Origin: Acidiplasma aeolicum
GTDB taxonomy: Archaea; Thermoplasmatota; Thermoplasmata; Thermoplasmatales; Thermoplasmataceae
Assembly (NCBI RefSeq): GCF_001402945.1
Contig: NZ_LKBG01000253.1
Location: forward strand, 1 to 36,082
DNA length: 36,082 nucleotides
Direction of reading: 5' to 3'
Positions 1 to 36,082 of this stretch are shown one piece after another. A model generated the notes under the pieces. It did not search any database. It was not told the DNA's origin and saw only the letters and a program-made list of their open reading frames with translations. Each line of letters begins with the position of its first letter. The stretch's first letter is position 1. The position numbers and the translations under genes were made by a program.

Positions 1-55
1 ATATTTATTAAATTGATGAAATTAAATATATATACAACTATTAAATAATGCATTA

Positions 56-1006
56 ATGAATATACTCGATGTTGACAAAAGACTTAATATGAAAATGAAA
101 ATTGTGATATCATCTGATTCATATATATTTAGATGGTCAAAGCTGCATAATTTAAATATGACGCTTTTTTTCAGGAGCCAGGAAAAGAAGAATTATGCAA
201 ATGTATTCATTTATAAGGATAAAAATAAAAAAATTCCGAAAGAGCTTCTTGAATCTTATGGTGCATCGGAATTTGAAAATTATTTTTATGTAACAGTACA
301 AATATCAAATGAGAAAATAATAAATTTAATAAATGAGCTGGTTCAGGTTAAATCATTAAAGCTATCAGAAACAACAATAGAGGATGGCAAATTGATTATT
401 AGATGCAGATTTCACAGTGATTACAAAGCAGAAATCTCGCAAATTGTAAACAGATATCTTCTTATTCCATATTTTATAGATGATATATTAATAAAGGAGT
501 CTGAGGGTTACAAATATTTAATGTTTAAAAAAAACAAAAGGACAGGGCTGGCAGTCATAAAGTACAGCGTTCCGTTTGACATAAAAAATCTGGGATATGG
601 GGCTAATTTAATTGAAAATAGAAATCTTGTGGCAGAGGCCATAAATGCTTTTTCTGATGATGAGAGTTTTAAAATTTTAGTTTATTCCGATTCTGAACTT
701 GAGGAAAATGATGAATTAAAATGCATTTCAAAAAATGCATTAATTTATGAAACATACATAAAAGATCCATTGTTTTTACTCATGAAGGAAAGATTAAATA
801 ACCATGGCATATTCAGGGATGGGACATATATCCAGATTAAAGATGGGAATGTAATCATAACACAATTTTTAAGTTCGTTTAGAGTCAATGAATATCTTCA
901 AATTATGTATTCATCCGGCATGGAAATATATAAGGAGAACATTATAAAGCTTAAAATGTGCTCTGATATTTACGATGAGGTTTTCGATGATTTAAATATA
1001 GTATAA
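56..1006 (+). CDS. Unknown protein, paralogue of the 3761-4678 gene
   Basis: I do not recognise a family for this 316-residue protein. It has no clear membrane segment, signal peptide or cysteine cluster and looks soluble, with alternating strands and helices. It aligns over its whole length with the protein at 3761-4678: both start with a D-x-x-L-x-M segment, share an F-[KR]-I-[LI]-[VI]-[LI]YS block about two thirds along, and end with a [FY]R-x-x-EY-[LI] block followed by MEI. The two genes flank a KaiC-like ATPase and a membrane glycosyltransferase on the same strand, so a shared job is likely. The ATG at 56 follows an A/T-rich TATA-like stretch; a second in-frame ATG lies at residue 12. 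No function can be assigned. Confidence 0.75.
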   Translation: MNILDVDKRLNMKMKIVISSDSYIFRWSKLHNLNMTLFFRSQEKKNYANVFIYKDKNKKIPKELLESYGASEFENYFYVTVQISNEKIINLINELVQVKSLKLSETTIEDGKLIIRCRFHSDYKAEISQIVNRYLLIPYFIDDILIKESEGYKYLMFKKNKRTGLAVIKYSVPFDIKNLGYGANLIENRNLVAEAINAFSDDESFKILVYSDSELEENDELKCISKNALIYETYIKDPLFLLMKERLNNHGIFRDGTYIQIKDGNVIITQFLSSFRVNEYLQIMYSSGMEIYKENIIKLKMCSDIYDEVFDDLNIV

Positions 1007-1028
1007 TCTTAAAAATTAAAAATTAATG

Positions 1029-1064
1029 TATTATATTTAAGCGAAAGTATTATATTTTAAGCAT
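1029..1064 (+). promoter_or_regulatory. Duplicated TATA-like element upstream of the KaiC-like gene
   Basis: Two near-identical A/T-rich words, TATTATATTTAAGC at about 1029 and ATTATATTTTAAGC at about 1049, lie one after the other 20 bases apart. The second sits about 20-29 bases before the TTG start at 1078, the spacing expected for an archaeal TATA box driving a leaderless or near-leaderless message. The first could be a second promoter or chance in A/T-rich DNA. Confidence 0.35.
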
Positions 1065-1077
1065 ATATTAAGTAGTA

Positions 1078-2190
1078 TTGGCAGGAAATATATCAACTGA
1101 TATTTTGCAGCGAATTGCGTCAAAATCGTTTTCTCTGGATACACATGCATTAAAAGTTGAGGCAAATTATTCTATAACTGGCATGTCAGGGACAGAATAT
1201 CATTTTGATTATATTGTATTTTCCGGAGGGGAAAAAATTGCCATAAAAATTTCCTCTGACGTATCATCTATAAATGATATAATGCTTTTTAATTCACATT
1301 GTATTGACAGCGGAATTGATAAAAAGATAATGATTGCCAACCGTGAATTAAATGAAAATGAAAAAAGGATGTGCCAGGCCTTTGGCATCATAATAGCGGA
1401 TATAAAAAATTATGAAAATGATGAGTTATATTCAGGAAGGGCAAAGTTTGGAATTCCAGAGCTGGATGCAAAGCTTGCCGGCGGATTGAGGCCTGGATAT
1501 GTTTATCTAATATCAGGAAAGACAGGAGCAGGTAAAACTACCCTTTCCAGCATGTTTTTAAGCTTTGGTGCAAAAAATAATGAAAAGGGTCTAATGGTTT
1601 TAACCGATACATTTCCGGATCAGTTTTTGGATAATATAAGAACAATGGACATAGGCTTTGGAGAGGCATATGAAAATAAAATGATAGAGATAATGGAAAT
1701 ATCAGACCAGATAAGGGTCATGAAGTCTGAGGTTTCTTCAGGTAATACAGATTTCAGAAAATTTATTACTAAAATTATTACAGAATTAAAAAGAATAATA
1801 ATTACAAAAAACATAAAACGCGTTGTTATAGACCCTGTTACATTACTGCTTATACCTGATGATGATTACATAAACCTATTCCTTAACAGCCTTGCAATGA
1901 AGGATGTTACAGTTATTATAACAAGTGGATTGAGAACCACTGAATTAAGCGTTTTTGGTATGGAGGAATATTATGTTACAGGTATTATCAAGCTTGATTA
2001 TGTAACTACCGGCGAAAATATAGATAGAACATTAAGAATTGTTAAAATGAGGGGCTCAATATTTGATTCCACCCCATCAAGGTTTAAAATTACTTCCGCT
2101 GGAATAATAATGGATGGAAAAAATTCAGGAATTTCTTCCCCCCCCGCGAATTCTGGGAGTTCAGACATATTTAAAAATATAGGTGATTAA
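1078..2190 (+). CDS. KaiC/RecA-like ATPase with extra N-terminal domain
   Basis: This 370-residue protein has a KaiC-type ATPase core. Walker A is GKTGAGKT at residues 147-154, preceded by a typical FGIPELD...GGL entry at about 124-136. Walker B ends at Asp252 (RVVID). The tail has the KMRGS...F-I-T-x-x-GI segment common at the end of archaeal KaiC domains. Residues about 25-110 form a separate alpha/beta domain with an HFDYIVF...IAIKI strand pair, which recalls the restriction-endonuclease-like fold, but the usual acidic residue of the E-x-K motif is Ile, so it would be inactive or a different fold. TTG at 1078 is the only plausible start before residue 36. It probably acts as an ATP-driven regulator or signalling switch for its neighbours; the partner is unknown. 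Confidence 0.8.
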   Translation: MAGNISTDILQRIASKSFSLDTHALKVEANYSITGMSGTEYHFDYIVFSGGEKIAIKISSDVSSINDIMLFNSHCIDSGIDKKIMIANRELNENEKRMCQAFGIIIADIKNYENDELYSGRAKFGIPELDAKLAGGLRPGYVYLISGKTGAGKTTLSSMFLSFGAKNNEKGLMVLTDTFPDQFLDNIRTMDIGFGEAYENKMIEIMEISDQIRVMKSEVSSGNTDFRKFITKIITELKRIIITKNIKRVVIDPVTLLLIPDDDYINLFLNSLAMKDVTVIITSGLRTTELSVFGMEEYYVTGIIKLDYVTTGENIDRTLRIVKMRGSIFDSTPSRFKITSAGIIMDGKNSGISSPPANSGSSDIFKNIGD

Positions 2191-2211
2191 CTGAAAAAAA
2201 GAATATTTATC

Positions 2212-3720
2212 GTGGCAAATATTCTTTCAGTACTGTCCATTATTTTTATTATAGCTGGGATTATATCCTCTTTATATGCTGCAATTATTTTAAAGCACGG
2301 AAATTTAGAGGAATATATTTTTACCTTCTGGTTCTGGCTTGCCACGGTTTTCTTTGGAATACAAAGTATTTCATACTTTATATCTTTCAGGAGAAGCGTT
2401 TATAAGTATCCTGATACCATAAATTCCGCATATCTGCCGTCATTAAGAAACAGGGTGGCCATTCTGGTACCAATATTTAACGAGGATATAAATATGTGCA
2501 TAGACAATTTGCTGGCAATTCATACAAATGCAGGAAATTATGCAGATATTTATGTACTTGATGATTCCAATAAGGTCGATACAGAACCCATTAAGGAGAT
2601 ATGCCAGAAACTTAATTTACACTACATACACAGGAATAACCGTAGCGGTTATAAGGCCGGCGCATTAAACAATGTTTTGAGAACACTTAATGTAGAGTAT
2701 GTGGCTGTGATAGATATAGACCAGACGCCTGCACCGGATTTTGTCAGGGAGACTGTTGCCCTGCTGGATAGTCATCCAGAGGCTGGATTTGTTCAGGTTC
2801 CGCAGGTATATGCCAACACTGACAGTGGTGTTCTTCCAGAGCTGGCCCAGGCGCAACAGTTTTTATTTTATGAAATTTTAACAGAGGGGAAGAGTGTAAC
2901 AGGATCATTATTCTCATGCGGTACAAATGTTATTTACCGGCTTAATGCTTTAAAATCAGTAAATTATTTTGATGAAACAAATATAGTTGAGGATATAGCC
3001 ACATCACTAAATTTAATAGCCAGGGGATGGCACGGGCTTTACTATAATAAAAAACTGGTATTTGGAAGGGCCCCAACAACAATGCAGGGATATGTAAACC
3101 AGCAATCAAGATGGATGCTTGGATCTTTGTCACTTGTACCCAAGGTTTTTAAAAACATAATTTTTTCAAAAAAATACAGCCTGGTGGAAAGGATTGACTG
3201 GTTTGCGGCTGCTACGTGGTATTTCTTCGGATTCTTTTATATTGTTTTTCTAATAGCCCCGTTTCTTGATGTCCTCGGTATAAAGGTTCTAACCGTTAAT
3301 AGCATCATATATTTTTTTGCATGGCTTCCATATACAATTATAGTAATGTTTTCATTCTTTTATTCAAATGTATCAAAGGGTGCTCCATTTAGGTATTTAT
3401 TATACAATATGGGTGCAAACATGCTTATGTTTTCATTGAGCATACAGTCTGTGATTTATGCAATTCTAAGAAAGAAAAAACCGTTCACCACTGCAAGAAC
3501 AGGAGGTACAATGCCATGGAGATGGTTCTGGCCGCAGTTCACCATGATGTTTTTATTGGGATTTTCATCTGTTTACCTGATAATACACTTTTCTTTGTAT
3601 AATGCAATTACTGCATTCTGGGCAGTATTTCAGTTCATTTTATTTATACCGGTTATATTTATTAACAGACCTGTAAAACAATCAGAAATGGACATGCCAG
3701 TATTTAAAAATGCAAATTAA
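2212..3720 (+). CDS. Membrane glycosyltransferase family 2, cellulose-synthase-like
   Basis: A 502-residue processive-type GT2 enzyme that should use a nucleotide sugar at the cytoplasmic face and pass the glycan into or across the membrane. Two N-terminal membrane helices (about 4-28 and 35-58) precede the catalytic domain: Asp117-Asp118 in LDDS, DID at 168-170, the acid in VED at 259-261, and QQSRW at 297-301, the Q-x-x-R-W of processive synthases. Five or so more helices follow. The start is uncertain: GTG at 2212 has no Shine-Dalgarno sequence. In-frame CTG at 2191, just after the previous stop, would add LKKRIFI, which looks like a natural N-terminus. Downstream of the KaiC-like gene by 21 bases, so probably co-transcribed. 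The product could be an exopolysaccharide or glycolipid. Confidence 0.85.
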   Translation: MANILSVLSIIFIIAGIISSLYAAIILKHGNLEEYIFTFWFWLATVFFGIQSISYFISFRRSVYKYPDTINSAYLPSLRNRVAILVPIFNEDINMCIDNLLAIHTNAGNYADIYVLDDSNKVDTEPIKEICQKLNLHYIHRNNRSGYKAGALNNVLRTLNVEYVAVIDIDQTPAPDFVRETVALLDSHPEAGFVQVPQVYANTDSGVLPELAQAQQFLFYEILTEGKSVTGSLFSCGTNVIYRLNALKSVNYFDETNIVEDIATSLNLIARGWHGLYYNKKLVFGRAPTTMQGYVNQQSRWMLGSLSLVPKVFKNIIFSKKYSLVERIDWFAAATWYFFGFFYIVFLIAPFLDVLGIKVLTVNSIIYFFAWLPYTIIVMFSFFYSNVSKGAPFRYLLYNMGANMLMFSLSIQSVIYAILRKKKPFTTARTGGTMPWRWFWPQFTMMFLLGFSSVYLIIHFSLYNAITAFWAVFQFILFIPVIFINRPVKQSEMDMPVFKNAN

Positions 3721-3760
3721 AATATGAAAACATTTTAATATAAATATTAAATAATATACT

Positions 3761-4678
3761 GTGGAGATAGAGGATATAGATAATAAACTGGACATGCACT
3801 TTGAGATACATTTCAATGACTGGTCCAAGATTACTGAGATATCAAGGGAGCTTTCTTATAACGGTGAAATAGCAATAATATCGGAAGAAAAATCAATATA
3901 TTTCTATGTTTTTTTCCCCAAAAATGATGCCGATAAATACAGATACCTTTTTCCGTTGTTTGATGTTGAGGAAAGAAAAAATTATTTTATGGCACTTGGA
4001 AGGATAAATAATAGAAATATAAAGGATACAATTGACAGTATATCCAATATAGACGGATTAATTATTAATTCATACTGGCTTAAATCAGGAAGCATAGTAA
4101 TGGAGGGTTACTTCCATCATAATAAGCTGCAGGAATTTTCCAATATAATTTTATCCCAGATTGTTCAGGCTAAAAATATAAATAAAATATTGTTAAGGCC
4201 GGTTAAAAGCATATATGCCAACATTAGAAACAGCTGCCAAAATTTTAAAAATATAGTAATTAGCATAAAGTATGATGAATTTAACAATGCCAGGGTTGCC
4301 CAGCTGCTTAAAAATACAGATACAATTGCCCAGCTTATAGATAATTATCCGGTTAATAATAAATTCAGAATAATTTTGTATTCAAATGATGATTTAACAA
4401 AATATGATGGTATAAATATAATATCAAGGGAGGATGGAATTTACACAACCAAAATAGAGGATGATTTTCTTGCAATATTAGGAAAAAAAACATTTGAATC
4501 AAGAATATCGTGGCAGTACTCTTTTATATATGAAAAAATGGGAAGAATTTATGCCAGTTTTTTAATACCTGATTACCGTGCAAGGGAGTACATTGATATG
4601 ATTATTGCATTGCAGATGGAAATAAAGAGAATGGATCTTGTTACAATAGAAAATTATTCAAATATCAACGAAAATTAA
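3761..4678 (+). CDS. Unknown protein, paralogue of the 56-1006 gene
   Basis: A 305-residue protein of unknown function that starts with GTG. It is a diverged copy of the 316-residue protein at 56-1006. Shared landmarks include DxxLxM near the N-terminus, FRIILYSNDDL against FKILVYSDSEL in the last third, and an EY-[IL]-x-[MI] segment ending in MEI near the C-terminus. I see no membrane helices, metal sites or nucleotide-binding loop. It lies 40 bases after the glycosyltransferase on the same strand and ends 3 bases from the convergent queD. The pair may form a heteromer or bind the same ligand, but this is inference. Confidence 0.75.
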   Translation: MEIEDIDNKLDMHFEIHFNDWSKITEISRELSYNGEIAIISEEKSIYFYVFFPKNDADKYRYLFPLFDVEERKNYFMALGRINNRNIKDTIDSISNIDGLIINSYWLKSGSIVMEGYFHHNKLQEFSNIILSQIVQAKNINKILLRPVKSIYANIRNSCQNFKNIVISIKYDEFNNARVAQLLKNTDTIAQLIDNYPVNNKFRIILYSNDDLTKYDGINIISREDGIYTTKIEDDFLAILGKKTFESRISWQYSFIYEKMGRIYASFLIPDYRAREYIDMIIALQMEIKRMDLVTIENYSNINEN

Positions 4679-4681
4679 ATA

Positions 4682-5149
4682 TTATTCTGTAAATGTTGCA
4701 GTATTGCCATATCCCTCATAAACAGTAATATAAAGTTTAAAATTATTTAAATATTTAATTAGCTCATTTTTTAATTTATTATAGATGAAAATTGCTATAT
4801 ATTCTGCAGATCCGACATTATATTCAAAAACAAATGCCTCATTAGAGTTTATTACAAGCTTCAATTGATCATTGACATAAACATAGTAATTATTTTCCCT
4901 TTCATATTTTATATCATTTTTAGGGATTATAAATTTATGGTCCATGGAATCTATTAAAGGTTTCACAAGATTTTTTATCACGGTAAAATCTATAACCATG
5001 CCGTTTTCTGAGATTTCATTACACTGAATTTCAACATCAAGGGCATAATCATGCCCGTGAAGGCGCCTGCATTTTATATTATCCGGGACGTAGTGCCCGG
5101 AACTCCATGTTAAATTTTTTTCCCTTCCAAGTATTTTTATTGTAAACAT
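4682..5149 (-). CDS. queD: 6-carboxytetrahydropterin synthase (QueD/PTPS family)
   Basis: The enzyme turns 7,8-dihydroneopterin triphosphate into 6-carboxytetrahydropterin, the second step towards preQ0, which archaea use to make archaeosine in tRNA. The 155 residues fit the family. The three zinc-binding histidines are His19 (SGHY) and His31 and His33 (HGHDY), and the catalytic cysteine is Cys27 in the C-x3-HGH arrangement. An MDHKF segment near residue 70 and a Glu near residue 106 fill the other conserved positions. The gene follows folE by 2 bases, and GGTGAT at the end of folE serves as its ribosome site. The C-x3-HGH spacing favours QueD over a 6-pyruvoyl-tetrahydropterin synthase. Confidence 0.88.
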   Translation of the reverse strand: MFTIKILGREKNLTWSSGHYVPDNIKCRRLHGHDYALDVEIQCNEISENGMVIDFTVIKNLVKPLIDSMDHKFIIPKNDIKYERENNYYVYVNDQLKLVINSNEAFVFEYNVGSAEYIAIFIYNKLKNELIKYLNNFKLYITVYEGYGNTATFTE

Positions 5150-5151
5150 AA

Positions 5152-5733
5152 TTAATCACCGATCATCTTCATGGCCTCAGCCTTTAATGACCTTACCGCC
5201 TTTTTAACCGATGGATTATATTTAAGTGATGAGGTTACCATGACAGCATTCTCCTGCTTGACACCGCGCATCATCATGCACATGTGCTTCCCCTTGACAA
5301 TTACCATGACAAACAATGGATCAAGATTATTGTATAGAAAATCCACAATTTCTGATGTCATATTTTCCTGCAGCTGCGGCTTGCTCGCTATTTTATTAAC
5401 CGATCTTACCAGCTTGCTGACACCAGCAATATAGCCTGCCGGCTTTGGCAGATATGCTATGCTAACAGTACCCTCAATGGGCAGAAGATGATGTGAGCAC
5501 ATTGAATAAAATGTTATATCCTTTAATATAACCATGCTTTCCTTGCCCTCCAGCCTGAACTTTGTAAAATTGAAATCTCCAGACTGGCGCCATTCCCTGA
5601 AAAAGCTGTCTATTCTTCTTGGAGTGTTTTCGAGCTCCTCATCATTAAACCATCCGTATTTTTCATGTAAATTGTATATTAACCTCTTAATGCTATCCCT
5701 AAGTTCATCCTCACCATACTCAGTTTCTGACAT
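5152..5733 (-). CDS. folE: GTP cyclohydrolase I (FolE type)
   Basis: The enzyme opens GTP to give 7,8-dihydroneopterin triphosphate, the first step towards archaeosine and also the source of pterins. The 193 residues carry the hallmark CSHHLLP (Cys79 and His82 bind zinc) and the third ligand Cys152 in HMCMMMRGV. GYIAGVSKL and the Q-[LV]-QE segment (119-123) are also present. The gene sits between queE and queD with overlap at both ends of coupling distance: its ATG overlaps the queE stop by one base and an AGAGGTGT ribosome site precedes it. This placement points to a main role in 7-deazaguanine supply. Confidence 0.95.
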   Translation of the reverse strand: MSETEYGEDELRDSIKRLIYNLHEKYGWFNDEELENTPRRIDSFFREWRQSGDFNFTKFRLEGKESMVILKDITFYSMCSHHLLPIEGTVSIAYLPKPAGYIAGVSKLVRSVNKIASKPQLQENMTSEIVDFLYNNLDPLFVMVIVKGKHMCMMMRGVKQENAVMVTSSLKYNPSVKKAVRSLKAEAMKMIGD

Positions 5734-6389
5734 TATACACCTCTAAGATCGCCAAATATATATTTATGTTCCTGTATCATAAATTTAACATCCGCGGGGG
5801 CAGATTCAATAAATTTTTCTGCAATCTCCCTAATGCTAGATTTATACACCGGTTGTATTATGAATTGTATCTTTCTATTTATATTATTTTTTATTTTTAT
5901 TATCTCCTCAATTGCAGTGTTAAAATCTTTTATATCTCCAGCAACAAATTTTATATAATCTCCATCTGACATATAATTAAGGTTATTATAATTAAATTTT
6001 CCATACATCCCAGATGATGGCAGCTTGAAGTCTATATCCTTGTAAACATTTTTATATAATGGTAGGAATCTTTTGATATCAATACTGCCTGAGGTCTCTA
6101 AAAGTATTTTATATTCAGGGTATATCAATTTAACAAGATCATTTAAATCTCTCTGAAGTAGGGGTTCCCCACCGGTGATACATATCCAGTTAAAATCGTT
6201 TTTTTGATGCCATCCATGAATTATATCAATAATCCTATCCAATGAATATTCAGTGCCCTCATTAAATGAGTACTTTGTATCACACCATGAACACCTTAAA
6301 TTGCAGTATTCTGTTCTTATGAAGAGCATTTTTTCACCCGTGTAAATGCCCTCCCCCTGTAATGATAGAAATATTTCATTTATCCGCAT
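5733..6389 (-). CDS. queE: 7-carboxy-7-deazaguanine synthase (radical SAM QueE)
   Basis: QueE contracts 6-carboxytetrahydropterin to 7-carboxy-7-deazaguanine. The 218-residue protein begins with the family's N-terminal SLQGEG segment and has the radical-SAM cluster motif C-x3-C-x2-C at Cys29, Cys33 and Cys36, followed by the TGGEP motif that binds S-adenosylmethionine. It is the first gene of queE-folE-queD. The next enzyme, QueC, and the archaeosine transglycosylase are not in the window. The 84 bases upstream are shared with the divergent ACT-domain gene. Confidence 0.92.
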   Translation of the reverse strand: MRINEIFLSLQGEGIYTGEKMLFIRTEYCNLRCSWCDTKYSFNEGTEYSLDRIIDIIHGWHQKNDFNWICITGGEPLLQRDLNDLVKLIYPEYKILLETSGSIDIKRFLPLYKNVYKDIDFKLPSSGMYGKFNYNNLNYMSDGDYIKFVAGDIKDFNTAIEEIIKIKNNINRKIQFIIQPVYKSSIREIAEKFIESAPADVKFMIQEHKYIFGDLRGV

Positions 6390-6473
6390 GTTTTTAATAA
6401 GTTTAATGTGATAAAAAACATTTATGGTTAAATCGCATAAATTAATAAATATATTAAATATATACCTTAAAAA
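6390..6473. promoter_or_regulatory. Divergent promoter region between queE and the ACT-domain gene
   Basis: An 84-base, almost wholly A/T stretch separates two divergent starts. On the + strand an AAATATATTAAATATATAC word (about 6447-6465) is placed so that its proximal part is about 20 bases before the ATG at 6474, fitting a TATA box for a leaderless message. No clear operator or palindrome was seen. Confidence 0.4.
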
Positions 6474-7094
6474 ATGTCAACAACCTCTGAGAAAGTTCAG
6501 CAGTTTTTAAGGGACAATCCGGACATAAGAAATAGCATGAATATTGGAATAATTAACCAGTCGGCACTTGCCAGACATATAATGCATGAAATGTCAATAG
6601 AAAATTTTGACGCCGTACTTGCAGCGTTGAAACGCTATGATTATAAGGATCCATACCCATTAAAAAAGGAGATTCTCAAAAAATCCAATCTTGAGATGGT
6701 TTCAGGGCTTTCGATTATTGTTATAAAAAGGACATATAATAATTTAAAGATAATAACCAACATTATATTAAATAATAAAAGGTTAAATTCTGTAAAAATT
6801 GTTGATACATCGGATGGCATAGCATTAATAGCTGAGGATGTTATAGCATCAGAAATAATGAAATATGTGCCTGATGAACAGATATTAAAGGTTGATACAA
6901 ACCTTGGCGAACTGATAATAAACAGTCCAGAAGCAATAGAGAAGGCAACAGGTTACATTAATTATATTACCTCACTATTATCAGATATAAATATATTGCA
7001 GATAATATCTTTTTACAATGATACAATTATAATACTTGACCAAAAAAATCTTACAGATGCCTTTAAAATAATTTCGTCAAAAATAGGTGAGTGA
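6474..7094 (+). CDS. ACT-domain protein, predicted amino-acid metabolism regulator
   Basis: This 206-residue protein resembles the archaeal group of predicted regulators with an N-terminal helical part (residues 1-60, possibly a DNA-binding or dimer unit) and a C-terminal ACT-like half. In the second half the pattern strand-turn-helix-strand with S-x-V-x-I-V, followed by L-x-x-I-I-SFYNDTIII, matches an ACT ligand-binding fold. ACT domains usually bind an amino acid. The stop overlaps the GTG start of the methyltransferase gene (GTGA), so the two are translated together. The ligand and target cannot be read from the sequence. Confidence 0.6.
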   Translation: MSTTSEKVQQFLRDNPDIRNSMNIGIINQSALARHIMHEMSIENFDAVLAALKRYDYKDPYPLKKEILKKSNLEMVSGLSIIVIKRTYNNLKIITNIILNNKRLNSVKIVDTSDGIALIAEDVIASEIMKYVPDEQILKVDTNLGELIINSPEAIEKATGYINYITSLLSDINILQIISFYNDTIIILDQKNLTDAFKIISSKIGE

Positions 7095-7654
7095 ATTATT
7101 TTTATAGTTATTTATTATATGGCCCTATGAGCCGTTATGACCGGATAAATGAATTCAGGGAAAAGAACATTCCTTCAGGTGATGTTCTTTCTGCAGCTGA
7201 TCTTAATAGAAATGACATAATAGTTGATGTTGGTGCCGGATCCGGATATTATTCAAGATTATTTTCTAATTATGTTGACACTGTTTATTCTGTTGAAATA
7301 AATCCAGAGGCTGTGGAATTAATAAGAAAAAATTCAATGGATAAAAATAATATAAAAATTATAAACGAGGATATATGCAGCCTTGATATAAAAAATTTTA
7401 ACAAGGTTTTCTATTCACTGGTATTCCATGATATAGAGTGCAAGGATTATATTTTTAATTTTATGATTGGTAATTCTAAAAAACCATTAAAGGTCATACT
7501 GATAGAATTTAAGAATAATGCCCCAATTGGCCCACCTGTGAATATAAGGATAGAACATGACTGGCTTAAAAAAATATTTGAAAACCATGGATTCAGGGAA
7601 GAAAATTATATAGACCTTAAATACAATTACATAAATACATATATTATGAAATAA
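7091..7654 (+). CDS. Small class I SAM-dependent methyltransferase
   Basis: The 187-residue protein has a Rossmann methyltransferase core. Motif I is VDVGAGSG at residues 45-52, the acidic end of strand two is Glu69 in YSVEIN, and a later FYSLVFHDIE segment occupies the motif IV position. No substrate-recognition domain is added, so the target (small molecule, protein or RNA) is open. The GTG start at 7091 overlaps the TGA of the ACT-domain gene by four bases. A later ATG at residue 13 (GPMSRYDR) is possible but the overlap favours GTG. Confidence 0.8.
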   Translation: MNYFYSYLLYGPMSRYDRINEFREKNIPSGDVLSAADLNRNDIIVDVGAGSGYYSRLFSNYVDTVYSVEINPEAVELIRKNSMDKNNIKIINEDICSLDIKNFNKVFYSLVFHDIECKDYIFNFMIGNSKKPLKVILIEFKNNAPIGPPVNIRIEHDWLKKIFENHGFREENYIDLKYNYINTYIMK

Positions 7655-7692
7655 ATGATAAAAAATTTATAAAATAATATAATTATTAAACC

Positions 7693-7935
7693 ATGAGTGA
7701 GGATAATAACGGAAACCGTAATTCAATTAAACCTGTACCTAACAAAAAATTATTGATTCCTGATGCACCAATTAAAAATGGAAAAACAAAGGTAAGGGGC
7801 GGCAAGGAGAATGAGATACTTGAGGTAAATGAACCTGAAATAAATCCTTTTGGAATAAAGAATTCAAAGAGTATAATAAAGGAAAAACCAAAAAATAACC
7901 AGAATAAAAATAATGCAATATTTGGAAAAAAATAA
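7693..7935 (+). CDS. Small charged low-complexity protein
   Basis: An 80-residue product rich in Asn, Lys, Glu, Pro and Gly with few hydrophobic residues, predicted to be largely disordered. It has no recognisable domain. A TATA-like A/T stretch lies just before the ATG, so it can be a single-gene unit. The opposite strand is also open here, as low-complexity DNA often is, but the + frame reads as a soluble polar protein with an ordinary start. It could be a nucleic-acid or ribosome-associated tail-like protein, but this is a guess. Confidence 0.5.
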   Translation: MSEDNNGNRNSIKPVPNKKLLIPDAPIKNGKTKVRGGKENEILEVNEPEINPFGIKNSKSIIKEKPKNNQNKNNAIFGKK

Positions 7936-8046
7936 TATAGATTTAAAACCATTTTTAAATATAAATTTCTATGTGCATCATAAAAATATTATTTTGTAAA
8001 TAACTCTAAAACATAAAATCAATATAAATTATTGACATAGCCAATT

Positions 8047-8397
8047 ATGGTAATGTGTGTCATGTATAATTTAAAACTTAAAAATGTGCATCCATCAACA
8101 ATATGTGTGCTGCTTTCCAAATTTGAGGATTCATTTAATGCGCTGCTGGATGTGATTACATCCCCGCTTCCAGAGGATAGCCTTGAGGAATTCATAGAGG
8201 GATATGCAAGAACCGACGAAATTATGCCTGAGGACAAAACCATTGGTTTTATAATAATAAATAAGGAAAAGAAGGTTGTGTCGTTAACCTTCACCCAGAA
8301 TACCGGAATAGTAAGGCAGAATGTTGAAAAAATACTGGAAAAATATAAAAAACTTGGATACAAAACCGAGGTGGAGTACGCAAAAACTCCATATTAA
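8047..8397 (+). CDS. Unknown small alpha/beta protein
   Basis: A 116-residue protein I cannot place in a family. Residues 25-60 are acidic and helical, followed by two strands (TIGFIIINKEKKVVSLTF) and a C-terminal helix with repeated lysines. A TATA-like AATATAAATT at 8021-8030 lies about 20 bases before the ATG at 8047. Two further ATGs at 8053 and 8062 are in frame, and the 8062 start (MYNLKLKN) gives the more natural N-terminus. The stop overlaps by four bases the stop of the convergent 83-residue gene. Confidence 0.55.
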   Translation: MVMCVMYNLKLKNVHPSTICVLLSKFEDSFNALLDVITSPLPEDSLEEFIEGYARTDEIMPEDKTIGFIIINKEKKVVSLTFTQNTGIVRQNVEKILEKYKKLGYKTEVEYAKTPY

Positions 8398-8645
8398 TAC
8401 ATTGTAAGGTTAAATTTTTTATCCATTTTCTCGTAATCATCTCTTGTATGGATTTCAAGAAGCTGTGATATTTTTTCCATAAATGGCACCGGATAGTTAT
8501 CAAATTCCTCACGCCATAGAATTAGCCTCTTCTTTTCATCACTGAAAAGGACAACCTCTCCATGTTTCTGAAGGCAGTGTATGCATTCCGCAGCACTTAA
8601 TGGGTCATCCTTAAGATCCTCAAAACATTCAGTATAGCTTTTCAT
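8394..8645 (-). CDS. Unknown 83-residue protein at the end of the nuo operon
   Basis: A small soluble protein with three cysteines, Cys7 and a C-x-x-C pair at 21 and 24 (ECIHC), in the first third; the rest is charged and helical. Its ATG overlaps the stop of the preceding 112-residue gene (ATGA) and it has a GGTGAT ribosome site, so it belongs to the same message as the complex I genes. It could be an assembly or accessory factor. The single C-x-x-C plus one cysteine is too little to claim a metal or iron-sulfur site. Confidence 0.65.
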   Translation of the reverse strand: MKSYTECFEDLKDDPLSAAECIHCLQKHGEVVLFSDEKKRLILWREEFDNYPVPFMEKISQLLEIHTRDDYEKMDKKFNLTMY

Positions 8646-8980
8646 AGATCACCGCACCTCTTTGCATCATATGACGGGTATTTTATATTATACCTGTTCA
8701 TTGCGTATACTATATGATCCATTAATGACTGCTTATACTGTTCATAGGATTCAATATATGGTATAAAGCTCAGGTCCTCATTTTCAAGAAATTTGGAAAA
8801 ATCATCCATGGATTCATTTCCCTCTATAACATTAATTATATGCTGTAAAAGTTTTTCCTGTTTAATTTTTCTGGCATGTTTATATCTTTCTAAATTCTTT
8901 GCCAGAACGGAGTAGGCATTCACAAGATCACCCTGGTCAATTGAATCCTTAAATACCTCAATAACATCATTTACATCCAC
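8642..8980 (-). CDS. Unknown 112-residue helical protein in the nuo operon
   Basis: A soluble, mostly helical protein of unknown family, acidic at the N-terminus with basic patches (YKHARKIKQEK) in the middle. It starts 9 bases after the nuoN stop with a GAGGTG ribosome site and overlaps the next gene by four bases, so it is co-transcribed with nuoA-N. There is no membrane segment and only one cysteine near the C-terminus. Its constant tie to complex I, if confirmed in related genomes, would suggest an assembly factor or peripheral subunit. Confidence 0.65.
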   Translation of the reverse strand: MDVNDVIEVFKDSIDQGDLVNAYSVLAKNLERYKHARKIKQEKLLQHIINVIEGNESMDDFSKFLENEDLSFIPYIESYEQYKQSLMDHIVYAMNRYNIKYPSYDAKRCGDL

Positions 8981-8989
8981 ATTAACACC

Positions 8990-10399
8990 TCATATTACCG
9001 CTATACCCACCAGATACGTATAAAGGAAGAACACCACACCAAAGGCCACAGTAAGTACTGCTGTGGCTATTAGTGAATACTTTACCGATGGTGTTAAATT
9101 AAATTCCACCCTGCTATCGTAAACATAGGATTCCCTTATAATTCTAAAATAATAAAATACAGATATTACACTGTTGATAATTGCTATGACTGCAAGCCAC
9201 CACAGACCGGCTGCAACAAGTGAGAAGAATAAAAAGTATTTTGCAAGGAATCCGCCTGTAATTGGAACGCCTGCCAGGGAAATAAGCAGAATCCAGAACG
9301 AGAATGCAGATGCCGGTGATTTTTTGGACAGACCCCTAATATCATCTATCATTATCTTATCCTTCCTAATAAGGCTCATGGCAATGAATGACCCGCCCTT
9401 CATGAATATATAAACAAGGGAATAAAACATTGCCGTTGCAATACCAAGCCTTATATATGTGGCTGCCGGAACGGGTGATGAAATATTGTAATATGAATAG
9501 CTTATAAGTGCATAAACAAGTATCAGGTAACCTGCCTGCGAAACGCTTGAATATGCCAGAATCCGTTTTAAATTATTCTGTGACAGTGCTGCAACATTGC
9601 CGTATGTCATTGTAAGTATTGATAATATTGCGAAGAAATAAAATACATAGTTATAAAATGCAGAAAATCCAAGAACGAGTATTTTTAATAGAATCATGTA
9701 TGCGACAATCTTGCTGCCCGTGGAAAGAAAGGCAGAAATTGAGTTTGGTGATCCATCATATGTATCAATGGCCCACTGCTGCATGGGGAATATTGCAAGC
9801 TTAAATCCAAAACCAATTATTATAAATATAAATGCAATGAGAACAGCCTTATCAAAATATATATGATTTACATCGAAAAGATTAAAGGTTCTAAGCCCAA
9901 GGTAAAAGAATGATATTCCAAGAACATTAAATGCTGTGCCCACAGTGCTTATTATGAAATATTTAAGTGAGCCCTCCAGGTTACGCCTTGTTTTGTTATA
10001 TGCTGCAAGCACATATGTTATTATACTAACACCCTCAAATGATACAAATAATATTAAAAGGTTATATGTGTATGCAGATACCAGCATGGTTAATGTCATA
10101 AAAATTATAAGGGAATAAAATACATCATATCTCCCCCTTATATCGTTTAATGATGGTATTACAATCATCATTGATGACGCAATGAATATAAGTGCCCAGA
10201 ATGAATCAAAATCATTGAAAATAAGACCGTATGAAGAATAATTATTTGAAAATATCAGGGATAGTATAAAGGCCAGTGCCAGTACAATTAATGTAAATAA
10301 TGCCATGGCCTTTTTATTATCCTTTCTTATGCCAAATGCCAGCGCAACGAAACCTGCAATACCAAGCAATATTATTGAGTAAAAATATTCATAATCCAT
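8990..10399 (-). CDS. nuoN: Complex I subunit N (antiporter-like membrane subunit)
   Basis: NuoN is one of three antiporter-like proton-channel subunits in the membrane arm of complex I. The protein has about 14 membrane helices and the family landmarks: a Glu in FVSFEGVSIITY (helix 5), a Lys in FGFKLAIFPMQQW (helix 7), and the LAYSSVSQAGY segment. The frame is open back to a TTG at 10438, which would overlap nuoM by 38 bases; I prefer the ATG at 10399 (MDYEYF), placed just after the nuoM stop at 10401, giving 469 residues. It is the last recognised nuo gene, followed by two unknown small genes. Confidence 0.92.
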   Translation of the reverse strand: MDYEYFYSIILLGIAGFVALAFGIRKDNKKAMALFTLIVLALAFILSLIFSNNYSSYGLIFNDFDSFWALIFIASSMMIVIPSLNDIRGRYDVFYSLIIFMTLTMLVSAYTYNLLILFVSFEGVSIITYVLAAYNKTRRNLEGSLKYFIISTVGTAFNVLGISFFYLGLRTFNLFDVNHIYFDKAVLIAFIFIIIGFGFKLAIFPMQQWAIDTYDGSPNSISAFLSTGSKIVAYMILLKILVLGFSAFYNYVFYFFAILSILTMTYGNVAALSQNNLKRILAYSSVSQAGYLILVYALISYSYYNISSPVPAATYIRLGIATAMFYSLVYIFMKGGSFIAMSLIRKDKIMIDDIRGLSKKSPASAFSFWILLISLAGVPITGGFLAKYFLFFSLVAAGLWWLAVIAIINSVISVFYYFRIIRESYVYDSRVEFNLTPSVKYSLIATAVLTVAFGVVFFLYTYLVGIAVI

Positions 10400-10400
10400 G

Positions 10401-11897
10401 TCAAAACACCACACTAAGAGCTTTTGCATAGGAGGCAAGCAGTTTAAACATTAATGTTGGATAAACACCAAAAAATATGGAAGATACCAGCATAAATAAA
10501 AGTATTAAGAACTCCGGTTTTGTAAGATCCTTAAGCGGGCCAAGCTTTTCATTATAAAAACCATACAATGAACGCTGTGCTGCCCATATAAAATATGCAG
10601 CAGTAACTATAAGCCCGAAAATAATTATAATTGCAAACAATCCTATTGTTTCAAATGATGAAACTGTAACAGAAAATTCACCTATAAAGCCTGCAAGTGC
10701 AGGCAGTCCAAGCGATCCGAGGAGTGCGGCAAGGAAAAATGTTGATGCGTATGGCATCTGCCTGTAAAGGCCACCAAGGCCATAAACCTGTATTGTATGG
10801 GTTCTTTTATAAATAAACAGCAATGAGGCGAAGGCAAGGGATGTAACAAATGCATGGGCTATGGTCTGGTACATTCCGCCTGCAAGGTCAAATGTTTTAA
10901 CATATCCTGTTGATATAATGCTTGTGCCAAACGATATTGTCACAAATGCCATTTCGCCTGCGCTCGAGTATGCTATCATCCTTTTCAGGTTTGTCTGGAA
11001 CATTGATGTAAATGCAAAGTAAACAACGCTTATTAGGCCAAGTATTATTAAAAAGTAGACAAGACTCTTTGGGAATAGTGGTGTAACCGGGTATAATATG
11101 CCTAAAAGTCCATAACCACCCATGGATAAAAGTCCGCCGGATAATAAAATACTCCCTGAAAATGGCGCTGTATAATGTGCATTGGGCAGCCATTCATGTA
11201 ATGGAAATGTTGGGAGCTTGATTAGAAAAGCAAGGAGAAAACCAAAAAATGAGAAATAAAGTGCGAATTTTGGCAGTGATTTCTGAAATGCCAGATTCAT
11301 AAGATCTGATATCTGAAATGTAAATACCTTGAATTCAATAAAATAATATGTAGAAAGCATGAATATTGATAGAAGCAGAAAAAGTGACCCCACATGTGTA
11401 TAAATAAAGAATTTAATTGATATTTTTTCCTTGTTTATTGTGCCATACTTTGCTATGATGAAAAACATCGGTATTAAAACAACCTCCCAGAATATATAAA
11501 AGAACAGAAAATTTCTGACAGAAAATAAACCAACAAGACCAAATCCAACTGACATTAAAAGCCCAAAGAATGTGTCGTTATTTTCCCTTTCACCTATGGA
11601 AAGTGCAAATATTGTCACAATAAGTGCCATAATAACCAATAAATCTGTGAACCCTGTGAGGCCAAGTGAAAAATTTAACTCTATATGTATTCCTGAACTT
11701 GTATAATTTGCCAGAACATAATTGTATTTTGCAATTATATTTCCAAGGTAATTATTAAACCTAATGAAAGAGTATATTACAAAGGCCACAGACATTATAC
11801 CAAGAAATACCATTGAAAAGTATTTGGCATATGACCTGGCAAAGAATGTAATAACCACGCCTATAAATAATACCAGAAGAAAATATGGAAGGAACAT
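10401..11897 (-). CDS. nuoM: Complex I subunit M (antiporter-like membrane subunit)
   Basis: A 498-residue polytopic protein of the proton-pumping membrane arm. The two key charges are present: Glu138 in FYIFWEVVLIPM and Lys227 in LAFLIKLPTFPLHEW. The LKRMIAYSSAGEM segment typical of the family follows. Length and helix count match normal NuoM. Its ATG shares one base with the nuoL stop, so the two are translationally linked. Confidence 0.95.
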   Translation of the reverse strand: MFLPYFLLVLFIGVVITFFARSYAKYFSMVFLGIMSVAFVIYSFIRFNNYLGNIIAKYNYVLANYTSSGIHIELNFSLGLTGFTDLLVIMALIVTIFALSIGERENNDTFFGLLMSVGFGLVGLFSVRNFLFFYIFWEVVLIPMFFIIAKYGTINKEKISIKFFIYTHVGSLFLLLSIFMLSTYYFIEFKVFTFQISDLMNLAFQKSLPKFALYFSFFGFLLAFLIKLPTFPLHEWLPNAHYTAPFSGSILLSGGLLSMGGYGLLGILYPVTPLFPKSLVYFLIILGLISVVYFAFTSMFQTNLKRMIAYSSAGEMAFVTISFGTSIISTGYVKTFDLAGGMYQTIAHAFVTSLAFASLLFIYKRTHTIQVYGLGGLYRQMPYASTFFLAALLGSLGLPALAGFIGEFSVTVSSFETIGLFAIIIIFGLIVTAAYFIWAAQRSLYGFYNEKLGPLKDLTKPEFLILLFMLVSSIFFGVYPTLMFKLLASYAKALSVVF

Positions 11898-13777
11898 TAT
11901 TTAATCATCCCCAGAAGTTCTATTATTATGAATAATATAGATAGACCTATGAGCAGAAAAACAACATAATAACCTGCAGAACCCGTCTGAATTTTTCTAA
12001 GGCCGGTACCGGCATCAGCAAGGTCAGAACCCATTTTATCTATGCTGTTATCATATGTTCTATCCCCATGGCCTATATAAAATGATAATGGTAATATGAT
12101 CCTTTCAGCAACATAATCAGTATAAATGATATCAAGATAAAATTTGTTTTTAATTATTCTGTACAGAGGATTTCTTGATATATCTATCTTCTTATTTACT
12201 GTGTAATAATATATCATATATGCTATTCCTATGCCTATAAATGAAAATATTACGGGTATTACAGCTATGTAAAGTGGTGGTGTATATATATTTACTCCAG
12301 AGTATAAAAATTTATAGAATGGCTTCTGAATAATTCCAAGGGTAAGCGATAGAAATGCAAGCACCATAAGGGGCGTTAAATATACAAGTTTTGGGTCCCT
12401 GGCATGTTCGGCAAGGTATGATCTTGGCTTCCCAAGAAATACAAGAAAATACATTCTAAATGTATATACCGCAGTAAGAATTTCGCTAAAGAGAAGCAAA
12501 AGCCATGGTATAATGCTTCCCCCATTTAAATAATATTCATATGATGCTGATATAATCTGGCCCTTTGAAAAGTATCCAGCTGTTGGCGGTATGGCCGCAA
12601 GTGTTATTGCGCCTATTAGCATAAGAATTGCGGTTACAGGCATTCTTCTGAAGAGACCCCCCATTTGCTTTATATCCCTCAATTCAAGCAGTGCTATTAG
12701 TATAACTGCTGCAGACATAAACAAAAGTGCCTTAAATATGGCATGAACCACAAGATGATACATGCCAAATGTGACACCAGAATAGCCAATAATACCTCCA
12801 AGGCCTATCGATGCCAGCATGTAACCCAGCTGGCTTATTGTTGAATATGCAAGTACCCTCTTTATGTCATTCATGACTATGCCTAGTATGCCTGCGAAAA
12901 ATGCTGTAAATGCACCTATGGCGGTAACGGTATAAAGTGAGTATGCCGCTGAGTACTCAAATAATGGAAAAACTCTTGCCACAAGATAAACACCGGCGGT
13001 AACCATTGTTGCCGCATGTATAAGGGCGGAAACAGTGGTTGGGCCCTCCATGGCATCAGGTATCCACACGTGCAGCGGGAACTGAGCTGATTTTGCTATG
13101 GCCCCTGCAAGAATTAAGAGTGTTGCAAGTGCAAGCGTATTTTTTCCAATTAAAATGGATATTTTATGTGCATTTGTAATAAGATATGGTATGCTGAGGG
13201 GGCTCACAGGGCTTATTTTAACAAGTGAGGTGTAAAGCACTGCCATGCCTATAATAAATAAAAGGTCCCCCACCCTTGTAACAAGAAATGCTTTTTTTGC
13301 AGCAGAGGCTGCATTTGGCTTGAAAAACCAGAAGCCTATTAATAAATATGAGCAAAGCCCGACTATTTCCCAGAAAAGGAATAATAAAACCAGATTGGAT
13401 GATATAACAAGCCCCAGCATTGCTGTAACAAACAGACTTGTTTCTGAGAAGTATATATTTTTTCTTGGGTCCTCCCTCATATAAAATATGGCAAAGAGAT
13501 TAATCATTAATGAAACAAAGGAAACCATCATTGCCATTAAAACGGTAAGATGGTCTATGTATATACCAAAATCTATATTATAAAACCACTGGTAATGGAC
13601 ATATATTGCATTATGATTTAAAAGATACAGATATGCATCTATTACAAGTATTAATGATAATAATATCATTATTGAGCTGAAAATTCCAGATAATTTTAGT
13701 CTGTATTTTCCAATTATGTATTCAGCAGGAAATGCAATTAATGGAAATATAAAAATTAAAAAGTATATGCCTACCAT
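11897..13777 (-). CDS. nuoL: Complex I subunit L (antiporter-like membrane subunit)
   Basis: The 626-residue largest membrane subunit, with the long lateral helix at its C-terminal end expected of NuoL. Glu137 in LFLFWEIVGLCS, Lys229 in AIAKSAQFPLHVW and His255 in SALIHAATMVTAG are the conserved channel residues. The last 100 residues contain two more hydrophobic helices around a charged loop. It overlaps nuoK by seven bases and is preceded by a GGGAGAT ribosome site. Confidence 0.96.
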   Translation of the reverse strand: MVGIYFLIFIFPLIAFPAEYIIGKYRLKLSGIFSSIMILLSLILVIDAYLYLLNHNAIYVHYQWFYNIDFGIYIDHLTVLMAMMVSFVSLMINLFAIFYMREDPRKNIYFSETSLFVTAMLGLVISSNLVLLFLFWEIVGLCSYLLIGFWFFKPNAASAAKKAFLVTRVGDLLFIIGMAVLYTSLVKISPVSPLSIPYLITNAHKISILIGKNTLALATLLILAGAIAKSAQFPLHVWIPDAMEGPTTVSALIHAATMVTAGVYLVARVFPLFEYSAAYSLYTVTAIGAFTAFFAGILGIVMNDIKRVLAYSTISQLGYMLASIGLGGIIGYSGVTFGMYHLVVHAIFKALLFMSAAVILIALLELRDIKQMGGLFRRMPVTAILMLIGAITLAAIPPTAGYFSKGQIISASYEYYLNGGSIIPWLLLLFSEILTAVYTFRMYFLVFLGKPRSYLAEHARDPKLVYLTPLMVLAFLSLTLGIIQKPFYKFLYSGVNIYTPPLYIAVIPVIFSFIGIGIAYMIYYYTVNKKIDISRNPLYRIIKNKFYLDIIYTDYVAERIILPLSFYIGHGDRTYDNSIDKMGSDLADAGTGLRKIQTGSAGYYVVFLLIGLSILFIIIELLGMIK

Positions 13778-14070
13778 TTTATCTCCCTCAGCAGTGAAAT
13801 GTTAATCTTACCATATTTTTTATAAACAACTGTAAATATTGCTATGCCCACAGCAGTTTCTATTACGCCAACAGCAATAATAAATAATGCAAATATTATC
13901 AGGCTTGTGGAATAATATAATGATGCTATGCCCACAACGTTTATTAATGCAGCGTTTAAAAGAATTTCGAGTGATATTATAAGCCTTATTCCAACCCTGG
14001 ATGTTATAATACCGTATATGCCTATTGTAAAAAGAAGTAATGATAATTCAAGTACATATATAATATTCAT
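13771..14070 (-). CDS. nuoK: Complex I subunit K
   Basis: A 99-residue, three-helix membrane subunit homologous to MrpC/MnhC. Helix 2 carries the conserved glutamate in SLEILLNA (about residue 35) and helix 3 a second in GVIETAVGIAIF (about residue 71), both part of the proton path. It overlaps the split nuoJ distal gene by four bases and has an AGGTGAGG ribosome site. Confidence 0.94.
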   Translation of the reverse strand: MNIIYVLELSLLLFTIGIYGIITSRVGIRLIISLEILLNAALINVVGIASLYYSTSLIIFALFIIAVGVIETAVGIAIFTVVYKKYGKINISLLREIKW

Positions 14071-14285
14071 TTTACCTCACCTGCTATAAACATAACACCT
14101 ATGATGGATGCAACAAGTATAACTGAAAGCAGTTCAAATGGAACAAGGTAGGCTGAAAAGAGTAATTTTCCTATATTAAATAAATTCTGTGTCCTTGGTA
14201 TAAAGCTTGCCCTAATGAAAAGTATGTTTGCCGCGAATATTATAAAAAATACCGATACCGCAATTTTTTGCAATTTATTCTTCAT
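14067..14285 (-). CDS. nuoJ2: Complex I subunit J, C-terminal half (separate gene)
   Basis: A two-helix membrane protein of 72 residues that corresponds to the distal half of a normal NuoJ: one N-terminal helix and a second with YLVPFELLSVILVASIIG, the last NuoJ helix. The frame is open to an ATG at 14291, but GGAGG at 14292-14296 is only two bases from it and eight bases from the ATG at 14285, so I choose 14285. It overlaps the upstream nuoJ N-terminal gene. See the finding on the split. Confidence 0.85.
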   Translation of the reverse strand: MKNKLQKIAVSVFFIIFAANILFIRASFIPRTQNLFNIGKLLFSAYLVPFELLSVILVASIIGVMFIAGEVK

Positions 14286-14526
14286 TTTCATAGCCTCCGG
14301 TCAGCATTAAAACAAACACAATTAGTATTATAACAGCGCCAGCATATACAAGGATTTCAACAGCGCCGATAAAGCTAAGGCCAAGCAGTATAAACATTGC
14401 AGCCAGATCAAGAAGAAACATAAGAAGATATATTGTTGAATGGGTTAGATTATTGGTTCTTACGCTTGCCGCAGCAAAAATGACCGCAATGGCTGCCAGT
14501 ATAAGAAAAATTAACGTATAAATCAT
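14275..14526 (-). CDS. nuoJ1: Complex I subunit J, N-terminal half (separate gene)
   Basis: An 83-residue protein with three membrane helices that matches the first half of NuoJ, including the conserved FIGAVEILVYAGAVIILIVFV helix with its glutamate and the pi-bulge-type glycine-rich part. It ends in an acidic GGYENEE tail where normal NuoJ continues. Its ATG overlaps the nuoI stop by four bases and is preceded by a GAGGT ribosome site. The following gene supplies the missing distal helices. Confidence 0.88.
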   Translation of the reverse strand: MIYTLIFLILAAIAVIFAAASVRTNNLTHSTIYLLMFLLDLAAMFILLGLSFIGAVEILVYAGAVIILIVFVLMLTGGYENEE

Positions 14527-15026
14527 TTTATGACCTCATCCTCCTGCATTGTTAGCTCCTTTGGTGAGTATGTAAAACTGTTTCTGGTTCTTGCATCCTC
14601 GAACTGATGTGTTAGGTATATTGCATCTGTGGGGCATATTTCCTCACAGTTTCTGCAAACCGTGCACGTTCCAAAATTTACATCCGGGTAAATGTGCCTC
14701 TTGTTCTGAAGATTTTCTCTTGCCCCTCTGGCAGTTTCTATAACAACGTCACCCTTGGGTTTTGCCTCCTCATCTATTTTCCAGACCTCCATCTTAATGC
14801 TGTGGTTTGGACAAACCTGCTCGCATAATGTGCATCCAATACATGCCTCAGGGCTCAGAAATATTCTAAAACGGAATCTTTCAGGTATTTCTCCCTTATC
14901 CTCTGGATACTGAACAGTCACAGGCTTCTTAAACATGAACCTTCCTATATTATACATTGTCTGCAATGAACCTATGACCGGAATCGGCTTTTTTGGTATT
15001 TTTACCTCCTTTACTGTTGCAACCAT
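14523..15026 (-). CDS. nuoI: Complex I subunit I, two [4Fe-4S] clusters
   Basis: The ferredoxin-like subunit that carries electrons towards NuoB. The 167 residues have two C-x2-C-x2-C-x3-CP motifs, Cys62/65/68/72 and Cys121/124/127/131, as needed for clusters N6a and N6b. The N-terminal 40 residues are basic and contact the membrane arm. AAGGTGATG, overlapping the nuoH stop, is its ribosome site. In complexes without NuoEFG this subunit is a likely entry point for electrons from ferredoxin-type donors. Confidence 0.96.
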   Translation of the reverse strand: MVATVKEVKIPKKPIPVIGSLQTMYNIGRFMFKKPVTVQYPEDKGEIPERFRFRIFLSPEACIGCTLCEQVCPNHSIKMEVWKIDEEAKPKGDVVIETARGARENLQNKRHIYPDVNFGTCTVCRNCEEICPTDAIYLTHQFEDARTRNSFTYSPKELTMQEDEVIK

Positions 15027-15032
15027 CTTTCA

Positions 15033-16088
15033 TCACCTTATATACAAAACAAACAGGCCTGCATAAACAAGATTTATAATGGATATGGGAAGCAGGTATT
15101 TCCAGCCGAGATTTACGAATTTATCAACCCTGATTCTTGGCAGGGACACCCATGCCAGGAATGCTATTAAAACAAGTATTATTGTTTTTATAAACAGGTA
15201 TATAAACCCTAAATCAGAACTTGCCGGCCCATTATATGCACCCAGGTATAAAATTGAAACAAAGAATGAACCAAGGTAAACCATGCCAAAAAGACCTATA
15301 TAAAATAGACCGAATCTCATTCCAGAATACTCTGTTGTGTATCCTGTTATTAATTCACTATCACTTTCGGCCAGATCAAATGGTGTAAATGATGCCCTGG
15401 CCACCATCGATATGTAAAATATGAGAAGGCCGAGGGGGTCAATAATTCCATATGGTATTACCTGATTTTCAACTATACCTGCAAGACTCAGGCTGTTATA
15501 TGTCTGTGCCCCTGTTATAAACGACCTGGATGATATCATTATTATGGCCAGTGCACTTATTAGCATTGGAACCTCAAATGAAACATCCTTTGCAACCCCC
15601 CTTAAGGCACCAAGCAATGCATAATTACTCTTTGTGCTTATTCCGGCAAGGATTTCTCCAATGGGCAGCAGTGATAAAACTCCAAATAAAAGTACTAGTG
15701 TAACATCAGAATGTGTTATTGTAAGCGACCCAAAGTAGGCAAGACTTCCATATGGGATTATAACAAATGATACCATGGTTGTCATCATTATAATTAAGGG
15801 CGCGAGCCTGTAGGCCAGATCGTCCCTGTTTGCTGGAAGTATTGATTCCTTGCCAATAAGTTTAAACGCATCGGCAACAACCTGCAGCAGACCATATTTT
15901 CCAACCCTGTTTGGTCCTATCCTCAGCTGTATTCTTGCCATGTATTTTCTGAATACATATATTAGGGCCATAAATGAAATTCCAACAAATATTAAGATGA
16001 ATATTGTTTCAAGCAAATATGCTATACCGTAGGAAACTCCAGGCCCAAGAAACGAAAACCAGTCATGAATTCTAATTAATAGATTCAT
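15033..16088 (-). CDS. nuoH: Complex I subunit H (quinone-site membrane subunit)
   Basis: A 351-residue, eight-helix subunit that joins the membrane arm to the quinone pocket. GPNRVGKYGLLQ-x-x-ADAFKL on the cytoplasmic side, the acidic AESDSELITGYTTEYSG loop, and FKL-IGKE match the family closely. It overlaps nuoD by four bases (ATGA). Length is near the usual 320-350. Confidence 0.96.
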   Translation of the reverse strand: MNLLIRIHDWFSFLGPGVSYGIAYLLETIFILIFVGISFMALIYVFRKYMARIQLRIGPNRVGKYGLLQVVADAFKLIGKESILPANRDDLAYRLAPLIIMMTTMVSFVIIPYGSLAYFGSLTITHSDVTLVLLFGVLSLLPIGEILAGISTKSNYALLGALRGVAKDVSFEVPMLISALAIIMISSRSFITGAQTYNSLSLAGIVENQVIPYGIIDPLGLLIFYISMVARASFTPFDLAESDSELITGYTTEYSGMRFGLFYIGLFGMVYLGSFFVSILYLGAYNGPASSDLGFIYLFIKTIILVLIAFLAWVSLPRIRVDKFVNLGWKYLLPISIINLVYAGLFVLYIR

Positions 16089-17188
16089 CTGTCAATCTCA
16101 CCTATTACAGTATCTATTGATCCTATGATCACAATCAAATCTGCTATCATTAAGCCCCTTGCCATTACAGGTACTACTGATATATTCTTAAATGCCGGGC
16201 TCCTGACGTGAACACGGTAAGGTTTTACTGTATTATCCCCCCTTACATAAACACCAAATTCACCATTGTCGGATTCAACCCTTGAAAAGACCTCTCCATC
16301 ACCCTTAACCCTTAGCATCAATGATTTTTTTGCCTTATTATTAAAATATGGCCCATCCGGTATCTTATCAAGGCACTGATCTATAATTCTGATGGACTGC
16401 CTCATCTCCTCAATTTTCAGCACAAACCTTCCAATGTTATCCTTCCTGTGCGATATGGGCACATCAAAGTTTACCTTATCATAGAATAGATAAGGTGCAT
16501 CCTTTCTAACATCGTATGCAATGCCTGACCCCCTTAAAAGTGGGCCGGTAACACCGTAATCCAGTGCCACATCAGGTTCGAGGATTCCTATTCCATCATT
16601 CCTCTGCCAGAATATTTCACTGTGTATAAACATGTTATATATGTCCTCAAGCCTCTTTTTGAAATTTTTCGAAAATTCCCTGATGTCATTTATAATTTTT
16701 TCATTAAAGTCCTGGTAAACACCGCCAATGCTTATGTAATTTACCTCCTGCCTTCCACCGGAGGCCTCCACAAATATTTTCTGGATTTTTTCCCTTTCTG
16801 CAAAGCAGTGAAAGAATGGGGTTAGCATGCCCATATCAAGGCCAAAAGCACCAAGTCCAACAAGCCTGGCTGCAAGCCTGTTTAATTCGGCCATAATCAT
16901 TCTAATCCATTGTGCCCTTTCCGGTGCCTCTATGCCTGTTAATTTTTCAACCGCAGTTACATATCCAAGCTCCATATTCATTGCGTCCAGATAATCCATT
17001 CTATCGAAATATATGATATTGTTAGCATAAATATTAAGCTCACAGATCTTTTCTGCATTGCGGTGCAGAAATCCTATGGTTATATCAACATCCTCTATGA
17101 TTTCCTCATTTAATTTAACCCTGAATCTTAATATTCCATGTATTGAGGGGTGCACGGGGCCAAGGTTTAATACAGTATATCTTGACAT
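16085..17188 (-). CDS. nuoD: Complex I subunit D (quinone-site, hydrogenase-like)
   Basis: The 367-residue NuoD forms the quinone pocket with NuoB and descends from the large subunit of NiFe hydrogenase. GPVHPSIHGILR at the N-terminus, GFLHRNAEK near residue 45 and the DMGMLTPFFHCF segment are family landmarks. The nickel-binding cysteines of hydrogenases are absent, as expected. NuoC and NuoD are separate genes here; the NuoD ATG overlaps the NuoC stop by one base. Confidence 0.95.
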   Translation of the reverse strand: MSRYTVLNLGPVHPSIHGILRFRVKLNEEIIEDVDITIGFLHRNAEKICELNIYANNIIYFDRMDYLDAMNMELGYVTAVEKLTGIEAPERAQWIRMIMAELNRLAARLVGLGAFGLDMGMLTPFFHCFAEREKIQKIFVEASGGRQEVNYISIGGVYQDFNEKIINDIREFSKNFKKRLEDIYNMFIHSEIFWQRNDGIGILEPDVALDYGVTGPLLRGSGIAYDVRKDAPYLFYDKVNFDVPISHRKDNIGRFVLKIEEMRQSIRIIDQCLDKIPDGPYFNNKAKKSLMLRVKGDGEVFSRVESDNGEFGVYVRGDNTVKPYRVHVRSPAFKNISVVPVMARGLMIADLIVIIGSIDTVIGEIDR

Positions 17189-17643
17189 TACCAGCCCTCC
17201 CTTTCATCAAAGCTTACATGCTCATTTCCCTCAGAATCCATGCTTACATACTGAACCTTCTTTAAATCATAATCCTTTCTTAACGGATGGCCTACCCACT
17301 CATCTGGAAGTAGTATGCGTCTTAGGTTTTCATGTCCCTCAAATATTATTCCCATAAGATCATACTGTTCGCGTTCATCCCAGTCTGCTGCCTTCCATAA
17401 ACCAACAAGTGATGGTACCTTTGAATCGTAGGTTAATACCTTGACACCAAGGTACTCATTTTTATCGAAATTATGTAAATGATAAATAACCTCCAGATGA
17501 TCTTTCATATCAACGCCGGTTATTGATGAGAGATAATATCCCTGTGATTTAAACTCTGTCATTGCCTCTATTAAATCCTTCTTATCCAGGGTGATTACCC
17601 TCATTCCTCCCTTATCCTTTTCATCAGCAATTATATTATACAT
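17188..17643 (-). CDS. nuoC: Complex I subunit C
   Basis: A 151-residue peripheral-arm subunit (30 kDa family). The signature ADWDEREQYDLMGI-x-FEGH followed by LRRILLPDEW-x-GHPLRKDY occupies residues about 95-130. It is shorter than many bacterial forms at the N-terminus. It sits four bases after nuoB. Confidence 0.94.
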   Translation of the reverse strand: MYNIIADEKDKGGMRVITLDKKDLIEAMTEFKSQGYYLSSITGVDMKDHLEVIYHLHNFDKNEYLGVKVLTYDSKVPSLVGLWKAADWDEREQYDLMGIIFEGHENLRRILLPDEWVGHPLRKDYDLKKVQYVSMDSEGNEHVSFDEREGW

Positions 17644-17647
17644 AAAA

Positions 17648-18121
17648 TCACCTGTCCGTTTCGCCCCTTATTTTTTTCTGAAGTGTTATTATTCCGTATG
17701 TTAAGGCCTGTGGAGAGGGTGGGCAGCCGGGTACATAAACATCCACCGGAATAACCTTATCAACACCGAGGACAACTGAATAACCATCGACGTATGGCCC
17801 GCCCTGAATAACGCATACACCCATTGCTATGACATATTTTGGATAGGGCATTTCCTCATATATCCTTCTGACCCTTGGTGCCATTCTTTTTGTTGTTGTA
17901 CCTGCAACTATCATTAAATCTGACTGCCTTGGAGAATTCCTGAATATTTCACTGCCGAACCTCGATATGTCCAGATCTGCAGCCTGGGTGGCCATCATTT
18001 CTATGGCGCAGCACGCCAGCCCCATGGTCAGGGGCCAGAGCGAGTTGGATCTGCCCCATTCAAGGGCCTTTTCCAGTGTTGTTGTTTTAACTCCCAGGTC
18101 TCCGGTCTTCATCTCATCCAC
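17648..18121 (-). CDS. nuoB: Complex I subunit B, [4Fe-4S] cluster N2
   Basis: The 157-residue subunit holding cluster N2, the last carrier before the quinone. The four ligands are Cys37 and Cys38 ([10 protein letters not shown]), Cys103 (MGVC) and Cys133 (VPGCPPSP). The start overlaps the nuoA end by 13 bases; an ATG at residue 4 is an alternative. Length is usual for a short-form NuoB. Confidence 0.96.
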
Positions 18122-18543
18122 CTCATATATCCACGTCTAAAGGCATAGTATACAGCAAATAATGGCATGGCTATAAATATAATTGTCTCTATGAACGAAA
18201 ATAGGCCAAGTGAGTAAAAATCAAATGCCCAGGGAAGCAATAAAAGCATATCTATATCGAAGAGAACAAATAATAAGACTATTACATAATACTGCACTGT
18301 TATATTTCCAGCAGGATATTCCTTTGCAACCTCACCGCTCTCAAATGGATGCAGGTATGAATCGTCCTTTGCCGGTGGATTGTTTTCTATCGCCAGGTTT
18401 TCCATAATATCCTTTCTTTTAAGGCTTATCTTCCATGGCCTGTACCTGTTCTGTGAAATTGATGGCAGGATTTTAAATAGCAAATAAAGGGAAAGGCCAA
18501 CCAAAATTATTGTAATCATTAATGCAATGTAACCCGTTAACAT
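18109..18543 (-). CDS. nuoA: Complex I subunit A
   Basis: A 144-residue, three-helix membrane subunit and first gene of the operon. The second helix has the [14 protein letters not shown] segment; the residue that is Glu in most NuoA proteins (FDVE) is Asp here. The loop segment FESGE has Ser where many homologues have Cys. The ATG lies about 20 bases from a TATA-like element, fitting a leaderless start. The loop between helices one and two is long (about residues 30-80). Confidence 0.92.
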
Positions 18544-18560
18544 TAAGTGTATATTTTTTA

Positions 18561-18576
18561 TCTATATATAATAATG
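18561..18576 (-). promoter_or_regulatory. TATA-like promoter of the nuo operon
   Basis: On the reverse strand TTATATATAGA is centred about 23 bases before the nuoA ATG at 18543. This is the distance expected when transcription begins at or near the start codon. No Shine-Dalgarno sequence precedes nuoA, while the internal genes of the operon mostly have one. The remaining bases up to 18698 are A/T-rich with no gene. Confidence 0.45.
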
Positions 18577-18698
18577 TCGTTAGTAAGAAAACTAAAGGTT
18601 CCACAATAAACAAATGTAAAAATTTTTTATACTTTATTTGATATTTGTTATACAAAAACTGTAATTTTAATCAAAAAAGTACATTTCATAAAATCGTA

Positions 18699-20504
18699 TT
18701 ACGAATTATTTTTAATATTTTCGAATATTTTTATTGCGTCTCTGGCATCAAATGACGACTTAGTTTTATTCTTTAATAAATATATTAGATTTTTCTCTGT
18801 TATTTCCTGTGTTCTCATCAATTCTATAATTATCTCCCTTAATCTGCCGGCATCCAGAGGTTTTAATTCTTCGGCATTTGCCAGAATTTTTAATGGATAC
18901 TTCCCTGATACGTATAATTCAAGAGCCTTTTCAACAGAATCACGACCCCATTTGTTTTCATTTGCCATGGTAAATATCTCCATCAGTTCATCTCCTGATA
19001 ATTTCTTATTGTATTTTTTTTCATATTCAGGTAATTTTTGAAGTATAATCCTTGAAATTATTTTTGGTTCGTTTAATACTTTAATATAATCCTTGAAATC
19101 CCCATAAAGATTATTATTTATTATTCCCATGGCCTCTGTTTGTGAGAAACCATAATTATTTTTTAAATTGTTTAATGCGTCCTCCATGGATTCGGGAACA
19201 AGCCCTTCAAGGCTATTAAGCCGTTTTAGTGGTATTTCTATTAAGCCAATATCCGTCTCAGGGTACATTCTCTCACCACCTGAGAGTGGCCTTAAAAACC
19301 TTGTTTCACCATCCTCAGTTGCTGCCCTTGTTTCTGCAAGATTCATTGACATTAAATTTTTCAGCCTTTCATCAAGCTCAGATTTAAAGGCGGTTATAAT
19401 TTCAGGGTCCGTAATTACCATTATGATGGCATCATTATTTTCAATGCCCATAAAATTGTTAATATTATTTACATCATTATCGGTGAGACCGTATCCGGGA
19501 AGTTCATCACTGTGCATCATTCCACCAATACCCATATTTTTTGCGACATCTGCAAGCTCTCTACCAAGCCGGTAATTTCCATTCTTAAGAAGGCCACGGG
19601 CATTGTTTATTTTAGCACAGAAAACCTTTTTATTTTTATTTAGCCCTGCTTTAATGATTTTTGAATCTGTATCTTTTAAAATGTGTGTAATATCCATAAA
19701 ATCTGTGATTTCTGTTCCACCCCTTGCCTTTATTATACCGGATATGTCTGCCAGTGATTTTTGTCTTTGAATTTCATATTTAATTGTGTCCTTTATCAGG
19801 GATAGTTTGGAAACTCCCTTTATCTCAACACGGCCGTAGCCCATTGAAAAATTAACATCCTGCCTGATGGAGTCAACCTCTCCCCTGAATTTTCCGGTGG
19901 ACATGACTATAAATCCTATCTTTCTTGCAGTTTCAATTGCATGGTTTTCATCCTTAATATCTGGCTCTGTGGAGATTTCTATTAATGGAATTCCAAGGCG
20001 ATCCAGAGAATAAAACGCATTTTTACCGCTTTCAGATATTTTTCTGGATGCATCCTCCTCTAGTGTAACAGTTGAAATTCTTACCCTTCCCTGGGATGTT
20101 TCTACATATCCATTTAACCCTACAATCCCTGTGCGCTGGAAACCTGATGTGTTTGACCCATCTATAACTATTTTTCTCATAAAGGAAACATAATCAACAA
20201 TTTTACAGTGAAGGGCCATTGATACTATAATTGCCGTATTTATATTAGAATCATCCGGCATATGCGGTGGCTCCTCATCAGCATCAACCAAACATGAATT
20301 GGTGCTGGTATAGTAATTGAAATCCCGGTTTCGTATATTCTCATATCTTGCCGCACGATCAATATGGCCCATCTCACTCATTGTTGGTGTCATTTTTCTT
20401 TTAAAAAGATAATTAGATTTTTCTCCTTCAGTGCTGCAGCTACAGAAAAGTTTAACGCCCTTTAATTGAAAATGTATCTCCAAACCTATTTTCATTATTA
20501 CCAC
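18699..20504 (-). CDS. gatE: Glu-tRNA(Gln) amidotransferase subunit E
   Basis: GatE is the archaeal partner of GatD that binds Glu-tRNA(Gln), activates it with ATP and turns it into Gln-tRNA(Gln). The 601 residues show the GatB/GatE kinase-like core (GLEIHFQL at the start, CSCSTEG, then VDADEEPPHMP and RQDVNFSMG), a middle GAD-like insert that separates GatE from GatB (about residues 270-410), and a YqeY-like helical tail for tRNA. RFLRPLSGGERMYPETD rejoins the core. The start overlaps gatD by seven bases, which couples the two subunits. Confidence 0.95.
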   Translation of the reverse strand: MVIMKIGLEIHFQLKGVKLFCSCSTEGEKSNYLFKRKMTPTMSEMGHIDRAARYENIRNRDFNYYTSTNSCLVDADEEPPHMPDDSNINTAIIVSMALHCKIVDYVSFMRKIVIDGSNTSGFQRTGIVGLNGYVETSQGRVRISTVTLEEDASRKISESGKNAFYSLDRLGIPLIEISTEPDIKDENHAIETARKIGFIVMSTGKFRGEVDSIRQDVNFSMGYGRVEIKGVSKLSLIKDTIKYEIQRQKSLADISGIIKARGGTEITDFMDITHILKDTDSKIIKAGLNKNKKVFCAKINNARGLLKNGNYRLGRELADVAKNMGIGGMMHSDELPGYGLTDNDVNNINNFMGIENNDAIIMVITDPEIITAFKSELDERLKNLMSMNLAETRAATEDGETRFLRPLSGGERMYPETDIGLIEIPLKRLNSLEGLVPESMEDALNNLKNNYGFSQTEAMGIINNNLYGDFKDYIKVLNEPKIISRIILQKLPEYEKKYNKKLSGDELMEIFTMANENKWGRDSVEKALELYVSGKYPLKILANAEELKPLDAGRLREIIIELMRTQEITEKNLIYLLKNKTKSSFDARDAIKIFENIKNNS

Positions 20505-21712
20505 TCCAGAATTCTTCTGCTGTTCAACTCACCACGCAGATTTGATTTCATTAACTTTACAAGGTTATCGGGGTAATTTGCAAGGAGGAACATTGCCTTA
20601 ACCATGGCAGTTTCAGGTAGCATGTCCCCAAGTGGAATTACACCGGCATCCAGAAGATATCTACCTGTGGAGTAAACATTCAGATTAACTGAACCATAAA
20701 GGCACTGCGATGTCATAAAAAAATATGTATCCTTGGAAAGCCTTTTAATCGCATTGATAATATTGTCTGAAACATGGCCAAGGCCAGTACCCATAATTAT
20801 AACTGCCTTTTTGTTTGCTGCAATATTAATAAAGTCCTCCTCTGGCATTCCGGGATAAAAATAAATAATTGATACAGAATCATCCATTTTATCATTTAAT
20901 ATATTTTCATCCTGTCTTTTCATGGCATTATTATTCACGCTGACCCTGCCATCAGTGTATGTTGCAAGAGGCCTGATGCCTATGGACTGAAATGCATCCC
21001 TTCTGCTTGTATGCATTTTTCTGGCCCTTACACCCCTGTGAAATGACACAGTGCCATCCGACGTGTCAGAATGCATCACAATTCCGACCTCGCCAATGTC
21101 TGATTTTGTAAAATTTATTGATGCCTCTATATTTATAAATGCATCACTGCTTGGCCTGTCGGAGCTCCTCTGGCTGCCAGTAAGTATTATTGGCCCTGTT
21201 AATTTTTCAAACATAAAGGATAAGGCAGAGGCTGTATGCTGCATTGTGTCAGTTCCATGGAATATTACAACACCAGCATTTTTATTTAAAACGTCCCTGG
21301 CCCTTCTTGCATACTCAATCCAGTATTTTGAATTTACATTTTCACTTAATATATTTGCGACATTTATCTGTTTAACATTAAATTCAGATATATTATTAAC
21401 AAAATTATATATATACGATATATCCCTAACAGGCTTAACCGCACCTGTCCTGTAATCGACGGAGCTGCCGATGGTTCCACCGGTGGTTAATATGTAAACC
21501 TCATTTTTACCATTTATTTTGATTTCCCTTATATTATCCTGTGCAACGTAATTATTTTCATATTCCCTTAAAATTTTGATGTTTTCATTTAGGGCGCTGA
21601 TATTATAACCATTTGATAGCTTTATTGTGGTAATTTTTCCATCATTTTTTATGAATATACCACTGTATGAATCACCCTTATATTCAAAATCAATTTTTTC
21701 CCCTGTTTTCAT
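20498..21712 (-). CDS. gatD: Glu-tRNA(Gln) amidotransferase subunit D
   Basis: GatD is an asparaginase-type glutaminase that releases ammonia for GatE. The 404 residues begin with a small beta domain (1-65) followed by an asparaginase core. Thr80 in TTGGTIGS, the Thr154-Asp155 pair in FHGTDTMQHTA, and TGSQRSSDRPSSD are the active-site segments. It is the first gene of the gatDE pair; 54 A/T-rich bases with a TATA-like word separate it from the acyl-CoA dehydrogenase stop. Confidence 0.95.
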   Translation of the reverse strand: MKTGEKIDFEYKGDSYSGIFIKNDGKITTIKLSNGYNISALNENIKILREYENNYVAQDNIREIKINGKNEVYILTTGGTIGSSVDYRTGAVKPVRDISYIYNFVNNISEFNVKQINVANILSENVNSKYWIEYARRARDVLNKNAGVVIFHGTDTMQHTASALSFMFEKLTGPIILTGSQRSSDRPSSDAFINIEASINFTKSDIGEVGIVMHSDTSDGTVSFHRGVRARKMHTSRRDAFQSIGIRPLATYTDGRVSVNNNAMKRQDENILNDKMDDSVSIIYFYPGMPEEDFINIAANKKAVIIMGTGLGHVSDNIINAIKRLSKDTYFFMTSQCLYGSVNLNVYSTGRYLLDAGVIPLGDMLPETAMVKAMFLLANYPDNLVKLMKSNLRGELNSRRILEW

Positions 21713-21766
21713 TTGTTGCCTATTGTTAAAATATATAAAAACTTTATAATTATTAATATTAAGAAT

Positions 21767-22909
21767 TTACATAAAACCATGGCCTTTCATAATTTCCCTA
21801 GCAATTATTAGTTTTTGTATTTCATTTGTGCCCTCATATATCTGGGTTATCTTTGCATCCCTGAGATGCCTTTCAGCATTAAAATCAGTGGTATAACCGT
21901 ATCCACCAAAGAGCTGCAATGACCTTTCTGCAACATACATGGCAGTATCAGATGCATACATTTTTGCTATTGATGATGCCTCAATTGAATTCTGCTTTTT
22001 ATCATATTTATCAGCTGCATCATAAATTAAAAGCTCTGATGCTTTTATTCTTGATTCCATTTCCGCAATGGTAAACTGTATACCCTCAAAGTTAATTATT
22101 TTATTTCCAAACTGTCTTCTGGTATTAATATATTCAAGTGCCTCATCAAACGCTGATTTGGCTATTCCCAGTGCCTGGGCCGCCACACCAACCCTTCCAG
22201 CGTCCAGGGTCTCCATTATAACCCTAAAACCATCATTATATTTCCCCACAATGTTTGAGGAATCCACAAATACATTATTAAAATTCAGTTCAACGGTGCT
22301 TGACCCCCTGATTCCAAGCTTGTGTATATCCCTGCTTATTTCAAGACCTGGTGTATTTGCATCAACCACAAATGTTGTTATGCCCTTATGCTTTAATGCT
22401 CTATCCGTGCTTGTATCAACCACAAAAAACTTTGCCGTTCTGCCATTTGAAATAAATGTCTTTGTTCCGTTTATTACATAGCCATCACCTGATTTTTCCG
22501 CCCTTGTGGTTATCGATGCGGCGTCACTACCGGCACCGGGTTCTGTGATTGCGAGGCCTCCAATTTCACCTGAAGCCACCCTTGTTAGGTATCTTTGCTT
22601 TAAGTCCTCGCTTCCAAACATTATAACCGGCTCGGCAAATAGTGTTAATGTCCCATCAAGTATTAATGCAGTGCTTGGACATGCATATGAGATTTCCTCA
22701 ATAATTTTCATTAAAACTGAGAATCGAAGGCCGTTACCACCATATTTTTCTGGTATATAAAGTGCAAAGAGGCCCATATCCCTCATGGCCTGAATAATAT
22801 CCTCGGGGACATAAGCCTTCTCATCTATTTCCCGTGCCCGGGGTTTAATCTTTGATTCTGCAAGCTCATGAACAACATTTATTATCTGATTTTCTGTCTC
22901 ATTAAACAT
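21767..22909 (-). CDS. Acyl-CoA dehydrogenase
   Basis: A 380-residue FAD enzyme that forms the first double bond in fatty-acyl-CoA or branched-chain acyl-CoA oxidation. AITEPGAGSDAASI (about 116-130) and GTKTFISNG are the family's FAD and substrate segments. RQFGNKIINFEGIQF and the C-terminal QIYEGTNEIQ carry the catalytic base position, Glu359. This is the C-terminal Glu placement of short-chain and bacterial-type members; substrate length cannot be read. Its own message probably starts in the 74-base gap shared with the divergent siroheme gene. Confidence 0.93.
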   Translation of the reverse strand: MFNETENQIINVVHELAESKIKPRAREIDEKAYVPEDIIQAMRDMGLFALYIPEKYGGNGLRFSVLMKIIEEISYACPSTALILDGTLTLFAEPVIMFGSEDLKQRYLTRVASGEIGGLAITEPGAGSDAASITTRAEKSGDGYVINGTKTFISNGRTAKFFVVDTSTDRALKHKGITTFVVDANTPGLEISRDIHKLGIRGSSTVELNFNNVFVDSSNIVGKYNDGFRVIMETLDAGRVGVAAQALGIAKSAFDEALEYINTRRQFGNKIINFEGIQFTIAEMESRIKASELLIYDAADKYDKKQNSIEASSIAKMYASDTAMYVAERSLQLFGGYGYTTDFNAERHLRDAKITQIYEGTNEIQKLIIAREIMKGHGFM

Positions 22910-22983
22910 AATAGTGAATGGTATTAATTAATAATATTTTTCGCAATGAAATAAAATTATAAGGAGATTTTAGATTTGGTGCT

Positions 22984-23475
22984 GTGTATAACATAGCATT
23001 AAATATATCAAATAAGAATGTTTTAATCTTTGGTGCCGGCAGAATTGCTGAAAGAAAAATAAAAACAATAATAGATGAAAATTGCAAAATAACAGTTATA
23101 AGCGTTAATGCAACAGAATACATAAAGGCTTTGGCCACCAATGGTAAAATAAGGTTAATGCTCAGAAATGGCAGTATAAATGATGTTAGTAAAAAATATT
23201 TTATTATTTTTGCAGCAACATCAAATAAAGAACTAAATAATGAAATATGTAAAACGGCAGATTCCATGAATATACTCTGCGATAATGTGTCCAATCATAA
23301 TACATCAAACTTTATTTCTTCTGCAAGTATGAAAATAAGCGGCATTAGCATTTCAATAAATACCGGCGGTGTAAATCCATCCCTGGCAAAAATTTTGAAA
23401 GGGGAGCTTTACAATGATATCATGGATGGAAAAAATGAATTTGTTAAACACATAAAATATTTATTAGATAATTAA
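22984..23475 (+). CDS. Precorrin-2 dehydrogenase / siroheme synthase (Met8/CysG-N type)
   Basis: The enzyme oxidises precorrin-2 with NAD+ to sirohydrochlorin, which archaea use for siroheme and for haem by the siroheme route. Residues 13-22 (LIFGAGRIAE) form the NAD-binding loop. LCDNVSNHNTSNF and the SISINTGGVNPSLAK segment match the family dimer and active-site parts. At 163 residues it lacks the methyltransferase half of CysG. GTG at 22984 is the only early in-frame start; an AAGGAG at 22961 lies too far upstream (about 18 bases) for ideal spacing. The gene is followed by the isochorismatase-fold gene after 10 bases. Confidence 0.85.
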   Translation: MYNIALNISNKNVLIFGAGRIAERKIKTIIDENCKITVISVNATEYIKALATNGKIRLMLRNGSINDVSKKYFIIFAATSNKELNNEICKTADSMNILCDNVSNHNTSNFISSASMKISGISISINTGGVNPSLAKILKGELYNDIMDGKNEFVKHIKYLLDN

Positions 23476-23485
23476 TTAATGAATT

Positions 23486-24121
23486 ATGAAATACCTTGGC
23501 ACAAAAAAAGTATATGAGAATATTAATGAAATAATTAATCCTGAGCATACAGCAATTGTTCTCTGGGACCTGCAAAATGGTCTTGTTGAGAATGTTTTCA
23601 ACAAAGATGAGCTGATAGGTAATATAAAATCTCTTATTGCAGAGGCACGCAAAAAGAATATTAAGCTAATTTATACTAAAATAACACCACTTCCATTTGA
23701 ATACATGCCCGCACCAGGAATTTATTCCTATATGAAAAGGTTTCATATAGATGACCCATCCAAACTGCCGGTTTTTATGAAACCAGGATCCAGAGAGGCT
23801 GAAATTTACAGTGACTTTGAGCCCTCTGATAGGGACTTCGTGCTAAATAAAAATACTGCAAGCATATTTATTGGCACAAACATCGATAATATGCTTAAGG
23901 CCGCAAAAATAGAGACCTTGATTTTTACAGGCATTGCAACAGAAATAGGCGTGGAATCAAGTGTTAGGGACTCTCTAAATCTCGGTTATTATACCGTTGT
24001 TGCATCTGATTCTTGTTCATCGGCAAACAGGGAGGGGCATGAGGCAGCCCTGAAATCCATGGGAAGTGTTGCCATAATTGAAACAACAAAAAATATAATC
24101 TCAACATTAGAAAAGTTATAA
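23486..24121 (+). CDS. Isochorismatase-fold hydrolase with Gly in place of the catalytic Cys
   Basis: A 211-residue protein of the isochorismatase / cysteine-hydrolase fold. The catalytic Asp28 (VLWDLQN) and Lys122 (VLNKNTASIF) are present. The motif that holds the nucleophile cysteine in nicotinamidases and related amidases reads GIATEIGVES, so residue 155 is Gly. A Gly-type site is also known in true isochorismatases and in a set of uncharacterised homologues. It should therefore not be called nicotinamidase. It follows the siroheme dehydrogenase and precedes a small membrane gene on the same strand. Confidence 0.82.
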   Translation: MKYLGTKKVYENINEIINPEHTAIVLWDLQNGLVENVFNKDELIGNIKSLIAEARKKNIKLIYTKITPLPFEYMPAPGIYSYMKRFHIDDPSKLPVFMKPGSREAEIYSDFEPSDRDFVLNKNTASIFIGTNIDNMLKAAKIETLIFTGIATEIGVESSVRDSLNLGYYTVVASDSCSSANREGHEAALKSMGSVAIIETTKNIISTLEKL

Positions 24122-24144
24122 TATTATTTTTGTTTTATATTTTT

Positions 24145-24480
24145 ATGGATATTAAAAAATATATAAAAATTAAGAATGACATAGAGACTATTGTAGGTAT
24201 AATTATTGGTATTATATTTGGCGCAAGATTTATCTCCTTTTTAAGCGCATATGTTTTACATTATACATCAATGAATTTATCATCCGGTGCAGGTATATAT
24301 GCGCCATTAATTGCCATCATTACTGGTATAATAATATTCTTTGGTATAAGAACCCTTGCCTATTTATTATCATCTATGTTCCTGGGCATGGGCATAGGAA
24401 TAGCCTTCTATGATTTAACAGGAATAGACATACTGCATAAAATTGCTGTGGTATTAGCCTATTTACCATTTGTACATTAA
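24145..24480 (+). CDS. Small membrane protein, three helices
   Basis: About 111 residues with three hydrophobic helices (roughly 17-40, 51-72 and 75-105 from the ATG at 24145) separated by short turns. No family recognised. A TTG at 24130 would add five hydrophobic residues (MFYIF) but has no ribosome site. It lies 8-23 bases after the isochorismatase-fold gene and is probably in the same message. Confidence 0.6.
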   Translation: MDIKKYIKIKNDIETIVGIIIGIIFGARFISFLSAYVLHYTSMNLSSGAGIYAPLIAIITGIIIFFGIRTLAYLLSSMFLGMGIGIAFYDLTGIDILHKIAVVLAYLPFVH

Positions 24481-24595
24481 ATATTTATCAAATGATAATT
24501 ACCATAATCAAAATGATATATACAGTATTTTTATAATAATTTGGTTCCCAATTTTTATAAATTTGATATGAAAACAAAAATCATAAAGATAATAT

Positions 24596-27500
24596 ATGGA
24601 AATAATGATACACAAAAGAATGTTTTCGATTATGCATAAAAGGCTTGATCATAAATTTATACAGCTCCTGCAGAGGTTTAATGATTCACATGATTATGGC
24701 CCCATAATAGATTACTTTAGGGATAATCTGGAAAGCATTAAAAAATATTATAATAAAAATATTGCAGATATATTGTATAATTATTTGAAATTTAATGATA
24801 TACCGGAAGAATTAAGAAATTTAATATATTCTGTTGACCCGGAAAATAAAATTTTTGACACCATAAAATTAAAAGGTTTTATAAAAAATGATGATTTCAA
24901 CAGTTTTATAGATTATCTAGGTTCAAAAAGGGAATTGATTAATGATGATTACATAGCATCACTTTTAAATAATTTCCTGGATAAACGGCCAGAGTTTGAC
25001 CGTGTATATTACCTTATATACTTTGGTAAATACAGCGCTGATCTAATTAATGAATACCTTCAAAAGTTTTATAATTATGATGATTTCAGGAAACTTGTGG
25101 ATCTTATCATTGAATTATATGGTAAGGATTATGCCATGGATGCAATTAATAATTGCATTTCCATCAATAATGATATAAGGTGTATGTATTTGCTTGGTGA
25201 TCTGCTTCTTGAAACTGGCCAGAAGGAAAAATTAATACCGCTTGTAAATAAAATTATATCGCTTAACCCAAAAAAACCAAATATGAGGATAGCAAGGTAC
25301 CTGTTCTACACAGGCAATTACAAGCAAAGTATAGATTACATGATATTATCAGATAACACCAATCAGATGCTGGCAGATGCCTATTATTATTCAGGGAATT
25401 ATGAAAATGCACTTATAATATATAAAAATATATACTATAATATTAATAAAAATGTTATAAACAGAATTATTGAAATAGAGTATAAAATAGGCGATTATGC
25501 ATCCACGCTTACATATATAAATTATAATAAAAATAACCTAAGCAGAGAACAGCTTATATATAAAATAAATTCAGAAATAAACCTATTAATGTTTTTCGAG
25601 GCCGAGGATGATATTAAAGAGTATCAAAAACAGTACGGAACAGACAATGACATATTGAAACAGATGCTAATTTATTACCGTAAAAACGGCGACATTGACC
25701 TTGAGTTTGAAACTGCATTAAACTTGGTTAAAAATAATTCTGCTGATGATTTTGTATACAGGACAATACTTAACTATTATTATAAAAATGGTGAGAATGA
25801 AAAAATTATAAATTTTATGGAAAAACAAAATATAATGGAAAGGTATCCTGAATATTATATTCCGGCGTTAATATACACCAATAAGTTTGATGCCGGGCTT
25901 GCACAAATAAATAAAAACCCTTCAATACTGGGTAATGGCAAGGTCATTGATACAATCTTTTTATTTAGCAGGAATAACAGGTTTTTGGAATTTTTTGAAA
26001 AGTATAAGTATGATTATGAACTGCTTTCTTTAATAATTGATTTTTTAAAGGGCAGGAAAATAAAGGACCCATTTAGTTACATAAAGTCTGTAATAAATTC
26101 AGGGTCAATTTCGTGTGCCTATATTATATCATTGATTACAATAAATTTTGAAAAACATTCAATACCAAAAAAAATAAATGATATGCTGGACATGGACAAA
26201 TTTAGGGATATAAAAATTTTAATTGAGAACATCATGGATATCTATTCTGGAATTATTGATACTGCTGAGCATGATTCCAAATATTTTATATACCCTGTTA
26301 CGGAAACATTAATAAGATCAGGGAGGATGGATCAGGCCCTTTCTTTGCTTGGAAGCATGGATGGATTCGATAATGATCCGTTCATAAATTATTTCATGGC
26401 ACTTATTAAATATTATAAAAAGGAGTATTCAGATGCAAAACGTTACATTAATTATGCCATAGAAAAGCTTGACAATGAAAAATTTATGGCTGTGAAATTT
26501 TTAATATACTTAATAGATAAAAATTCAGATATGGTAGATATAGCCAATACAATTTCTGATAAAGATATGTCATGTGTTTATCAGTATGTTTATGATATGA
26601 TACTTCAGGCAAACATTGTTCCTAATGAGGATATTTATGCTAGACTTAAAAACCTGAATATTGATGATATAAATTTGCTTAGAATAAAGAGATATTTTGC
26701 AAATAATTTTAAAGACAGAATTCAATATTCTGCATTAATTCTAAAAAATGGATTAAATGTAAGCGATGTGATCAAGCACTATTATATAATTTATGAGGAA
26801 AATCCTGATAACGCAGCCAGATTTTTATTAAAAACAGGTCTTGTAAATTATAAAATTTATTCAATTTTGGGTGATTATTATTTCTCAAAAAAAATGTATA
26901 ATGAGGCCATATTTAATTATCTTATGGCCTATATAAGAAAACCTGAAGCGAACTTAATTAACCTTAAAACGCTGCTTGAATCCGTAGATATTTATGGCAA
27001 TTCAATTGATTACCTGAAATCAATTGGTAATTATTTCCTTTTATCTGTTTTATATATTGTAAAGGGTGATTTAATACCCCTCGGTGATCTACTAGTGGAA
27101 AAGAAATTAAGAAGAATTTATTCATTTGCAATTTTAAAGGATTTTGATTCTCCTGTAATTATGAATGCCCTTAAGGACGTTTTCAATGAAACACATGATA
27201 ATGTTATTGGTGAGCTGATTGCCGATGGTTTTATACATAATGAAAATTATGATGAGGCTGAAAAAACACTCAAGATTGTTTATTATTACAACAGAAATAG
27301 CCAGGCCATTCTTTTAAAGCTTGCACATGCAGAGTATCTAAATAATAATGAGGAGGAATCCATGTACCTTTTAAAATCAGGTTTCAGAAGGTTTAAATCC
27401 ATTTATTTATTTAATTTATTAATAGATTTTTATTATTCAATCAGGAATTATGAAGGTATATTAAACATAAGCAAAAAATTCCAGAATCTTATAAATTCAA

Positions 27501-28123
27501 ATAATATTAAATATATTTTATATTCATATGCGAGACTTTTTATGTATAATGATTTATATTTAATGGAAACAAAGTACCAAGGCATGATAAACCATGAGGT
27601 AAAATCTGAATTAAAAAATAGAAAAATAGCCTCATTGAAATTTAAAAACGTTATAGAATACGCAAAATTAATTCTGAAAAAAGAATATGATAATAATAAA
27701 ATAATTGACAGAGAGCTTGCAACATCAATTATTCCGGAATATTTCATAAATGAGGTTTATGATTTTCTGGAATCCAGGGAACCGTACACATTCATAGATA
27801 AATATAAGTATAACCAGATGTCAATAGAAGTATTAAGGGCGATTCGTAATATGGGCATTAAAAATATACATGAGATTAAGATATATCACATAAATCATAT
27901 TTTAAATGATGTTATAAAATCAAAAAATTTTTATATATTTCTTAATTGGGCCATGAATAATGAAATAAATATTAATATTTCAAAGGCCGCCCTTGCAATG
28001 TATAAAGACCTGGAAAATAAACCAGGATCAATTATGGATATTGTATCCAGATTTAATATAGGCGTTCTTGATGCCATAAATATACTGGATTCGGTTAACA
28101 GAGAGATTAAAAATGATGTATAA
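24596..28123 (+). CDS. Giant TPR-like helical-repeat protein
   Basis: A 1175-residue soluble protein made of helical repeats almost throughout, the largest gene in the window. TPR-like units can be seen, for example around residues 240-300 (two-helix units with NYKQSIDY, YSGNYENALIIY), 595-630, 750-775 and 880-950 (NENYDEAEKTL). No signal peptide, membrane helix, catalytic motif or cysteine cluster was found. The last 60 residues contain IMDIVSRFNIGVLDAINIL, which could be a helix-turn-helix. Sequence is rich in Asn, Ile, Lys and Tyr. It overlaps the start of an M50 peptidase gene by 11 bases. Such proteins usually act as scaffolds; the partners are unknown. Confidence 0.75.
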   Translation: MEIMIHKRMFSIMHKRLDHKFIQLLQRFNDSHDYGPIIDYFRDNLESIKKYYNKNIADILYNYLKFNDIPEELRNLIYSVDPENKIFDTIKLKGFIKNDDFNSFIDYLGSKRELINDDYIASLLNNFLDKRPEFDRVYYLIYFGKYSADLINEYLQKFYNYDDFRKLVDLIIELYGKDYAMDAINNCISINNDIRCMYLLGDLLLETGQKEKLIPLVNKIISLNPKKPNMRIARYLFYTGNYKQSIDYMILSDNTNQMLADAYYYSGNYENALIIYKNIYYNINKNVINRIIEIEYKIGDYASTLTYINYNKNNLSREQLIYKINSEINLLMFFEAEDDIKEYQKQYGTDNDILKQMLIYYRKNGDIDLEFETALNLVKNNSADDFVYRTILNYYYKNGENEKIINFMEKQNIMERYPEYYIPALIYTNKFDAGLAQINKNPSILGNGKVIDTIFLFSRNNRFLEFFEKYKYDYELLSLIIDFLKGRKIKDPFSYIKSVINSGSISCAYIISLITINFEKHSIPKKINDMLDMDKFRDIKILIENIMDIYSGIIDTAEHDSKYFIYPVTETLIRSGRMDQALSLLGSMDGFDNDPFINYFMALIKYYKKEYSDAKRYINYAIEKLDNEKFMAVKFLIYLIDKNSDMVDIANTISDKDMSCVYQYVYDMILQANIVPNEDIYARLKNLNIDDINLLRIKRYFANNFKDRIQYSALILKNGLNVSDVIKHYYIIYEENPDNAARFLLKTGLVNYKIYSILGDYYFSKKMYNEAIFNYLMAYIRKPEANLINLKTLLESVDIYGNSIDYLKSIGNYFLLSVLYIVKGDLIPLGDLLVEKKLRRIYSFAILKDFDSPVIMNALKDVFNETHDNVIGELIADGFIHNENYDEAEKTLKIVYYYNRNSQAILLKLAHAEYLNNNEEESMYLLKSGFRRFKSIYLFNLLIDFYYSIRNYEGILNISKKFQNLINSNNIKYILYSYARLFMYNDLYLMETKYQGMINHEVKSELKNRKIASLKFKNVIEYAKLILKKEYDNNKIIDRELATSIIPEYFINEVYDFLESREPYTFIDKYKYNQMSIEVLRAIRNMGIKNIHEIKIYHINHILNDVIKSKNFYIFLNWAMNNEININISKAALAMYKDLENKPGSIMDIVSRFNIGVLDAINILDSVNREIKNDV

Positions 28124-28721
28124 TAGATTTAATGAAAGAAATGATATATTTATTGCGGTACTAGTATTAACGCTGGCATTTACAATGTTTTTAACAGGTG
28201 GAATATACCATATTAACGTGGCATTTCTGCCAATTTTTGCCCTTGCCGGATTTAGTGTAACAGTTACTGCATTTCTGCTTCATGAGCTTGCACACAGGAC
28301 TGTTGCAAGAAGGCTAGGCGCTGTTGCATTTTTTAAATTATGGAATCTCGGAATAATTCTTGCGCTTATAACCTCATTATTTGGCTTCATCATAGCAGCC
28401 CCAGGTGCTGTTGAATTTGCCGGACTTTATGATTCTGAAAGCGAGGGAAAAATAGCCGCAGCAGGACCGGGAACAAATATTGCTCTGGGAGCGTTATTTT
28501 ACCTTATATATATCTTTATAAGCACCGGCATAGCTGGTTTTATATTATATTATGTTGCACTTCTTAATTTCTGGTTCGCGCTCTTCAACCTAATACCTGT
28601 TCCCCCACTTGATGGGAGCAAGGTATTTTACTGGAACAGCAAAGTTTTTGCATTCCTGTTCATACTTTCACTGGTCCTAAATGTGGTTGATGGCTTTATA
28701 CCATCATTATTCGGGCTTTAA
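28113..28721 (+). CDS. Site-2-protease-like membrane metallopeptidase (M50)
   Basis: A 202-residue polytopic protein with an intramembrane metal site: HELAH at residues 57-61 gives the two zinc-binding histidines and catalytic Glu58, and NLIPVPPLDGSK at 159-170 supplies the third ligand, Asp167. The AAAGPGTN segment (115-122) is a further family mark. There is no PDZ domain. Such enzymes cleave membrane proteins. The start ATG is inside the last codons of the TPR-like gene, so the two are translated together. Confidence 0.9.
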   Translation: MMYNRFNERNDIFIAVLVLTLAFTMFLTGGIYHINVAFLPIFALAGFSVTVTAFLLHELAHRTVARRLGAVAFFKLWNLGIILALITSLFGFIIAAPGAVEFAGLYDSESEGKIAAAGPGTNIALGALFYLIYIFISTGIAGFILYYVALLNFWFALFNLIPVPPLDGSKVFYWNSKVFAFLFILSLVLNVVDGFIPSLFGL

Positions 28722-28752
28722 CCGTTATCAGTCTTTTATATGGTACAAATAT

Positions 28753-28977
28753 TTATTCTTCAGGTGTTGCAAAAAATATCGAATTTTCACCAACATCTAT
28801 CCTGTATTTTATATTCATATTCCTTTCGTTTAATACCAGAGAATTGGCGTCTGTAAGTGCGTTCCATATATTCGACATTTGCCTTGAGATAATACCGTAA
28901 TATAATGGCCTTTCAGATGCGACAAAAATCTGATTCTCTTTTATTAAAAAATTTTTTTCCCCTATTTTTATTTCCAT
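28753..28977 (-). CDS. Unknown 74-residue protein
   Basis: A small predicted protein of strands and one helix (MSNIWNAL) with no recognisable motif or cysteine. It is convergent with the M50 peptidase gene (31 bases apart) and divergent from the Zn-ribbon gene. The 78 bases before the Zn-ribbon start hold TATA-like words that could serve both. Confidence 0.45.
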   Translation of the reverse strand: MEIKIGEKNFLIKENQIFVASERPLYYGIISRQMSNIWNALTDANSLVLNERNMNIKYRIDVGENSIFFATPEE

Positions 28978-29055
28978 ATAATGTAATTATTAATATGGTC
29001 ATTATTTTTTTGATAAAATAAAGGTTATATATTTTTAAATAATGAGGAACTGGAA

Positions 29056-29232
29056 GTGATTAATATAAATACAAAGGATACTTGTACATCATGTGGTATA
29101 GGACTCGTGGAGGTCGGTTATTCAATATTTCCATGTCCAAACTGTGGGGAGGAGATTATAGGAAGGTGCAAACAGTGCAGGGAACATTCCACGCCATATG
29201 TTTGCCCAAAATGTGGATTTATGGGGCCGTGA
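29056..29232 (+). CDS. Zn-ribbon RNA-binding-type protein, 58 residues
   Basis: A short reading frame starting with GTG at 29056 after a GAGGA ribosome site (29044-29048). It encodes four paired-cysteine knuckles: C-x2-C at residues 10 and 13, C-x2-C at 27 and 30, C-x2-C at 38 and 41, and C-x2-C at 50 and 53, with the typical CPNCG and CPKCGF turns. It matches the small archaeal Zn-ribbon group thought to act in translation. Its stop is five bases before the aEF-1B start, the usual genomic pairing. The role in translation is inferred from this pairing. Confidence 0.9.
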
Positions 29233-29237
29233 TTAAA

Positions 29238-29504
29238 ATGGGAGATGTAATGGTTTTATTGAGAGTGCTTCCAGAGTCTGTGGATATTGACCTGGAAAGC
29301 CTAAAGAATGACATTACTGAGAAAATAAAGGATTTGTGCAAGATAAATAGTGTTAATGAGGAGGAGATAGGCTTCGGCCTTAAGGCTCTAATGTTTCAGG
29401 TTATTGTTCCAGATGAGGAGGGAAAAATAGACAGGGTTGAGGGTGCAATCTCCTCTGTAAAGAATGTAAGCCAGGTTGATACAAGGGATATCTCATTAAT
29501 ATAA
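29238..29504 (+). CDS. Elongation factor 1-beta (aEF-1B)
   Basis: The nucleotide-exchange factor for EF-1alpha, 88 residues, an alpha/beta ferredoxin-like fold as in the archaeal family. The correct start is the ATG at 29238 ([10 protein letters not shown]): a GTGAT ribosome site overlaps the Zn-ribbon stop, and [17 protein letters not shown] is the conserved core. The frame stays open upstream to about 29082, but that part overlaps the Zn-ribbon gene in another frame and encodes no family sequence. The gene is followed directly by a membrane glycosyltransferase. Confidence 0.93.
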
Positions 29505-30587
29505 ATGTTAATTTATTTTATTTTGCTTGTAATATATATAATCATTTTACTGCTTGTATCTCTTGGATTTATTTTAATAGAAACACATAAAAATGTAAAT
29601 GATGATATAGAAAACAATTACAGGCCAAGAACGCTTGTTATGATACCATGCCGTGGTGTGGATTATTCACTGGAGGAGAACCTTAAATCTATAATTAATC
29701 AGGATTATCCAGATTACCATGCTGTTACAATTGTTGATTCCCCTGATGACCCTGCATGCAGTATTATAAATAAACTAAAAATAGACTGCATTGTATCAGA
29801 TTTTCAGTGCGGTAAATGCAGTGGTAAGGTGCGGGCCCTATGCACTGCAATTGAAAAATATCCCGATTATGAAGTTTATGTTATTGCTGATTCTGACATT
29901 CTGGTCTCATCACAGTGGCTTAAGTATCTTATTATGCCACTTGGAATTGATAATGCCGGAATTTCCACAACCTTTCCATATTTTAAACCTGTTGGAGGAT
30001 TCTGGAGCAGGGTTAAGGAGGTTTGGGGGTTTGTTGGCATGGGCCTTATGGAGGCAAAACTAACAAGATTTGGGTGGGGAGGTTCTCTTGCATTCAAAAA
30101 ATCTCTGCTTAACAATTATTTTGATTATTTTTGCAGCAATATATCGGATGATACAGCACTAACAAAAATAGCCAAGGATAAAAATCTGGATCTTTATTAT
30201 GTAAAAAGGGCAATGCCTGTGGTAAATTCTCCAGAAAATTTTGAGCAGTTTTTTGAGTGGGCAAACAGGCAGACCGCTCTATCAATTGCTGCATCAAAAA
30301 AGATATTTTATTATGGAATTTTATTCTATTTTTCTTACATGTTTCTGTTTTTCTCTGCCATATTTGCAGGCATATTTTATAACAAACTCTTTTTATTATT
30401 TTTAATACCGGAGATATTATATATTTTGAACATGATTAGGCGTCTCAATAAGGTATCGCCTGAAAATGTAATTGCCGCAATTTTAATGCCATTTATTTAT
30501 ACAGTTAATCTTTTCATGGCAAACAGAATGAAAAATATTACATGGCGTGGCAGGGTTTACAATATAAAAAATAAAAAATTATTATAA
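29505..30587 (+). CDS. Membrane glycosyltransferase family 2
   Basis: A 360-residue GT2 enzyme with one N-terminal helix (3-25), a cytoplasmic catalytic domain and two to four helices at the C-terminus. Asp78 in IVDSP, ADSD at 128-131, SDD at 214-216 and the EWANRQ segment at 251-256 are the donor and acceptor sites. Q-x-x-R-W is not strict, so it may add a single sugar to a lipid, as in ceramide-glucosyltransferase-like enzymes. Its ATG follows the aEF-1B stop with no gap, and the phosphosugar mutase gene starts 19 bases after its end. Confidence 0.83.
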   Translation: MLIYFILLVIYIIILLLVSLGFILIETHKNVNDDIENNYRPRTLVMIPCRGVDYSLEENLKSIINQDYPDYHAVTIVDSPDDPACSIINKLKIDCIVSDFQCGKCSGKVRALCTAIEKYPDYEVYVIADSDILVSSQWLKYLIMPLGIDNAGISTTFPYFKPVGGFWSRVKEVWGFVGMGLMEAKLTRFGWGGSLAFKKSLLNNYFDYFCSNISDDTALTKIAKDKNLDLYYVKRAMPVVNSPENFEQFFEWANRQTALSIAASKKIFYYGILFYFSYMFLFFSAIFAGIFYNKLFLLFLIPEILYILNMIRRLNKVSPENVIAAILMPFIYTVNLFMANRMKNITWRGRVYNIKNKKLL

Positions 30588-30606
30588 ATGCATACAATAC
30601 CATTAT

Positions 30607-31944
30607 ATGGAATTACATTTTTTTGGAACCAATGGGATAAGGGGTATACCAAATGATGATCTGTCAGCTGAATTCTCCATGGATGTTGGAAAGGCCATGG
30701 CAACATTCTTCAGTGCTAAAAAAATAGCCATGGCAAAGGATACAAGGATAACAGGAGATATGATATTAAATGCAGTCTCATCTGCAGTAATGTCCGCAGG
30801 CACTGATGTGGTTTATCTTGGTATACTGCCAACACCTGCACTGCAGTATTACTGCAAAAAAAATCATGTTCCGGGAATTATGATAACTGCATCCCATAAT
30901 CCACCACAGTATAACGGCATAAAGGCAATAGATATGGATGGAACAGAAATAGATGAGGAAAAGGAATATGAAATAGAAAAATTAATAATGAATAAAAAAT
31001 TTAAAAATGTTTCATGGGAAAATGCAGGAAGGTTTTATTATGATGATACTGCAGTGGATTTATACATAAATGGCATAATATCACTGATTAATTTTAAAAA
31101 GATCTCAGAGAGAAAATTAAATGTGGCCATAGATACCGGAAACGGTGCATCATATTATACAAGCCCGCTTTTACTTTCCAGGCTCAACTGCCATATAGTA
31201 ACGCTAAATTCAAATCCTGATGGAAAATTTACAGGACGAAATTCTGAGCCAAAACCAGAAAATCTGCAGGATCTTATAAACATTATGAAAACTGGCAAAT
31301 TCGATATAGGCATAGCACACGATGGTGATGCTGACAGATGCGTATTCATAGATGAAAATGGTAATTTTATAGATGGAAATGAAAGCCTGGCCTTAATAGC
31401 AAAATATACATTAAGGGCCGGGGAAACTCTTGTTACCCCAACAAGCAGCTCTGATGCATTAAAGGATGTGTGCCAGCAAAAAAATGCAAAAATAATTGTA
31501 ACAAGGGTGGGTGCCCCGATTGTGGCCAGAACCATGATAGAAAACAATGCTGTGATTGGAGGAGAGGAGAATGGTGGTGTCATATATGGTAAACATCAGT
31601 TCTGCAGAGATGGCGCCATGACAATGTCATTAATGCTCAACCTGCTTGCCTGTGAGAATAAAAAAATAAGTGAACTGCTAAGGGAGATACCAAAATATTA
31701 CATGGTAAAAAAGTCAGTACCCAGAAAATATGACTGGGATGTTATTAAAAATAAATTACTTGATGCACTGGGAAATAAAAAAACAGATCTACTTGACGGA
31801 ATAAAGATATATGAGGATTCAGGCTGGGTTTTAATAAGGCCATCGGGCACAGAAAAAATATTAAGAATATTCACAGAATCTAAAAACGAAAAAACTGCAA
31901 TGGATCTTAATGAAAAATATATTAATATAATAAACAAATTATAA
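30607..31944 (+). CDS. glmM: Phosphoglucosamine/phosphomannomutase family enzyme
   Basis: A 445-residue alpha-D-phosphohexomutase that moves phosphate between C6 and C1 of a sugar. FGTNGIRG at the N-terminus, phosphoserine site Ser96 in TASHNPP, metal loop DGDADR at 239-244, sugar loop GEENGG at about 325 and phosphate site RPSGTE near residue 418 are all present. GlmM (glucosamine) is likelier than a phosphomannomutase in this clade, but the substrate is not decided by sequence. It feeds nucleotide-sugar synthesis for the nearby glycosyltransferases. Its end overlaps the convergent CDP-alcohol gene by six bases. Confidence 0.87.
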   Translation: MELHFFGTNGIRGIPNDDLSAEFSMDVGKAMATFFSAKKIAMAKDTRITGDMILNAVSSAVMSAGTDVVYLGILPTPALQYYCKKNHVPGIMITASHNPPQYNGIKAIDMDGTEIDEEKEYEIEKLIMNKKFKNVSWENAGRFYYDDTAVDLYINGIISLINFKKISERKLNVAIDTGNGASYYTSPLLLSRLNCHIVTLNSNPDGKFTGRNSEPKPENLQDLINIMKTGKFDIGIAHDGDADRCVFIDENGNFIDGNESLALIAKYTLRAGETLVTPTSSSDALKDVCQQKNAKIIVTRVGAPIVARTMIENNAVIGGEENGGVIYGKHQFCRDGAMTMSLMLNLLACENKKISELLREIPKYYMVKKSVPRKYDWDVIKNKLLDALGNKKTDLLDGIKIYEDSGWVLIRPSGTEKILRIFTESKNEKTAMDLNEKYINIINKL

Positions 31945-32559
31945 ATTTTTATATATGTCAAAAAATCTGGTTATTGCATTTATATTTCCAGCTATGCCAA
32001 ACCATATTAGAAGGATGCCGGTAACATACAGTTTTATATTATAAACATCAAAATGCCCGGTTACAAATATCTGTATTAATGTAAAAATCATCATTAAAAC
32101 GAGCCTGTCGGCCCTGCCTGCTATACCCGAGTAATCCCTTTTTAGCCCCAGTGCCTGTGACTGTGTACCCATGTAGCTTGTCAGTAATATGCCTAAAATT
32201 GCAAACAGACCAAGGTATATGTTACCGAAAATAGAAAACGACATGCCGAGGACAATAAATATATCTGAATACCTGTCAAAAACATGGTCTATAAGGTCTC
32301 CCTTTTTGGATGCAATATTTTTTAGCCTGGCAATCTTGCCATCCAGCGCATCAAAAAGGGCGGAAAAAATTAAGAATATAAATGATAAAAATAGAATATA
32401 CTTACTAAAAAATGATAAATAATAAAATATCCCGGCAAATGCTGCAAAAATCAATGATGAAACAGAAATTGTATTGGGATTGAGCATTAAAAATTTTTTG
32501 GATAATGGCACCAGTATTTTATCTGCCTTTGATCTGTAGGAATCCAGAACCATATACAT
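31939..32559 (-). CDS. CDP-alcohol phosphatidyltransferase, archaeal lipid type
   Basis: A 206-residue membrane enzyme that joins a CDP-linked lipid to a polyol. The full D-x2-DG-x2-AR-x8-G-x3-D-x3-D signature is seen: Asp70, Asp73, Gly74, Ala77, Arg78, Gly87, Asp91 and Asp95. Six helices are predicted. The likely product is archaetidylinositol phosphate, as in related archaeal proteins, but archaetidylglycerol or serine synthesis is not excluded. It follows the 33973 glycosyltransferase after 22 bases. An in-frame ATG at residue 3 is possible. Confidence 0.85.
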   Translation of the reverse strand: MYMVLDSYRSKADKILVPLSKKFLMLNPNTISVSSLIFAAFAGIFYYLSFFSKYILFLSFIFLIFSALFDALDGKIARLKNIASKKGDLIDHVFDRYSDIFIVLGMSFSIFGNIYLGLFAILGILLTSYMGTQSQALGLKRDYSGIAGRADRLVLMMIFTLIQIFVTGHFDVYNIKLYVTGILLIWFGIAGNINAITRFFDIYKNL

Positions 32560-32581
32560 ATATTAATAATTAATTATTAAA

Positions 32582-33973
32582 TTATTCCTTATTTTTTTGC
32601 CATGTATCCTTATAAACAAGATAAAATGTTGATATGTAACCCATGGAATAGTATAAAAGCCAGAGTCCTGTTAAAAGATAAAAGTGTATTAAATAAAATA
32701 AAGATCCGGCAATGAAAAAGATTCCAAATGCCAGAATGGCATAGATATTTGATGGCATTTTATGACCGGCACCCTTTGGTGTTATCCTGTAAATCCTCCT
32801 TGATTTAAATGCCCTGAATATCCATAGCAGAACAAATGGGGAGATGGCAACAGTGTAGGATGATAACCTGCCCATGGCAGAAACTGCTTTTTTGGCATTT
32901 ATATTAAATTTATCACCGATTTTAACGAAAACATATGCATATAACCCAAGGAGGATTATCCATAGAAAGAACAGTGGATTAAATAATATGTCAAAATGTA
33001 TAAATGGTGATATTATTACAAGGGCAATGGCCATTAAAAATGTAAGAACAAGCGGTATGTACTGTAATAAAAATGCAATAATGTCCAGCCTTTTAATAAT
33101 TCCTATTTTTGATGATATTATGTACCTAAACCGCCGGCTTAAAACCTCCATGCTTCCCATGGCCCAGCGTGTCTGCTGGGTATAAAATGCATTGAATGTG
33201 TCTGGAACCTCTATTTTTATATTGGCATCAGAACTTTTTATTTTTTTGCCGGCATGTATAAGCCTTGTGCCGATCTCCAGATCATCCTGTATCATTTCAG
33301 GGTCCCACGAATCCACAGCATTAAGGGCATCCCTCTTGAAAAGTGTTCCACATCCAACAGGCATTACAGGCATGCCTGCATGGTCCCTGCCAGTTATTAT
33401 CGAAGTATTTGTGTAATATGTTGATATTATAAGAGAATTTACGGTTGTTGATTCCACATTTCCATAGCCAATCCAGTTCATGGTAACGGCATCGGCATTT
33501 TCGGCCATTATCTGGGCATACCCCTTTTTTATTGAATCACTATATATCCTTGCATCAACATCCATTGTAAGTATAAGTTCCCCCGTTGATTTTTTAAAAC
33601 CGTCATGCAGCGCGCCGCTTTTATAACCCCTTTTATTAATTCCACGCCTGTAAAAGATAACCTTTAGATTTTCAGGTATTTTTACCCTCTGCTGCATCTC
33701 CTTAAAATATTCCTCTGTATCATCAGAAATTATAATTACTTCAATTTTGGATTTATCCCATTCAGCATTATCAATATTTTCAAGAAGTCCCTGCACAGTC
33801 TCTATTTTTTCACCCTTTGTTGGCACCAGTATGGATAATGATGGCATGGATGCAACCTGAAGGTCCTTATATTTATGATTTACTCCGAGGTAATAATAAA
33901 CCAGCTGTGCCAGAATAAGCAGTATTGTGGGCAAAAATATTAAAACTGGAATAATATAATAGGCATCATTCAT
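32582..33973 (-). CDS. Processive membrane glycosyltransferase family 2
   Basis: A GT2 enzyme related to hyaluronan/cellulose synthases. SDD at residues 86-88, DVDA at 141-144, QDDLE at 232-236 and QQTRW at 269-273 (numbering from the GTG at 33982) are the donor, catalytic and acceptor sites. One N-terminal and about five C-terminal helices anchor it. Two starts are possible: GTG at 33982 sits directly after GAGGA, while ATG at 33973 has GAGGAG eight bases upstream, the better spacing; I use the ATG (463 residues). It is followed by the CDP-alcohol transferase. Confidence 0.86.
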   Translation of the reverse strand: MNDAYYIIPVLIFLPTILLILAQLVYYYLGVNHKYKDLQVASMPSLSILVPTKGEKIETVQGLLENIDNAEWDKSKIEVIIISDDTEEYFKEMQQRVKIPENLKVIFYRRGINKRGYKSGALHDGFKKSTGELILTMDVDARIYSDSIKKGYAQIMAENADAVTMNWIGYGNVESTTVNSLIISTYYTNTSIITGRDHAGMPVMPVGCGTLFKRDALNAVDSWDPEMIQDDLEIGTRLIHAGKKIKSSDANIKIEVPDTFNAFYTQQTRWAMGSMEVLSRRFRYIISSKIGIIKRLDIIAFLLQYIPLVLTFLMAIALVIISPFIHFDILFNPLFFLWIILLGLYAYVFVKIGDKFNINAKKAVSAMGRLSSYTVAISPFVLLWIFRAFKSRRIYRITPKGAGHKMPSNIYAILAFGIFFIAGSLFYLIHFYLLTGLWLLYYSMGYISTFYLVYKDTWQKNKE

Positions 33974-34153
33974 TGGTTCCACTCCTCAATTCATGTAATT
34001 CCTGTTCTATAATGTGTGAAATACCATTGATTTTATATTGAATATTTGATTGAATGTACATTTACTGGCGTAATCAAAAGTTATTATTTAATTTTTACAT
34101 ATTAATTTAGAAAAATACAATAAATTTATTAATTTTAATTTGCATACCCAAGA

Positions 34154-34762
34154 ATGTACTCGCAGAGAATACCTGAACTTGAACCTGCAAGAACATATGG
34201 AATTCTTGGAATTATATTAGAATTCTTTGGCGGGATCTTAAACATCTTCATAAATTATGCAGGTCTAATTGCAGAGGTACTGGGTCTTATACTGCTTCTG
34301 AATTCCATGAATTTGATATCCAATTATTATGATAATAAAAAACCATTCAAATATATGCTTGCAAGTGTAATATCTGGAATTTTAATCGGTTTAATTGTAA
34401 TTCTGGTTTTTGGCATTTCCAGCTATGCTGTAACAACACATGCTGGCACGGCCCCTCCAGTAAGTCCGGCCTATGGCCTGCTGGTATCATTATTTATATT
34501 ATTGCTCGGTGTTATAGCATCCATTATTTTTGAATATTTCGCATATAAATCTGTATATGAACTAACGGGTGTGAGGGATTTTAATACTGCAGCAAACATG
34601 CTTTTAATCGGTGTAATACTGACAATAATTATAATAGGAATACTTCTAATATTTATTGGTATAATATTTGTTATACTAGGATTTAATAAACTGCCCAGTG
34701 ATGCAAAACCAAGGAATCCGGTTAATCCTGAAGAAGGCATATATGATGATATGAACTTCTAA
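34154..34762 (+). CDS. DUF996-like membrane protein
   Basis: A 202-residue protein with five or so hydrophobic segments and short loops. The order of G-x-x-L-x-F-x-G, a Gly-rich helix, then SNYYDNKK between helices two and three resembles the DUF996 family, whose function is not known. The C-terminal 25 residues are polar with several prolines and face the cytoplasm in most such proteins. It is monocistronic, with about 180 bases before it shared with the divergent glycosyltransferase. Confidence 0.6.
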   Translation: MYSQRIPELEPARTYGILGIILEFFGGILNIFINYAGLIAEVLGLILLLNSMNLISNYYDNKKPFKYMLASVISGILIGLIVILVFGISSYAVTTHAGTAPPVSPAYGLLVSLFILLLGVIASIIFEYFAYKSVYELTGVRDFNTAANMLLIGVILTIIIIGILLIFIGIIFVILGFNKLPSDAKPRNPVNPEEGIYDDMNF

Positions 34763-34811
34763 ATATTGTATAAAAACATAAATTTAAGTTGTTTTATTTT
34801 TTTAGCTTAAT

Positions 34812-36011
34812 ATGGAATCATTAAAAGGTTTAAAAGTTCTTGATTTTACACAGGCCATGTCGGGACCGGTTGCATCTATGATACTTGGCGACCTCGGTGC
34901 AGATGTTATCAAGGTTGAACCACCTGCTGGAGATCAGTCCAGAAGCTGGGCACCCCCATTTATTGATGATGAATCTGCATATTACATAAGTGTAAACAGA
35001 AACAAAAAAAGTATATGCATGGACCTAAAGCATCCTGATGCCACTGAAATAATTAAAAAACTTGTTGAAAAATCTGATATTGTTATTGAAAATTTCAGGC
35101 CTGGCACAGCCAAAAAACTTGGAATAGATTATGAATCACTTAAAAATTATAATAATAAAATAATTTACTGCAGCATATCTGGATTTGGGCAGACGGGCCC
35201 TGATGCTTCAATGCCCTCATATGACCTTATAGCACTTGCAAGATCCGGGCTTATGAGCATAACAGGAGAAAAAAATGGTGATCCTGTAAAATTTGGTGTG
35301 CCAATTACAGATATTACCAGCGGTTTATTTGCAACCATTTCCATACTTGCGGCCCTTAATTACAGAAATATCACAGGAAGGGGGCAGTACATAGATATAT
35401 CAATGCTGGATGTAAATTCATATCTCCTTGTAAATCAATTCATGAATTATATAGCAACAGGTATAAATCCAGAGAGACTTGGTTCAGCCCACCCAAGCAT
35501 AGTGCCATACCAGGTTTTTAAAGCTGGAGATGATTATATAGCCGTAACAGTTGGTACTGAAAAATTATGGGGGCTTTTCTGCTCGGCATTAAATATTGAG
35601 AATTTAAAAAATGATGATAGGTTCAGCACAAATGAAAAAAGGCTTGAAAACAGGGATGAACTGATAAATATTATAAATAATGAGTTTAAAAAATATACTG
35701 TTGATGAACTTATTAAAAAATTTAATGAGTATGGCATACCGTGTTCCAGGGTAAATAAGATAAGCGATGTTATAATGGATAAACAGTTAAATTACAGGGA
35801 AATGATAAAAGATGTGCATTTTGGCAATAAAAATATAAAAATGCTAAATTCCCCGTTTAAAATGTCTGAAACCCCGGGAGGAATTAGATTAATGTCACCA
35901 AGGCTAGGCGAGCATTCAAGGGAAATACTAAAAAATCTGGGATTTAGTGATGAAAAAATAAAAGATTTAATCAATAATAAAACAGTGAGCTACCTCATGC
36001 CAAGGCAATGA
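34812..36011 (+). CDS. Class III CoA-transferase (CaiB/BaiF family)
   Basis: A 399-residue CoA-transferase that moves CoA between carboxylic acids. Near the N-terminus are LKVLDFTQAMSGP and ADVIKVEPP; the catalytic Asp is Asp138 in SYDLIALARSGLMS, followed by the Gly-rich GRGQYIDISMLD. The acid pair (for example a succinyl-CoA donor) cannot be read. A TATA-like word lies 30-40 bases before the ATG. The acyl-CoA dehydrogenase elsewhere in the window may share a pathway with it, but this is only suggestive. Confidence 0.9.
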   Translation: MESLKGLKVLDFTQAMSGPVASMILGDLGADVIKVEPPAGDQSRSWAPPFIDDESAYYISVNRNKKSICMDLKHPDATEIIKKLVEKSDIVIENFRPGTAKKLGIDYESLKNYNNKIIYCSISGFGQTGPDASMPSYDLIALARSGLMSITGEKNGDPVKFGVPITDITSGLFATISILAALNYRNITGRGQYIDISMLDVNSYLLVNQFMNYIATGINPERLGSAHPSIVPYQVFKAGDDYIAVTVGTEKLWGLFCSALNIENLKNDDRFSTNEKRLENRDELINIINNEFKKYTVDELIKKFNEYGIPCSRVNKISDVIMDKQLNYREMIKDVHFGNKNIKMLNSPFKMSETPGGIRLMSPRLGEHSREILKNLGFSDEKIKDLINNKTVSYLMPRQ

Positions 36012-36082
36012 GGCTTCCTGATTCATCGACCACACTTATCCTTACATACGGGCTTATATTAATCCCTTCAGGGACAGAGGTG
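35995..36082 (-). CDS. 3' end of an unidentified reverse-strand gene (partial)
   Basis: The last 28 codons before a TGA at 35995-35997 read as a sensible protein end (INISPYVRISVVDESGSL...), with the start beyond the window edge. It overlaps the CoA-transferase stop by 17 bases, tail to tail. Too little remains to name a family. I rate it moderate because the codon usage and amino-acid mix resemble the neighbours. Confidence 0.5.
   Translation of the reverse strand, partial: TSVPEGINISPYVRISVVDESGSLIALA

Follow-up and report, generated by a model that had tools for sequence, protein, structure and literature searches.

In Escherichia coli, the BcsE protein has an N-terminal domain that is predicted to be KaiC-like, carries a degenerate Walker A motif and oligomerises, and BcsE recruits parts of the cellulose-secretion machinery to the membrane (PMC7439463). 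Archaeal KaiC-like ATPases have been proposed to act as signalling hubs (Makarova, Galperin and Koonin 2017, as cited in PMC5847659 and PMC6393860), and inactivated KaiC versions (iKaiC, MEDS) also occur (PMC5847659). In the REC-BcsA fusions of Methanobacteriaceae, for example MTH_548, an archaeal BcsA-like synthase is tied to a signalling domain (PMC5847659).

The window analysed here is a stretch of 36,082 nucleotides from Acidiplasma aeolicum, in which four genes between positions 56 and 4678 encode a KaiC-like ATPase, a BcsA/CelA-like glycosyltransferase and, on either side of these, two proteins of the Ta1207 family. A functional link between the KaiC and synthase genes is, in our view, highly probable. 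For the locus as a whole we lean towards a predicted surface-polysaccharide synthase unit with its own KaiC-type regulator and Ta1207 partners.

Gene layout, KaiC-like ATPase and synthase

All four ORFs lie on the plus strand, in the order protein A (316 residues; 56–1006), KaiC-like ATPase (370 residues, TTG start; 1078–2190), GT2 synthase of the processive type (502 residues, GTG start; 2212–3720) and protein B (305 residues, GTG start; 3761–4678), with intergenic gaps of 71, 21 and 40 bases, respectively. The positions, single strand and 21–71 base gaps given in the initial annotation were thus reproduced, as were its readings of the two central genes: the ATPase combines a KaiC domain (PF06745) with about 115 extra N-terminal residues, and the cellulose-synthase-like enzyme is a GT2 protein whose best matches are of the CelA/PgaC type. 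The window starts 55 bases 5' of gene A because the contig itself starts there. The four genes form a candidate single transcript, although promoters could lie in the A/T-rich gaps of 71 and 40 bases.

The KaiC/RecA domain of the ATPase covers residues 123–345 (PF06745, E=1.6e-40, 139.4 bits against a cut-off of 26.6), with Walker A as GKTGAGKTT at residues 147–155 and Walker B as VVIDP at 249–253, and a structure search with the ATPase model likewise returned KaiC folds. Pfam detected a single KaiC domain, not the tandem CI and CII domains of circadian KaiC. In the alignment, D177-T178 takes the place of the tandem catalytic glutamates known from solved KaiC; D177 is invariant in 33 sequences. 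Since these glutamates are replaced, ATP hydrolysis by the KaiC-like protein may be slow or absent. Furthermore, the alignment places no S-T pair where the Ser/Thr autophosphorylation pair precedes the KMRG segment. With one domain, and with neither the tandem glutamates nor the Ser/Thr pair, a clock-type KaiC oscillator was rejected as the default reading. The initial annotation had spoken of a KaiC-type switch; we infer that the ATPase is likely to act in regulation or assembly, whereas a switch in the clock or kinase sense is doubtful, as the motifs for it are gone.

Residues ~1–115 of the ATPase form an additional N-terminal domain. In the model, its secondary-structure elements (helix 7–18, strands 25–34, 40–49 and 52–59, helix 65–78, strand 82–87) follow the alpha-beta-beta-beta-alpha-beta order of restriction endonucleases, a likeness in order only. 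Profile matches to Mrr_cat (E=0.071) and Mrr_cat_2 (E=0.047), from one member each, were below significance. Concerning the PD-(D/E)XK catalytic residues, the F-D is often present and the K of (E/Q)xK is not conserved, suggesting that this nuclease-like domain is probably inactive. The element order and the weak Mrr-type matches would suit a KaiC-like protein that binds nucleic acid and regulates the expression of its neighbours rather than the activity of the enzyme. We regard this alternative as improbable: the profile matches are not significant, the nuclease motif has no conserved lysine, no helix-turn-helix was found, and the start–stop overlap with the synthase gene favours stoichiometric co-synthesis of the two proteins.

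The best curated NCBIfam matches of the synthase, CelA and PgaC, are both far below their equivalog cut-offs. For CelA (TIGR03030), the match has E=3.6e-47 and 160.8 bits against a cut-off of 699.1, and spans model positions 84–557 of 714, ending well short of the C-terminal end of the model. The GT2 motifs LDDS, DID, VED (IED in two sequences) and QQxRW are conserved among the aligned copies of this synthase type (type 1). At the position of the gating loop, FxVTxK in BcsA, type 1 mostly reads PFTTARTG, and a second synthase type (type 2) reads SFKVTPK, in which FKVTPK has the canonical form. Pfam detected no PilZ domain on the synthase, and none of PilZ, GGDEF and BcsB was detected in the host genome. 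Control by c-di-GMP is therefore disfavoured, and switching as in bacterial BcsA is unlikely because both PilZ and any detectable GGDEF are missing.

Conservation of the KaiC–synthase pair

Among 117 genomes of the order, surveyed with a KaiC threshold of E<=1e-40, 26 have this KaiC and 15 have the synthase. The host's family contributes 18 KaiC loci from four genera, and at 17 of them the synthase lies directly 3' of KaiC; the exception (G095) has no intact synthase ORF after KaiC. Seen from the other gene, KaiC is directly 5' of the type-1 synthase in 17 of 18 synthase places (exception, G089), and 11 of the 17 pairs are spaced by −4 to +6 nt. Ta1207 genes directly flank KaiC, or KaiC with the synthase, in 14 of the 18 loci: on both sides in six (the window, L051, L052, L174, L175 and, with one intervening gene, L172), downstream only in four, among them L171, which has no synthase, and upstream only in a further four. 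At L055 and L058 the Ta1207 pair is found ~2.5–7.6 kb away, and at L177 and L179 the sequence breaks off at a contig end immediately before KaiC. The cluster, whose dispersal in related genomes the initial annotation had named as a result that would count against it, is thus kept. The same layout recurs in further species and genera and is therefore not due to chance.

A separate KaiC relative, of ~470 residues, is paired with the type-2 synthase: in L071 and L072 it overlaps the start of the synthase gene by 4 nt, and in L188 it occurs as a contig-edge fragment upstream of this synthase. CxxC pairs lie close to the N-terminus of this relative; its Walker B is retained, whereas the P-loop is gone, with FSSGN replacing the GKT region. 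The host's own type-2 synthase (G000:C221) lies at a contig end and is preceded by the C-terminal part of this P-loop-less KaiC type. The association of KaiC with a synthase is therefore recurrent, and the loss of the P-loop from this sequence argues that the association need not depend on ATP hydrolysis.

All of these genomes belong to one archaeal order, and the linkage might accordingly be read as inherited synteny without functional meaning. Distances in the KaiC and synthase trees are correlated (r=0.85, 14 pairs, 0 of 5000 permutations), an agreement to which shared species history also contributes, and with type 2 included the two trees have 9 of 16 splits in common. However, flanking genes change between genera while KaiC–synthase persists, and second copies are paired too: Ferroplasma acidarmanus Fer1 has two KaiC–synthase loci (both counted in the 18), and wherever a genome of its genus has two KaiC loci, there is a synthase for each of them. 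Genomes outside the sister family that lack KaiC nearly always lack the synthase as well, and vice versa. Together with the separate pairing of the P-loop-less KaiC and the second synthase, this makes synteny without functional meaning very improbable.

In five loci, a gene for a beta-helix protein is convergent on the synthase, with a Pfam Beta_helix match of E=0.01 in one copy; that this protein modifies the polymer is a guess.

Ta1207 proteins and the sister family

Proteins A and B share 24% identity (49% similar) over 306 residues in BLASTP (E=2e-22), and both match Pfam PF19020 (Ta1207), with 242.9 bits (E=4.2e-72) for A and 222.6 bits (E=6.6e-66) for B against a gathering score of 26.3. 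The paralogy proposed for the outer ORFs is borne out by this alignment and by the common family, and the motifs on which it had been based are present: D-x-x-L-x-M at the start, FKILVYS in A with FRIILYS in B, and EY...MEI. The two proteins had been called unrecognised; they do belong to a named Pfam family, but one without known function. Profile searches placed them in Ta1207 and returned no match to a housekeeping family.

The AlphaFold2 model of protein A (pLDDT 91.5) has an alpha/beta fold of repeated beta-alpha-beta-beta-alpha-beta units, as we read its DSSP string. Its sole strong PDB match in Foldseek was 5m86, Ta1207 of Thermoplasma acidophilum (E=3.9e-17, TM 0.71), which came from the fold search alone, as sequence search found no PDB relative. 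A and B therefore belong to the Pfam family of that protein, and the model of A has the same fold. We take 5m86 to be a homopentamer. In the genus that we take to be Thermoplasma, Ta1207 occurs in genomes with neither this KaiC nor this synthase.

In a tree of 67 Ta1207 proteins, built by a quick method, with several long branches and with unlinked copies drawn only from genomes without this KaiC, the copies downstream of the synthase, including B, form one fully supported clade of 11. The upstream copies, including A, form a separate group of 12 with weaker support, and those of the sister family form two further clades. Copies sampled from KaiC-less genomes branch outside the KaiC-linked groups. 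At L055, the Ferroplasma Ta1207 pair has one copy in each tree group, though both are upstream. A and B thus seem to be long-standing partners with separate lines of inheritance, and a recent duplication was rejected as their origin, since two old tree groups hold them.

Across a 400-genome sample of the class, the family is confined to two families of the order, with 72 genomes above the cut-off. The host genome has exactly two Ta1207 genes, both at this locus. The majority of copies in the order are distant from this KaiC, and because genomes without this KaiC contain up to 14 copies each, the family is not dedicated to glycan synthesis. No other recurrent neighbour was found elsewhere: by simple tallies, a weak measure, no family appeared in more than two of the 52 neighbours scanned. 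It is thus at the KaiC locus that a recurrent gene partner of Ta1207 first emerged in this analysis.

The sister family has the same KaiC with its N-terminal domain at nine loci, where a pair of Ta1207 genes directly precedes it and a synthase is absent. KaiC–Ta1207 is accordingly more widely shared than KaiC–synthase. Genes for large surface proteins with PKD/Ig repeats converge from downstream at eight of these loci; the remaining locus is cut off by a contig edge. A second KaiC paralogue of this family has neither Ta1207 nor a synthase beside it. These loci are what might be expected if KaiC and Ta1207 made up a general module for signalling or surface maintenance that had several outputs, the synthase being only one lineage-specific client among them. 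We consider such a module unlikely, as all nine loci come from a single genus, so that their neighbours may be passive, and as the synthase link in the host's family is near-absolute and tighter than that to Ta1207. Glycan synthesis as the target of KaiC, the initial proposal, is consistent with the synthase being tied to KaiC in the host's family, but it is not an invariant target, because the sister family has KaiC with two Ta1207 genes but no synthase.

At the one micrarchaeal locus scanned, KaiC relatives adjoin an ATP-grasp enzyme, with no synthase.

Proposed function and comparison with described systems

In the reading that we prefer, that of a polysaccharide synthase unit that includes its regulator, the GT2 membrane synthase would extend, and probably extrude, a polysaccharide, and its regulator would most likely be the KaiC-like protein encoded directly 5' of it. 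As an ATP-binding ring of RecA fold, this protein would dock on the synthase, perhaps through its N-terminal domain, and alter the assembly or activity of the enzyme according to its ATP state, with the two Ta1207 proteins acting as KaiC partners in the role of adaptor, sensor or scaffold. The contact, the ring assembly, the direction of control and the polymer are what we infer from anatomy and synteny. In biofilms of Ferroplasma acidiphilum, lectins detect capsular and colloidal glycoconjugates (PMC4408177). However, a genome survey lists neither a cellulose pathway nor one for cell-wall polysaccharides in Ferroplasma and its relatives (PMC3750248), which counts against the polymer part of this reading.

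A more specific proposal is that the ATP-binding KaiC ring and Ta1207 assemblies on the synthase sense the state of the cell and gate synthesis without c-di-GMP, and that the P-loop-dead KaiC does likewise for the second synthase. We offer this tentatively and with some doubt; if true, it would provide a first cellular role for the orphan Ta1207 family. To our knowledge, little is known of surface-polymer control in archaea without c-di-GMP signalling, for which the locus is a compact and genetically linked candidate. With two KaiC–synthase pairs in Ferroplasma acidarmanus Fer1, the system is testable there.

No pairing of KaiC with a synthase and Ta1207 was found in the literature searched, in which the 2017 study of KaiC hubs is represented by the papers that cite it. 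As far as those papers describe them, the archaeal KaiC hubs resemble the ATPase of the window in that an extra, lineage-specific domain is fused to the KaiC domain, and differ from it in that here the gene is stably paired with a polysaccharide synthase and Ta1207 genes. The REC-BcsA fusions likewise link an archaeal BcsA-like glycosyltransferase to a signalling domain, but there the receiver domain is fused to the enzyme, whereas here a separate KaiC-like protein is co-encoded with it.

With the bacterial BcsA/Bcs systems, the locus shares a GT2 synthase with the D, DxD, ED and QxxRW motifs and an operon-encoded RecA/KaiC-like partner, which in bacteria is BcsE. Unlike those systems, the synthase lacks PilZ, in a genome without detected BcsB, PilZ or GGDEF. 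The KaiC-like partner also differs from BcsE in keeping its P-loop and in having a nuclease-like domain, and Pfam and NCBIfam searches of its ORF detected no counterpart of the REC-GGDEF-derived, c-di-GMP-binding C-terminal part of BcsE. We read the likeness as an analogy, in which E. coli BcsE would be the nearest functional parallel of the KaiC-like protein, and the locus a putative archaeal counterpart of bacterial cellulose secretion with its KaiC-like BcsE.

Second synthases and neighbouring genes

The host, Acidiplasma aeolicum, carries a second BcsA-like synthase (G000:C221:11772-13674, which is 7773-9675 of locus L074); just ahead of it, where the contig breaks off, lies the C-terminal part of a KaiC-like protein. 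In two loci from other genomes (L071:6396-9304 and L072:6814-9716), a second synthase gene shares a 4-nt overlap with that of a P-loop-less KaiC relative, which contains CxxC pairs and, in one copy, gave a weak match to MEDS (E=0.021). At the end of the first synthase gene, the type found in the four-gene cluster, a convergent and frequently overlapping gene (L095:12822-13745, L098:12646-13566 and L058:6363-7358; also L177 and L180) encodes a beta-helix protein, possibly a polysaccharide-modifying enzyme.

KaiC and Ta1207 outside the four-gene arrangement

In the sister family, which has KaiC and two Ta1207 genes without the synthase, genes for large PKD/Ig-repeat proteins (~860 aa and 2395 aa or more) are convergent with the KaiC-Ta1207 genes (L103:11115-21049; relatives in L059-L062, L064 and L181-L183). 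Open frames of ~660 aa with Ta1207 matches (G017:C19:148007-149884, G082:C9:20804-22636 and G100:C8:4636-5457) probably represent two fused Ta1207 copies. The same KaiC, including its N-terminal domain, adjoined by an ATP-grasp (GARS-like) gene, was also present on Micrarchaeota-labelled contigs (L109:9950-12481 and L117:9878-12432), reflecting either gene transfer or misbinning.

Other genes of the window

A further glycan or lipid gene group occupies 29505-33982, where phosphohexomutase-like and CDP-alcohol phosphatidyltransferase-like proteins, assigned by reading only, lie between HpnI-like and PgaC-like glycosyltransferases. A low-GC stretch holds the gene for a TPR-like protein of 1175 aa with no assigned function (24596-28123). 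The TA0956-family protein (PF11513; 8047-8397) belongs, like Ta1207, to an orphan family named from Thermoplasma.
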